Positions 1 to 45,382 of a DNA stretch of 45,382 nt are shown here, in pieces (within the stretch, counting starts at the first letter, position 1; each line of letters begins with the position of its first letter). Position numbers and translations under genes: made by a program. The stretch comes from Alloalcanivorax xenomutans (GTDB taxonomy: Bacteria; Pseudomonadota; Gammaproteobacteria; Pseudomonadales; Alcanivoracaceae): positions 1 to 45,382 of the forward strand of contig NZ_OBMO01000030.1 in assembly GCF_900217905.1 (NCBI RefSeq), written 5' to 3'. Below the pieces are notes generated by a model that saw only the letters and a list, made by a program, of their open reading frames with translations, was not told the origin of the DNA and made no database searches.

Positions 1-136
1 ATTGAGGCTTCCTCGAACAGGCCTGATACATAGATGCCACCGGGTAGCCATGTTCAAGGCAGGGTTGACAGCAACGGGCGAGTCCATACATAGGAGCTTG
101 CCGGCAAGCTCCTACAACGGCTAACGGGTTAAAGGT
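1..136. other. Left-edge non-coding stretch
   Basis: I see no supported gene here. A reading frame open from base 1 closes at the TAG at 31-33, which is too short to interpret. The only structure is the perfect palindrome at 91-114, listed separately, just beyond the stop of the DASS transporter gene. Confidence 0.5.
91..114. repeat. REP-like perfect palindrome (possible terminator)
   Basis: TAGGAGCTTGCC is followed directly by its exact reverse complement GGCAAGCTCCTA, giving a 24-bp perfect palindrome. Composition and size resemble the REP palindromes of Pseudomonas and relatives, which typically read GGAGC-TTGC...GCAAGCTCC. It lies 22 bases past the stop codon of the minus-strand transporter gene ending at 137, so it could also fold as a 3' mRNA hairpin. 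There is no T-run, so intrinsic termination is uncertain. Confidence 0.6.
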
Positions 137-1594
137 TTACCAGATGGTCCTCACCAGCACATAGCTGAGCAGGGTCACCACCACGATTCCCACCAGGTTG
201 AGGAAGAAGCCGGCGCGGATCATGTCGCCGATGCGCAGATGGCCGGTGCCGAAAACAATGGCGTTGGGCGGCGTCGCCACCGGCATCATGAAGGCGCAAC
301 TGGCGGCGATGGCGGCGGGAATCGCCAGCAATTCCGGTGACATGCCCTGGGATACCGCCAGGGCGCCAAGCAGGGGCAGAAAAGCAGCGGCGGTGGCGGT
401 GTTGGACGTAACCTCGGTGAGGAAAATGATCACCATCACCACCATGCCGATCAACAGGATCAACGGCAGGAAACCAAGCGCGCCCATGCCCTGGGCAATC
501 CAGTCGGCAAGGCCGGTGGCGCGGATCTGGGCGGCCAGGGACAGGCCGCCACCGAACAGCAGCAGCACGCCCCAGGGCAGCTTGCCGGCGTGACCCCAGC
601 TCATCAGGAATTCCCGGTTCTTGAGACTCACCGGCACCAGGAACAAGGCGATGGCCGCCGCCATGGCAATACTGGTGTCGTTGATTCCCGGCACGACTTT
701 GGCGATCAGAGGCTGGAATACCCAGGCGAAGGCGGCGCACACAAAGACCACCGCGACCCCTTTCTCGCCTCGGGACAACGGCCCCATTGCCTTGAGCTCG
801 TCGTGGATCAGGGCGTCGCTGTCGGCCAGCTTTGCCGCTTTGCGCAGGCCGCCCCGGGTCAGCCACAGCCAGGTGACGCCCAGCATCACCACCGACACCG
901 GCACCCCCACCAGCATCCACTGGCCGAAGCCAATGTGAATATCGTAGTTGTCCTTCAGAAAGGCAATCAGCAGCGCGTTGGGTGGCGTGCCGATCAGGGT
1001 GGCGATGCCGCCGATGCTGGCGGCGTAGGCGATGCCTAGCAGCAGCCCGATGGAAAGACGCTCACTGTGCGGGTTGTCATCGCCCAACAGAGTGATCACC
1101 GACATACCGATGGGCAGCATCATGATCGAGGTGGCGGTATTGCTGACCCACATACTGAGGAAGGCGGTGGCCAGCATGAAGCCCGCCACCTGGTAGGCGG
1201 GCTGGCTGCCGACGGCACGCAACGTCATCAGGGCGATGCGTTTATGCAGATTCCAGCGTTCCATGGCCAGCCCCAGCATGAAGCCGCCGAGAAACAGAAA
1301 AATCGCCGGGTTGGCGTAGGGCGCGGACGCCTTGTCCACGGTGCTGATGCCCAGAGCCGGAGCCATCAGGATCGGCAACAGGGAGGTGACCGGAATCGGG
1401 ATTGCTTCGGTGGACCACCAGGTGGCCATTAACAAGGTCAGGCCCACGGTGCGCCAGCCCGCTTCGCTCAGGGTGCCGGGCGGATCGGTCAGCAGACAGG
1501 CCAGTAGCAATAGAGGGCCGAGGAACAGGCCGATCCAGGCGGCGAGATCGGTGTCTTTCTTGATTTCGGCCTGGTGCCGGGCAGCGTCGGTCAT
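137..1594 (-). CDS. DASS/SLC13-family sodium:anion symporter
   Basis: Predicted inner-membrane sodium-coupled transporter of the divalent anion:sodium symporter family (INDY/SLC13; substrates are C4-dicarboxylates or sulfate). It is 485 aa with many hydrophobic segments throughout. Two SNT signature motifs are visible at residues 151-153 (in WVSNTATS) and 397-399 (in TSNTATAA); in structurally studied members these form the paired sodium/anion sites. The frame opens earlier, at 1630, but the ATG at 1594 is preceded by CAGGAG at good spacing, so I use it. Substrate cannot be read from the motifs. The next genes upstream are SulP, sulfide oxidation and persulfide dioxygenase genes on the same strand, which makes sulfate or another sulfur oxyanion attractive, but dicarboxylate is equally possible. 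The gene is separated from SulP by a MITE-like element and probably has its own promoter. Confidence 0.85.
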   Translation of the reverse strand: MTDAARHQAEIKKDTDLAAWIGLFLGPLLLLACLLTDPPGTLSEAGWRTVGLTLLMATWWSTEAIPIPVTSLLPILMAPALGISTVDKASAPYANPAIFLFLGGFMLGLAMERWNLHKRIALMTLRAVGSQPAYQVAGFMLATAFLSMWVSNTATSIMMLPIGMSVITLLGDDNPHSERLSIGLLLGIAYAASIGGIATLIGTPPNALLIAFLKDNYDIHIGFGQWMLVGVPVSVVMLGVTWLWLTRGGLRKAAKLADSDALIHDELKAMGPLSRGEKGVAVVFVCAAFAWVFQPLIAKVVPGINDTSIAMAAAIALFLVPVSLKNREFLMSWGHAGKLPWGVLLLFGGGLSLAAQIRATGLADWIAQGMGALGFLPLILLIGMVVMVIIFLTEVTSNTATAAAFLPLLGALAVSQGMSPELLAIPAAIAASCAFMMPVATPPNAIVFGTGHLRIGDMIRAGFFLNLVGIVVVTLLSYVLVRTIW

Positions 1595-1670
1595 TGACGA
1601 CTCCTGAGGCGCATAACGAAAAACAAACAAGTGTGCACTCGGAGCCGGGCGTGGGGAATTAGACTTATTG
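1595..1670. other. Leader of the DASS transporter gene
   Basis: This is a 76-base stretch between the transporter start and the left end of the inverted-repeat element. The ribosome binding site (AGGAG on the minus strand) is clear. I found no convincing -35/-10 pair, so the promoter may lie in this segment or inside the neighbouring element. Confidence 0.35.
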
Positions 1671-1942
1671 CTAGGGCCTGTTCACGCTATTTTTATCCCG
1701 TCTGCTGGGTGCCCTTTTTGCCTCCAGCCAGGCGGAGGGCGCGCGGTTTGGTCATTCCAAATGAGCAACCGACAACGACGCGGGAGGTAAAAAGGGTTCC
1801 AGCCCTTCGGGTTGCGGCTAAAACGTCACCACTCTGCGTTACTCGTCGTTCATTTGGAACGACCAAACTTCTCTCCTCACGCCTGGATTGGTGACGTTTT
1901 AGCCGCAACAGGCGGGATGAAAATAGCGTGAACAGGCCCTAG
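1671..1942. mobile_element. MITE-like inverted-repeat element, 272 bp, CTAG ends
   Basis: The outer arms at 1671-1704 and 1909-1942 are inverted copies of about 34 bp with two mismatches; both start from CTAG and share GGGCCTGTTCACGCTATTTT. Two more inverted pairs lie inside. TTGCGGCTAAAACGTCACCA at 1812-1831 is exactly complementary to 1889-1908, and an imperfect pair of about 25 bp around GTTTGGTC.TTCCAAATGA joins 1745-1770 with 1843-1867. The two inner pairs cross, so they cannot both form in one planar fold. There is no credible coding frame. The element ends inside the stop codon (TAG, 1939-1941) of the SulP gene. A similar end fragment occurs at 41301-41318. This architecture suits a non-autonomous transposable element; the responsible transposase is not in the window. 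Confidence 0.7.
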
Positions 1943-3693
1943 GGCGGCGGGGCGAGACTCGCCGGATCCAGGGCGCGCAGGGCATCGAAGTGCGTCAGAA
2001 AGATCCGGCCGTGCAGGTGCTTCGGGAAGGGCGAACGGCGCAAACGATCCATCACCGGGCCCTTGACCTCGGATAAATGCAGTGTGACACCGGCGTCCCC
2101 CAGCCGTTGATTGAGACTCTCCAGGCTGTCCAGGGCGCTGGCGTCGATTTGATTCACCGCCGAGCACAACAGCACCACATGGCGGATTTGCGGCCGCTGC
2201 ATGACGCAGTCGTAGATCTGATCCTCCAGATGGCGGGCGTTGGCGAAGTAAAGGGATTCGTCCACCCGCAGCGACAGCACGGAGGGAGAGACTTGCACCT
2301 GATGCCGCTGCACATTGCGGAAATGCTCGGTGCCCGGCACCTGACCCAATTCCGCCACATGGGGCTGGCCGGTGCGCCACAGAAACAACAGCAGCGACGA
2401 CAGCACCCCGGCGATCACGCCCACCTCCACGCCCATCAGCAACACACCGGCCATGGTCACGGCCATGGCCAGGCCGTCCGCGCGGGAATAGCGCCAGGTA
2501 CGGGCCAGGGCGCCGAGATCCACCAGGCTGAGCACGGCAACGATGATGGTGGCGGCCAGGGTGGCCTTCGGCAGGGCCTGGAACCAGGGTGTGAAGAACA
2601 GCGCGGTCAAGGCGATCCCCATGGCGGTGAGAATGCCGGCCAGGGGGCTGCGGGCGCCGGCATCGAAATTCACCACAGAACGGGAGAAGCCGCCGGTAAC
2701 CGGGAAGCCGCCGCTGACCGCCGAGGCCAGGTTGGCCATGCCCAGACCGGTCAGCTCCGCATTGCTGTCGATGCGTTGCCGGCGTTTGGCGGCCAGGGTC
2801 TGGGCCACCGACACCGACTCGACGAAGCCGATCAGGCTGATCAGCAAAGCCGGTAACAGCAGAGCCCGCCACAGTTCGGCATCGAAAGCAGGCAGACTCA
2901 GGGCCGGCAGGCCGCCGGGAATGGCTCCCACCGTGGCCACCCCGGCCCGCCGCAGATCCAGGCCTTCCACCGCCAGGGTGGTGAGGATCACCGCCAGTAC
3001 CGGCGCCGCTTTGCTGACGAGATCCGCCGCCGATGCGGAAAGACGAGTGCGGGCGAGAAGGGATTTCAAACCTGAGCGGGCCCAGAACAAGAACGCCAGA
3101 GTGAGCAGGCCCAGGATCACCGTGGTCCATTGAATCCGGCCGGTTTGCGCCAGCAGGGAAGCGCCCAGGGCCCACAGCGTGTCACCGTGCAGAGGAATCC
3201 CCAGCAGATGTTTAAGCTGGCTGGCGGCGATCAGCAGGCCGGAAGCGGAAATAAAACCGCCGATCACCGAATGGCTGAGCAGATTCGCCACCCAGCCGAG
3301 ACGCAGCAGGCCCATGCCGACCAGCATGAGTCCGGAGAGTAGGGCCAGCACCGTGGTGGCGAGCAGGAAAGTAGCGCTGTCGCCGCCGGCCACCTGGCCG
3401 GCCGCCGCCGCGGTCATCAGAGAGATCACCGCCACCGGCCCCACGGCCAGGGTGCGGCTGGAACCGAACAGCGCATAGGCCACCAGCGGCAGTATGCTGG
3501 CATAGAGGCCCATCTGGGCCGGAACGCCGGCCAGCAGCGCGTAGGCCAGGCTCTGCGGGATCAGCATGAGGGTGACGATCACCGCCGCCAGACCGTCGGC
3601 GCTGAGATCCCGGCGCTGATAATCCGCCAGCCAGCGTGACGCCGGCAGCCAGGACGGCAGCGGCAGGCGACGGCGAGGGGAGGCCGGACTCAC
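1939..3693 (-). CDS. SulP-family anion permease with STAS domain
   Basis: Inner-membrane SulP (SLC26-like) transporter of 584 aa. The N-terminal two thirds is a hydrophobic transport core with the typical start DGLAAVIVTLMLIPQSLAYALLAG and a GFVESVSVAQTLA segment. A C-terminal STAS domain occupies about residues 440-565 (VLSLRVDESLYFANARHLEDQI...HVVLLCSAVNQIDASALDSLESL). SulP proteins carry sulfate, bicarbonate or other anions. Lying 28 bases downstream of the SQR-fusion and persulfide dioxygenase genes, it may export sulfite/sulfate made by sulfide oxidation; this is inference from position. The start is a GTG at 3693 embedded in a perfect hairpin (3684-3708), with no clear Shine-Dalgarno sequence. 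The stop codon is supplied by the end of the MITE-like element, so the native C-terminus may have been altered. Confidence 0.88.
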   Translation of the reverse strand: MSPASPRRRLPLPSWLPASRWLADYQRRDLSADGLAAVIVTLMLIPQSLAYALLAGVPAQMGLYASILPLVAYALFGSSRTLAVGPVAVISLMTAAAAGQVAGGDSATFLLATTVLALLSGLMLVGMGLLRLGWVANLLSHSVIGGFISASGLLIAASQLKHLLGIPLHGDTLWALGASLLAQTGRIQWTTVILGLLTLAFLFWARSGLKSLLARTRLSASAADLVSKAAPVLAVILTTLAVEGLDLRRAGVATVGAIPGGLPALSLPAFDAELWRALLLPALLISLIGFVESVSVAQTLAAKRRQRIDSNAELTGLGMANLASAVSGGFPVTGGFSRSVVNFDAGARSPLAGILTAMGIALTALFFTPWFQALPKATLAATIIVAVLSLVDLGALARTWRYSRADGLAMAVTMAGVLLMGVEVGVIAGVLSSLLLFLWRTGQPHVAELGQVPGTEHFRNVQRHQVQVSPSVLSLRVDESLYFANARHLEDQIYDCVMQRPQIRHVVLLCSAVNQIDASALDSLESLNQRLGDAGVTLHLSEVKGPVMDRLRRSPFPKHLHGRIFLTHFDALRALDPASLAPPP

Positions 3694-3708
3694 CGCTGGT
3701 GAGTCCGG
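3684..3708 (-). promoter_or_regulatory. Perfect hairpin over the SulP start codon
   Basis: CCGGACTCACC and GGTGAGTCCGG pair perfectly (11 bp) around a 3-base loop. The GTG start of SulP lies in the stem. It sits between the stop of the SQR-fusion gene (3722) and SulP, so it could attenuate expression of the last gene by hiding its start, or act as a weak terminator or processing site. There is no T-run after it. Confidence 0.45.
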
Positions 3709-3721
3709 TGGGGGAACAGGG

Positions 3722-5395
3722 TCATTTGGCTGGACCGGTGAGCCATTCGTGGCCTTTCAACATCAGATCGAAATAGATGCGTGGCATGGCCTTGGCCTTG
3801 AGCCACCAATACAACGAGCGGGCCTGGGTGGGCGCCAGCGGAAAGGTGGGTTGCAGCACGCCCTGGTAACCGAATTCCGCCAGGATCACCTTGCCTTTCT
3901 CCACCGTCAGCGGGCAGGCGCCGTAGCCATCATAGGCCGCGCCCGGAGACCGGCCATCGAGTACCGACAGCAGATTTTCCGCCAGTACCGGCGCCTGCTT
4001 CCGCACCGCCGCGGCGGTTTTGGCGTTGCTGGTGCCGGCCACGTCGCCGAGGGCGAAGACATTGGTGAAGCGGGGATGTTGCAGGCTGGCCGGATCCAGA
4101 TCGACCCAGCCGGCGTTGTTGGCCAGCGGGCTGTCGGCGACAAACGCCGGGGCTTTTTGCGGCGGTGTCACATGCAGCAGATCAAAGCTTTCTTCCCGCT
4201 CCCGCGCGTTGCCGTCCTGATCCCTGTCCACGAACCAGGCTTTGCGATGGCCCGCGTCCACCGCCTGCAGAGTGCTGCGGAAGTTCAGGGTGGCGTTATA
4301 ACGGCGTATGTATTCCATTAGCGGCGGCACGAAGTCGGCAACGCCGAACAGGGCCTCTCCGGCATTGTGGAAGTGCACTTCGATGTTCTTCAGCACACCG
4401 CGTTGCTCCCAGTGATGACAGGACAGGTACAGGGCTTTCTGTGGCGCGCCGGCGCATTTGATCGGCATTGGCGGTTGCGTGAACAGGGCGCGGCCGTGTT
4501 TCAGGTTCTGTACGCATTCCCAGGTATAGGGCGCGTGCTCGAACAGATAATTACTGGTTACGCCATTGTGACCGAGGCTGTCGCGCAGGCCTTCCACCGC
4601 GTCCAGATTCAGTTCCAGCCCTGGGGCGACGATCAGCGCGCGATAGCCGAGGCGATCACCGTCATCCAGGATCACCTGGTTGCGCTCCGGATCGAAACCG
4701 GCGACCCGGGCCCGGATCCACTTGCTGCCCCGAGGCATCACCTGGGTCATCGGCCGGGCGGTGTCGCGGCGGCGGAAGGCGCCGGCTCCCACCAGAGTCC
4801 AGGCGGGTTGGTAATAGTGCGTGTCGCGGGGCTCCACCACCGCCACGTTCAGGGACGGACGCCGCTTCAGCAGGCTGGCGGCGGCGGCCAGACCACCGGC
4901 GCCGCCGCCGATGATCAATACGTCCCAATCGTTGGCCGGCGAGCGTCGGGCGGCGTCGGCGTTTTGCCCCTGCTGCCAGCGTTGCTCCAGGCGAGGACGC
5001 TGTTTTTCCAGGTCGTAACCGGCGGCGGAAGTTGTGGCCAGAACCGTTTGCGGATCCAGCCGTGAGGATTGCGACAACGCCCACAGCGTGCTGGAGCGGT
5101 TGCCGGTGCGGCAGAAAGCCATGACCGGGGCGCGGTTGTCCGTCAGCAGTTGCCCGAAGCGCTGGATCTGTTCATCGCTGATCTCGCCGGGGATGATTGG
5201 CAGATAGTGATATTGCAGGCCGGCTTCGGCGGCGGCTCCGGCCAGCGCATCGCTGGTCGGCTGATCCTCGCCTTCGCCGTCCGGGCGATTGTTGATGACG
5301 GTATGAAAGCCGGCTTCGGCCAGGGCTTTCATGTCCTCGGGCTGCAACTGACCGGCCACCGAAATGGCCGGGGTCAGAGTCTTGTAGTCGTTCAT
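3722..5395 (-). CDS. BLH sulfurtransferase/phosphatase-like domain fused to sulfide:quinone oxidoreductase
   Basis: Two-domain protein of 557 aa. Residues 1-110 match the TIGR01244/DUF442 (BLH) tyrosine-phosphatase-like fold, with the loop FCRTGNRS carrying Cys95 and Arg100. From residue 157 onward it is a type II SQR/FAD oxidoreductase: dinucleotide motif IIGGGAGG at 161-168, the KCAGAPQK segment with Cys314, a GDVAGTSNAKTAAA segment at 450-463, and the CPLTVEKGKVILAEFGY tail that places it with the human-type enzymes. SQR oxidises sulfide at the membrane, passes electrons to quinone and the sulfane sulfur to a thiol acceptor. In human SQOR a second redox cysteine follows the GD of the GDCTNLPTSK segment; here that residue is Val452. 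The start has GGGAG upstream. It lies 15 bases after the persulfide dioxygenase gene, so sulfide oxidation is the likely role, with the missing cysteine as a caveat. Confidence 0.88.
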   Translation of the reverse strand: MNDYKTLTPAISVAGQLQPEDMKALAEAGFHTVINNRPDGEGEDQPTSDALAGAAAEAGLQYHYLPIIPGEISDEQIQRFGQLLTDNRAPVMAFCRTGNRSSTLWALSQSSRLDPQTVLATTSAAGYDLEKQRPRLEQRWQQGQNADAARRSPANDWDVLIIGGGAGGLAAAASLLKRRPSLNVAVVEPRDTHYYQPAWTLVGAGAFRRRDTARPMTQVMPRGSKWIRARVAGFDPERNQVILDDGDRLGYRALIVAPGLELNLDAVEGLRDSLGHNGVTSNYLFEHAPYTWECVQNLKHGRALFTQPPMPIKCAGAPQKALYLSCHHWEQRGVLKNIEVHFHNAGEALFGVADFVPPLMEYIRRYNATLNFRSTLQAVDAGHRKAWFVDRDQDGNAREREESFDLLHVTPPQKAPAFVADSPLANNAGWVDLDPASLQHPRFTNVFALGDVAGTSNAKTAAAVRKQAPVLAENLLSVLDGRSPGAAYDGYGACPLTVEKGKVILAEFGYQGVLQPTFPLAPTQARSLYWWLKAKAMPRIYFDLMLKGHEWLTGPAK

Positions 5396-5410
5396 TGCGC
5401 TCCCGTTCGT

Positions 5411-6289
5411 TCAAATCGAATTCAGTGGAATCTTCAGATAGTGGACGCCGTTGTCCTCCGCCGGGGGCAGATGGCCGGCGCGCATGTTGACCTGTACCGA
5501 CGGCAGGATCAGGCGTGGCATGTCCAGTCCGGCATCGCGGTTCTCGCGCATGGCGACGAACTGATCTTCGTCGACACCGTCGTGAACATGAATGTTGGCG
5601 CGTCGTTGCTCCTCCACCGTGGTTTCCCAATGATACTGGTCGCGTCCTTCCGGCAGGTAATCGTGGCACAAAAACATACGGGTGGAGCCGGGCAGGGCGA
5701 GAAGCTTGCGAACCGAGCGATACAGGGTGCGGGCATCGCCGCCGGGGAAGTCACAGCGGGCGGTGCCGTAGTCGGGCATGAACAGGGTGTCGCCGACGAA
5801 CACCGCGTCGCCGATCAGGTGGCTCATACAGGCCGGGGTGTGGCCCGGAGTATGCAACGCCACGGCCTCCAGATTACCGACCCGATAGTGTTCACCGTCT
5901 TCGAACAGGTGGTCGAACTGGCTGCCGTCACGGGCGAATTCGGAACCGGCGTTGAAGATTTTACCGAAGGTGTTTTGTACCGTTCGAATATGGGAGCCAA
6001 TGGCGAGCTTGCCGCCCACCTGTTGCTGAATCCAGGGCGCCGCCGACAGATGATCGGCGTGGACGTGGGTTTCCAGCAGCCATTCCACGATGAGATCGTG
6101 CTCATGCACGTAATCCACCAGCCGCTGGGCACTGTGGTATCGGGTGCGCCCGGCGGCCGGATCGTAGTCCAGTACCGAATCCACCACCGCGCAGTGGCGG
6201 GTACCGGGGTCGATCACCACATAGCTGACGGTATTGGTATCAGTGTCGAAGAAGCTTTCCACTTGCGGACCGGTCATGACCCTATCCAT
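5411..6289 (-). CDS. Persulfide dioxygenase (MBL-fold, ETHE1/Blh-like)
   Basis: A 292-aa metallo-beta-lactamase-fold enzyme. The metal motif THVHADH gives His75, His77, Asp79 and His80; further ligand candidates are His150 in LHTPGHTP and Asp167 in VFVGDTLF. The pattern and the STRMFLCHDYLPEG segment fit the persulfide dioxygenase/Blh group, which uses a mononuclear iron to oxidise glutathione persulfide to sulfite and glutathione. It is the first gene of the group with the SQR fusion and SulP: SQR makes persulfide, this enzyme oxidises it, and SulP may move the oxyanion. An alternative ATG four codons in (6277) cannot be excluded. A good sigma70 promoter lies 24-52 bases upstream. Confidence 0.88.
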   Translation of the reverse strand: MDRVMTGPQVESFFDTDTNTVSYVVIDPGTRHCAVVDSVLDYDPAAGRTRYHSAQRLVDYVHEHDLIVEWLLETHVHADHLSAAPWIQQQVGGKLAIGSHIRTVQNTFGKIFNAGSEFARDGSQFDHLFEDGEHYRVGNLEAVALHTPGHTPACMSHLIGDAVFVGDTLFMPDYGTARCDFPGGDARTLYRSVRKLLALPGSTRMFLCHDYLPEGRDQYHWETTVEEQRRANIHVHDGVDEDQFVAMRENRDAGLDMPRLILPSVQVNMRAGHLPPAEDNGVHYLKIPLNSI

Positions 6290-6312
6290 CCAAAACGTTG
6301 CGGGATGGCACC

Positions 6313-6341
6313 GTTATAGGGGGCACGGAAGCGAAAGTCAA
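6313..6341 (-). promoter_or_regulatory. Sigma70 promoter of the persulfide dioxygenase-SQR-SulP genes
   Basis: On the minus strand TTGACT (6336-6341) and TATAAC (6313-6318) are separated by exactly 17 bases. Only 24 bases lie between the -10 box and the start of the persulfide dioxygenase frame, so the 5' leader would be short. An ATAAG/CTTAT repeat cluster lies directly behind the -35 box. Confidence 0.65.
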
Positions 6342-6375
6342 ATAAGTTATATGCTTATTCTTTTTAGGGATAAGC
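6341..6375. promoter_or_regulatory. Candidate operator: ATAAG/CTTAT inverted repeats
   Basis: AATAAG (6341), CTTATT (6354) and ATAAGC (6370) form overlapping inverted repeats in an AT-rich patch that starts at the edge of the -35 box. Sulfide-responsive operons are often controlled by ArsR-type repressors (BigR/SqrR) binding AT-rich palindromes, but no such regulator gene is in the window, so the binding protein is unknown. Confidence 0.4.
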
Positions 6376-6387
6376 AATTCGGGCCGG

Positions 6388-6771
6388 TTATAATACCGGG
6401 GCTCCATAAAGAGCCTCGCCGTAGACCTGGCGCCCGTTGTCAAAGCGCATGATTTCGCAGGCGAAGGCCCGTTTGCCATTGGCGCTGGCGATGTAATGCA
6501 CCACCAGCTGCTGTCCCGGTTCGTCACAAATAGCGGCCACCAATTCGAAGTGCAAACCCGGCCGGTCGGCAAGAGCCGCTACCCAGTAATCGCGCAATGC
6601 CGCTTTGCCCTGAATGCGGCTGGTGCCCACGTAGAGTTCGGCCACCGCGCTGATGAACTCGGCGTCGTCGCTGAAGGCGGACACCACCGCCTCCACATCA
6701 CCCCGGTTCCAGGCCTCTATCCAGTGACGGGCATGGTTCTGCAGATCGGCATGATTGAGTCGGTGGGGCAT
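6388..6771 (-). CDS. SnoaL-like / NTF2-fold protein
   Basis: A 127-aa single-domain protein of the nuclear-transport-factor-2-like superfamily, SnoaL-like group: helical start (HARHWIEAWNRGDVEAVVSAFSDDAEF), then ALRDYWVAALADRPGLHFEL and a strand-rich end with YGEALYGAPVL. These small cone-shaped proteins bind or isomerise small ligands; the specific role cannot be told. The frame is open to 6792, but the ATG at 6771 has GGAGG six bases upstream and is preferred. It lies between lnt and the sulfide-oxidation genes on the same strand, with 99 bases to lnt and no clear promoter of its own, so it may be read through from lnt. Confidence 0.7.
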   Translation of the reverse strand: MPHRLNHADLQNHARHWIEAWNRGDVEAVVSAFSDDAEFISAVAELYVGTSRIQGKAALRDYWVAALADRPGLHFELVAAICDEPGQQLVVHYIASANGKRAFACEIMRFDNGRQVYGEALYGAPVL

Positions 6772-6870
6772 GGGACCTCCGCAAGGGGACATGGAATTAC
6801 TCAGTATGCGCGCAACCGCGAAGGGTCGTCACGGTACAGATGACGGCCGGTTTAGCGGTACTGGCGCGGC

Positions 6871-8340
6871 TCAGCGTGAGGCACGGCGGCGGCCTTCTCC
6901 GCCGGCCAGCACCGCCATGGCCAGAGCCAGCAGCAGCGTGGGCCAGACGCCGGCCACCATGAACGGAGTCTGGCCCCGGCGCGGCTGGTATTCGCTGATC
7001 AAAACGCCGCGCTCGAATTGCGGTAACCGGTCGCGCACCTGGCCGTGCGCGTCCACTACGGCGGTGACACCGTTATTAGTGCCGCGCAACAGCCAGCGTC
7101 CGGTTTCCAGGGCGCGCAAACGGGTCATCTGAAAATGCTGCAGGGGCCCGGCGGAGTGGCCGAACCAGGCATCGTTACTGATGGTCAGCAGTACGTCCGC
7201 GTTGCCGGTGCGCTCCGCCACCTGGGCCGGGTAGAGCATCTCGTAGCAGATCGCCGGCGCGATCTCCTGGCCCAGGGCGAAAAGGTTGGGTTGGTCGGGG
7301 CGGCCTGGCGTGAAGCTGGACATGGGCAGATCGAAGAACGGAATCCAGCCGCGGATCAGACTTTCCAGTGGCACATATTCGCCGAACGGTACCAGCTTCT
7401 GTTTGTGGTAAACGCCGTCGTGACCGGTGCCCACCACCGCCACGCTGTTGTGGTAGCGCGGCGGGTAGGTGTTGGCGTCGCGCCAGGGCAGGCCGCTGAT
7501 CAGGGCGCCGCCGTTGGCGGCGATCCGTTCGCCCTCGCCATCCACGAAGCCGCGAATATCCTGATAGAACTCGATCATCGCCGACTCCGGCCAGATCACC
7601 AGGGTGTCCTCGGGCAGGTCGGCGCTGAGCGAGTGATAAATCTCCTGGGTCTCGTCACGCATGGTGACCAGCCACTTCAGATCCTGCGGAATATTGCCCT
7701 GTACCAACGCCACTTGTTGGCGAGGGCCGGAAGGGTGGGTGAAGGCATGGCGCCCGGCCAGCAGGCCCGCGGTCACCAGGATCAGTACCACCGCCAGAGC
7801 CGCCCCGGCGCTTACCCGTGGCCGCGCCAGATCCACCGCCGTGGCGGCGGCCAGTACCAGCGTCAGTGTCAGGGCCCAGACGCCGCCCAGTGGCGCCAGC
7901 CCGGCCAGTGGCGTATCAATGGCGGCGTAACCGGCATAGAGCCAGGGGAAGCCGGTCAACAGCCCGCCACGCACCCAGTCCAGCACCAACCAGGCGCCGG
8001 CGAAGACCATGGCGCGGGTGCCGCGCCGCTTGGTGAACCAGAAAGCCAGCCCATAAAACAGCGCCAATCCCATGGCGAACAAAGCGGTGAACGGAATCGA
8101 CATCCACAACGGCATGAAGCCGTAGTCGGTCATTGAGACGTGCAGCCAGCTGATGCCAAACCCGAACATGCCGACGCCATACAGCCAGCCGGCGGTGAAA
8201 GCGCGGCCCGGGGTCGGCGACCGTACCAGAGCCGTATAACCCAGAGCGGCGCTGACCAGCACCAAAGGCCACAGATCATAGGGGGCAAAGGCGAGGGGAA
8301 ACAGTAGCCCCGCGATCAGGGCGAGCAACAGGTTGGGCAT
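6871..8340 (-). CDS. lnt: Apolipoprotein N-acyltransferase
   Basis: Inner-membrane enzyme that adds the third acyl chain to the N-terminal cysteine of lipoproteins, the last step of lipoprotein maturation. At 489 aa it is close to E. coli Lnt (512). An N-terminal multi-helix region (about residues 1-200) is followed by a periplasmic nitrilase-like domain in which the triad is visible: Glu252 (VIWPESAM), Lys313 (YHKQKLVPFGEYVP) and Cys365 (PAICYEMLYP). The last helix is near the C-terminus. In most gammaproteobacteria lnt directly follows corC; here the two are about 11 kb apart, with a plus-strand catabolic island between them. lnt should therefore need its own promoter; a TATAAC box on the minus strand at 8410-8415 is the best -10 candidate, without a convincing -35. 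Confidence 0.95.
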   Translation of the reverse strand: MPNLLLALIAGLLFPLAFAPYDLWPLVLVSAALGYTALVRSPTPGRAFTAGWLYGVGMFGFGISWLHVSMTDYGFMPLWMSIPFTALFAMGLALFYGLAFWFTKRRGTRAMVFAGAWLVLDWVRGGLLTGFPWLYAGYAAIDTPLAGLAPLGGVWALTLTLVLAAATAVDLARPRVSAGAALAVVLILVTAGLLAGRHAFTHPSGPRQQVALVQGNIPQDLKWLVTMRDETQEIYHSLSADLPEDTLVIWPESAMIEFYQDIRGFVDGEGERIAANGGALISGLPWRDANTYPPRYHNSVAVVGTGHDGVYHKQKLVPFGEYVPLESLIRGWIPFFDLPMSSFTPGRPDQPNLFALGQEIAPAICYEMLYPAQVAERTGNADVLLTISNDAWFGHSAGPLQHFQMTRLRALETGRWLLRGTNNGVTAVVDAHGQVRDRLPQFERGVLISEYQPRRGQTPFMVAGVWPTLLLALAMAVLAGGEGRRRASR

Positions 8341-8695
8341 GGCTATCGGCGATCCCCGAGGTGAAATGGGAAACAGGGCGTATCAGTTGGCCCCAACATA
8401 ATGAGGCCACGTTATACGCAAATTAATCGCGGGGTGCCATGCCGAAAAAAACGGTTGTTCGGGGCACTCGCGCCGCTCTGGTACAGCACTTGCAAATGAA
8501 CCTGATTAAGACGCGGCCAATATGAGGATGGCAACAGCGGAGCCTCGCGGTTGGTTGCCTGAAAGAGCCGCCGCGGGATGTGACGGGGGTAAGCGGGTGC
8601 CCCCGAGAAACTTAATGTGCACCGATATGGGGCGTTCTGACGGACCGGATACCGGGCAGAGCGCTGGTCGAACATCAATGATCAGGAGAAACACC
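8341..8695. other. Divergent lnt/cynS intergenic region, left end of the catabolic island
   Basis: These 355 bases lie between lnt (minus) and cyanase (plus). A TATAAC on the minus strand at 8410-8415 may serve lnt. On the plus strand AGGAGA at 8684-8689 is the cyanase ribosome binding site. I did not find the AAATARTAT motif seen upstream of the other island operons, nor a direct repeat matching the right end of the island. Confidence 0.4.
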
Positions 8696-9136
8696 GTGGA
8701 TAAACAGCAAATGACCGACCTTATCGTCACCACCAAGGCCGCGCGCGGTCTGACCTGGGAAAAAATGGGCGAGGACCTGGGGATGTCACCGGTGTGGCTG
8801 GCGTCCGCCTGCCTCGGCATGAACGGCGCGCCGCCGGAAAAAGCCATGGCGATCACCGAGTATCTGGGGCTGGATCAGGACGTGGCCAAGGCGCTGGAAG
8901 CCTTTCCCACCAAGGTCTGGGATCAGACCGTGCCCACCGATCCGTTGATTTACCGGTTCTATGAAATCGCCGGTGTGTATGGCCCCACACTGAAGGAAGT
9001 GATCCAGGAAAAATTCGGTGACGGCATCATGAGCGCCATCGACTTCACCATGGAAGTGGACAAACAGGAAGATCCCAAGGGGGACCGTGTGGTGGTGACC
9101 ATGAACGGGAAATTCCTGCCCTACAAGCACTGGTGA
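8696..9136 (+). CDS. cynS: Cyanate hydratase (cyanase)
   Basis: Cytoplasmic enzyme converting cyanate plus bicarbonate to ammonia and carbon dioxide (via carbamate). It is 146 aa from a GTG start preceded by AGGAGA seven bases upstream; the longer frame opening at 8522 is rejected because the ribosome binding site would be inside it. The N-terminal helical domain covers about residues 1-75 and the C-terminal catalytic domain carries YRFYEIAGVYG and KFGDGIMSAIDF. Catalytic residues correspond to Arg87, Glu90 and Ser113 (E. coli Arg96, Glu99, Ser122; constant offset of nine). The usual partner, a carbonic anhydrase (cynT), is absent here. It lies 153 bases before a LysR gene on the same strand and at the edge of the transporter/CoA-ligase island. 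Confidence 0.95.
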   Translation: MDKQQMTDLIVTTKAARGLTWEKMGEDLGMSPVWLASACLGMNGAPPEKAMAITEYLGLDQDVAKALEAFPTKVWDQTVPTDPLIYRFYEIAGVYGPTLKEVIQEKFGDGIMSAIDFTMEVDKQEDPKGDRVVVTMNGKFLPYKHW

Positions 9137-9192
9137 CAGGAACACCGGCCGGCGAGGAAAGTGCCCGGCTGGCCGGTGTCCGGCTAGCGGGA

Positions 9193-9225
9193 ATCTTGCC
9201 TTGCCATAAAAAAATAGTATATAAG
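9193..9225 (+). promoter_or_regulatory. Promoter and candidate LysR-type operator upstream of lysR
   Basis: TTGCCT (9196-9201) and TATATA (9218-9223), 16 bases apart, form a plausible promoter. The -10 area contains AAATAGTAT (9212-9220), the core also found upstream of tctC (10255) and, as AAATAATAT, upstream of the acyl-CoA ligase (13415), each preceded by a TGCC/TGGC block 10-15 bases upstream. Overlap with the -10 box fits negative autoregulation, common for LysR proteins. Confidence 0.5.
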
Positions 9226-9289
9226 CTGCTTGTGCATTAAAAAATGCGATCCGGAAGGGCCGCCTCAGGCCTGTTGAGAGAGCAGACTC

Positions 9290-10240
9290 ATGAATCTCAA
9301 GCAGCTTCGCGCGTTGGTCGCGGTGTTCGAGGAAGGCAGCTTCTCCGCCGCCGCCAGTCGTCTGAATATCGTGCAACCGGCGCTCAGCCAGCAAATCATC
9401 GGTCTTGAGAAGGAACTCAACGTTCAGTTATTCGAGCGCACCAATCGTGGTGTCGCTCCCACGCCCTATGGTCAACGGTTGGTCAACCATGCCCGGCTGA
9501 TCCTGCGGCAGATGGAGATCGCCCGCAACGACCTGAGAACCTCCATGGAGTCGGAACCGGCCGGGGAGGTCATCATTGCCCTGCCGGTGACCGCCACCGC
9601 CAATCTGGCGCCAAGGTTGCTGGTCTGGTTGGAACAGCGCTATCCGCGTATCACCCTGAACATCGTCGAGGGGCTCAGTTCCGAAAGCGGGCATGTGGTG
9701 GAGACCGGCAAGGTGGAACTGGGGGTGATTCCCAATGCGGCGGAACTGGATGACGTGGAATCCATCCCGGTGCTGCGGGAGTACCTGTATCTGATCGGCA
9801 GCCCGGAGCTGGTGGGGCCGGAGAGCGGAGACATTACGCTGGCGGAGGCGGTGCAGCGGCCGCTGGCGCTGGGCGACCGGACCCATTACCTCAGGCGCGT
9901 GATCGATGAGCACGTGGTCGCCGCTGGCGCCACCCTCAATCTCCGCTATCAGCAGAACGGGCCGAAGACACTGGCCAGCCTGGTGGACCATGGCCTGGCC
10001 TGCATCATTACCAGCTATCCGCAGCCGCTGGAGCGCAATCGGGATCTTCCCCGCATGGCGCGGCGCATTATCGCGCCGGAAGTGACGCGTCTGATGGCGG
10101 TGGCCTGGCCGCGCAAACGGCCGTTGTCGAAACCGGCGGAGAAGGTCCGTGATGGCTTGATCCAGTTGATGGTGGAATCCGCGGAGCAGGGAGATTGGAA
10201 GGCCGATATCGTGCTTCCCGGCAGCCATAAAGAAACATGA
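9290..10240 (+). CDS. LysR-family transcriptional regulator
   Basis: A 316-aa LysR-type regulator. The N-terminal winged helix-turn-helix (residues 1-60) reads MNLKQLRALVAVFEEGSFSAAASRLNIVQPALSQQI and is followed by the linker helix and a periplasmic-binding-like effector domain (about 90-295). The overall pattern (QPALSQQI..LE.EL..QLF.R..RGV.PT..G) resembles the Nac/Cbl/CynR-type group. It lies between cyanase and the tctCBA operon on the same strand; the tctC start is 122 bases downstream, with a candidate operator between. I infer it controls the transporter and the ligase/dehydrogenase operon, since a similar motif occurs upstream of both, and possibly itself. The effector is unknown, presumably the imported carboxylate or its CoA ester. 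Confidence 0.9.
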   Translation: MNLKQLRALVAVFEEGSFSAAASRLNIVQPALSQQIIGLEKELNVQLFERTNRGVAPTPYGQRLVNHARLILRQMEIARNDLRTSMESEPAGEVIIALPVTATANLAPRLLVWLEQRYPRITLNIVEGLSSESGHVVETGKVELGVIPNAAELDDVESIPVLREYLYLIGSPELVGPESGDITLAEAVQRPLALGDRTHYLRRVIDEHVVAAGATLNLRYQQNGPKTLASLVDHGLACIITSYPQPLERNRDLPRMARRIIAPEVTRLMAVAWPRKRPLSKPAEKVRDGLIQLMVESAEQGDWKADIVLPGSHKET

Positions 10241-10267
10241 TGCCAGATATCGCGAAATAGTATTTTT
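10236..10267 (+). promoter_or_regulatory. Candidate LysR-type operator upstream of tctC
   Basis: This 32-base block starts at CATGATGCC and ends with AAATAGTATTTTT. It aligns without gaps to 13396-13427 upstream of the acyl-CoA ligase, with 24 of 32 positions identical. The AAATAGTAT core is also upstream of lysR. It lies about 95 bases before the tctC start and overlaps the last codons of lysR. Confidence 0.5.
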
Positions 10268-10362
10268 TTCTCCACAGACCCCGCCGTACCCTGCATGCCA
10301 CTGAATTGGGGCCGATTGGCCCTGTAGACAGACAAAGGCCACAGGGCCTCTGGAGAGACACA

Positions 10363-11316
10363 ATGACACTAATAAAACGAATCGCCGTCGCCTTGCTGGC
10401 GGCGCTGAGCATCACGTTCGCTTCCTTCCCCGCCCTGGCGGTGGCCGGGGAATGGCCGACCAAACCGATTACCCTGATGGTGGGGTTTTCCGCCGGCGGC
10501 GGTGCCGACACGCTGGCCCGATTGGTCGCCAAGGCGCTGGAGGAGGAATTGGGCCAGCCGGTGGTGGTGGACAACAAGGCCGGTGGCGGTGGTGTGGTCA
10601 TGGCCACGTTGCTGCAGCGCGCCAAAGCGGATGGTTACACCATCGGCTTTACTTCCGATTCCACCTTCGATGGCCTCCCTTTCATCGTCCGCACCGCCTA
10701 CAAGCCGGATGATTTCGACTACCTTGTTACTGTCACCGAACTGCAGAATGCACTGGTAACCGGTGCTTCGGCGCCCTTTTCCAACTGGCGGGAAATGTTG
10801 GACTACGCGCGCGAACAGGGCGGCCTGACGTTCGGCTCGCTGTCTCCGATCACGGCCAAATTCGCCGAGCGCATCGCCGCTCAGGAAAATATCGAGATCC
10901 GCACGGTTCCGGTCAAAGGCGGCCGTCAGGTGCTCACCGATGTGATGGGGCGTCATCTGGATGTGGGCTGGAGCGCCGGCGTGCACCAGGCCTATCTGAA
11001 CGATCAGGGCGTCAAGGTGCTGGCGGCCCTCAACGACAAGCGTATCGCCACGTCTCCGGACGCGCCGTCGCTGAAGGAATTGGGCTACGACCGCAGCTAC
11101 ACCAGTTATTTCATGCTGGCGGCGCCCAAAGGCCTGCCCGACGACATCCGGGCACGGTTGGTGGAAGCCTTGCGCAACGCCGCCACTTCCAAGGATGTGG
11201 CGGATCTGACCGAGAACAAAATGAAATTTCCCAATGTGGTGCTGAGCCCCGAGGAATTGACGCGCTTCATCGAAAAGCGCAGCGCTCTCAACGCGCAAGA
11301 GTTCGGTCAAGAATAA
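10363..11316 (+). CDS. tctC: Tripartite tricarboxylate transporter substrate-binding protein
   Basis: Periplasmic TctC/Bug-family binding protein, 317 aa. A signal peptide is visible (MTLIKRIAVALLAALS..., cleavage likely after ALAVA). The mature part starts EWPTKPITLMVGFSAGGGADTLARLVA, the Bug-family opening, and has VVVDNKAGGGGVV. The ATG at 10363 has GGAGAG upstream; the frame opens at 10306 but lacks a site there. It would bind a carboxylate and deliver it to TctB/TctA. Bug proteins bind varied carboxylates (citrate, dicarboxylates, aromatic acids), so the substrate is open. It is the first gene of a tight tctC-tctB-tctA operon. Confidence 0.93.
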   Translation: MTLIKRIAVALLAALSITFASFPALAVAGEWPTKPITLMVGFSAGGGADTLARLVAKALEEELGQPVVVDNKAGGGGVVMATLLQRAKADGYTIGFTSDSTFDGLPFIVRTAYKPDDFDYLVTVTELQNALVTGASAPFSNWREMLDYAREQGGLTFGSLSPITAKFAERIAAQENIEIRTVPVKGGRQVLTDVMGRHLDVGWSAGVHQAYLNDQGVKVLAALNDKRIATSPDAPSLKELGYDRSYTSYFMLAAPKGLPDDIRARLVEALRNAATSKDVADLTENKMKFPNVVLSPEELTRFIEKRSALNAQEFGQE

Positions 11317-11337
11317 TCGATGACGAGGTATTCCCTG

Positions 11338-11787
11338 ATGAATGCTCGTACCGTGGACCTGTGGGCCGGGGTCGGCATTGCCGCCGCCGGCCTGATCACG
11401 CTGTTCTATCTGATTCCCAATTACGTCAGCGCCGGTTTCGGTTTTGGCTTGTCGCCGCGCGCTTTCCCCTATCTGTGCGCGGGTGCGATCACGGTTCTGG
11501 GGGTATTTCTGGTGTTGTTGAACCTGAAAGCCAGTCGCCGCGATCAGATCAAGGCGCCGGTGGCACGGCCGGCGTTGCGCCGCTTGCTGGTGGTGCTGTC
11601 GGTGCTGGTGGTAACGCTGGCGTTGATGCAGTGGGCGGGCTATCTGGCCGCCGCCGTGGTCTGCGTGGCGTTGCTCATGTGGATGATGGGCGAGCGGCGC
11701 TGGCTGCCGATCCTGCTCACGTCTGTGGGCTGGAGCCTGTTCCTGTGGTTCCTGTTTGATCGTCTGTTGGGAACCCCGCTGCCCTGA
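11338..11787 (+). CDS. tctB: Tripartite tricarboxylate transporter small membrane subunit
   Basis: Small inner-membrane subunit of the TTT system, 149 aa from the ATG at 11338 (MNARTVDLWAG). GAGG lies about ten bases before it; an alternative ATG at 11320 has no ribosome binding site. About four hydrophobic helices are visible: IAAAGLITLFYLI, FPYLCAGAITVLGVFLVLL, LVVLSVLVVTLALM and WLPILLTSVGWSLFLWFLF. TctB works with the large TctA subunit; its exact mechanism in the family is not well defined. Gene spacing is 21 bases from tctC and 10 bases to tctA. Confidence 0.9.
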   Translation: MNARTVDLWAGVGIAAAGLITLFYLIPNYVSAGFGFGLSPRAFPYLCAGAITVLGVFLVLLNLKASRRDQIKAPVARPALRRLLVVLSVLVVTLALMQWAGYLAAAVVCVALLMWMMGERRWLPILLTSVGWSLFLWFLFDRLLGTPLP

Positions 11788-11797
11788 GGCCCGTACC

Positions 11798-13300
11798 ATG
11801 CAAGAGATTTTAAACGGCCTCTCCGAGGCCCTGACGCTGACCAATGTGCTGTTCGTGATCCTCGGCGTCTTGATCGGCCAGATTTTTGCCGCGGCGCCGG
11901 GTGTGGGATCCTTGATCGCCATCACCATCGCGGTGCCTTATACCTTTTATATGAGTCCGGTGGCCGCGCTGGGCTTTCTGATCGGCATCAACAAGGGCGG
12001 CACCATCGGTGGTGCCGTGTCGGCGATCCTTATGAACACCCCGGGGTCGCCGGAAGCCACCGCCACCACTTTCGACGGCTATCCGATGACACGCCAGGGG
12101 CAGGCCCGGCGCGCTTTGCGCACGGCGCATTTCTCCTCGGTTACCGGCGATACCCTGAGTGATCTGGTGCTGATCTTCGTGGCCGCGCCGTTGTCGGTGG
12201 TGGCAATGAAAATGGGGCCGCCGGAAATGGCCAGTGTGATTCTGGTGGCGCTGGTGATCATTGCCGGCCTGGTCGGCAGCTCCATGGTCAAAGGACTGAT
12301 CGCCGCCTTTCTGGGATTGCTGGTGAGCCTGATCGGCATGGATTCAGCCACCGCCGCGGAGCGCCTTACCTTCGGTGTGCCGGAATTAATGGATGGGATC
12401 TCCATCACCGCCGCCGGCATTGGTGTTCTTGCCCTGGGTGAAATTCTTCGGCAAATCGTCTATGTGGAAACGCTGCCGAAGCTGGAGCCGGATGAGGCGA
12501 ACTCGGTAAAGCTCGGTGGACGTTTTACCTGGAAGGATTTTCGTACCATTTTCCCAACCATTCTGCGTTCCACCTTTATCGGTACCTTGATTGGCGCCAT
12601 CCCCGGCATCGGTTCCAGCGCCGCCGGGTTCCTGGGCTACACCGCCGCCAAGAAAGCCTCGAAAACACCCGAGCGGTTTGGCAAAGGGGAGATTCGTGGT
12701 GTGGCGGCGTCGGAGGCCGCCAACAGTTCCGTCGTCGGGGCCAACTTCATACCTTTATTGTCGTTGGGTATTCCCGGAAACGTGGCGGCGGCGATCATTC
12801 TGGGTGCCTTTTTGATCCATGGTATTACACCGGGGCCACAACTTTTCTCGGAGCAGCCGGATCTGATTTACGCATTGTTCGCGGTCATGCTGATCGGTGA
12901 CCTGGTCAACCTGATTACTGGCCTGTTCACCATGGGACTGTTCGCGCGGGTCATCCGTATCCCTCTCAGCTATATCATCCCCTGTGTGGTGGTGCTTTGT
13001 ATAACCGGTGTCATCGTCGCCGACAGTCTGTTCAACGCCTGGCTGTTGATCGGCATGGCAACGGCGGGTTTCTTCATGCGCATGCTCAACTTCTCGTTCG
13101 TCACTTTCATTATCGGTTATGTGCTGGGGCCGATGTTCGAGGAGGCATTTGGCCAGACGTTGATCATGGCCAATGGCGATCCACTTTATCTTCTGCAAAG
13201 GCCAATAGCCTGTTTGTTTATTGGCATGGCCGTGCTGGTTCTGTTCGCGCTGTTACGGCAGCACCGCCGTAGTAGAAGAACTGCGGTGATGGCGGAATAG
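11798..13300 (+). CDS. tctA: Tripartite tricarboxylate transporter large permease subunit
   Basis: Large inner-membrane permease, 500 aa, with about ten to twelve hydrophobic segments. Typical TctA stretches are present: GVLIGQIFAAAPGVGSL near the start, GGAVSAILMNTPGSPEATATTFDGYPM, and in the second half IPGIGSSAAGFLGY and VAASEAANSSVVGANFIPLLSLGIPG. The repeated glycine-proline motifs in the two halves are the family signature. The start at 11798 has GAGG upstream; the longer frame from 11756 overlaps tctB and is not preferred. It is the last gene of the operon; a terminator follows at 13324. Confidence 0.95.
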   Translation: MQEILNGLSEALTLTNVLFVILGVLIGQIFAAAPGVGSLIAITIAVPYTFYMSPVAALGFLIGINKGGTIGGAVSAILMNTPGSPEATATTFDGYPMTRQGQARRALRTAHFSSVTGDTLSDLVLIFVAAPLSVVAMKMGPPEMASVILVALVIIAGLVGSSMVKGLIAAFLGLLVSLIGMDSATAAERLTFGVPELMDGISITAAGIGVLALGEILRQIVYVETLPKLEPDEANSVKLGGRFTWKDFRTIFPTILRSTFIGTLIGAIPGIGSSAAGFLGYTAAKKASKTPERFGKGEIRGVAASEAANSSVVGANFIPLLSLGIPGNVAAAIILGAFLIHGITPGPQLFSEQPDLIYALFAVMLIGDLVNLITGLFTMGLFARVIRIPLSYIIPCVVVLCITGVIVADSLFNAWLLIGMATAGFFMRMLNFSFVTFIIGYVLGPMFEEAFGQTLIMANGDPLYLLQRPIACLFIGMAVLVLFALLRQHRRSRRTAVMAE

Positions 13301-13323
13301 CGCCTGTATTTCTCCCTTGTTTG

Positions 13324-13356
13324 AGCCGGTCTTCATGGAGGGCCGGCTTTTTTTTA
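13324..13356 (+). terminator. Intrinsic terminator after tctA
   Basis: AGCCGG (13324-13329) pairs with CCGGCT (13343-13348), and the hairpin runs straight into a stretch of eight or more T residues. It ends the tctCBA transcript before the ligase operon starts. Confidence 0.7.
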
Positions 13357-13395
13357 TCTGAAGGAAATAATTCGGATACGACGGAAATAAAAAAC

Positions 13396-13427
13396 CATGA
13401 TGGCAAGAATCATAAAATAATATTTTT
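13396..13427 (+). promoter_or_regulatory. Candidate LysR-type operator upstream of the acyl-CoA ligase
   Basis: Starts CATGATGGC and ends AAATAATATTTTT; 24 of 32 bases match the block at 10236-10267 upstream of tctC. It lies about 105 bases before the ligase start, almost the same distance as in front of tctC (about 95). This equal placement favours a regulatory site over a chance AT-rich patch. Confidence 0.5.
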
Positions 13428-13531
13428 AAATCGAAATCGGGTTCTTCATTCTCTCCTGGCCTCGCCAAAGCGTGTGCTTTCGCTGTCGATCACCGTCCGG
13501 CGAATCGAATAAAACGAACAGGGAGAATCTA

Positions 13532-15079
13532 GTGAACCTTGGTCATCTGGTCACTCGTAGCGCTCGATACTGGCCCGGCCGCGTGGCCGTCGCCGATCGG
13601 CATCGCAATGTCACCTATCGCCAGCTCGAAGAGCGTTCCAACCGTCTCGCCAACGCCCTGTTGGGGCTGGGGCTGAATCCCGGTGACCGCGTGGCAATCT
13701 ACAGCCTTAACCGTTCCGAACTGGTGGAAGTCGAAGTCGCGCTCTATAAGGCCGGTCTGGTCAAGGCGCCGTTGAACGCGCGGCTGTCCACCGAGGAAGC
13801 GCTTCATGTTCTGGAAGATGCCCAGGCCCGGGTTTTGATCGTGGGGCCGGAGCATGCGCCCGCCATCATGGACCAGAGCACGGAGCTGCCCTGTGTCGAG
13901 CACGTGGTGGTTATCGGCAGCGAAGGCGGCTATGAATCCTTGGTGGAAAAAGGCGCCACGGATCTGCCCGCGGTGGAGGTGGACCCCGATTCTCCTGCGG
14001 TGCTGCATTATACCTCCGGCTCTTCCGGCCGTCTGAAAGCCGCGGTGCAGACCTTCAACAACCGTATGGCGCTGGTGCGAAAATCACTGATGCTGCCCAC
14101 GGAAGGCCGTTACAGCGATCGTGAATGCGTTGGCCATGTGGGCCCGGTGACGCACGCCAGCGGCATGCAGATCATGCCAACCCTGACCACGGGAGGCTGC
14201 AACTACCTGATCGACCGCTTCGATATTGATGAGCTGTTCGCCACTATCCAGCGCGAAAAGATAACCCGCTTTTTCGCCGTGCCCACCATGCTTTACCGGT
14301 TGATCGACAGCGGTCTGGCGGAACGCTATGACCTGTCCAGTCTGACGCGCATCACCTATGGCGCCGCACCCATGGCGCCGTCACGGTTGCGCGAGGCGAT
14401 GGATGTATTCGGCGCCATTTTCACCCAAGGCTACGGTGCCGGGGAAACCACCTCCACCATTTCCATCCTGACGCTGGAAGATCACTTGCGGGGGCTGGAG
14501 GAAAAACCGGAGCTGTTGGGTTCCTGCGGCCGTCCCTATGGCGAGTCCGATGTTATCGTCGCCGATGATGACGGCAATCCTCTACCCGACGGTGAAGCGG
14601 GTGAAATTCTGGTGCGTGGTCCGGACGTCATGCAGGGCTATTGGAACGCGCCGGATCTCACCGCGGAGGTGATCAAGAACGGCTGGTACCACACTGGTGA
14701 CGTGGCCCGGCGTGACGAGGAAGGCTTCTTTTTCATCATTGACCGCAAGAAAGACATGATCATTTCCGGCGGCTTCAACATCTACCCGGCGGAGATCGAA
14801 ACCGTGTTGTTCCGTCATCCGGCGGTGGCGGAGTGCTGCGTTATCGGAGCTCCCGATCCGGAGTGGGGCGAACAGGTGATCGGCTTCGTCGTCCGCCGGC
14901 CGGGAGAGGAGGTCTCCGAGGCGGCACTGGTCGAGTATTGCGCCGAGCATCTGGCCGGTTTCAAGAAGCCGCGACAAGTGCGTTTCGTCGATGAATTACC
15001 CAAGAACCCGAATGGCAAGGTCGCCCGCCGGCTGGTACGCGACACCTTCTGGAAAGGGCATGACCGGCAGGTGGGCTGA
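13532..15079 (+). CDS. AMP-forming acyl-CoA synthetase/ligase
   Basis: Class I adenylate-forming enzyme (ANL superfamily), 515 aa, expected to activate a carboxylic acid with ATP and CoA. The GTG at 13532 with GGGAG upstream is the likely start. Motifs: phosphate-binding loop [15 protein letters not shown] at 160-174, GYGAGETTSTIS, YHTGDVARRDEEGFFFIIDRKKDMIISGGFNIYPAEIE, and the C-terminal NPNGKVARR with catalytic-lysine candidate Lys496. The loop departs from the usual TSGTTGxPKGV form: SSG replaces TTG, and LKAAV replaces PKGV. It is 60 bases upstream of an acyl-CoA dehydrogenase and downstream of the TTT transporter, so the imported acid is probably its substrate. Which acid is unknown. 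Confidence 0.92.
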   Translation: MNLGHLVTRSARYWPGRVAVADRHRNVTYRQLEERSNRLANALLGLGLNPGDRVAIYSLNRSELVEVEVALYKAGLVKAPLNARLSTEEALHVLEDAQARVLIVGPEHAPAIMDQSTELPCVEHVVVIGSEGGYESLVEKGATDLPAVEVDPDSPAVLHYTSGSSGRLKAAVQTFNNRMALVRKSLMLPTEGRYSDRECVGHVGPVTHASGMQIMPTLTTGGCNYLIDRFDIDELFATIQREKITRFFAVPTMLYRLIDSGLAERYDLSSLTRITYGAAPMAPSRLREAMDVFGAIFTQGYGAGETTSTISILTLEDHLRGLEEKPELLGSCGRPYGESDVIVADDDGNPLPDGEAGEILVRGPDVMQGYWNAPDLTAEVIKNGWYHTGDVARRDEEGFFFIIDRKKDMIISGGFNIYPAEIETVLFRHPAVAECCVIGAPDPEWGEQVIGFVVRRPGEEVSEAALVEYCAEHLAGFKKPRQVRFVDELPKNPNGKVARRLVRDTFWKGHDRQVG

Positions 15080-15139
15080 GCCTGAACCGCCTGGAGAGAA
15101 CCGATCCGGCGGTAGCCAATAACGAAACGGAGCCTGAAC

Positions 15140-16333
15140 ATGTACGAGTATTTCTCCGGTAGTGAGAACGGCGAGCGAGTACGCGCTGAAGCCCGCGATT
15201 TCATCGAAAACTATCTCAAACCGCTGGAGGCGGAGCACGGTATCGACTTTGAAAGCGAGCCGTCGATGGATCTTCTGCGCGGGATCTGGAAAGCCTCCCG
15301 CGAGGCCGGCCTGTATGGTGCTCAGTTGCCCGAGGAACAGGGAGGGCGCGGTCTGAGTGTCTATGACCAGTGCTTGCTCAAGGAAGACGTCACTGCCTCC
15401 GGTGCCAAGCTGGCGGCCCATGTGCTGGGCGAGCTGGGCGGCCCGGGACGGGTCGGGCATCTGTTCCACATCGCCACCGAAGGACAACTGGAAAGTCACT
15501 TCCTGCCGGTGGTCCGGGCGGAGCGGACGGTCTGTTTCGCTCTGACCGAGCCGGAAGCCGGCTCGGACGCCAGCCGTCTTACCACCACCGCGGTGCGTGA
15601 CGGTGACGACTATGTGCTCAATGGTCACAAGCGGTTTATTTCCGGCGCGCCCTACGCGGATTTCGCCATTCTCATGGCGGTCACCGATGCGAACGCCGGG
15701 CCGCGCGGGGTCACCGCTTTCCTTGTTGATTTCGATCTTCCCGGCGTGACCATGGGCGCTGATTACACTCCCATTTCCGGTAAGCGTATCCATGCGGATA
15801 TTGTCCTCAAGGGCGTCCGTGTGCCGGCTACACAGGTGCTGGGTGGCGAGGGGCAGGGCTTCTTTCTCGGTATGTCCCGGATCACCGTGAACCGTCTGCT
15901 GCATTGCCCGACCATGACCGGTCTGGCGATTCAATCACTGGACGCGGCGGCGCACTACGCCACCCGGCGCCAGCAGTTTGGCCAGCCCATCGCAGGGTTC
16001 CAGGCGATCCAGCACATGCTGGCGGATATGGCCACTGAGCTGCACGCGGCGCGTTCGATGATGTTGGATGTGGCCCGGCGTATTGATAACGGCCAGGACA
16101 CGCGGGAAGCATCGGCCATGAGCAAACTGTTCTGTTCGGAGAAAGCCTTTGCTATCGCCGATCGGGCCATCCAGGTACACGGTGGCGTCGGTTTGATGCA
16201 AGGCTCCACCGTGGAGTGGGTGTTCCGCATGCTGAGGATGTACCGCATTGTCACCGGCACCAGTGAAATCCAGCGTAACACCATCGCCAAAGGCTATCTG
16301 AAGCGCTTGTCCGGGAAGGGAGTTCAGCGGTGA
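15140..16333 (+). CDS. Acyl-CoA dehydrogenase family protein
   Basis: FAD-dependent acyl-CoA dehydrogenase fold, 397 aa: N-terminal helical domain, middle beta domain with CFALTEPEAGSDASRLTTTA and NGHKRFISGA, and C-terminal helical domain with RRQQFGQPIAGFQAIQHMLADM, VHGGVGLMQ and VTGTSEIQRNTIAKGYL. These enzymes form an alpha-beta double bond in acyl-CoA and pass electrons to ETF. In medium-chain enzymes the catalytic Glu sits in YEGTS; here that position is Thr372. The alternative base position of the long-chain/isovaleryl enzymes also does not show an obvious Glu (ITVNRLLH). The enzyme may use another base or act on an unusual substrate. RBS GGAG precedes the ATG. It forms an operon with the ligase. 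Confidence 0.9.
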   Translation: MYEYFSGSENGERVRAEARDFIENYLKPLEAEHGIDFESEPSMDLLRGIWKASREAGLYGAQLPEEQGGRGLSVYDQCLLKEDVTASGAKLAAHVLGELGGPGRVGHLFHIATEGQLESHFLPVVRAERTVCFALTEPEAGSDASRLTTTAVRDGDDYVLNGHKRFISGAPYADFAILMAVTDANAGPRGVTAFLVDFDLPGVTMGADYTPISGKRIHADIVLKGVRVPATQVLGGEGQGFFLGMSRITVNRLLHCPTMTGLAIQSLDAAAHYATRRQQFGQPIAGFQAIQHMLADMATELHAARSMMLDVARRIDNGQDTREASAMSKLFCSEKAFAIADRAIQVHGGVGLMQGSTVEWVFRMLRMYRIVTGTSEIQRNTIAKGYLKRLSGKGVQR

Positions 16334-16402
16334 GCGCGGCGGGATTCCTCGGCGCCTTCTAGCGTCGGACTTTCATTCTTTCCACTTTTTCAGCGGACCG
16401 CC

Positions 16403-16419
16403 GGGCTCCGTCGGAGCCC
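16403..16419 (+). terminator. Hairpin after the acyl-CoA dehydrogenase gene
   Basis: GGGCTCCG and CGGAGCCC pair perfectly around a minimal loop. It lies 70 bases past the dehydrogenase stop and before the porin gene. No T-run follows, so termination is uncertain; a similar shorter pair (CTCCGC/GCGGAG) occurs around 16493-16507. Confidence 0.4.
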
Positions 16420-16573
16420 CTTGTGTCCTGGTAAACGCCGCCAGCAGGGTGACGCGGCGTAAGTGACGACATGGAAGCGCTTCCTGGTCGGGCTCCGCGA
16501 AGCGGAGAGGGAAGCCAGGTCATTCCCGACCTTGTATCCAATAACAACATCAGGCTCCAGGAGGCCTAATGCC

Positions 16574-17713
16574 ATGAATAACAAGATAACGGCCCTGTGT
16601 GTGGGCACCGCTCTGACAATGCTGCCGGCGGCGGGCTTCAGCGCCGGAATTTCCACCATCGAGGACATCAAGAACATCGTTCACCCCGGTGTCATTACCG
16701 GCAAGAAGATGGAGTTGTACGGCGCCGTCCGGGTTTCGGTGGATTATGCGGATTCCGATGTCAGCAGTGCCGAAGCGGAAGGCGGGGACCTGCTTACCGA
16801 CGGCGGCCTGAGTGTTTCCAGCAACACCAGCATGATCGGTTTTCGCGGTGAAGTGCCCTACAACGACAAGGTCATCTTTCTGTGGCAATACGAGCAGCAG
16901 GTGGATATCGACGACAAGGATGAAGGCGACACCTGGACCACCCGGGACAGCTTTCTTGGGCTGAAAACACCGGTAGGGCGGTTTCTGGTCGGGCGGGTGA
17001 ACACGCCATTCAAGAACATGAGCACGGAGTACGCCCTGTATTTCGCTTCCAGCGTAGGTGAGTCGCGCAGCATCCTTGGCGCGCCATCCTCGGGGGCGGG
17101 TGCCCATGTGGATCTGATGGGGGCCAACAGCCTGAACTGGCGTTTCCAGTATCGCAGGGTCAATTTCGCTTTGCAGTATTCCGCGGATCAAAGCGGTTCG
17201 GTCAACGCGGTGGACGACAACGACCGTGACAGCACCAGCGCCTGGCTGGACTGGAAAGGCGAGCATCTGCAACTCAGTGGCGCCTATATCCACTACTCGG
17301 ATTTCTTCGCCACCGGAAAACTGGAAGGTTATCGGGCCTTTGCCAAATACACGATGGGACCGGTGACCCTGGGGGCGATCTACGAGGATCTTCAGCCGGA
17401 ACAGTTCGATACGCTGGATCGCGAGGCTTACGGTGCTCAGGTCACCTACCGTTACCTGCCGCGCTGGGTGTTGGTGGGACAATGGAACCATGCGGACGAA
17501 TCCGAACGCGGTGACGATGCCGCCGATCAGTACAGCCTCGGACTGTTTCATCATCTGAGCAAACAAGTACTTCTGCATGGCATGCTGACCCATACCGACA
17601 ACGATGGGCAAGGTACCTACCGTGCCGTTAATTATGCCCATGGTGACAAGGTCGCCACCTTGCCGGGACGGGATCCCTGGGCGGTTTCCGTTGGTGCCCA
17701 GCTGCGATTCTGA
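16574..17713 (+). CDS. Gram-negative porin (Porin_4-type)
   Basis: Outer-membrane beta-barrel, 379 aa. Signal peptide MNNKITALCVGTALTMLPAAGFSA with likely cleavage after FSA. The rest is alternating amphipathic strands with features of the general porin family of proteobacteria: MELYGAVRVSVDY, SMIGFRGEVPYNDKVIFLWQYEQQVD, TWTTRDSFLGLKTPVGRFLVGRVNTPFK, ending in VSVGAQLRF with a C-terminal phenylalanine as the BAM-recognition residue. The start at 16574 is preceded by GGAGG ten bases upstream. It likely provides outer-membrane passage for the substrate of the island. It is followed after 13 bases by a secreted hydrolase, so the two are co-transcribed. Confidence 0.9.
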   Translation: MNNKITALCVGTALTMLPAAGFSAGISTIEDIKNIVHPGVITGKKMELYGAVRVSVDYADSDVSSAEAEGGDLLTDGGLSVSSNTSMIGFRGEVPYNDKVIFLWQYEQQVDIDDKDEGDTWTTRDSFLGLKTPVGRFLVGRVNTPFKNMSTEYALYFASSVGESRSILGAPSSGAGAHVDLMGANSLNWRFQYRRVNFALQYSADQSGSVNAVDDNDRDSTSAWLDWKGEHLQLSGAYIHYSDFFATGKLEGYRAFAKYTMGPVTLGAIYEDLQPEQFDTLDREAYGAQVTYRYLPRWVLVGQWNHADESERGDDAADQYSLGLFHHLSKQVLLHGMLTHTDNDGQGTYRAVNYAHGDKVATLPGRDPWAVSVGAQLRF

Positions 17714-17726
17714 AGAGGACGATGTC

Positions 17727-19037
17727 ATGGCAATGATGTTACGAACGACGGCGATGGCGGCACTTTTTACCATTACTCAGGTAGGAAGCGTTTCCGCGGC
17801 TACCAGGAGCGACACCATGGCGGAAGGCGTTATGCAGGGTTTTCCACCGCCGGCGGACAAACAGGTCAATCGTGGCAATGCGATGACGATGCCCTATATG
17901 CGCTGGACATTTCGGCATACAAGAGAGCGGGCTCCCACCGCCGGGCTGCGCCACTCCGATACGCCGCTACCCTTGCCGGAGGGAACAGCGCTCAATCTCG
18001 ATAAAGTGACCTTCCGCGCAGGCAAGGAAACACTGTCGGTGGCCGAGTATCTGCAACGCACTTTCACCGATGGGTTCATGGTTCTCCATCGGGGCCACGT
18101 GGTGGCGCAAGGTTATTACGATGGTCTTGATTACCACGACACCCATATCTGGGCATCGATGACCAAGTCCGTCACCGGCCTGCTGGCGGGGTTCTTCATC
18201 GAGGAAGGGCTGCTCGATCCGCGGGCGAAACTGTCGCGCTATGTTCCGGAACTGGAAGGCACGCCGTTCGGGGAAGCCACCTTACAGCAAAACCTGGACA
18301 TGGAAGTGGCGGTGAGCTATCCGGAAAAAATGCCGCCAGACCTGGGATTGTTCGCCGCCGTGGGGGTGGTTCCCCGGCGCGATGGCATGCCGGACAACAT
18401 TTACGATTTTCTGCGGGTTCCATCACAAACGGAGGGGGTCGACAAGGTCTGGTTTTATCAGAACGGATCCGCCGAGGCGGTGGCCTGGGCCATTCGCAAA
18501 GTGGCCGATGAGCGTTGGAGCGAGTTGGTGTCACAGCGGATCTGGTCGCGCTTCGCCGACGATGACGCCTATATTCTGGTGGACCGTTTGATGACCGAGA
18601 TGGCCAGTGGCGGCATCAATGCCACCTTGTCCGATACCGCCCGCTTCGCGGAAAGCGTGCGCCGGGCGCTATCCGTGACGGAGCCGCGAACAGCGTTTGA
18701 CCGCGCGGTGCAACGGGTGTTGTCGCCACGGGACAATCGTGACCTTTTCGCCACGGGTAACTTTGCCAAGGCCCGTCCGGGATACGCTTACCACAATTTC
18801 TGGTATCACCGGAACGACGCCAATGGCGGCCTGGAATGTGCAGGCCGGTTTGGCCAGAAAATTTATATCGACCCGAAGCGGGAATTGGTCGTGGTCAAAC
18901 TGGCGTCCACTCCGGACACCGCCCGCCGGGCGACCAGTGCGGGCACCTCCGCCGGAGCCATCAACCGGGCCCCGCTGGACACCAGCGCGGTGTTCAACGC
19001 CATGGTGGATGCCATCGGAAACGAACTCACGGACTGA
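17727..19037 (+). CDS. Secreted serine hydrolase, class C beta-lactamase fold
   Basis: A 436-aa member of the serine beta-lactamase-like family (EstB, NylB and related esterases/amidases). A signal peptide is visible (MAMMLRTTAMAALFTITQVGSVSAA). Catalytic motifs: SxxK as Ser144-Met-Thr-Lys147 in WASMTKSVTGLLAGFF, and YxN as Tyr244-Gln-Asn246 in WFYQNGSAEAVAW. The third motif region near GRFGQKIYIDPKRELVVVKLAS resembles the GxGQxIYIDP stretch of 6-aminohexanoate-dimer-hydrolase-like proteins. It probably hydrolyses an ester or amide in the periplasm and releases the acid that the TTT system imports; this is inference from context. GAGG precedes the ATG at 17727, which is 13 bases after the porin stop. 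Confidence 0.88.
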   Translation: MAMMLRTTAMAALFTITQVGSVSAATRSDTMAEGVMQGFPPPADKQVNRGNAMTMPYMRWTFRHTRERAPTAGLRHSDTPLPLPEGTALNLDKVTFRAGKETLSVAEYLQRTFTDGFMVLHRGHVVAQGYYDGLDYHDTHIWASMTKSVTGLLAGFFIEEGLLDPRAKLSRYVPELEGTPFGEATLQQNLDMEVAVSYPEKMPPDLGLFAAVGVVPRRDGMPDNIYDFLRVPSQTEGVDKVWFYQNGSAEAVAWAIRKVADERWSELVSQRIWSRFADDDAYILVDRLMTEMASGGINATLSDTARFAESVRRALSVTEPRTAFDRAVQRVLSPRDNRDLFATGNFAKARPGYAYHNFWYHRNDANGGLECAGRFGQKIYIDPKRELVVVKLASTPDTARRATSAGTSAGAINRAPLDTSAVFNAMVDAIGNELTD

Positions 19038-19060
19038 AAAAATCGTCAGGAACGATTTTT
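19038..19060 (+). terminator. Terminator after the serine hydrolase gene
   Basis: AAAAATCGT pairs with ACGATTTTT across a five-base loop immediately after the hydrolase stop codon, and the 3' arm itself provides the T-run. The left arm with the loop and part of the right arm (AAAAATCGTCAGGAACGAT) is repeated at 19113-19131. Confidence 0.6.
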
Positions 19061-19131
19061 AACGTCACCTTGGTGACGGCCCCTCGGGGTGACCGCCATG
19101 GACGGCGGTCATAAAAATCGTCAGGAACGAT
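19038..19131. repeat. Direct repeat of 19 bp with intervening hairpins
   Basis: AAAAATCGTCAGGAACGAT occurs at 19038-19056 and again, exactly, at 19113-19131. Between them are two further palindromes: GTCACCTTGGTGAC (about 19064-19077) and GACCGCC/GGCGGTC (19091-19110). The second copy lacks the T-run, so it looks like a duplicated or transposed terminator fragment at the right edge of the catabolic island. Confidence 0.65.
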
Positions 19132-19140
19132 AGCCCTTGC

Positions 19141-19212
19141 TGTGGGAAGCGGCCTTGGCCGCGAATACGCCTTCCAGTAATTGACGATTCGCTTGCAAGC
19201 AAGCCTTCCACA
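19141..19212. repeat. REP doublet (REPIN/BIME-like)
   Basis: Two REP-type palindromes in opposite orientation: TGTGGGAAG followed by GCGGCCTTGGCCGC (19149-19162), and GCTTGCAAGCAAGC (19191-19204) followed by CTTCCACA. The outer ends TGTGG.AAG/CTTCCACA are inverted to each other. This is the organisation of Pseudomonas-type REP doublets. It lies between the island and corC. Confidence 0.6.
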
Positions 19213-19260
19213 GTGGCTCCGTAGTGACCTGCGAATCTATGTCTCCAAGGCTCCGAAGGA

Positions 19261-20136
19261 TTACTCCGGTGAGGCGTCCAGAGCCGGATCATCCTGCCGG
19301 TGAGTGACCCGCAGCAGCCGGATTGTGCGGCCGTCCGCGCTTAGCACGGTGAACTGGAACGGCCCCAGATCGATGGACTCTTCGCGTCCGGGCAGGCGGC
19401 CGAAGGCGTGCATCACCAGACCGCCGATGGTGTCGAACTCCTCGTCGCTGAGTTCGCACTGAAAATGTTCGTTGAAATCCTCGATCGGCGTCAGTGCCTT
19501 GACCGTGTGCTCGCCGTTCTCCAGATCCTTGATCAGGTAATCGTCTTCCTCGATGTCGTGCTCATCCTCGATCTCGCCGACGATCTGTTCCAGCACGTCC
19601 TCGATGGTGACCAGGCCGGCGATGCCGCCGTACTCGTTGACCACGATGGCCATGTGATTCTTGGTGATGCGGAATTCCCGCAGCAGCGAGTCCAGGCGCT
19701 TGGACTCGGGCACCACCATGGCCGAACGCACATGATCCTTGATCTGGAAGCGTTCCATGCGGGCCGGCTCCAGAATCAGCGCCAGCAGATCCTTGGCCAG
19801 CAGGATACCGATGACTTCGTCCGGATCATCGCCGATGACCGGGAAGCGGCTGTGGGCGCATTCGATGATGGTGGGCAGGAAATCGCGGGGGTCGCTGCTG
19901 GCACGGATGCTGACCATCTGCGTGCGAGGGATGAGAATCTCCCGGACCTGCATGTCGCTGACGCCGATGGCGCCTTCGATGATGCCAAGCGTGTCGCCGT
20001 CAATGACGTGACCGTCGCGCATGGAGCGCATCAGATCCAGCAATTCCTCCCGGGAGCCGGGAGTGGAAGTGAAGAACTGGCCAACGCGCTCCAACCAACT
20101 TCGACCGTTGTTCTGGTCTGAATAGTCGTCCGACAT
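19261..20136 (-). CDS. corC: CorC/YbeX-type CBS-domain protein
   Basis: A 291-aa cytoplasmic protein of the HlyC/CorC family without the membrane DUF21 domain. A short N-terminal part is followed by a CBS pair (about residues 65-195: VREILIPRTQMVSIRASSDPRDFLPTIIECAHSRFPVIGDDPDEVIGILLAKDLL...MAIVVNEYGGIAGLVTIEDVLEQIVGEIEDEHD) and a C-terminal CorC_HlyC domain (about 205-285). It is implicated in magnesium/cobalt homeostasis in enterobacteria; the exact function is unsettled. It is part of the miaB-ybeZ-ybeY-corC-lnt order and follows ybeY by 47 bases. lnt, normally next, is displaced by the catabolic island. Confidence 0.93.
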   Translation of the reverse strand: MSDDYSDQNNGRSWLERVGQFFTSTPGSREELLDLMRSMRDGHVIDGDTLGIIEGAIGVSDMQVREILIPRTQMVSIRASSDPRDFLPTIIECAHSRFPVIGDDPDEVIGILLAKDLLALILEPARMERFQIKDHVRSAMVVPESKRLDSLLREFRITKNHMAIVVNEYGGIAGLVTIEDVLEQIVGEIEDEHDIEEDDYLIKDLENGEHTVKALTPIEDFNEHFQCELSDEEFDTIGGLVMHAFGRLPGREESIDLGPFQFTVLSADGRTIRLLRVTHRQDDPALDASPE

Positions 20137-20183
20137 CAGGGGTAAGGCTCCATGTTATGGTTTCGATATTATGGGTTTGTGAA

Positions 20184-20672
20184 TTATGGGGGCAACGAGT
20201 TATACGGATCCGGAAAGCCCTGGCCGGCAAGAGCGAGGATTTCCAGGGATTCCATCTGTTCGGCGTCGTCATCGTCGATATGGTCGTAACCCAGCAGATG
20301 GAGTACGCCGTGGATGACCATATGCGCCCAGTGCGCTTCCACGGTTTTGTTTTGTTCGGCGGCCTCGCGCCGGACCACGTCCGCGCAAATAACGATATCC
20401 CCCAGCAGCGGGGCGATGGCGTCGTCGGGCAGGCCTTCGGGCATGTCGAAAGGGAAGGACAGCACATTGGTGGGTTTGTCCTTGCCCCGGTAGTCGCGGT
20501 TGAGAACGCGGATTTCCTCGTCGTCGACGATCCGCAGGGTGATATCCCCGACCACGCCGCCGGCAGCCTCCGCGGCGGCCAGAGCCCAGCGTTGCAGGTC
20601 GCTCTCGTCCGGTGCGTCCGGGGCATCCGTGGCCCACTGGATATCAACGGTTGGGGTCGGTATTCCGTTCAT
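20184..20672 (-). CDS. ybeY: Endoribonuclease YbeY
   Basis: Single-strand-specific endoribonuclease needed for 16S rRNA 3'-end maturation and late ribosome quality control, 162 aa. The zinc motif [11 protein letters not shown] gives His121, His125 and His131, matching the family H-x3-H-x5-H pattern; upstream are the conserved TNVLSFPF and LGDIVIC stretches. The start [13 protein letters not shown] at 20672 overlaps the end of ybeZ by 29 bases, so translation is probably coupled. A longer open frame reaching 20834 lies within ybeZ and is rejected. Confidence 0.95.
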
Positions 20673-21633
20673 GACGGTCGTAAGCTTCCACGATACGTTG
20701 AACCAGCGGGTGGCGAACCACGTCGCGGCTGTCGAAACGGGTGACGCCGATGTCCTGTTCATCGGCCAGCACTTCGAGGGCGTTGACCAGCCCCGAGCGC
20801 TGGTGGCGCGGCAGGTCCACCTGGGTGACGTCACCGGTGATCACCGCCCGGGAACCGAAGCCGATCCGGGTCAGGAACATTTTCATTTGTTCCGGTGTGG
20901 TGTTCTGGGCTTCGTCCAGGATCACGAAACTGCCGTTCAGGGTGCGTCCGCGCATGTACGCCAGGGGGGCCACTTCGATGACGTTGCGATCCATCAGCTT
21001 GGCCACGTTTTCGAATCCCAGCATTTCATAGAGGGCGTCGTAAAGCGGGCGCAGGTAAGGGTCGATTTTCTCCGCCAGATCCCCGGGCAGAAAGCCCAGC
21101 TTCTCGCCCGCCTCCACCGCCGGCCGTACCAGCAGGATGCGCTGAATCTCGGCGCGCTCCATGGCGTCCACGGCACAGGCCACCGCCAGCCAGGTCTTGC
21201 CGGTGCCGGCCGGGCCAATACCGAAATTGATGTCGTGACGGCGGATATTGCGCACGTATTCCCGTTGATGGGCGCCACGTGGCCGGATACGGGCGCGTTT
21301 GGTGCGGATCACCATCTCGTCGCTGGGGAAGGCCACGGTATTGTCCAGCTTGTCGGTCAGACCGGATTGCTGCAGGTGCAAATGGACCAGCTCCGGCGTG
21401 ATGTCGGTGCCGTCCACGGTCTGATCGTAAAGATCGTGCAGAACGGAACTGGCGGCCTTTACCGAGCGTTCGTCACCGGACAGATGAAATTCATTACCAC
21501 GATTGTGGATATCCACGCTCAGGCGTTTGGCGATCTGCTTGATGTGCTCGTCCAGCCGGCCACAGAGATTGGCGAGCCGCTGGGAATCGTAGGGTTCGAG
21601 ACGGAGTTTCTGGGAAGCGAGTGGTGTGTCCAA
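20644..21633 (-). CDS. ybeZ: PhoH-like ATPase YbeZ
   Basis: PhoH-family P-loop ATPase, 329 aa, partner of YbeY in rRNA/ribosome maturation. A KH-like N-terminal part (about residues 1-110) precedes Walker [44 protein letters not shown], and Walker [21 protein letters not shown] followed by [13 protein letters not shown]. The frame starts with TTG at 21633; no Shine-Dalgarno is obvious, and I see no better in-frame start. It heads the ybeZ-ybeY-corC transcript here, because miaB, the usual upstream gene, is separated by the sulfate-transport block. Confidence 0.93.
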
Positions 21634-21678
21634 GTTGGGAAGCGAGGCCCCGCGGGCGGTTGCGATGGATTCAGCATA

Positions 21679-21699
21679 CCCCGAAAAGCGCTTTCGGGG
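21679..21699. terminator. Hairpin between cysA and ybeZ
   Basis: CCCCGAAA and TTTCGGGG pair around a short AGCGC loop. On the minus strand it lies after the cysA stop and before the ybeZ start, so it may separate the two transcripts. No long T-run. Confidence 0.4.
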
Positions 21700-21719
21700 G
21701 AAGATTTCCCGGCACTGTA

Positions 21720-21741
21720 GCCTGCCCGCCGGGGGGCAGGC
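21720..21741 (-). terminator. Hairpin after cysA
   Basis: GCCTGCCC (21720-21727) and GGGCAGGC (21734-21741) form a perfect 8-bp stem with a six-base loop, starting ten bases past the cysA stop on the minus strand. The GC-rich stem has only a weak T-tract. Confidence 0.5.
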
Positions 21742-21750
21742 AAGAGGGGC

Positions 21751-22845
21751 TCAGGCCGGCGCCACCTGGGGGCCCAGGTCGCCGTCGCAGGTCACCGTTT
21801 GCAACCGCCGGGGCAGCAGGTACAAGGCCGGCTGCCGGTCGGGCTGGAGCGCGTCCCAGCGCACCCGGTCCAGCTCCACTTCAAGCACCTCACCGCCCCA
21901 GCCCTGGGGTTCCAGCTCCACCGTCACGGTACCGCCGAACACGCTGCGCCCGGCCACCCGCACCGGCAGATGGGCGGCCTCGGTGGGCGCCGCCGCCAGA
22001 TCCGCTTCGTGGGGGCGCAGATAGAGCGTGAGCGCGCCGTCCGGGCAGGCGCCCTGGGTGTCGAGACGCAGAAAAGCATCGCCGGAGCGCCAATTATGGC
22101 CATCGTAGAGCCCTTCCAGGCTGTTGATGTGGCCGAGGAAATCGAACACGAAGCGGCTGGCCGGTTGCTCGTACACCTGCAGCGGCGACCCCATTTGTTC
22201 CACCCGGCCCTGGCTCATCACCACCACCTTGTCGGAGACCTCCATGGCCTCTTCCTGATCGTGGGTGACGAAGATGCTGGTTACCGAGATCTGCTCGTGC
22301 AGACGCCGCAACCAACGGCGCAAATCCTTGCGCACCTTGGCGTCCAGCGCGCCGAACGGCTCGTCCAGCAGCAGCACCTCCGGTTTCAGCGCCAGCGCCC
22401 GGGCCAGCGCTACCCGTTGCTTCTGACCACCGGACAGTTGCGCCGGGTAGCGCCCGGCCAGATTATCCAGTTGCACCAGGCCCAGCAGATCGCGCACCCG
22501 GTCGCGAATATCCCCGCGCGAGGGGCGCTCGGCCCTTGGTAACAGGCGCAGTCCAAAGGCAATGTTGTCGGCCACGGTGAGGTGCCGGAACAGGGCGTAT
22601 TGCTGGAATACGAATCCGACCCGGCGGCGGCGCGCGTCCAGGTGAGTGACATCCTCGTTATTGAACAGCACCCGTCCGCCGTCCGCCCGTTCCAGACCGG
22701 CGATGATGCGCAGCAGCGTGGTCTTGCCGGAACCGGACGGCCCCAGCAACCCCACCAACTGATTGGTGGGCACGTCCAGGGAGATGTCGTGCAAGGCGGT
22801 GAAGGCGCCGAAGGATTTGCGGATATTCTCGACTTGAATGCTCAC
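21751..22845 (-). CDS. cysA: Sulfate/thiosulfate ABC transporter ATP-binding protein
   Basis: ABC ATPase of the sulfate importer, 364 aa (E. coli CysA is 365). Walker [10 protein letters not shown] at 35-43, the Q-loop in [15 protein letters not shown], signature [15 protein letters not shown], Walker [13 protein letters not shown], and the switch His in [16 protein letters not shown]. The C-terminal part (about 240-364) contains [11 protein letters not shown] and a TOBE-like region, as in CysA. The start is a GTG at 22845 ([14 protein letters not shown]) with AAGGAAA upstream; an open frame extends to 23298 but lies in cysW. It is 14 bases after cysW and the last gene of the operon. Confidence 0.95.
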
Positions 22846-22859
22846 TTTCTGGCTTTCCT

Positions 22860-23660
22860 TTAAACGCGTTGACGCCATTCCAGCACGGTTTTCAGTAACA
22901 AGGTGATCAAGGCCATGGCGGCCAGCAGCCCGGCGGCAGTGAAGGCGCCGACGGTGTTGTAGTCCTCGTGCAGCATCTGGATCAACAGCGGCAGGGTCAA
23001 GGTCTCGCCGCGAATCAGGCCGGACACCACGCTGACCGCGCCGAATTCCCCCACCGCCCGGGCATTGGTGAGCACCACGCCGTAAAGCAGCGCCCAGCGG
23101 ATTTTCGGCAGCGTCACATACCAGAATACCTGCCAGCCCGAGGCGCCCATCAAAACCGCCGCTTCCTCCTCGTCCTGACCCTGGCTCTGCATCAGCGGAA
23201 TCAGCACTCGGGCGACGTAGGGACAGGACACGAAAATGGTCACCATCACCATGCCCGGCAGAGCGAACATCAACTGCACATTCCAATCGCTCAGCCACTG
23301 ACCCAGCAGGCTCTGACTGCCGTACACCACCAGATAGCAGAGGCCGGCCACCACCGGCGACATGGCGAAAGGAATATCGATCAGGGTGGTAAGCAGCTTG
23401 CGGCCGCGAAACTCATAGTGGGTCACGCACCAGGCCAGCAGGATACCGAACAGCAGATTCACCGGGACGGTGATGGCCGCCACCACCAGAGTGAGCCGGA
23501 TGGCGTGGCCCATATCGCTGCTGGAGAGGGCTTCGAGTACCGGTGCCACGCCCTGGGCGAAAGCCTGGTGCAGAATCAAGGCCAGCGGCAGCACCAGCAT
23601 CAGAATGACGGCGGCGAAGGCGGCGGCGATCAGTGCCCATTGGTGCCAGTATCGAGGCAT
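22860..23660 (-). CDS. cysW: Sulfate ABC transporter permease CysW
   Basis: Inner-membrane permease, 266 aa, about six hydrophobic helices. The [21 protein letters not shown] stretch is the CysW form of the coupling region, and the [26 protein letters not shown] loop is the EAA motif that contacts CysA. It pairs with CysT to form the sulfate/thiosulfate channel. Unlike in standard cys operons it does not directly follow cysT: an oleate hydratase gene is inserted, with 166 bases between that gene and cysW. Whether cysW-cysA retains a promoter of its own is not clear. Confidence 0.94.
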
Positions 23661-23826
23661 GCGCGAGCGGCTCCTGGTGGGATGCTCAAAAAGATGGTGC
23701 TGATTCTATATTCCGGGTCAGCAAAATAAAGGGGAAAGCGGGGATTTCGTCGTGTTTCCCCGGGGGAGGGTGCCGGTGGTGGCCGGGATGACGGTGCCAG
23801 GCGGGCGCCCGACACCGCCGGGTCTG
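23661..23826. other. Gap between oleate hydratase and cysW genes
   Basis: 166 bases without a gene. On the minus strand it reads through a GC-rich part and then an AT-richer part next to cysW. A promoter for cysW-cysA would be expected here if the inserted gene isolates them; I see no strong -35/-10 pair. Confidence 0.3.
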
Positions 23827-25419
23827 TCAGCGAAAGGCCGCTTCCAGAGCTTTCAGGCCCACACGGGGATCGAGCAGTCCGTGGTAGATGGGCGGGATCG
23901 GTTTGTCCACGCCGAACAATTGGTAGACCGCCTGCATGGCGCCGTGCACCGAATACTCGACGGTGAAGACCACATCTTCCGGCATTTCCGTGAACTGCCC
24001 CAGGAAGGCGAAATTGGCGGATCGCTCCGGTACCACCAGGGGCCGGTCCTGGGGCGAGCGGGGGCTGAATACGGCGGACGCGTAGGGCATCATCACGGTG
24101 GTGACGTCGGTGCTGGCCAGCACCTGCTCCAGCAGGTCGCCGGCCCCCAGTTGATGCACCAGCTCGGTGAGAATTTCATGGCCGGTGCATTGGCTCATGG
24201 GTTTTTTCACGAAGTCACCGGGGGCGTCGATAAACAGCCCATAGCCCCACACGGTGTGAAGGTCCTCCGGCATATCGGCGAAGTGGGGTTGGTACGGCAC
24301 GACGATGGACATGAGCCAGCCGGAGTCGACGAAAGTCATCAGTGCGCCGGTGCCCGGCTCGTTGTTACTGAATTCGATGATATGCCTGAGCAGGGCGCCG
24401 TCGCGCAGCGTCAGGGTGAAGGATTCCCACTTGTTCTCGTCGACGTTGCCGCAAAAGGCCAGGGGCCGCCCGAAATCCGGTGCCTTGCGGGCGATGTTCC
24501 GCCACAGCGACCAGGCGCCGTCGCGCTGATCCCGGATCAGTTCCGGTACCGAGTCGTTGCCGGCGTAGGTGGCGTCGGCGGTGATGGAGCCGAGGGTGAT
24601 AAAAACACTGTCCCGTTCGCCCAGGTCGATGCGGGTGTCGCCGGAGCCGGTGTGGACCCGCAGGCCGGTGGCGCGCCGCTCGCGGCTGGCGCCGGGATCG
24701 TCGAAGTCCACGTCGGTTACCCGGGCGCCGTGGCGCCAGTCCACGCCCTGCGTCAGCAACCAGCGTTGCAGCGGGCGTACCATCGAGTCGTGCTGGTTGT
24801 ATTTGGTGCGGCGTACCCCGGACAGGGTGTGGATACGAGGGAATTCCTGCACGAAGCGCAAAAAATAACGCTTCAGTTCGATGGCGCTGTGCCAATTCTG
24901 AAAGGCGAAGGTGGTGCGCCACATTTGCCAGAAAGGGGTGCGGAAGAAGTGCTCGGAAAAGATTTCGTCGATGCGGCGGGTGCCCAGCGCCCATTCCGGC
25001 GTGGCCAGCAGGCGAATCATTTCCAGACGGTCGCGGTCATTGAAGCCATAGTCGGCGGCGGAGAGGATGCGCGGGCCGGCCCCGACCAAACGGGCATGGG
25101 ATTCGGTCTTGATTCTTTCATTGAAGGCAAGAATCTCCTGTCGGACGGTGACGTGAGGGTCCTCCAGAGAGGGAATGTGTTCGAGCAGGTTCCAGAGGCA
25201 CTGGTAGGCTTCTTCCTCCAGCATCCGTCCTCCGCGGGTAACGAAACCCGCCTGGAGCGGAGAGCGGGCGCCGTCCAGGGCGCCGCCATCCTCGCCGGAA
25301 GCCTCGAGAATGTGGATGTGCTCCGCTGGCATGCCGGCGTCGCGAATCAGAAATACCGCGGTGGCGAGGCTGGCGATGCCGCTGCCAACCAGCCAGGAGT
25401 GAGAGGTCTTTGGATTCAT
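23827..25419 (-). CDS. ohyA: Oleate hydratase (MCRA family)
   Basis: FAD-dependent fatty-acid double-bond hydratase, 530 aa, converting oleate to 10-hydroxystearate without net redox change. The N-terminal dinucleotide motif is WLVGSGIASLATAVFL (GxGxxS at 12-18). The GGRMLEEEAYQCLWNLLEHIPSLED segment carries the acidic residues at 68-70, corresponding to the catalytic-Glu region of studied hydratases, and SGVRRTKYNQHDSMVRPL the conserved tyrosine region; the C-terminal half has TGHEILTELVHQLG and the PYASAVFSPRSPQDRP stretch. Size is somewhat below the usual 550-650. It is expected to act on free unsaturated fatty acids at the membrane surface. The gene sits inside the sulfate transporter operon, same strand, an uncommon place. 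Confidence 0.92.
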   Translation of the reverse strand: MNPKTSHSWLVGSGIASLATAVFLIRDAGMPAEHIHILEASGEDGGALDGARSPLQAGFVTRGGRMLEEEAYQCLWNLLEHIPSLEDPHVTVRQEILAFNERIKTESHARLVGAGPRILSAADYGFNDRDRLEMIRLLATPEWALGTRRIDEIFSEHFFRTPFWQMWRTTFAFQNWHSAIELKRYFLRFVQEFPRIHTLSGVRRTKYNQHDSMVRPLQRWLLTQGVDWRHGARVTDVDFDDPGASRERRATGLRVHTGSGDTRIDLGERDSVFITLGSITADATYAGNDSVPELIRDQRDGAWSLWRNIARKAPDFGRPLAFCGNVDENKWESFTLTLRDGALLRHIIEFSNNEPGTGALMTFVDSGWLMSIVVPYQPHFADMPEDLHTVWGYGLFIDAPGDFVKKPMSQCTGHEILTELVHQLGAGDLLEQVLASTDVTTVMMPYASAVFSPRSPQDRPLVVPERSANFAFLGQFTEMPEDVVFTVEYSVHGAMQAVYQLFGVDKPIPPIYHGLLDPRVGLKALEAAFR

Positions 25420-25511
25420 CTCGCATGTCCTTTGCCATGGAAAGATGATCCTGACTATAGGTCCGCCGTCACCGGCCGGGATTGAGCCTTATCAAGAAAA
25501 CCGTCGGGGGG

Positions 25512-26351
25512 TCAGCCGCCGCGCCAGCGGCGGGTCAGACGGGACTGGATGGACTGAATGCCGAACAGCAGCACCAGGGAGGCGATCAGGATGATCGAGG
25601 CCAGGGCGCTGGCGGAGGCAAAATCGTATTCTTCCAGGCGGATATTCACCAGCAAGGAGACGATCTCGGTTTCGTAAGGCAGATTGCCGGCAATGAAAAT
25701 CACCGCGCCGTATTCACCCAGACTGCGGGTGAAGGCGAGGCCGGTGCCGGTGAGCAAGGCCGGGGTCAATTGTGCCAGGATCACCTTGAAGAAACTGGCG
25801 GTGGGCGAGGCGCCCAGGGTGGCGGCGGCTTCCTCCACGTCGGGGGTCAGGTCCTCCAGTACCGGCTGCACGGTACGGACCACGAACGGCAGGCTGGTGA
25901 AGCTCATGGCGATCATGATGCCGACCCAGGAGTAAGACACCTTCACGCCGGCGATCGAGAACCACTGTCCCAGCCAGCCATTGTCGGCGAACAGCGCCGC
26001 CAGGGTCAGGCCGGCCACCGCGGTGGGCAACGCGAACGGCAGATCCACCAGCGCGTCCATCAGCCGCCGGCCGGGAAAACGATAGCGGGTGATCACCCAG
26101 GCCAGCAGCAGGCCGACGACGGCGTTGATGACGCTGGCGCCGGCGGCGGAAAGTACCGTGACCTTGAAGCTGGCGAGACTGCGCGGATGGCTGATCACCC
26201 CCCAGTAGTTGTCCCAGCCCATGCCGGCCACATGCATGGCCAGCCCGGACAGAGGCAACAGGATCACCAGGCAGATAAACAGCACGCTCAGCGAAAAGCT
26301 GAGCGTGAAGCCTGGCAGAACCGAGTGGCGGGTGCGCAGCAGAGCGATCAA
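25512..26351 (-). CDS. cysT: Sulfate ABC transporter permease CysT
   Basis: Inner-membrane permease (CysT, also called CysU), 279 aa, with about six helices. Family stretches are present: GWDNYWGVISHPRSLASFKVT, LPFALPTAVAGLTLAALF, the EEAAATLGASPTASFFKVILAQL coupling loop and AFTRSLGEYGAVIFIAGNLPYETE. Translation seems to start at a TTG directly adjacent to the sbp stop codon, with GGAG about ten bases upstream inside the end of sbp, so it is tightly coupled to sbp. Its partner cysW is separated from it by the oleate hydratase gene. Confidence 0.94.
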   Translation of the reverse strand: MIALLRTRHSVLPGFTLSFSLSVLFICLVILLPLSGLAMHVAGMGWDNYWGVISHPRSLASFKVTVLSAAGASVINAVVGLLLAWVITRYRFPGRRLMDALVDLPFALPTAVAGLTLAALFADNGWLGQWFSIAGVKVSYSWVGIMIAMSFTSLPFVVRTVQPVLEDLTPDVEEAAATLGASPTASFFKVILAQLTPALLTGTGLAFTRSLGEYGAVIFIAGNLPYETEIVSLLVNIRLEEYDFASASALASIILIASLVLLFGIQSIQSRLTRRWRGG

Positions 26352-27353
26352 TTAACGCAGGCTCCGAGCCTTGGCTTGCAGCTCGTCGAGCATGCCGCCG
26401 GAAGCGAAGTGCTGGTCGGTCACGTTCTCCCAGGAGCCAAAGTAGTCTTCCACCTTGAGCAGTTTCACCGGCGGGAAACGGTCGGCGGTTTCTTCGACTA
26501 CTTTCTCGTTGTGCACACGGTAGTTGAAGGACGCCAGCAGCCGCTGGATTTCTTCGCTGTAGAGGAAATCCAGATAGGCGGTGGCCACCTTGCGGGTCCC
26601 TTTCTCGTCCACCACCTTGTCCACCACGGTGACCGGGAACTCGGCCAGGATCGATGTCTTCGGTACCACCACTTCATAGTCGCCGGTGCCGTATTCCTTA
26701 CGGATGTTGTTTACCTCGGACTCGAAGCTGATCAGCACGTCACCGATTTCGCGTTCCGCGAAGGTGACGGTGGCGGCGCGGCCACCGGAGTCGAACACCG
26801 ACACATTGGACAGGAAGCGGGCCATGTAGTCCTTGACCTTCTCCTCGTCACCGTCAAAGCGTTCCACCGCGCTCATCCAGGCGGCCAGATAGGTGTAGCG
26901 GCCGTTGCCGGAGGTTTTCGGGTTGGGGAACACCACATCGACGTCGTCCCGGGCCAGATCGGCCCAGCCCTGGATGTTCTTCGGGTTGCCCTTGCGCACC
27001 AGAAAGGCGGTGGTGGAGTAGTAAGGGCTGGAATTGTTCGGCAGTCGCTGATTCCAGTCCGCCGGAATCAGCTTGCCCAGATCGTGCAGGACATTGACGT
27101 CGGTGACCTGGTTGAAGGTGACCACATCGGCTTTCAGGCCCTGCAGGATGGCGCGGGCCTGCTTGGAGGAACCGGCATGGGACTGCTTGATGGTGACGTC
27201 CTCGCCGGTCTCCGCCTTCCAGTGCTCCTGGAATTTCGGGTTGATGGCGGCGAACAGTTCCCGGGCGATGTCGTAGGAACTGTTCAACAGGGTTTGTTGC
27301 GCGGTTCCCAGCGAGGCCAGGGACAGCAGGACGGCGGTCAGCAAGACGCGCAT
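26352..27353 (-). CDS. sbp: Periplasmic sulfate-binding protein
   Basis: Periplasmic binding component of the sulfate importer, 333 aa. Signal peptide [19 protein letters not shown], then the Sbp/CysP opening [25 protein letters not shown]. Other family stretches: [49 protein letters not shown] and [34 protein letters not shown] lies seven bases before the ATG. First gene of the operon; upstream is an inverted repeat that may bind CysB. Confidence 0.95.
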
Positions 27354-27395
27354 CTCGGGCTCCTTGAATGGTGAGTCATAAAGGGCTCATTTTAT

Positions 27396-27429
27396 ATAAC
27401 CAATCCTGAGGTTAAAGGGGGTTGGTTAT
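27396..27429 (-). promoter_or_regulatory. Candidate CysB-like operator upstream of sbp
   Basis: ATAACCAA (27396-27403) and TTGGTTAT (27422-27429) form a perfect 8-bp inverted repeat with an 18-base spacer, 43 bases upstream of the sbp start. Sulfate importers of gammaproteobacteria are activated by the LysR-type CysB, whose binding sites are loosely conserved AT-rich half-sites. A TATA-rich stretch suitable as a -10 box overlaps the proximal half-site on the minus strand. Confidence 0.45.
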
Positions 27430-27488
27430 ACCAAATTGCCATTCGTATATGCGTTTAAGCGGATCCGGCGCTGTTCAGCCCCCGGGGA

Positions 27489-28826
27489 TCACTCCACCCG
27501 CCGGTAGTCGGTGCCGCGCAGGGAGTTGGGCAGCGCTTCCTGGATGGTCAGGTCCACGAACTGGCCGATCAGGTCCAGTTCGTCGGTCTGGAAGTTCACC
27601 ACCCGATTGTTTTCGGTACGGCCCTTGAGCTGGCCGGGATCCTTCTTGGAGAAACCGTCCACCAGGATGCGCTGGGTGCTGCCCACCATCTTGCGGGAGA
27701 TGTCCTGGGTATTCTGGGCGATGCGCTGTTGCAGGAGGCGCAGGCGCTCCTTCTTCACCGCCATGGGCACGTCATCGGGCAGATCCGCCGCGGGCGTGCC
27801 GGGGCGGGCGCTGTAGATGAAGCTGAAGGAATTGTCGAAGCCGATATCCGCGATCAGATTCATGGTGGCTTCAAAGTCGGCGTCGGTTTCGCCGGGGAAG
27901 CCGATGATGAAATCCGAGCTGTAGGAGATATCCGGGCGGATACGCCGTAATTTGCGCAGCTTGGCCTTGTACTCCAGCACCGTGTGGTTGCGTTTCATCA
28001 GCGCCAGGATGCGGTCGGAACCGGACTGCACCGGCAGATGCAGGTGGCTGACCAACTCCGGAATCTCCTCGTACACCTGGATCAGGGCGTCCGAGAATTC
28101 CACCGGATGGCTGGTGGTGTAGCGAATACGATCGATGCCGTCGATATCGCGGATCAGCAACAGCAGGTCGGCGAAGTCCAGGATTTCGCCATTGGCGCCC
28201 TGGCCCCGGTAGGCGTTGACGTTCTGGCCCAGCAGGTTGACCTCGCGCACGCCCAGATCCGCCAGATGACGGATCTCATCCAACACCGGGCGCACCGGCC
28301 GGCTGACCTCCTCGCCACGGGTATAGGGCACCACGCAGAAGGAGCAGTATTTGGAGCAGCCTTCCATGATCGAGACGAACGCCGAGGGGCCATCCACGCT
28401 AGGCTCGGGCAGGCGGTCGAACTTTTCGATCTCCGGGAAGGTCACATCGATGGCCAGTTCCCGCGTGGTGGCCGCCTGCTGGATCAACCCGGGCAGCCGG
28501 TGCAGGGTCTGCGGGCCGAAGACCACATCCACATAGGGCGCGCGATCACGGATCGCCTCGCCTTCCTGACTGGCCACGCAGCCGCCGACGCCGATGATCA
28601 GGTCCGGCTTGTGCTCCTTGAGCTGTTTCCAGCGGCCCAGTTGGTGGAACACCTTTTCCTGGGCCTTCTCGCGGATCGAGCAGGTATTGAGCAGCAGCAC
28701 ATCCGCTTCGTCCGCGTTGTCGGTGGGCTCCAGGCCATGACTGGATTCCAGCAAATCCGCCATGCGCGCCGAGTCGTACTCGTTCATCTGGCAGCCGTGG
28801 GTCTGAATAAACAGCTTGCGTGCCAT
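27489..28826 (-). CDS. miaB: tRNA-2-methylthio-N6-isopentenyladenosine synthase MiaB
   Basis: Radical-SAM methylthiotransferase, 445 aa, that adds the 2-methylthio group to i6A37 of tRNAs reading UNN codons. N-terminal UPF0004 domain cysteines Cys12 ([11 protein letters not shown]), Cys49 ([10 protein letters not shown]) and Cys83 ([11 protein letters not shown]) bind the auxiliary cluster. The radical-SAM motif CSKYCSFC gives Cys157, Cys161 and Cys164, the same numbers as in E. coli MiaB. A C-terminal TRAM domain covers about 378-442. In relatives it is followed by ybeZ; here it is followed by the sbp-cysT-ohyA-cysW-cysA block. Confidence 0.97.
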
Positions 28827-29166
28827 GGGTCGCTCAACCGTGGTTGTGGATCAATGCCGATGCGTCATTTTGCCGCATCGGGGTGTGCCGGGCGCCGTGA
28901 TGGGCTACAACGGGCCGCCACTGGCACTCCGGGAAAATGGGCGCGAATTATACCGCCGCCCTGATCAAACTGCGAACCGTCGCGGTGGCAAAATGTCGGC
29001 CGGGCCCGTGGCCACGGCGCGGCCGTGGGGGTATGGTCCCTGGGCGTCATCGAAAAGCCGCCGGCGAATCGGGTCAACAGGGCGCGCGCGGGACCGGGGG
29101 TAAGCCGTGAAACCGGGTAAACCGGGGCGGCCGACGCTGATATCTTCTTCATAATGGCTAACAGGT
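28827..29166. other. Divergent miaB/SCO intergenic region
   Basis: 340 GC-rich bases between the divergent miaB and SCO1-like genes. On the minus strand a perfect TATAAT at 28947-28952 is a good -10 box for miaB, although the matching -35 is weak. I see no clear promoter for the plus-strand copper genes and no small gene. Confidence 0.5.
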
Positions 29167-29760
29167 ATGAACAACAAAGACGGTTTCACAAGCGCATTCC
29201 TTTTCCGCATTCTGGTCGCTGGCGCCGTGCTGTTACTGGCGGCCTGTTCCGAGCCGGCCAGGGAGTTACCGGTCAATACCCGTCTGGGCGGGGATTTCAC
29301 CCTGACCGACCACAACGGGGAGCGGTTCAGTCTGTCGTCCCTGAACGGCGAGGTGGTGATTCTGTTCTTCGGCTATACCCACTGCCCGGATATCTGCCCC
29401 GCGGTGCTGGCCCGCGTGTCCCAGGTGTACCGGAATCTGAAAGAGCAGGGGGAGGCGGACCGCGTGCAGCCGGTGTTCGTGACTTTCGACCCGGAACGGG
29501 ATACCGCGGAACATCTGCGCGAATATCTACCCTGGTTCAAAGCGGACATCATTGGGCTGACCGGTGATGTGCCGGCGATCCAGAAGGTGGCGGAACAGTA
29601 CGGGGTGGTGTTCATCAAAGAAGAGGGAGACAGTGGGGGCGCGGACTTTTCCCACAGTGACTATATCTACCTGCTGGACCAGCAAGGCCGGGTGCGCAAG
29701 CTGTATCCGGCGGATTTCAATATCGACGAGGTGGTAGCCGATGTTAAAACGCTTCTTTAG
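29167..29760 (+). CDS. SCO1/SenC-family copper chaperone lipoprotein
   Basis: A 197-aa thioredoxin-fold protein for copper delivery to the CuA site of cytochrome oxidase. A lipoprotein signal (LLLAACSE, lipidated Cys27) anchors it on the periplasmic side. The metal ligands are Cys73 and Cys77 in THCPDICPAV and His163 in FSHSDYIYLL, the standard SCO set, so copper binding is expected. The following PCuAC gene overlaps its end by 20 bases, implying coupled translation and a shared copper pathway. Confidence 0.94.
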   Translation: MNNKDGFTSAFLFRILVAGAVLLLAACSEPARELPVNTRLGGDFTLTDHNGERFSLSSLNGEVVILFFGYTHCPDICPAVLARVSQVYRNLKEQGEADRVQPVFVTFDPERDTAEHLREYLPWFKADIIGLTGDVPAIQKVAEQYGVVFIKEEGDSGGADFSHSDYIYLLDQQGRVRKLYPADFNIDEVVADVKTLL

Positions 29761-30169
29761 TGCGGTGCTGTTGGCGGCCGCCAGCTCCGGCGCCTTCGCG
29801 GAGGCACGTATCGAACAGGCCTGGCTGCGCGCGGTGCCGCCGGTATCGCCGTCCATGGCCGGTTATTTCGTGCTGGTGAACGATACCGATCAGCCGCTGG
29901 TGCTGACCGGCGCCAGCGCGGAATTCGCCGGCATGGCCATGTTGCACGACACCAGTACCGATGGTGAGGGCCGCCGCAGCATGTCCCATCTGAAGGAAGT
30001 CACCATCCCGGCCGGTAAGAGTCTGTCCTTTACCCCCGGTGGCCGCCATCTGATGCTGATGAAAATGGACTCGGTGCCGGAGGCGGGAGAGACTCCGAAG
30101 GTGTGTCTGGCCTTCCAGAATCATGCTGACCTGTGTGGCGCCTTCCAGGTGCGCCACAACGAGCCCTGA
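29741..30169 (+). CDS. PCuAC-type periplasmic copper chaperone
   Basis: A 142-aa DUF461/PCuAC protein with a signal peptide (MLKRFFSAVLLAAASSGAFA, cleavage after AFA). The copper motif H(M)x10Mx21HxM is complete: His69, Met81, His103 and Met105. PCuAC proteins deliver Cu(I) to oxidase CuA sites together with SCO proteins, which fits the overlap with the SCO gene. Two cysteines near the C-terminus (CLAFQNHADLC) may form a disulfide. Confidence 0.94.
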   Translation: MLKRFFSAVLLAAASSGAFAEARIEQAWLRAVPPVSPSMAGYFVLVNDTDQPLVLTGASAEFAGMAMLHDTSTDGEGRRSMSHLKEVTIPAGKSLSFTPGGRHLMLMKMDSVPEAGETPKVCLAFQNHADLCGAFQVRHNEP

Positions 30170-30170
30170 C

Positions 30171-31139
30171 ATGACCGGCCGATACTGGCGGTGCTGGCTT
30201 CTGGCCGCGGCGGTGCTGGTCACCGGACCGGTACTCGCGGACTGCCGTGATCTGGCGCCGGCGCGTCCGTTGCCCTCGGCGGAGGAGGGCCAGATCAGTC
30301 TGGCCACGTTCAATCTCTGGCGTCTGCGGGATGCCAGAAAGGACAGCTCGCTCGACCGTCCTTTATCGAAAGCCGTGTACCAGGCCCGCCTCGAGGCAGT
30401 GGCCCGGTACATTACCCGGGACCTGCGGGCGCCGGCTTTGCTGGCGGTGCAGGAAGTGGAAAGCGCCACGGTGCTGAAGGCGCTGAGCCGGGCTATTTCC
30501 ACGGCGGGCGGGCCGGACTACAAGGTGGTGCTGCTGGAAGGGCACGACCCGGCGGGCATGGATGTGGGCCTGTTGTACCGGGCGCCGGTCACGCTGGGAC
30601 GTCACCAGGCCTTGTTCGCCGACGACCGCTTCCAACGGCAGCCGTTGTTCACCCGGCCTCCCTTGAAGGTCGAGGTGCGCACCCCGGTGGTCTTCGATCT
30701 GGTGGTGGTCCATTTGCGCAGTGCCCGGGATCTGAATCAGAAGGACTGGGTGGCGCCGAAGCGCCGGCGCCAGGCCGCCGCCATCGCCGGCTGGGCGGCG
30801 GACCAGACCCGGCCCGTGGTGGTGGCGGGGGACTTCAACAGCGCGCCGGACAGTGGCCGCTTCAGCGAGCCGTTGGAGCAATTCGAGAACGGGGACCTGA
30901 TCAGTGCCTGGTCGCGATTGCCCGAGAAAGAACGTTATTCCTTCCGGCATCAGTGCCGTCCGCAGGCTCTGGATCACATCTTTTTCTCCCCGTCGCTAAA
31001 GCAGCATGTCCAGAAAGTGGCGGTCAGCCGTGGCAATGCCGGGCGCTACGACGTGCTCTACGATCACGACGGTACCCGGGTGGTGTCCGATCATGATGTG
31101 CTGGGGATTTATCTGAACGCCGGGGCGTTGGCGGACTAA
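30171..31139 (+). CDS. Secreted endonuclease/exonuclease/phosphatase-fold protein
   Basis: A 322-aa protein with a signal peptide (MTGRYWRCWLLAAAVLVTGPVLA). The mature part is an EEP (DNase I-like) domain: ISLATFNLWRL, LLAVQEVESATVLKAL (metal-binding Glu), VVFDLVVVHLRSARD (catalytic His), VVVAGDFNSAPDSG (Asp-Phe-Asn) and the terminal SDHDVLGIYL. All catalytic motifs are present, so it should be active as a nuclease or phosphodiesterase in the periplasm or outside the cell. The ATG lies one base after the PCuAC stop codon, so it belongs to the copper operon, though the functional link is not evident. Confidence 0.88.
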   Translation: MTGRYWRCWLLAAAVLVTGPVLADCRDLAPARPLPSAEEGQISLATFNLWRLRDARKDSSLDRPLSKAVYQARLEAVARYITRDLRAPALLAVQEVESATVLKALSRAISTAGGPDYKVVLLEGHDPAGMDVGLLYRAPVTLGRHQALFADDRFQRQPLFTRPPLKVEVRTPVVFDLVVVHLRSARDLNQKDWVAPKRRRQAAAIAGWAADQTRPVVVAGDFNSAPDSGRFSEPLEQFENGDLISAWSRLPEKERYSFRHQCRPQALDHIFFSPSLKQHVQKVAVSRGNAGRYDVLYDHDGTRVVSDHDVLGIYLNAGALAD

Positions 31140-31156
31140 CCGAAGAGGATGAAAAG

Positions 31157-31235
31157 CACCGTGGGACCTGCTTGCGTTGTTTGCGAGGACCAGGGAAGGC
31201 CCCACGGTGAAAAACGGTGGGCGGCGTCGCCGCCC
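31157..31235. terminator. Convergent terminator region
   Basis: Two hairpins lie between the converging EEP and TorF-porin genes: CACCGTGGG (31157-31165) with CCCACGGTG (31201-31209), and GGGCGGCG (31219-31226) with CGCCGCCC (31228-31235). They could end transcription in both directions; T-runs are weak. Confidence 0.45.
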
Positions 31236-31254
31236 GGGAACCAGCGCGGTTCTG

Positions 31255-31917
31255 TTAGATCTCGAAGGCGTAGGACACGACGAACAGAGTGTCGTCGTTG
31301 TGATACCCCTCGCTCCCATCATCTGCATCAACAATTTTTGAGACGGTAAAGCTCAGGTTATCGGTCAGGGCATAACCCAGATCTACGTGAGTATAGTTGG
31401 TGTCGTCTTCGTCACGATCCCAGGTACCTACCAACACGCTGTATTTGTCATAGCTGTAGCCGACGGTAAAGTAATTGTCTTTATTGTCGGTGGAGTCGCT
31501 GCCGTGACCGTAATCACCAACGCCGAAATAACCTGCTGCGCTGAAGCCGGCATAGCCCAATGACAGGATAACTTCCTGCAAGTCGGACTCGGTGTCGTTG
31601 GGATAGTTGTAGCTGATGTAGGACAGGTCATAAGAGAGGTCACCAAGGGCGCCGCCATAACCGACATACAAATCATATTCGGTGGTATCGGTTTCGGAAC
31701 TGCCCCAGACACCGGCGTAAAGACCGGAAGAGTGGCTGTAATCCAGGCTACCGAAAACCTGAGCCGCGCCGTTGGAAATATCCTGACCACGCCAGAAATA
31801 CATGTTGGAAATGCCCAGGCTACCGCTGATTTCCGCTGCCGCCATGCCCGGCATGATCATGCCGGCGGCGACCGCCGCGGCCAGTACGGTTTTTTTCATC
31901 CCGAATGCGTGTTTCAT
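31255..31917 (-). CDS. TorF-family putative porin
   Basis: A 220-aa outer-membrane protein of the TIGR02001 (Gcw_chp/TorF) group. Signal peptide MKHAFGMKKTVLAAAVAAGMIMPGMAAA, then EISGSLGISNMYFWRGQDISNGAAQVFGSLDY, the family opening with WRG. The rest is tyrosine- and aspartate-rich beta strands (YDLYVGYGG, YDLSYISYNY, VDLGYALTDNLSFTVSKI), ending in SYAFEI. GAGG precedes the ATG at 31917; an internal ATG at 31899 also gives a signal peptide. Substrate is unknown. Acidic, low-GC codon composition relative to neighbours is notable but may follow from the protein composition. Confidence 0.85.
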   Translation of the reverse strand: MKHAFGMKKTVLAAAVAAGMIMPGMAAAEISGSLGISNMYFWRGQDISNGAAQVFGSLDYSHSSGLYAGVWGSSETDTTEYDLYVGYGGALGDLSYDLSYISYNYPNDTESDLQEVILSLGYAGFSAAGYFGVGDYGHGSDSTDNKDNYFTVGYSYDKYSVLVGTWDRDEDDTNYTHVDLGYALTDNLSFTVSKIVDADDGSEGYHNDDTLFVVSYAFEI

Positions 31918-32145
31918 GTGCAACCCTCTTTGCAAATGGCAAGTGTTTCTAATGTGTCCTGTTGTGCGCTCCTGGCGCACTGGCCTGGGAGGCTTGTCAC
32001 TTTGCAAAGCAGGGTCCGTGCCAAAATATAAAAAGCCAGAAAAAACAGTGGGATGCGAAGGTCTGGCTGAGAGGGAAAGGTAAAATCGGGAGAGGACGAT
32101 AAGGGGTGGTGCGCCGTTATGGTGCGGCGCACCGAAGTGGGGCGC
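31918..32145. other. Region upstream of the TorF porin gene
   Basis: 228 bases holding the long leader of the TorF gene and the 3' flank of the lipoprotein gene. It contains two TTTGCAAAG copies on the minus strand and the hairpin GTGCGC/GCGCAC around 31966-31982. An AT-rich stretch near 32020-32045 is the likely promoter zone. Confidence 0.35.
32108..32133 (-). terminator. Hairpin after the small lipoprotein gene
   Basis: GGTGCGCCG (32108-32116) and CGGCGCACC (32125-32133) pair perfectly with an eight-base loop, twelve bases beyond the lipoprotein stop codon. No strong T-run follows. Confidence 0.45.
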
Positions 32146-32616
32146 TTATTTGGGGCATTTCCAGTCAACAGGGACCGCGTCCGCTTGCAGGCCGCCTTCT
32201 CCGCTCACTTCCAGGCCGCACTGATTGTTGTCGTTGGTGAAGCGAGCGGCGTAGCTGGCGCCGGCCTGGGCGTTGAACTGCACGGCGACGCGGCACAGAT
32301 CCCGATTCCCCGCCGAACCTTTCTGGTAAATGACACCGATGCGCGCCTGCTCGTCCGCTCGCACGGTCGTGGTGACTTCCGGCGCTTTCTTCATGGTCTT
32401 CAACAGTTCATCGAAGGCTTTGGTCTCGAAGGGAACCTGCTGCAGGGAAGTGGGCGTGGACTGAAAGCCCTTGCCCGGTACGCATACGACTGGTTGTGCG
32501 GCGATGTTGTCGCTGGAGAAAGTGACGGTGGCGACGTCTCCGTCGGTGGGTGCCGTGTAGCTGAGCATCTGGCAACCGGCGAGCAGAAGGGCGGGGAGGG
32601 GAAGCAAGTATTTCAT
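32146..32616 (-). CDS. Small predicted lipoprotein of unknown function
   Basis: I do not recognise the family. It is a 156-aa protein with a clear lipobox (LLLAGC, lipidated Cys15) followed by a predicted soluble, strand-rich domain with four further cysteines (in VVCVPG, DLCRVA, NQCGLEV and DWKCPK), an even number that could form two disulfides in the periplasm. RBS AGGA precedes the ATG. It is monocistronic: a promoter lies upstream and a hairpin downstream. Confidence 0.7.
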   Translation of the reverse strand: MKYLLPLPALLLAGCQMLSYTAPTDGDVATVTFSSDNIAAQPVVCVPGKGFQSTPTSLQQVPFETKAFDELLKTMKKAPEVTTTVRADEQARIGVIYQKGSAGNRDLCRVAVQFNAQAGASYAARFTNDNNQCGLEVSGEGGLQADAVPVDWKCPK

Positions 32617-32941
32617 GGTGGGTCCTCATGACAAATAAGGGCGAAGCCGTCAGGCGAATATAAAGCGTGCCCAAAATGATGCAAAACCAGGGCCACTTTG
32701 GCGCACGCTCCGGAAAGGCCCGCAACAGGCTTGGGATTTAACGCGACCGCAGCGGCTGAAAGGACATCCATGGTTGCCGATTACCATGAAGCGGAGCCGG
32801 GTCCGGTAAAGGCGTAGCACGGTTCCGCTGTGCTCGATGGAGGGTGACACCATATCCTTTCAAACTGGCGATGAACCCAAAATAATCTCATTGAATGATT
32901 ACCAGAGCGGTAGGCCTGACTTCTGCTCTTTGGCGTCCGGA
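32617..32941. other. Gap between M14 carboxypeptidase and lipoprotein genes
   Basis: 325 bases. The lipoprotein promoter (32657-32684) is at the left. The remainder holds only GC-rich short frames without ribosome binding sites; I see no gene. Confidence 0.4.
32657..32684 (-). promoter_or_regulatory. Promoter of the small lipoprotein gene
   Basis: Minus-strand TTGCAT (32679-32684) and TATATT (32657-32662), 16 bases apart, lie about 40-70 bases upstream of the lipoprotein start. Confidence 0.5.
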
Positions 32942-33979
32942 TCACCCGAACCAGTGCTTCATCGCCTGCCGGGTCAGATTCTCCCTCGCCTCTCCGCGTG
33001 GCAGCCAGTTGCCGGCGTTTACCGCCATCGCCACCAGGAATTCGAACAGCGGCAAATGCTGACGCAGCACCCGGTTGTGGCGATGGCCGATGATCGGATT
33101 GAACAGGCCGAAGAAGTCCAATAGCTGGCGGGGGTTTTTTCGTACCCACAGCCAGGACCCCATTTCCAGGGTGAACGGCAGGAACAGCCGGTCCGGGTGT
33201 TGCTCCCGGGCTTCGTCGTAGAGGTAGTCCCACAGATCGCCGTGGGTGGTGTAGTTCACCGATTGCGGTTCGATCAGATAAGGATGGTGGTAAGGGTAGG
33301 TGTGCTCGAGGATCTGTTTCAGACGGTACACCTCGGCGAGGTGCGCAATGGGCTTCTGGCTGCGGGCGTAACAGCACCAGATGCGGTCGCGGCGGCCAAA
33401 ACCGCTGTGGCAGTCCAGGCTGATCGATACCGGAGCGTTCATCAGGCGCTGCCGCACCGTGTTCACCAGCGCCTGCGCCTCGGTTTCCATGGGCTCACCG
33501 GCGCGCCCCCGATACCAGGGCAGGTGACGGCTCAGGCGCTGGCCGCCGGCCAGAAAGGGGACCTTGCCTTCCGCATCCACCGGGGCGTTGCGCATCAGGT
33601 CGACGCCATTGGGGTTGCTGCGGGTACGCCGCCAGATGCCGCCGGGATTGATCATCGGCATGAACACCAGCCGCACCCGTTCCAGCCGCCGGTGCAATTG
33701 ATCATCCCATTGCAATCGATGGATCAGACTGTGCAACCACGACAACAGCACCTGGGAGCCGATCCGTTCGACGCCGTGCACGCCGCCAAAGAAGCCAACC
33801 ACCGGTGCGCCGGGGGAACGGCTGCCCATCTCCAGCACCCGCAAGGGCAGCGTGATATCGCCCATCTGGATGGTGTCCACGTCATACACACGCAGGTGCC
33901 TTTGACCCAGCCGGATCAGCGACTCCAGGTGTAACCATTCGGGCAGGTGGCGTTGAAATTGATACAGGCGTTGTTCCAT
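32942..33979 (-). CDS. M14-family zinc carboxypeptidase
   Basis: A 345-aa metallocarboxypeptidase-like protein. Zinc ligands follow the M14 pattern: His68 and Glu71 in GGVHGVERIG and His191 in LDCHSGFG; Glu272 in FTLEMGSW is the general base candidate. The NPGGIWRRTRSNPNGVDLMRN stretch (111-131) carries the substrate-binding Arg/Asn residues typical of the family. There is no signal peptide, so it would act in the cytoplasm, as do M14 subfamilies that process peptidoglycan peptides or modified proteins. It is divergent from the YiiX-like gene with 190 bases between. Confidence 0.88.
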   Translation of the reverse strand: MEQRLYQFQRHLPEWLHLESLIRLGQRHLRVYDVDTIQMGDITLPLRVLEMGSRSPGAPVVGFFGGVHGVERIGSQVLLSWLHSLIHRLQWDDQLHRRLERVRLVFMPMINPGGIWRRTRSNPNGVDLMRNAPVDAEGKVPFLAGGQRLSRHLPWYRGRAGEPMETEAQALVNTVRQRLMNAPVSISLDCHSGFGRRDRIWCCYARSQKPIAHLAEVYRLKQILEHTYPYHHPYLIEPQSVNYTTHGDLWDYLYDEAREQHPDRLFLPFTLEMGSWLWVRKNPRQLLDFFGLFNPIIGHRHNRVLRQHLPLFEFLVAMAVNAGNWLPRGEARENLTRQAMKHWFG

Positions 33980-34169
33980 CGGCGCGCGTCAGTGGGTGAC
34001 GGTCGGCGCCCGTCAAAGCAGGCGCACAGGGCAGGATGGCGGATTCCGGTTAAGGTTTCATGACGATTGCGGCGCTGCATTTTTGTCATGGAACTGCGAT
34101 GCAACTGTCAGTGTAGTGTCATCCGCGCTGGCCACTCTGCCCTTGACGCTGGCGGCGGGAATCACCGTG

Positions 34170-34880
34170 ATGCAGAGCCTCGACAACTTCGCCTTGAACC
34201 TGGAAACCGGGGATGTGCTGTTGTTCGCCGGACGAGGGGTCACCAGTACCGTGATTCGCTGGTTCACCCGCAGTCCCTGGAGCCATGTGGGCATGGTGGT
34301 GCGCCTGCCGGAAGTGGCGGAACCGCTGGTGCTGGAATCCACCGGCCTGAGTGAATCGGCGGACTGGATACTGGGACACCCGGTGATGGGCGTGGCGCTG
34401 GTGCCGCTGTCACGCAAGATCGCGGAGTATCCGGGTGATGTGGCGGTAAGGCGTCGTGAAGGGCCACCGCTGACACCGCTCCAGCAGCGATTGATGCAGC
34501 GGCTGGTGCGGCGGTTGCTGCACCGGCCTTACAAGAACTATCTGCTGTGTAATTTCTACGACGCCCTGAGTGGCTTTTCCGGACGCCGCCGTCGCTCCGG
34601 CTGGTTCTGTTCGGAGCTGGTGGCGGAGTGCTACCGGCGGCTCGGCTGGCTGCCGGACACGGTATGTCCCCACCGTTTCGTTCCCGGCCATTTCGGCTCC
34701 CGCCGGCTGAGCCTCACCGCTGGCCGGCTCTTGCCGGCGCAGTGGCTGAAACAACTCAAATCCAGCGCCGTACCCGCTGCCGATAACGCTGCCACTGATC
34801 CCCGAACCGTTGCTCGTGAAACGCTTCTTCCGCGGCGATCACGTGGTGATGCATCACCCACAGAATCGGCGGCAGCATGA
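34170..34880 (+). CDS. YiiX/YebB-like permuted papain-fold (NlpC/P60-superfamily) protein
   Basis: A 236-aa protein. The core resembles permuted NlpC/P60 enzymes such as YiiX/YycO: LNLETGDVLLFAGRG, then WSHVGMVVRLP with the His, and later GWFCSELVAECYRRLGW with the Cys. These families hydrolyse or transfer acyl/amide bonds. The best start is the ATG at 34170 (MQSLDNFALNLETGDV), with GGGA upstream; the frame is open back to 33996. The domain ends near 34790, and the last 40-odd residues (arginine, alanine and serine rich) run over the end of the convergent methyltransferase-like gene by 125 bases. Confidence 0.75.
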   Translation: MQSLDNFALNLETGDVLLFAGRGVTSTVIRWFTRSPWSHVGMVVRLPEVAEPLVLESTGLSESADWILGHPVMGVALVPLSRKIAEYPGDVAVRRREGPPLTPLQQRLMQRLVRRLLHRPYKNYLLCNFYDALSGFSGRRRRSGWFCSELVAECYRRLGWLPDTVCPHRFVPGHFGSRRLSLTAGRLLPAQWLKQLKSSAVPAADNAATDPRTVARETLLPRRSRGDASPTESAAA

Positions 34881-35217
34881 TCAGCATGCCGGGACTGGAA
34901 AGACTGAGAGCGCAGCCCAAATGAAGCAAGGCGAAGGCCAGATAAATGGGATTGCGAGTCAGGCGGAAGACGCCGCCAGTGATCAATTCCCGCGCCGCGC
35001 GATGTGGCAAAACCGTGGTACGGTGCCGATAAAACTGCACCATCGCGCCGGCCAGCAACAGCACCGCGAACAACGCCAGCGCCGTGGCCAGTGCGTACTG
35101 GCCGGGCCACGCCGGCAGGGTCCAGTGCAGCGCCTGGTCCAGGCCATAACCCATCAGCAAGCCGCCCAGATGCAGCAAAGGAGGGGGAATGCGAACCTCG
35201 GGATGTTCCAATGCCAT
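34756..35217 (-). CDS. Isoprenylcysteine carboxyl methyltransferase-like membrane protein
   Basis: A 153-aa integral membrane protein of the ICMT/PEMT-like group. Hydrophobic helices: LLHLGGLLMGYGLDQALHW, ALATALALFAVLLLAGAMVQFY, NPIYLAFALLHLGCALSL and MLIMLPPILWVMHHHVI. The SAM-binding C-terminal signature is visible as TRNPIYLAF..., AAEEAFHEQRFGDQWQRYRQRVRRW. In bacteria this family methylates unknown lipids or small molecules. Its 3' end overlaps the convergent YiiX-like gene. Confidence 0.85.
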   Translation of the reverse strand: MALEHPEVRIPPPLLHLGGLLMGYGLDQALHWTLPAWPGQYALATALALFAVLLLAGAMVQFYRHRTTVLPHRAARELITGGVFRLTRNPIYLAFALLHLGCALSLSSPGMLIMLPPILWVMHHHVIAAEEAFHEQRFGDQWQRYRQRVRRWI

Positions 35218-35447
35218 GTTCAGAGGCCTATCGTTGTCAGTGAAGAAAAGCTGGGTTATGGTAATTCACATCCCGCCATTGCGGGAGTGATCGCGATCCG
35301 CTGGAACAACTGTTGTTGAAGCTCGGCGAACAGCACTGCCGGTAAAGCCATCGGCGGCGGGCGCGAACGTCACTTGTGAATCGCATATCGCGTGACATTT
35401 GTGAAGGGCTCCGTCGCCATGTCCTGCAACCTTGAAAGGGGAAACGC
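35218..35447. other. Divergent region upstream of the PIN-PhoH gene
   Basis: 230 bases between divergent genes. It contains a CCCGC/GCGGG hairpin near 35274-35287 and the ribosome binding site (AAAGGGGA) of the PhoH gene. No convincing -35/-10 pair or small gene. Confidence 0.35.
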
Positions 35448-36899
35448 ATGGAAGAGCGCGCGGCCACCTTGCACAGCGTAACCGCAGCATCCCAATCCCG
35501 CCTCCATCACGAACCGGAACACCGCCCGAAAGCCTACGTCCTGGACACCAATGTCCTGATCCACGACCCCAACTCCCTGATGAATTTCGAAGAGCACCGG
35601 GTGGTCATTCCGATGACCGTACTGGAGGAACTGGATCGGTTGAAAACCGGGAAGTCCCATACCGCCGCGGATTGCCGCGCGGCCATTCGTTTGATCGACC
35701 GGGTCATCGGCAAAGCATCGCCCGCGGAAGTGGAAGCGGGAATTCCCATTCAGCGTGGGGAAAATCATCATCAGGGGACACTGACCGTTCTGATGCCACA
35801 GAGCGGACTGACGCCGCCATGCCTTCCCGAACATCTGAACGACAACCGGATCATCAATGACGTGGTGGCCATGATCGCCGCCGATCCGGATCGCCATTAC
35901 GTGCTGGTCACCAAGGATATCAACATGCGCCTGAAGGCGCGGGCCTGCGGGATTGACTCCGAGGATTACCACAACGACCAGCTGGTTTCCGATATCCGCC
36001 AGCTCAATCAGGGCTATTTCATGATGGAGGGTTCGTTCTGGGACCGGGTTGATGCGGTGGAGACCGAGCAGCACGGCGCGGAAACCTTGCACCGTCTGTC
36101 GCACGGTCTGCTGGTCGGTGACATTCTTGGCGAGGAGGTGTACCCGAATCAGTTCATTCTCGATGAGCAGGGTTTCGTTGGCCGAATCATGTCGGTGGAG
36201 GCGGGTGTGGTCACCTTGCGCCACTACAGTGAGCAGACGTTGATGGATCAGCAGGCCTGGGGATTGAGGCCGATGAACATTCAACAAGCGGTGGCGCTGC
36301 ACCTGCTGCTGGACCCGGACATTCATCTGGTGACCCTGACCGGTGCGGCCGGTTCCGGCAAAACCATTCTGGCTCTGGCCGCTGCCATTGAAATGACGGT
36401 GGAGCAGAAACGCTTCAATAAAATCATCGCCACCCGTTCCACGCCGCCGCTGGCGGAAGAGCATGGCTTTCTGCCTGGCACCGAGGAAGAAAAGATGGAC
36501 CCGTGGCTGGGCGCGATCAATGACAATATCGAAGCGTTGCACCTGAACGATGAGAATCCTTCCGGCAGCATCCAGTACGTCAAGGAAAAGGCCAACATCC
36601 AGTTCAAGGCGATGAATTACATTCGTGGCCGCAGCTTCCAGAAATCGCTGATCCTGATCGATGAAAGCCAGAATCTGACGCCGCACCAGATGAAGGCGAT
36701 CGTCACCCGGGCCGGTGAAGGGTCGAAAGTGGTGTGCCTGGGTAACCTGGCGCAGATCGATACGCCATACCTGTCGCCCACCAGTTCCGGGCTGACTTAT
36801 ATGACCGAACGCTTCAAGCATTTCGCCCATGGCGGCTCGGTGCAGCTCAATGGCGTGCCGAGATCGCTGCTGGCGGAGTACGCGGAAACCTGGTTGTAA
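35448..36899 (+). CDS. PIN-domain PhoH-family ATPase (PhoH2)
   Basis: A 483-aa fusion of an N-terminal PIN ribonuclease domain (about residues 28-190; acidic start YVLDTNVLIHDP with Asp33, then VLEELDRLK and LVTKDINMRLKA) and a C-terminal PhoH ATPase (about 270-470; Walker A TGAAGSGKTILA at 298-309, Walker B LILIDESQNLTPHQMKAI, then KVVCLGNLAQIDTPYL). PhoH2 proteins unwind and cleave RNA. This is the second PhoH-type protein in the window; the other, YbeZ, lacks PIN. A strong bidirectional terminator follows. Confidence 0.93.
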   Translation: MEERAATLHSVTAASQSRLHHEPEHRPKAYVLDTNVLIHDPNSLMNFEEHRVVIPMTVLEELDRLKTGKSHTAADCRAAIRLIDRVIGKASPAEVEAGIPIQRGENHHQGTLTVLMPQSGLTPPCLPEHLNDNRIINDVVAMIAADPDRHYVLVTKDINMRLKARACGIDSEDYHNDQLVSDIRQLNQGYFMMEGSFWDRVDAVETEQHGAETLHRLSHGLLVGDILGEEVYPNQFILDEQGFVGRIMSVEAGVVTLRHYSEQTLMDQQAWGLRPMNIQQAVALHLLLDPDIHLVTLTGAAGSGKTILALAAAIEMTVEQKRFNKIIATRSTPPLAEEHGFLPGTEEEKMDPWLGAINDNIEALHLNDENPSGSIQYVKEKANIQFKAMNYIRGRSFQKSLILIDESQNLTPHQMKAIVTRAGEGSKVVCLGNLAQIDTPYLSPTSSGLTYMTERFKHFAHGGSVQLNGVPRSLLAEYAETWL

Positions 36900-36908
36900 G
36901 GAGAAAAC

Positions 36909-36936
36909 GCCGGACGTCTGGTGTCAGACGTCCGGC
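36909..36936. terminator. Bidirectional terminator between converging genes
   Basis: GCCGGACGTCTG (36909-36920) and CAGACGTCCGGC (36925-36936) form a perfect 12-bp stem with loop GTGT, in the 42-base space between the convergent PIN-PhoH gene and the unknown helical protein gene. Confidence 0.75.
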
Positions 36937-36941
36937 CTTCC

Positions 36942-37952
36942 TCACTCCCGCAGCGCCTGCCCCAGCACCGACAAGCACGCTTCGCTCTGGTAGAAATCCC
37001 CCAGCGCCAGTTCCGCCCAGGCGCTCAATACACCTTGCTCCTTTAGTACTTCCGCGCCACGCGCCAACGCCGGCGCCAGTGTGTCGCGGCGCGCCGCCGT
37101 ATCGGTGCGCATGGCCTGGAGCAATGCGGGCAGACTCCATGCCATCAGGGCCTCGATTGCCGCGCGAATGCCTTCCATCACCAGTCTCCGGCTGTAGTCC
37201 AGCGCGGCGGCATGATCAGACAACAAAGCCCCCTGACGCACCAGGCCCGGCAAGGTGTCGTCCGGCACATCACGCAGTAACGCCGCCGGCTTCATCGGGG
37301 CGATACGGCCATAGGCATCGCGTGCCAGCTCGGCGATGCGATCGTTGCTCAACTCCCGATTCAACCACTGTTCACCGGTCTTGAGCGTGGCACGAATATT
37401 CTGTCTCAGGTAGGAACGAATGGGCTCTTCCAATCCACCCATGGCCCGGCCCACGCTTTTGCGGCCCAGCTTCATCATGCTGCTGACGCCCGGCAGTTTG
37501 GCCAAAGCATTTTCTTCCAGCAGAAAGTTCTTGATGCCGGTATAGAGCATCTCGCTGACCATCTGACTGATCAGCGGATGATTCAGCACCGCATGAATGG
37601 TCCGTTCACGCAGACTCCGCAGTCGCAGTAGTTGTTCCAGCAAAGCCTCGAACTGGGCTTCGTCGAGCAATTCGCCAAAGGTCACCGGATCCTGGCGGGC
37701 GTGGTTCAACAGGGCGTGGGCCACGGATTCGATCACCGGCTGCAGACCTTCCACGGTGGCCACATGCGCCAGCCAATCATCCACCACCTGAGCCAGCACT
37801 TCGCCATCCACCAGGGTCCCCAGCGGCTTATCCGCGATTATCGCCACGCCCTGGTCCAGCAGGTCGTGCCAGTAGTCCTCCGCGCACAGACGCTGGCAGG
37901 CGTGTTCCACATGAGCTTGCTGTAAGGCTTCGGCCAGTTCTTTCCGCTTCAT
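36942..37952 (-). CDS. Conserved-looking helical protein of unknown function
   Basis: I do not recognise this family. It is 336 aa from the ATG at 37952 (MKRKELAEALQQAH); the open frame runs to 38360, but that part lies over the ompW promoter and is rejected. The composition is strongly helical, rich in Leu, Ala, Arg and Glu, without a signal peptide. Two stretches look conserved or membrane-interacting: HPLISQMVSEMLYTGIKNFL and LPGVSSMMKLGRKSVGRAMGGLEE. It is divergent from the OmpW/AlkL gene. Cytoplasmic or peripheral membrane location is likely; function open. Confidence 0.75.
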   Translation of the reverse strand: MKRKELAEALQQAHVEHACQRLCAEDYWHDLLDQGVAIIADKPLGTLVDGEVLAQVVDDWLAHVATVEGLQPVIESVAHALLNHARQDPVTFGELLDEAQFEALLEQLLRLRSLRERTIHAVLNHPLISQMVSEMLYTGIKNFLLEENALAKLPGVSSMMKLGRKSVGRAMGGLEEPIRSYLRQNIRATLKTGEQWLNRELSNDRIAELARDAYGRIAPMKPAALLRDVPDDTLPGLVRQGALLSDHAAALDYSRRLVMEGIRAAIEALMAWSLPALLQAMRTDTAARRDTLAPALARGAEVLKEQGVLSAWAELALGDFYQSEACLSVLGQALRE

Positions 37953-38160
37953 CAGTGTCGGTTCCGCTTTGTCCGTTTTACTGCTTGTGCCGCCGACCGT
38001 CGAATCCTTCTGGATCTTGATCCACGACAAGAGACGGCGCCCATGAGCCGGGTGTAATACCACGGAACCCTGGCGATGCCGAGGGTTCGTGTCCAGACCC
38101 GAGCGGTCGGGACGGCACCATTGTCGGTGCGGACATGATGAGCCAAGAAGGGAGCTAAAC

Positions 38161-38835
38161 ATGCAACTATGGGGACGTGGCGCCTTGGCGCTGGCGCTAA
38201 TCGGCAGTGTGGGTCTGGCCCAGGGGTACGAGGCCGGAGATATCTTGGTACGTGCCGGCGCGGCCACGGTGTCGCCCCGCGTGGACAGTGACGCTTTCTC
38301 GGTGGCGCCGTTGACCGGCGCCAAGGTGGATGTGAACAACGATACCCAGTTCGGCTTCACGGTCGCCTACATGATCAACTCGCGTTTCGGCGTCGAGCTG
38401 CTGGCAGCCACGCCGTTCAAACATGATCTCTATGTGGAAGGCGCGGGGCTGGGCCGTACCGACATTGGCGATACCAAACATCTGCCGCCGACCTTGATGG
38501 CCCAATACTACCTGCCGGAGCTGGGGCCGGTGCGTCCCTATGTGGGGCTCGGCGTCAACTACACCTACTTCTTTGACGAGAACATCCACGATGGCGTGGT
38601 CAGCCCGCTGATCGGGGGCGCCAACGCCGACGTGTCGCTGTCCAACTCGGTGGGCTGGGCCGCTCAGGTGGGGGTGGATCTGGCCATGGGCGACACCTGG
38701 TTCGTCAACCTCTCCGCCTGGCGGGTGGATATCGATACCGAGGCGCGCCTCAAAGTGAACGGCTCCACCGTGGATAAAATCGATGTGGAACTGGATCCGC
38801 TGGTGTGGATGGTCGGTATCGGCCGGGCGTTCTGA
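38161..38835 (+). CDS. OmpW/AlkL-family outer-membrane protein
   Basis: A 224-aa eight-stranded outer-membrane barrel. Signal peptide MQLWGRGALALALIGSVGLAQG. Family stretches: GDILVRAGAATVSPR, FGFTVAYMINSRFGVELLAATPFKHDL, LPPTLMAQYYLPELGPVRPYVGLGVNYTYFFDE and a C-terminal Phe (GIGRAF). OmpW/AlkL proteins let hydrophobic compounds such as alkanes or fatty-acid esters pass the lipopolysaccharide layer, which suits a hydrocarbon-using host. RBS GGGAG precedes the ATG. A strong terminator follows. Confidence 0.93.
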   Translation: MQLWGRGALALALIGSVGLAQGYEAGDILVRAGAATVSPRVDSDAFSVAPLTGAKVDVNNDTQFGFTVAYMINSRFGVELLAATPFKHDLYVEGAGLGRTDIGDTKHLPPTLMAQYYLPELGPVRPYVGLGVNYTYFFDENIHDGVVSPLIGGANADVSLSNSVGWAAQVGVDLAMGDTWFVNLSAWRVDIDTEARLKVNGSTVDKIDVELDPLVWMVGIGRAF

Positions 38836-38864
38836 ATCCGGCCTATCTTGCCGGGGTATGCTAT

Positions 38865-38888
38865 GCCGGGGCGCTCCGCCCCGGCTTT
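38865..38888. terminator. Intrinsic terminator between ompW and glpE genes
   Basis: GCCGGGGCG (38865-38873) and CGCCCCGGC (38877-38885) form a perfect 9-bp stem with a three-base loop, followed by TTT on the plus strand. Confidence 0.65.
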
Positions 38889-38895
38889 GCCGTGG

Positions 38896-39213
38896 TCAGC
38901 CTTCCTCGACCCGGTCTGGGTAAGCCTGGCGCCAGTGCTCGAAACCGCCGTCCAGACTCACCGCCCGGGTGAAGCCTTTTTCCGTCAGAAAGTCACAGGC
39001 CGACTGGCTGGAATGGCCGTGGTAGCAATAGACCACCAGGGCCTGGTCACGGGACGTGGTGGCCAGAAAATCGTCCAAGCTGGCCTGGGTCAGTGGCATG
39101 GCGCCGGGAATACGCGCCATGGCATGGCTGCCCGGGTCCCGCACATCAATGAACAACGCTTCTCCGCTGTCCAGAGTTTCCCGGCCTTGTTCCGGTGAGA
39201 TTCGCTGGGCCAT
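38896..39213 (-). CDS. glpE: Single-domain rhodanese (GlpE-like thiosulfate sulfurtransferase)
   Basis: A 105-aa single rhodanese domain, about GlpE size (E. coli 108). The active-site loop CYHGHSSQ carries Cys63, matching the GlpE CYHGNSS loop. It transfers sulfane sulfur from thiosulfate to cyanide or to thioredoxin-like acceptors in the cytoplasm. It is downstream of rhlB on the same strand with a 69-base gap that contains a pentanucleotide repeat. Confidence 0.92.
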   Translation of the reverse strand: MAQRISPEQGRETLDSGEALFIDVRDPGSHAMARIPGAMPLTQASLDDFLATTSRDQALVVYCYHGHSSQSACDFLTEKGFTRAVSLDGGFEHWRQAYPDRVEEG

Positions 39214-39225
39214 GACGCCTTCCTC

Positions 39226-39250
39226 GTTGAGTTGCGTTGAGTTGAGCTGC
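39226..39250. repeat. Pentanucleotide tandem repeat (GTTGM)
   Basis: Five consecutive five-base units (GTTGA, GTTGC, GTTGA, GTTGA, GCTGC) lie in the glpE leader, about twelve bases upstream of the start codon and just before the GAGGA ribosome binding site. Confidence 0.5.
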
Positions 39251-39282
39251 GTTTGCTGGTCTTTCCGCTTACCAGGAATGTT

Positions 39283-40515
39283 TCAGGCCTGACGCCGGTC
39301 TTCCAGTAGCGGTGCCGGCGGATGCTCGCAGGGCAGTTTCATGCCGATGGCTTCTTCCAACTGCGGCAGCAGGAAGGCATCGTCCTCGCAGGCGAAACTG
39401 ATCGACACGCCGCTGGCTCCGGCGCGGCCGGTACGGCCGATGCGATGGACGTAGTCCTCGGGATCTTCCGGCAGATTGAAGTTCACCACATGGGAGACGC
39501 CGTCGATGTGGATGCCCCGCCCGGCCACGTCGGTGGCGATCAATACCCGAAGGTCGCCGGCGCGGAAGCGCTCCAGGGTCTTCATGCGCTGATTCTGCGG
39601 CACGTCACCGGAAATCAGCGACACTTTCAGGCCCTTTTTCACCAGCCGGTCGTTGAGCCGGCGGGTAATGTCCCGGCGGTTGGCGAACACGATCACCTTT
39701 TCCATGTTTTCACTGATGATCAGGTTATACAGCAGATTGAATTTGTCTTCCGTGGCGGTGATATAGACCTTTTGCTCCACGGTCTCCGTGGTCACCTGGG
39801 CCGGCTCGATTTCCACCGTCACCGGGTCCTCGGTCCAGCGCTGGGCCAGCGCCATGACGTCCTCATTGAAGGTGGCGGAAAACAGCAGGGTTTGCCGGTG
39901 GCGGTTTGACGGCGTCATCCGCACGATGCGTTTGACGTCCGGAATGAAGCCCATGTCCAACATCCGGTCGGCTTCGTCCAGGACCAGTGATTCCACCCGG
40001 TCCAGCCACAGGTCACGGCGTTTGGCGAAATCCAGCAGGCGGCCGGGGGTGGCCACAAGGATGTCGATCAGACGGGTTTGCAGGCGTTCCTGCTGACGGT
40101 TGAAGTTCATGCCGCCGACCACGCTCATGACCTGCAGGTCGGTATAGCGGGCCAGTTGCAGCGCATCTTTTTCGATCTGCATCGCCAGTTCCCGCGTTGG
40201 CGCCACGATCAGAGCGCGTGGTTCACCGGCGTAGCGGGGCACCGTCAGCGGGTGACGCAACAAGTCGTTGATGACCGTGATCAGGAACGCGGCGGTTTTG
40301 CCGGTGCCGGTCTGGGCCCGGCCGATGGCATCCGCGCCGGCCAGAGTGTGGCGCAGCACCTCCGCCTGAATGGGGGTGCAATACTGGAAGCCCGTTTCGG
40401 CGATGCCGCGCATCAAAGGCAGTTCCAGATCGAAGTCATGGAAGCGGACCTCGCCTTCTTTCTCCGGTACCTGGAACTGGTCCAGATCCCAATCGCTTGT
40501 TTTGTCTTGTCGCAT
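39283..40515 (-). CDS. rhlB: DEAD-box RNA helicase RhlB
   Basis: A 410-aa RNA helicase. It has Q motif FQYCTPIQ, Walker [27 protein letters not shown] motif [16 protein letters not shown] (LLFSATF), and the second-domain motifs [24 protein letters not shown] and [10 protein letters not shown]. The [36 protein letters not shown] pattern is RhlB-type. In E. coli RhlB works with RNase E in the degradosome. GTG at 40518 directly precedes the ATG at 40515; I use the ATG. Confidence 0.92.
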
Positions 40516-40650
40516 CACGTTGCTCGGATTGCTCTCGCCGTCGGGTGGAAAGCACGGGCCATCACGGAAGAAATGGCCGGATCAGGGAAACGTCGGCCTG
40601 TGCCCATGCAGTCATTCATAGTAGTGAAAGGGCCCCCCGGGAAACAATCG

Positions 40651-41232
40651 TCAGTGGAATACCAGCAGGCGATTGTTGGCGGGCATAGCGTGGTCAGCCA
40701 ATAAAACACGTCCGTGGCGTGCAAACAAGGCCGCCACCCACTCCTGGTCACGAATTCCCATGCTCAGGGACTGGCTTTTGAGGTGCAGATCGAAGCGGCG
40801 ATTGCTGTCGCTGGTGTAATGCCCCTGGTAATTGAATGGGCCATAAATGTAAGCACGAGCCTGCGGCGTCAGGTGCTCACAGAGACATTGCACGCACCGC
40901 TCCACCAGCGGTCGGGACAAGATGTGGAAGGTGTTGGCGGTGTAGATGTGACGGAAACGATGCTCCGGCCAGCGGCCCTGTACCCGCAGAATGGTGGCGG
41001 CTTGCAGGGAGGGGCAGGGATGGGCCTCCAGCCAACGGTTCAGGCCGGTCATGTTCTCCGGCTGTTCACTGGGGTGCCAGCGAACAGCCGGGAACCGGGG
41101 CGCCATCCAGACGGCGTGTTGACCGGTACCGGAGCCGATCTCCAGCAGGTCGCCGTGATCCAGATAGTGGGCCAGTATCTCGGCGATGGGCCCCTTGTTG
41201 TTCTCGGCGGCTTGGGAAAACGGTCTTTGCAT
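40651..41232 (-). CDS. DUF938 SAM-dependent methyltransferase-like protein
   Basis: A 193-aa Rossmann-fold methyltransferase-like protein of the DUF938 family. Typical start FSQAAENNKGPIAEIL, SAM-binding motif LLEIGSGTGQHAVWMAPRFPAVRWHPSEQ, then YTANTFHIL and YIYGPFNYQGHYTSDSNRRFDLHLKSQ. Substrate is not known for the family. It is transcribed on the same strand downstream of the SDR gene, with an 82-base gap holding an inverted repeat and a fragment of the CTAG-ended repeat. Confidence 0.88.
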   Translation of the reverse strand: MQRPFSQAAENNKGPIAEILAHYLDHGDLLEIGSGTGQHAVWMAPRFPAVRWHPSEQPENMTGLNRWLEAHPCPSLQAATILRVQGRWPEHRFRHIYTANTFHILSRPLVERCVQCLCEHLTPQARAYIYGPFNYQGHYTSDSNRRFDLHLKSQSLSMGIRDQEWVAALFARHGRVLLADHAMPANNRLLVFH

Positions 41233-41239
41233 AGGATGT

Positions 41240-41290
41240 CCGGTCGTGGTGGGATCGTCCCTGTCTTCGGGCTGCCGCCGCCACGACCGG
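41240..41290. repeat. 10-bp inverted repeat upstream of the DUF938 gene
   Basis: CCGGTCGTGG (41240-41249) and CCACGACCGG (41281-41290) are exact inverted copies with 31 bases between; next to them is the repeat-element fragment at 41301-41318. Could be an mRNA hairpin between the SDR and DUF938 genes. Confidence 0.5.
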
Positions 41291-41300
41291 TGCGGTGGGT

Positions 41301-41318
41301 AGGGCGAACAGGCCCTAG
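41301..41318. repeat. Fragment of the CTAG-ended repeat element
   Basis: AGGGCGAACAGGCCCTAG shares GAACAGGCCCTAG with the right end of the element at 1671-1942. As at the SulP gene, the TAG stop of the adjacent gene (here the SDR, stop at 41315-41317) is in this end sequence. Confidence 0.55.
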
Positions 41319-42151
41319 CGCCGCATCAGCTTCTGGCCGGCCACCATCAGACGTTGGTAGCTGGTCGGCAGCAGCCGTTGCATGCCATCGATGGCCAGGG
41401 CGTCGGAGCCGATCAGTACCCGACGTTTGTTGGCCCGCACGCCCTTGAGGATGGTCCGGGCCGCTTCCTCGGGGGTGGTGCGGAACAGTTTTTCGAAATC
41501 CCGGCGGGCCTTGTCGGCATCGGTGCCGGTGATCTTTTCCATGCCGCTGCCCATGCGGGCGTTACGGGCGATATTGGTCTTGATACCGCCCGGATGCACG
41601 GTGGTGCACGAGACCCCGCCGTTCTCGATCTCAAGCTCCTGGCGCAGGGACTCGGTGAAGCCCCGAACCGCGAACTTGGCGGCGTTGTAGGCGGATTGGG
41701 TCGGCACGCCAATCAGTCCGAAGACACTGGAAACGTTGACGATGTGCCCTTCGCCCGCGGTTTTCAGGTGTGGCAGGAAGGCCTTGGTACCATACACCAC
41801 GCCCCAGAAATTGATGCCCATGAGCCACTCGAAGTCCTCATAGCTCATCTCTTCCACGGACGCGCCCAGAGCGACGCCCGCATTATTGATGACCAGATGG
41901 ACGGCGTCAAAGTGGGCGATCACTTCGCCGGCGAAGGTATAAACCGCGTCCCGGTCAGCCACATCGAAAACCTTGGACATGACTCGTTCCGAATCCAGGC
42001 CAAGCGCTTCGACGGTCTCCCGCAGGCCTGCCTCGTTGACGTCGGAGAGTGCCAGTTTGGCGCCCTGGGCAGCCAGTTGGCCGGCCAATGCGCGGCCGAT
42101 GCCGGAGCCGGCGCCGGTGATCACCGCAACCTTGTCCTTGAAACTTTTCAT
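41315..42151 (-). CDS. Short-chain dehydrogenase/reductase
   Basis: Classical SDR, 278 aa. NAD(P) motif TGAGSGIGR at 12-20, NNAG at 89-92, catalytic Ser141/142 in VNVSSVFG, and Tyr155-x3-Lys159 in AYNAAKFAVRGF. The C-terminal part (about 185-278) is long and basic (VRANKRRVLIGSDALAIDGMQRLLPTSYQRLM), as in SDRs annotated as acetoin- or fatty-alcohol-related reductases. ATG at 42151 has GGGGA upstream; the ATG at 42166 does not. Substrate unknown. The stop codon falls in the repeat fragment. Confidence 0.9.
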   Translation of the reverse strand: MKSFKDKVAVITGAGSGIGRALAGQLAAQGAKLALSDVNEAGLRETVEALGLDSERVMSKVFDVADRDAVYTFAGEVIAHFDAVHLVINNAGVALGASVEEMSYEDFEWLMGINFWGVVYGTKAFLPHLKTAGEGHIVNVSSVFGLIGVPTQSAYNAAKFAVRGFTESLRQELEIENGGVSCTTVHPGGIKTNIARNARMGSGMEKITGTDADKARRDFEKLFRTTPEEAARTILKGVRANKRRVLIGSDALAIDGMQRLLPTSYQRLMVAGQKLMRR

Positions 42152-42267
42152 GTTGGAAATCCCCATGAGTACGTGGAGCGGAGTGTACCGGCATCGATCA
42201 TGCAGAACGGGCCAATTGCCGGCGAGGGACTGGCTGTGACGCCGCTGGTGGCGGGCCCTGATGTCGA

Positions 42268-43020
42268 TCAGTGGGAGTCGGGCTGGGGGCTGAACTGGCC
42301 GCTTTCCAGGGCGGAGGCGATGGCTCGGCGGCTGATCGCCATGGCGTTTTCCACTGCCTGCTCATCGTCGCCGTCGACAATAATCGGAGTGTGAAGGGTG
42401 ATCCGCGCCGGACCGGGCTGCATACGCAGGGTATCCGGCGGCAGGATGTCGCGGGTACCGGTAAGGGTGACGGGCAGAATCGGCAGCTCAAGATCCTGGG
42501 CCATGCGGAAAGCGCCTTTCTTGAACGCCAACAGCTCGCCGCTACGGCTGCGGGTGCCCTCGGGGAAGAACAGGATGCTGGTGCCACCGACCAACTGGCG
42601 CTTGGCGTTTTCCAGGCTGGCCAGAGCCTGCTCGTGATTGCTCCGGTCGATGAAGATGTGGCCCAGTACTTCACAGGCGTAGCCGATCAGCGGCACGCGC
42701 CGCAATTCCTGCTTCATCACCCAACGGAAATCCACCCCCAGATGGCCGTAAAGCACCCAGATGTCGTACTGGCTCAGATGATTGGCGACGATCACATAGC
42801 TCTGATCGGGATCCAGCTGTTCGCGGCCATGGATGTGGACGGAAACGCCACTGAGCAGCAAGCCCAGGCGGGACCACGGCACGGCGGTCAGACGCCCGGC
42901 CCGGCGTGGCCCGACGAAGGGGCTGAGCACCATGCACAGGATCCACAGTGCCACGGTGGCCAAGACCATGAGAGGAACGAAAACCAACCAGCAATAAACA
43001 AAGAAAAGGGCGTTGACCAC
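42268..43020 (-). CDS. PlsC-like 1-acyl-sn-glycerol-3-phosphate acyltransferase
   Basis: A 250-aa inner-membrane acyltransferase. Motif I NHLSQYD (H-x4-D), the FRWVMKQELRRVPLIGYACEVLGHIFIDRSN region (motif II) and FPEGTRSRSGELLAFKKGAF (motif III) are all present; motif IV is near PILPVTLTGTRDILP. It transfers an acyl chain to lysophosphatidate or a related lysophospholipid. The N-terminus is hydrophobic (VVNALFFVYCWLVFVPLMVLATVALWILCMVL). The frame is open to 43068 with only a TTG; the GTG at 43020 has GGGAG eight bases upstream and is preferred. It is separate from the SDR by 116 bases. Confidence 0.88.
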   Translation of the reverse strand: MVNALFFVYCWLVFVPLMVLATVALWILCMVLSPFVGPRRAGRLTAVPWSRLGLLLSGVSVHIHGREQLDPDQSYVIVANHLSQYDIWVLYGHLGVDFRWVMKQELRRVPLIGYACEVLGHIFIDRSNHEQALASLENAKRQLVGGTSILFFPEGTRSRSGELLAFKKGAFRMAQDLELPILPVTLTGTRDILPPDTLRMQPGPARITLHTPIIVDGDDEQAVENAMAISRRAIASALESGQFSPQPDSH

Positions 43021-43328
43021 GACCGCGACTCCCGATCCACCACTGCGTGCCCGAACACGTCCGTCCAAACAAGGATATGCACTATGTTAGAGCAGATGGC
43101 CGAATATGACAGGTGGATTTTGGAATTGTTACGCTTTTGTCAAAGTGTTGCCGCAGTCGACGTTTTTCGGCGGAATTTCCGTTATTAATGCGGCGCAATG
43201 TTAAAAATAGCGGCTCAAGTGCAAGTAAATGGATATTGAGCGCCGCGGTCGGAGCGAAGAACGCTAGAGGATAAATTGTAACCAGTGTTAACCTTCGTTT
43301 TTCATACGAATAGAAGAAGCCGATCTAC
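43021..43328. other. Divergent acyltransferase/sialidase-like intergenic region
   Basis: 308 AT-richer bases. A perfect minus-strand TTGACA at 43138-43143 may be the acyltransferase -35 box, but no good -10 lies at 16-18 bases. On the plus strand the stretch before the sialidase-like gene has AT-rich blocks near 43180-43210 and 43272-43310. I see no small gene. Confidence 0.35.
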
Positions 43329-44609
43329 ATGGCCTTGAACAAATGGATGCATTGGGGGATGGGCGCCTTGTTGGTAGCGGCTTTCCTGGCGGGTTTGCCG
43401 GGGCATGCGCTGCAATCCGATCCTCCCTTTATAGCCGAACACGTTCCCTCTCACGATGTGGTCGATGGGCAGTGGCAGATGCGTTTCGCCTCCGATGCGG
43501 AAACCGCTCTGGTCCACGCCGCTTCCATGGTGGAGCTGCCGGATGGCCGTCTGCGTGCCTTCTGGTTCGCCGGCAGCCGGGAGGGAGCCCAGGATGTGGG
43601 CATTCACTCCTCCGTTTTTGATCCCGGCACCGGTGTCTGGAGTGAAGAAACCACCGTGGTCAGCCGGGATCAGATCAGCCAGGGCTGGGGCCGCCATGTG
43701 CGCAAGTTGGGTAATGCGGTGCCAGTTCTCGACGATAACGGCCGCATGCGCCTGTTCGTGGTGGCGGTAAGCTTCGGTGGCTGGGCCGCCAGCCGTATGG
43801 TGGTGCTGGAATCCTGGGATCAGGGGGCATCCTGGAAGTTTGATCGGGCCTTGACCACTTCGCCCTTCCTCAACATCAGCACGCTGGTGAAGACGCCGCC
43901 GTTGCGATTCGCCGATGGCTCGGTTGGGCTGCCGGTCTATCATGAGATGATCGGCAAATTCGGTGAGATGCTGCGTCTGGATGAGGATAACCGGATTCAG
44001 GACAAGTCCCGCATCGGCCATGGCCGCAAAGCGATTCAGCCGCTGGTGCTGGTGGACAGTCCGCACCGCGCCACCGCTTTCCTCCGCAACGAGAGCGACG
44101 ACCACCCGGGCATGCTCTACCGCAGTGATACCTACGACGGCGGTGTCGAATGGACGCCGCTGGTCTCCTCCGGACTGCCCAACCCCAGCGCCGCTGTTGG
44201 CGGTGTGGCGTTGAGCGAGGGGCATTGGTTGCTGGTGGCGAACTGTAATTCGGTGGAACGAGACGATCTGTGCATGCGCGAAACCCGGGACAGCGGCCGC
44301 ACCTGGACCGATCGCATCTACTTTCATAATCGCGCATCCTGGCGCGGTGGCGACCTGGAAGAAAACCGCTTCCTCAACATGATCGGCGAGGAACTGGAAG
44401 GCACCTTCGGCGTTATCCGCGATCAGCCCTATCTGCAACGGGTGGAACACAACAAGTGTTTCCCGCGCGGTTGTGAATTCCAATACGACTATCCCTACGT
44501 TATTCAAGCCAGCAATGGTGATCTCCACGTGCTTTATACCTGGAATAAATCCGCCATCCGGCATGCCTGGTTGCCGGCCAGACAGCCGGGCAAAGGGGGG
44601 AGAGGGTGA
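43329..44609 (+). CDS. Sialidase-like (BNR/Asp-box) secreted protein
   Basis: A 426-aa predicted secreted six-bladed propeller. An N-terminal hydrophobic signal sequence is visible (MHWGMGALLVAAFLAGLPGHA). It shows Asp boxes (S/T-x-D-x-G-x-x-W) at 162-169 (SWDQGASW) and 319-326 (TRDSGRTW), plus a degenerate one near 266-275, and the RLRAFWFAGSREGAQDVGIHSSVF stretch typical of the PF13088 sialidase-like group. No classical FRIP motif is present. Proteins of this group are often annotated as exo-alpha-sialidase, but most have no tested activity. It is translationally coupled to the following membrane-protein gene (TGATG overlap). Confidence 0.8.
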   Translation: MALNKWMHWGMGALLVAAFLAGLPGHALQSDPPFIAEHVPSHDVVDGQWQMRFASDAETALVHAASMVELPDGRLRAFWFAGSREGAQDVGIHSSVFDPGTGVWSEETTVVSRDQISQGWGRHVRKLGNAVPVLDDNGRMRLFVVAVSFGGWAASRMVVLESWDQGASWKFDRALTTSPFLNISTLVKTPPLRFADGSVGLPVYHEMIGKFGEMLRLDEDNRIQDKSRIGHGRKAIQPLVLVDSPHRATAFLRNESDDHPGMLYRSDTYDGGVEWTPLVSSGLPNPSAAVGGVALSEGHWLLVANCNSVERDDLCMRETRDSGRTWTDRIYFHNRASWRGGDLEENRFLNMIGEELEGTFGVIRDQPYLQRVEHNKCFPRGCEFQYDYPYVIQASNGDLHVLYTWNKSAIRHAWLPARQPGKGGRG

Positions 44610-45238
44610 TGCTGGTGTCCGTAGTGGTTTGCGCTTTTATTCTGGTGGCGGTGTCGCTGCGTCTGTCCAGCCGCTGGCCGGTACGCCGCCGTGCTCTGGT
44701 GGCGGCCGCGGTGCTGGTGTTGTCGCTCCTGCCGTTTCCTTATGGCCTGGCGCCCTGGGTGCTCAGTTACCTGGGGGACTTCAGTCTGACCTCCGGCATG
44801 TTGGCGTTGCTGGCCATTCTGCATCGCCTGCGCGGCCATCAGTTCCTTTCCATGGGGCAGACCCGAATGGCCTGTCTGCTGCTGGTGTTTCTGGCTCTGT
44901 GGTTCTATCCGATGAGCCTGGGTTCCAGCTACGAGGACCCGTATGCCTGGGGGTTCGGTGATCTGATATTCAGCTGCATGCTGCTGCTATTGGGTGTGGT
45001 GGCCTGGCTGAGCCGCGCCTATGCCAGTTGCATTATTCTGGTGGTGGCGCAACTGGCCTACGCCTGGCGTCTGCTGCCGTCCGATAATCTCTGGGACTAT
45101 CTGATTGATCCCTGGCTGGTGTTCTGGGCCAGCGGCTGGCTGATCCGTGATCGCCTGCTGGCGCGCCGGGCCCGTCAGCGTCTGGCGGTGAGCCAGCCGG
45201 AGGCGGCATCGGCGGCGCCTGTCCGTACCGAATCCTGA
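44609..45238 (+). CDS. Multi-pass membrane protein coupled to the sialidase-like gene
   Basis: I do not recognise the family. From the ATG at 44609 it is 209 aa with about six hydrophobic segments (VSVVVCAFILVAVSL, ALVAAAVLVLSLLPF, GMLALLAILHRL, ACLLLVFLALWFYPM, FGDLIFSCMLLLLGVVAWLS, ASCIILVVAQLAYAW and WLVFWASGWLI), and a basic and alanine-rich C-terminal tail. The conserved-looking motif WFYPMSLGSSYEDPYAWGFGDL lies between helices. The start overlaps the stop of the sialidase-like gene (TGATG), so the two products are probably made in fixed ratio and may act together at the envelope. Confidence 0.75.
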   Translation: MLVSVVVCAFILVAVSLRLSSRWPVRRRALVAAAVLVLSLLPFPYGLAPWVLSYLGDFSLTSGMLALLAILHRLRGHQFLSMGQTRMACLLLVFLALWFYPMSLGSSYEDPYAWGFGDLIFSCMLLLLGVVAWLSRAYASCIILVVAQLAYAWRLLPSDNLWDYLIDPWLVFWASGWLIRDRLLARRARQRLAVSQPEAASAAPVRTES

Positions 45239-45382
45239 GTAGAGCGCGGGTACAAGCAGGCGAACAGGCACACTCTCACGAAGCCGCTGTAATCGGATGG
45301 ACTCGCCCTCGCCGAGGCGTCTAGGCGCCACGGTGGCATTCTAAACATGTCAACGACAGCGAGGGCGAGCCCATGAAACAGC
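45239..45382 (+). other. Possible insertion-sequence left edge, cut by the window
   Basis: GGACTCGCCCTCGC (about 45299-45312) and GCGAGGGCGAGCCC (45358-45371) are near-perfect inverted copies. The second is followed at once by ATGAAACAGC, which continues off the end of the window; the AGGG inside the repeat could serve as its ribosome binding site. This looks like the start of an insertion sequence or of a gene with a hairpin leader. Family cannot be stated from ten bases. Confidence 0.4.

Follow-up and report, generated by a model that had tools for sequence, protein, structure and literature searches.

The window, the whole analysed stretch of 45,382 nucleotides from Alloalcanivorax xenomutans, contains an inserted block (island; 9138..19070, + strand) that, with a probability of roughly 0.55, serves the uptake and activation of a doubly charged, most likely dicarboxylate-type acid, and in which the acyl-CoA dehydrogenase-fold protein (ACAD) would act without the usual glutamate base.

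Limits and gene content of the island

The original prediction had described a catabolic gene set on one strand, cyanase included, at 8696..19037. All nine open reading frames of this set were present in the ORF listing, on the + strand and at about those positions, and the limits were corrected to approximately 9138-19070. These new limits, good to a few bases, were derived from BLASTN against a congener (G008, locus L095) and from junction repeats. L095 3245-3699 corresponded to window 8683-9137 and L095 3692-3948 to window 19070-19323; because cynS of G008 joins the right flank of the window directly, approximately 9138-19070 represents an extra piece. The sequence TGGTGAC is present at both junctions (9131-9137 and 19071-19077); with only 7 bases, which include the cynS stop codon, this repeat could have arisen by chance. 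In G006 and G007, cynS also adjoins corC, and the intervening stretch only partly matched the right flank of the window by BLASTN. The flanking genes, two housekeeping genes to which we presumptively assign the names lnt (6871..8340, - strand) and corC (19261..20136, - strand), were found in 13/13 genus genomes (lnt) and adjoining lnt in 4/13 (corC). Among the genus genomes compared, inserts in the lnt-corC gap differed between species.

The cyanase gene (8696..9136, +; NCBIfam cynS equivalog, 174.1 bits versus a cutoff of 113.3) is a neighbour outside the island. Three congeners (G006, G007, G008) carried cynS at the same place without the island, and three others (G001, G002, G012) carried most of the block there without cynS. 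This independent segregation, with no co-inheritance of cynS and island of the kind expected for a cyanate-utilisation partner among the genus genomes compared, removed cyanase from the pathway, and with it the earlier idea that it disposes of a nitrogen by-product.

The first gene of the island encodes a LysR-type regulator (9290..10240, +; Pfam HTH_1 and LysR_substrate), with relatives of 81-82% identity at the same place in the three cynS-less congeners. It is followed by a complete tripartite tricarboxylate transporter (TTT) by Pfam, with the same three-gene set as TctCBA (Bug) systems: the periplasmic binding protein TctC (10363..11316, +; ORF from 10306, likely start 10363), the small membrane subunit TctB (11320..11787, +) and the large membrane subunit TctA (11798..13300, +; 439.5 bits; ORF from 11756, likely start 11798). 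Among solved relatives, TctC matched 25hk (110 bits, no ligand named), BugD (100 bits) and terephthalate-binding protein (at most 80 bits). The likely starts of tctC (10363), porin (16574) and hydrolase (17727) were picked by eye from a signal-peptide-like stretch downstream. The acyl-CoA ligase (13472..15079, +; Pfam AMP-binding and AMP-binding_C; start uncertain) barely exceeded the cutoff of NCBIfam subfamily PRK06187, long-chain-fatty-acid--CoA ligase (477.2 versus 476). A promoter and terminator scan gave counts near the shuffle level (2 versus a mean of 4.2, and 12 versus 9.2). A 12-pair stem with a T-run occurs at 13323-13349, between tctA and the ligase gene.

An acyl-CoA dehydrogenase fold without the usual catalytic carboxylate

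The ACAD (15140..16333, +) has the N, middle and C domains of a canonical acyl-CoA dehydrogenase (Pfam Acyl-CoA_dh_N, _M and _1, all above cutoff); its one PHROGs match is of unknown function. The two catalytic-carboxylate positions are occupied by T372 (codon 16253-16255) and N251 (15890-15892), which were kept in 81/81 aligned ACADs, and none of these had a catalytic glutamate at the position of MCAD Glu376 or IVD Glu254. The Glu254 column, placed by comparison with own-genome paralogs, is the presumptive equivalent of the IVD position. All 81 rows are at least 50% identical to the window ACAD and comprise 80 distinct sequences, many of them close kin, and are not 81 independent events. The original prediction had closed its pathway with a desaturation, a step that appears doubtful because both known carboxylate positions hold Thr and Asn throughout the alignment.

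Paralogs from the same genome served for comparison. Of 44 further ACAD matches, 29 loci were viewed, representing 27 proteins since L117/L123 and L120/L122 are the same protein. Glu or Asp occupied one of the two columns in 25 of these 27; the divergent L117 and L120 likewise lacked a carboxylate in both. In a control alignment of 19 own-genome paralogs, from which ten rows (L113, L117, L118, L120-L126) were left out, all 19 carried Glu or Asp at one of these two positions.

R104 and R247 (15878-15880) were invariant in 81/81 ACADs and H255 in 77/81; these residues, putatively placed in the pocket, form a candidate anion site. Together with Thr and Asn at the base sites, the invariant arginines suggest that the acyl group is anionic and perhaps that base-free flavin chemistry takes place. 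In the benzylmalonyl-CoA dehydrogenase IaaF, according to the available text of its description, the YEG glutamate is missing, the motif reads GGG, and the operon includes a ligase, a CoA-transferase and a binding protein (PMC8360864). Compared with that description, the window ACAD also lacks the YEG glutamate and has a ligase and a binding protein nearby, but its clade has [VFL]TG instead of GGG. IaaF and 3-sulfinopropionyl-CoA desulfinase (AGG) set a precedent for members of this fold that lack the Glu. With VTG in the window ACAD and no mutase among the island genes by Pfam, it was not assigned to the decarboxylating IaaF subclass. A tentative extension, which we would not favour over its negation, concerns the clade fixed for Thr/Asn at the base sites and its putative anion pocket. 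On this view, flavin chemistry that needs no base, such as the decarboxylative oxidation of a substituted malonyl-CoA or another carboxyacyl-CoA, would be the central step of a portable module leading from ester to CoA thioester, and importer and outer hydrolase would be interchangeable. Read in this base-free manner, the clade might conceivably be one that has been undescribed so far.

The island might instead, although we think this rather unlikely, encode the ordinary start of dicarboxylate (adipate-like) beta-oxidation as a variant of the dca-type adipate cluster. In that case the ACAD would be a normal alpha,beta-dehydrogenase whose base is water or a different residue. The dcaAKIJP cluster of Acinetobacter combines ACAD, importer, porin and CoA activation. 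Window-type loci resemble dca/adipate clusters in this combination and in the CoA-transferase III found at 36 of the 80 loci examined (the best 80 of at least 545 relatives); they differ in having a ligase at 80/80 of these loci, a TTT or MFS importer, a secreted hydrolase in some, and the Glu-less ACAD. Ligase and ACAD are followed by CoA-transferase III and thiolase genes at four loci (L020, L031, L036 and L091). A FadB-like gene is also present at L020, L031 and L036, and the thiolases of these three loci exceeded the NCBIfam cutoff for 3-oxoadipyl-CoA thiolase (PcaF). Thiolase matches were obtained at 8 of the best 80 of at least 545 loci, 4 beside the ACAD and 4 (43-45% identity) approximately 6 kb away; the L091 thiolase is a split gene. 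For the adipate-type cluster of P. jessenii (ORF4277-4282), the genes proposed to act on adipate include those of a CoA-transferase, a thiolase and an ACAD (available text of PMC6061476). Beta-proteobacteria are known to have ACADs, ligases and LysR regulators specific to dicarboxylates, and the Ralstonia CL21 LysR/ACAD pair ABZR87_RS20870/RS20865 has dicarboxylate phenotypes (available text of PMC12543098). Against this reading stand the non-acidic residues at both known base positions in 81/81 ACADs, and the thiolase-linked loci are exactly the four in which Gln255 replaces His255, so that their thiolase clue may not transfer to His255 ACADs. Thiolase, hydratase and 3-hydroxyacyl dehydrogenase were not found among the island genes of the window. 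Moreover, plain adipate would need no island, because in the same genome another 3-oxoadipyl-CoA thiolase already sits next to a Glu-bearing ACAD, a pairing that weakens adipate itself as the substrate.

Leaving-group chemistry without simple desaturation, like that of 3-sulfinopropionyl-CoA desulfinase or the 4-phosphate removal by ACAD11/LvaC, is improbable. R626 and H634 of ACAD11 are modelled as phosphate ligands (available text of PMC12440821); by motif reading against that text they correspond to R247 and H255, which the window ACAD shares with ACAD11-type paralogs. A quick tree (58 rows, short search, motif columns kept in) placed five ACAD11-like paralogs in the sister group of the clade (join 98, sister group itself 82), but long branches were flagged by the tree program. 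Like the window ACAD, the desulfinase Acd (5af7) lacks the YEG glutamate (AGG in the desulfinase), and its locus in Advenella also has LysR, CoA-transferase III, ACAD and TctC genes (available text of PMC5373536). However, R637 and the catalytic D753 of ACAD11 are replaced by T/S/A/N258 and T372 in these ACADs (T258 and T372 in the window), which led to rejection of ACAD11/LvaC membership. No kinase, as in ACAD10/ACAD11, was found among the proteins scanned, and the profile of the window ACAD matched desulfinase (199 bits) and ACAD11 (173 bits) less well than CarC (308 bits).

Conserved linkage across relatives

A TBLASTN census covered the loci of the best 80 of at least 545 confirmed ACAD relatives, so that its rates apply to the nearest kin. 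Within this set, a ligase homolog lay within 5 kb of the ACAD gene at 80/80 loci and a LysR gene within 7 kb at 75/80. The importer was of the TctC type at 59 loci and of the MFS type at 15, with both at 0 and neither at 6. A porin was found at 21/80 loci, a NylB-like hydrolase at 11/80 and an alkylsulfatase-like enzyme at 6/80. These neighbour counts are lowered by 11/80 loci at which the sequence to one side of the ACAD gene is shorter than 7 kb. The queries (2 ligase, 3 LysR, 3 TctC, 1 MFS, 2 CoA-transferase, 4 porin, 2 hydrolase and 2 alkylsulfatase) came in several cases from these same loci, and the best identity of a ligase to a query ranged from 47 to 100%.

As a control, near (up to 4.5 kb) and far (4.5-9 kb) zones were compared at the 67 loci where the sequence extends 9 kb or more on both sides of the ACAD gene. 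Near/far counts were 67/6 for ligase, 62/10 for LysR, 13/1 for MFS, 49/18 for TctC, 30/11 for CoA-transferase, 17/5 for porin, 7/2 for hydrolase and 5/1 for alkylsulfatase. The link with TctC is weaker than those with ligase and LysR because the far zone also often contains TctC (18/67). Hydrolase, importer and ligase recurred together in several gene orders (L025, the L026/L062 type, L053, L037 and the window).

It had been proposed that the island would be an accidental assembly if relatives carried its genes singly and scattered. An accidental gathering, at a hotspot for insertions, of catabolic genes that have nothing to do with one another is consistent with the species-dependent inserts in the lnt-corC gap and with a porin and hydrolase unlike what A. 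marinus has at the site, but the linkage conserved in the best 80 of at least 545 loci and the near/far contrast make it very improbable. The conserved linkage largely rules out accident for LysR, importer, ligase and ACAD; accident may still apply to the more variable porin-hydrolase tail.

The porin-hydrolase tail

An outer-membrane porin gene (16574..17713, +; Pfam Porin_4; ORF from 16463) precedes, by 13 bp when the likely starts are used, that of a putatively secreted or periplasmic NylB-like serine hydrolase (17727..19037, +; Pfam Beta-lactamase; ORF from 17604). The porin shares only 38% identity with the one found there in A. mobilis and in A. marinus, and both tail genes of the window differ from the A. 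marinus genes there. The hydrolase was missing from the site in three other island-bearing genus genomes, and missing anywhere in three named same-species records searched at E 1e-60. In a close-homolog search that took in 47 of the 80 locus genomes, 7/17 close homologs were located away from the ACAD locus. When 274 genomes of the class were searched for the hydrolase and for the ACAD, only the window's own genome matched each, leaving the co-occurrence test without power. The hydrolase had no PHROGs match.

Among solved chains, the hydrolase matched 4gb7 best (184 bits; NylB-type chains at most 146.5). It retains S185, K188 and Y285 (numbering from 17604), equivalent to the Ser-x-x-Lys motif and Tyr215 of 6-aminohexanoate-dimer hydrolase, and shares Ser-x-x-Lys and Tyr with NylB and EstB-type serine hydrolases. 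Unlike NylB, it has F250, S335 and M243 at the positions of D181, N266 and Y170, the last of which presumably also contributes to dimer cleavage; three aligned homologs have F, S and L. D181 and N266 of NylB are tied to dimer activity (available text of PMC7019077). The original prediction had given the substrate as an ester or amide; the absence from the hydrolase of the NylB residues linked to amide-dimer cleavage favours an ester, and the enzyme is likelier an esterase than an amide-dimer hydrolase. A nylon-oligomer or amide degradation island is scarcely credible: of the 19 solved relatives listed at E 0.001, 18 bear the name 6-aminohexanoate-dimer hydrolase, but absence of the dimer-cleavage residues led to rejection of a nylonase identity, and no aminotransferase or aldehyde dehydrogenase was matched among the nine window genes by Pfam.

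Proposed function

In the uptake-and-activation reading, the island is mobile and catabolic, and its substrate is an acid with a second negative charge, most likely dicarboxylate-type and supplied as an ester. The porin would let the ester in, and the hydrolase, predicted to be secreted and to work with Ser-Lys-Tyr as NylB/EstB enzymes do, would cut it in the periplasm. The acid would then be brought inside by the TctC-B-A importer, and the ligase would form its CoA thioester. In the next step, the presumably FAD-dependent ACAD-fold enzyme would act without the usual Glu base, although a base elsewhere in the protein may take its place, with R104, R247 and H255 holding the distal charge; completion would fall to beta-oxidation enzymes encoded elsewhere. 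LysR presumably controls the set. External cleavage, import and CoA ester formation, the first three steps of the path as predicted earlier, are thus retained as a design that the gene content supports.

Several observations point to an anionic substrate: the TTT importer, R104/R247 in 81/81 ACADs and H255 in 77/81, the match of R247 and H255 to the modelled phosphate ligands of ACAD11, and the 3-oxoadipyl-CoA-type thiolases at L020, L031 and L036, a clue from Gln255 loci that may not transfer. From these, we infer that the substrate is best sought among dicarboxylate-like acids. The best fit of the ligase, to a long-chain-fatty-acid subfamily, says nothing for a dicarboxylate.

If the proposed function is correct, a group of "acyl-CoA dehydrogenase" genes in environmental beta- and gammaproteobacteria would be misannotated, and a conserved gene module would gain a testable function. 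The interchangeable TctC/MFS importers and two kinds of outer hydrolase would provide a natural panel of loci for a shared-substrate search. Ester-derived dicarboxylates are also products of plastics and plasticisers, a presumptive link through which the question of the substrate may acquire practical weight.

Variable gene content between lnt and corC

Nine open reading frames on the + strand lie between lnt (6871-8340, minus strand) and corC (19261-20136, minus strand), and family matches bore out the originally predicted family of each. The likely starts of tctC (10363), porin (16574) and hydrolase (17727) genes, all + strand, were picked by eye from start lists by their signal-peptide-like sequence. 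In the genus, contents of this gap (8341-19260) varied between empty, cynS, island and other inserts. All 13 genus genomes contained lnt. Four of these (G003, G004, G005, G011) had neither a gene of the set nor room for one between lnt and corC, three (G006, G007, G008) carried cynS alone, three (G001, G002, G012) carried LysR-TctCBA-ligase-ACAD-porin without cynS or hydrolase, and two (G009, G010) harbored different inserts, approximately 3.0 and 1.9 kb long. The full set, including cynS and hydrolase, was present at this site in the window genome only (1/13). In G001, where a contig ends within the block, LysR to TctA and ligase to corC fall on separate contigs, and genes for a ZIP-type protein and a superoxide dismutase separated lnt from LysR. 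A CoA-transferase III gene was located between ACAD and porin in G002, L013, and L014. Contents of the gap include the island accompanied by ZIP and superoxide-dismutase genes (L127), an ion-channel gene with a 521-aa ORF lacking a Pfam match (L128), and a 521-aa ORF (L129).

Across the genus, the lnt-corC gap is a hotspot for insertions, and the island is real. In G008, cynS is followed at once by sequence of the window's right flank; comparison with this genome therefore placed the extra piece in the window at about 9138-19070; the predicted genes were confirmed, with the left limit moving from 8696 to about 9138. Cyanase had been proposed as an island member at its edge. However, G006-G008 have cynS without the island and G001, G002, and G012 the island without cynS: cyanase is part of the lnt-corC site, not of the island.

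Recurring linkage of the acyl-CoA dehydrogenase

Among the matches listed, the nearest named relatives of the acyl-CoA dehydrogenase (ACAD) occurred in Alloalcanivorax mobilis and A. marinus (87-89% identity). At E 1e-110, a search of 94 genomes detected it in four, namely the window genome and three of 12 congeners, and gave no match in the 81 non-congener genomes. A scan of named genome contigs yielded 80 ACAD loci, the best 80 of at least 545 relatives. Within this selection, a ligase gene lay within 5 kb of ACAD at all 80 loci and LysR within 7 kb at 75 (within 4.5 kb at 70). Within 7 kb, TctC was found at 59 loci and an MFS gene at 15, with neither at six and both at none; that they never co-occur would be expected if the two import the same kind of acid. 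Other genes counted were CoA-transferase III (36 loci), porin (21), NylB-like hydrolase (11), thiolase (8, four adjoining ACAD), and alkylsulfatase-like genes (6).

As a control, the zone below 4.5 kb from ACAD was compared with that at 4.5-9 kb across the 67 loci whose flanks reach at least 9 kb on either side. Matches were concentrated in the near zone for ligase (67 vs 6 loci), LysR (62 vs 10), MFS (13 vs 1), CoA-transferase (30 vs 11), porin (17 vs 5), hydrolase (7 vs 2), and alkylsulfatase (5 vs 1), as well as for TctC (49 vs 18), whose background was high. No such excess was found in these loci for thiolase (4 vs 4) or tctA (3 vs 4). Recurring linkage of LysR, importer, ligase, and ACAD thus supported the originally predicted common pathway in part, without cyanase.

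Atypical active site of the acyl-CoA dehydrogenase

The best solved relatives were caffeyl-CoA reductase CarC and ordinary acyl-CoA dehydrogenases. Alignment with CarC and own-genome paralogs placed Thr372 at the YEG-loop Glu and Asn251 at the alternative helix-G Glu. Both were invariant in 81 of 81 ACAD members (at least 50% identity, many closely related), as were Arg104 and Arg247; His255 was kept in 77, with Gln in L020, L031, L036, and L091. A carboxylate occupied one of the two columns in 25 of 27 own-genome paralogs examined, and neither in the divergent L117 and L120; the Glu stands in the YEG-loop column in L002-L005 and in the helix-G column in L006-L008. Five of the 27 (L105, L107, L108, L110, L116) show HCMR and a YEG-loop Asp, as in ACAD11/LvaC. 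At L086:4834-6285 and L073:4905-6317, a second nearby ACAD is intermediate in pattern: it has Arg at 247 and 251 and retains the usual Glu.

ACAD11 is modelled with Arg626 and His634 holding the 4-phosphate (PMC12440821). By our own motif reading these equal Arg247 and His255, whereas ACAD11 Arg637 and Asp753 have no match. In a quick tree, for which the program warned of long branches, the ACAD clade (SH-aLRT 100) joined (98) a group (82) holding the five ACAD11-like paralogs. Among ACADs known to lack this Glu, the isovaleryl enzyme relies on a Glu elsewhere, a desulfinase acts on sulfinate, and CO2 expulsion is proposed for IaaF (PMC8360864); an ACAD-like dioxygenase is a further departure (PMC8283759). 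Base-free chemistry by the window ACAD is possible, and its residues would most economically be read as arginines binding an acyl group that bears a charge.

Hydrolase and substrate clues

The window hydrolase matched 6-aminohexanoate-dimer hydrolases and kept Ser185, Lys188, and Tyr285. NylB Asp181, Asn266, and Tyr170, the last with a role in dimer cleavage, align with Phe250, Ser335, and Met243, and with Phe, Ser, and Leu in three homologs (L025, L053, L062). Asp181 and Asn266 are important for dimer cleavage, and another NylB homolog lacks both, having Ser for Asn266 (PMC7019077). Esterase would be the likelier activity.

A close homolog (at least 49% identity) occurred in 17 of the 47 locus genomes searched (out of 80), in 10 at the ACAD locus and in seven elsewhere. 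Gene orders were ACAD-TctC-hydrolase-porin (L025), ACAD-CoA transferase-MFS-porin-BON-hydrolase (L026, L061, L062, L076, L080, L087, L088), and ACAD-CoA transferase-MFS-hydrolase (L053); at L046 the hydrolase follows MFS, alkylsulfatase, and a reversed porin, and at L037 a hydrolase (35% identity)-TctC-porin-ligase run lies on the opposite strand. Three of the seven off-locus genes (L164, L165, L168) were near TctC and a LysR 46-49% identical to a query LysR, two (L163, L167) had other ligase and ACAD genes in reach (27-35% identity), and one (L166) lay about 4 kb from tctA; L169 had no TctC, LysR, ligase, ACAD, or tctA match nearby. At L164:4409-9844 (genome G372), an aconitase-family gene precedes the hydrolase, TctC, and reversed LysR. 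The source genomes of L012, L013, and L014 (A. mobilis, A. marinus) gave no hydrolase match at E 1e-60.

At L020, L031, L036, and L091, CoA-transferase III and thiolase genes come after the ligase-ACAD pair. Thiolases of the first three passed the PcaF equivalog cutoff of 597 (745, 738, and 700 bits), and a FadB-like gene is present at these loci. Such loci point to a C6 dicarboxylate as candidate substrate, yet their four ACADs are the very ones with Gln255. In the own genome, the Glu-bearing ACAD L003 is divergent from a thiolase that passed the 3-oxoadipyl-CoA thiolase equivalog PRK08131 (696 bits, cutoff 622) and fell below the TIGR02430 cutoff (544 vs 597). The own-genome locus L176:4409-7720, a Glu-bearing ACAD divergent from a 3-oxoadipyl-CoA thiolase with MarR-type and DctM genes close by, is perhaps an ordinary dicarboxylate locus. 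The window ligase scored narrowly above the cutoff for the long-chain-fatty-acid--CoA ligase subfamily.

Alkylsulfatase-like genes at L016, L035, L038, L039, L040, and L046 suggest that the substrate may also enter as a sulfate ester. At L016:3463-8215 (Marinobacter mangrovi), such a gene shares the stretch between LysR-TctCBA and ligase-ACAD-porin with genes for an IclR regulator and a SulP permease.

The literature searched, which lacked most subscription papers, described neither the gene set nor an ACAD carrying Thr in place of the Glu, and this is weak evidence of novelty. Judged from gene content and residues, the island would probably (confidence 0.55) take up an anionic acid derived from an ester and activate it with CoA, and its ACAD is atypical.
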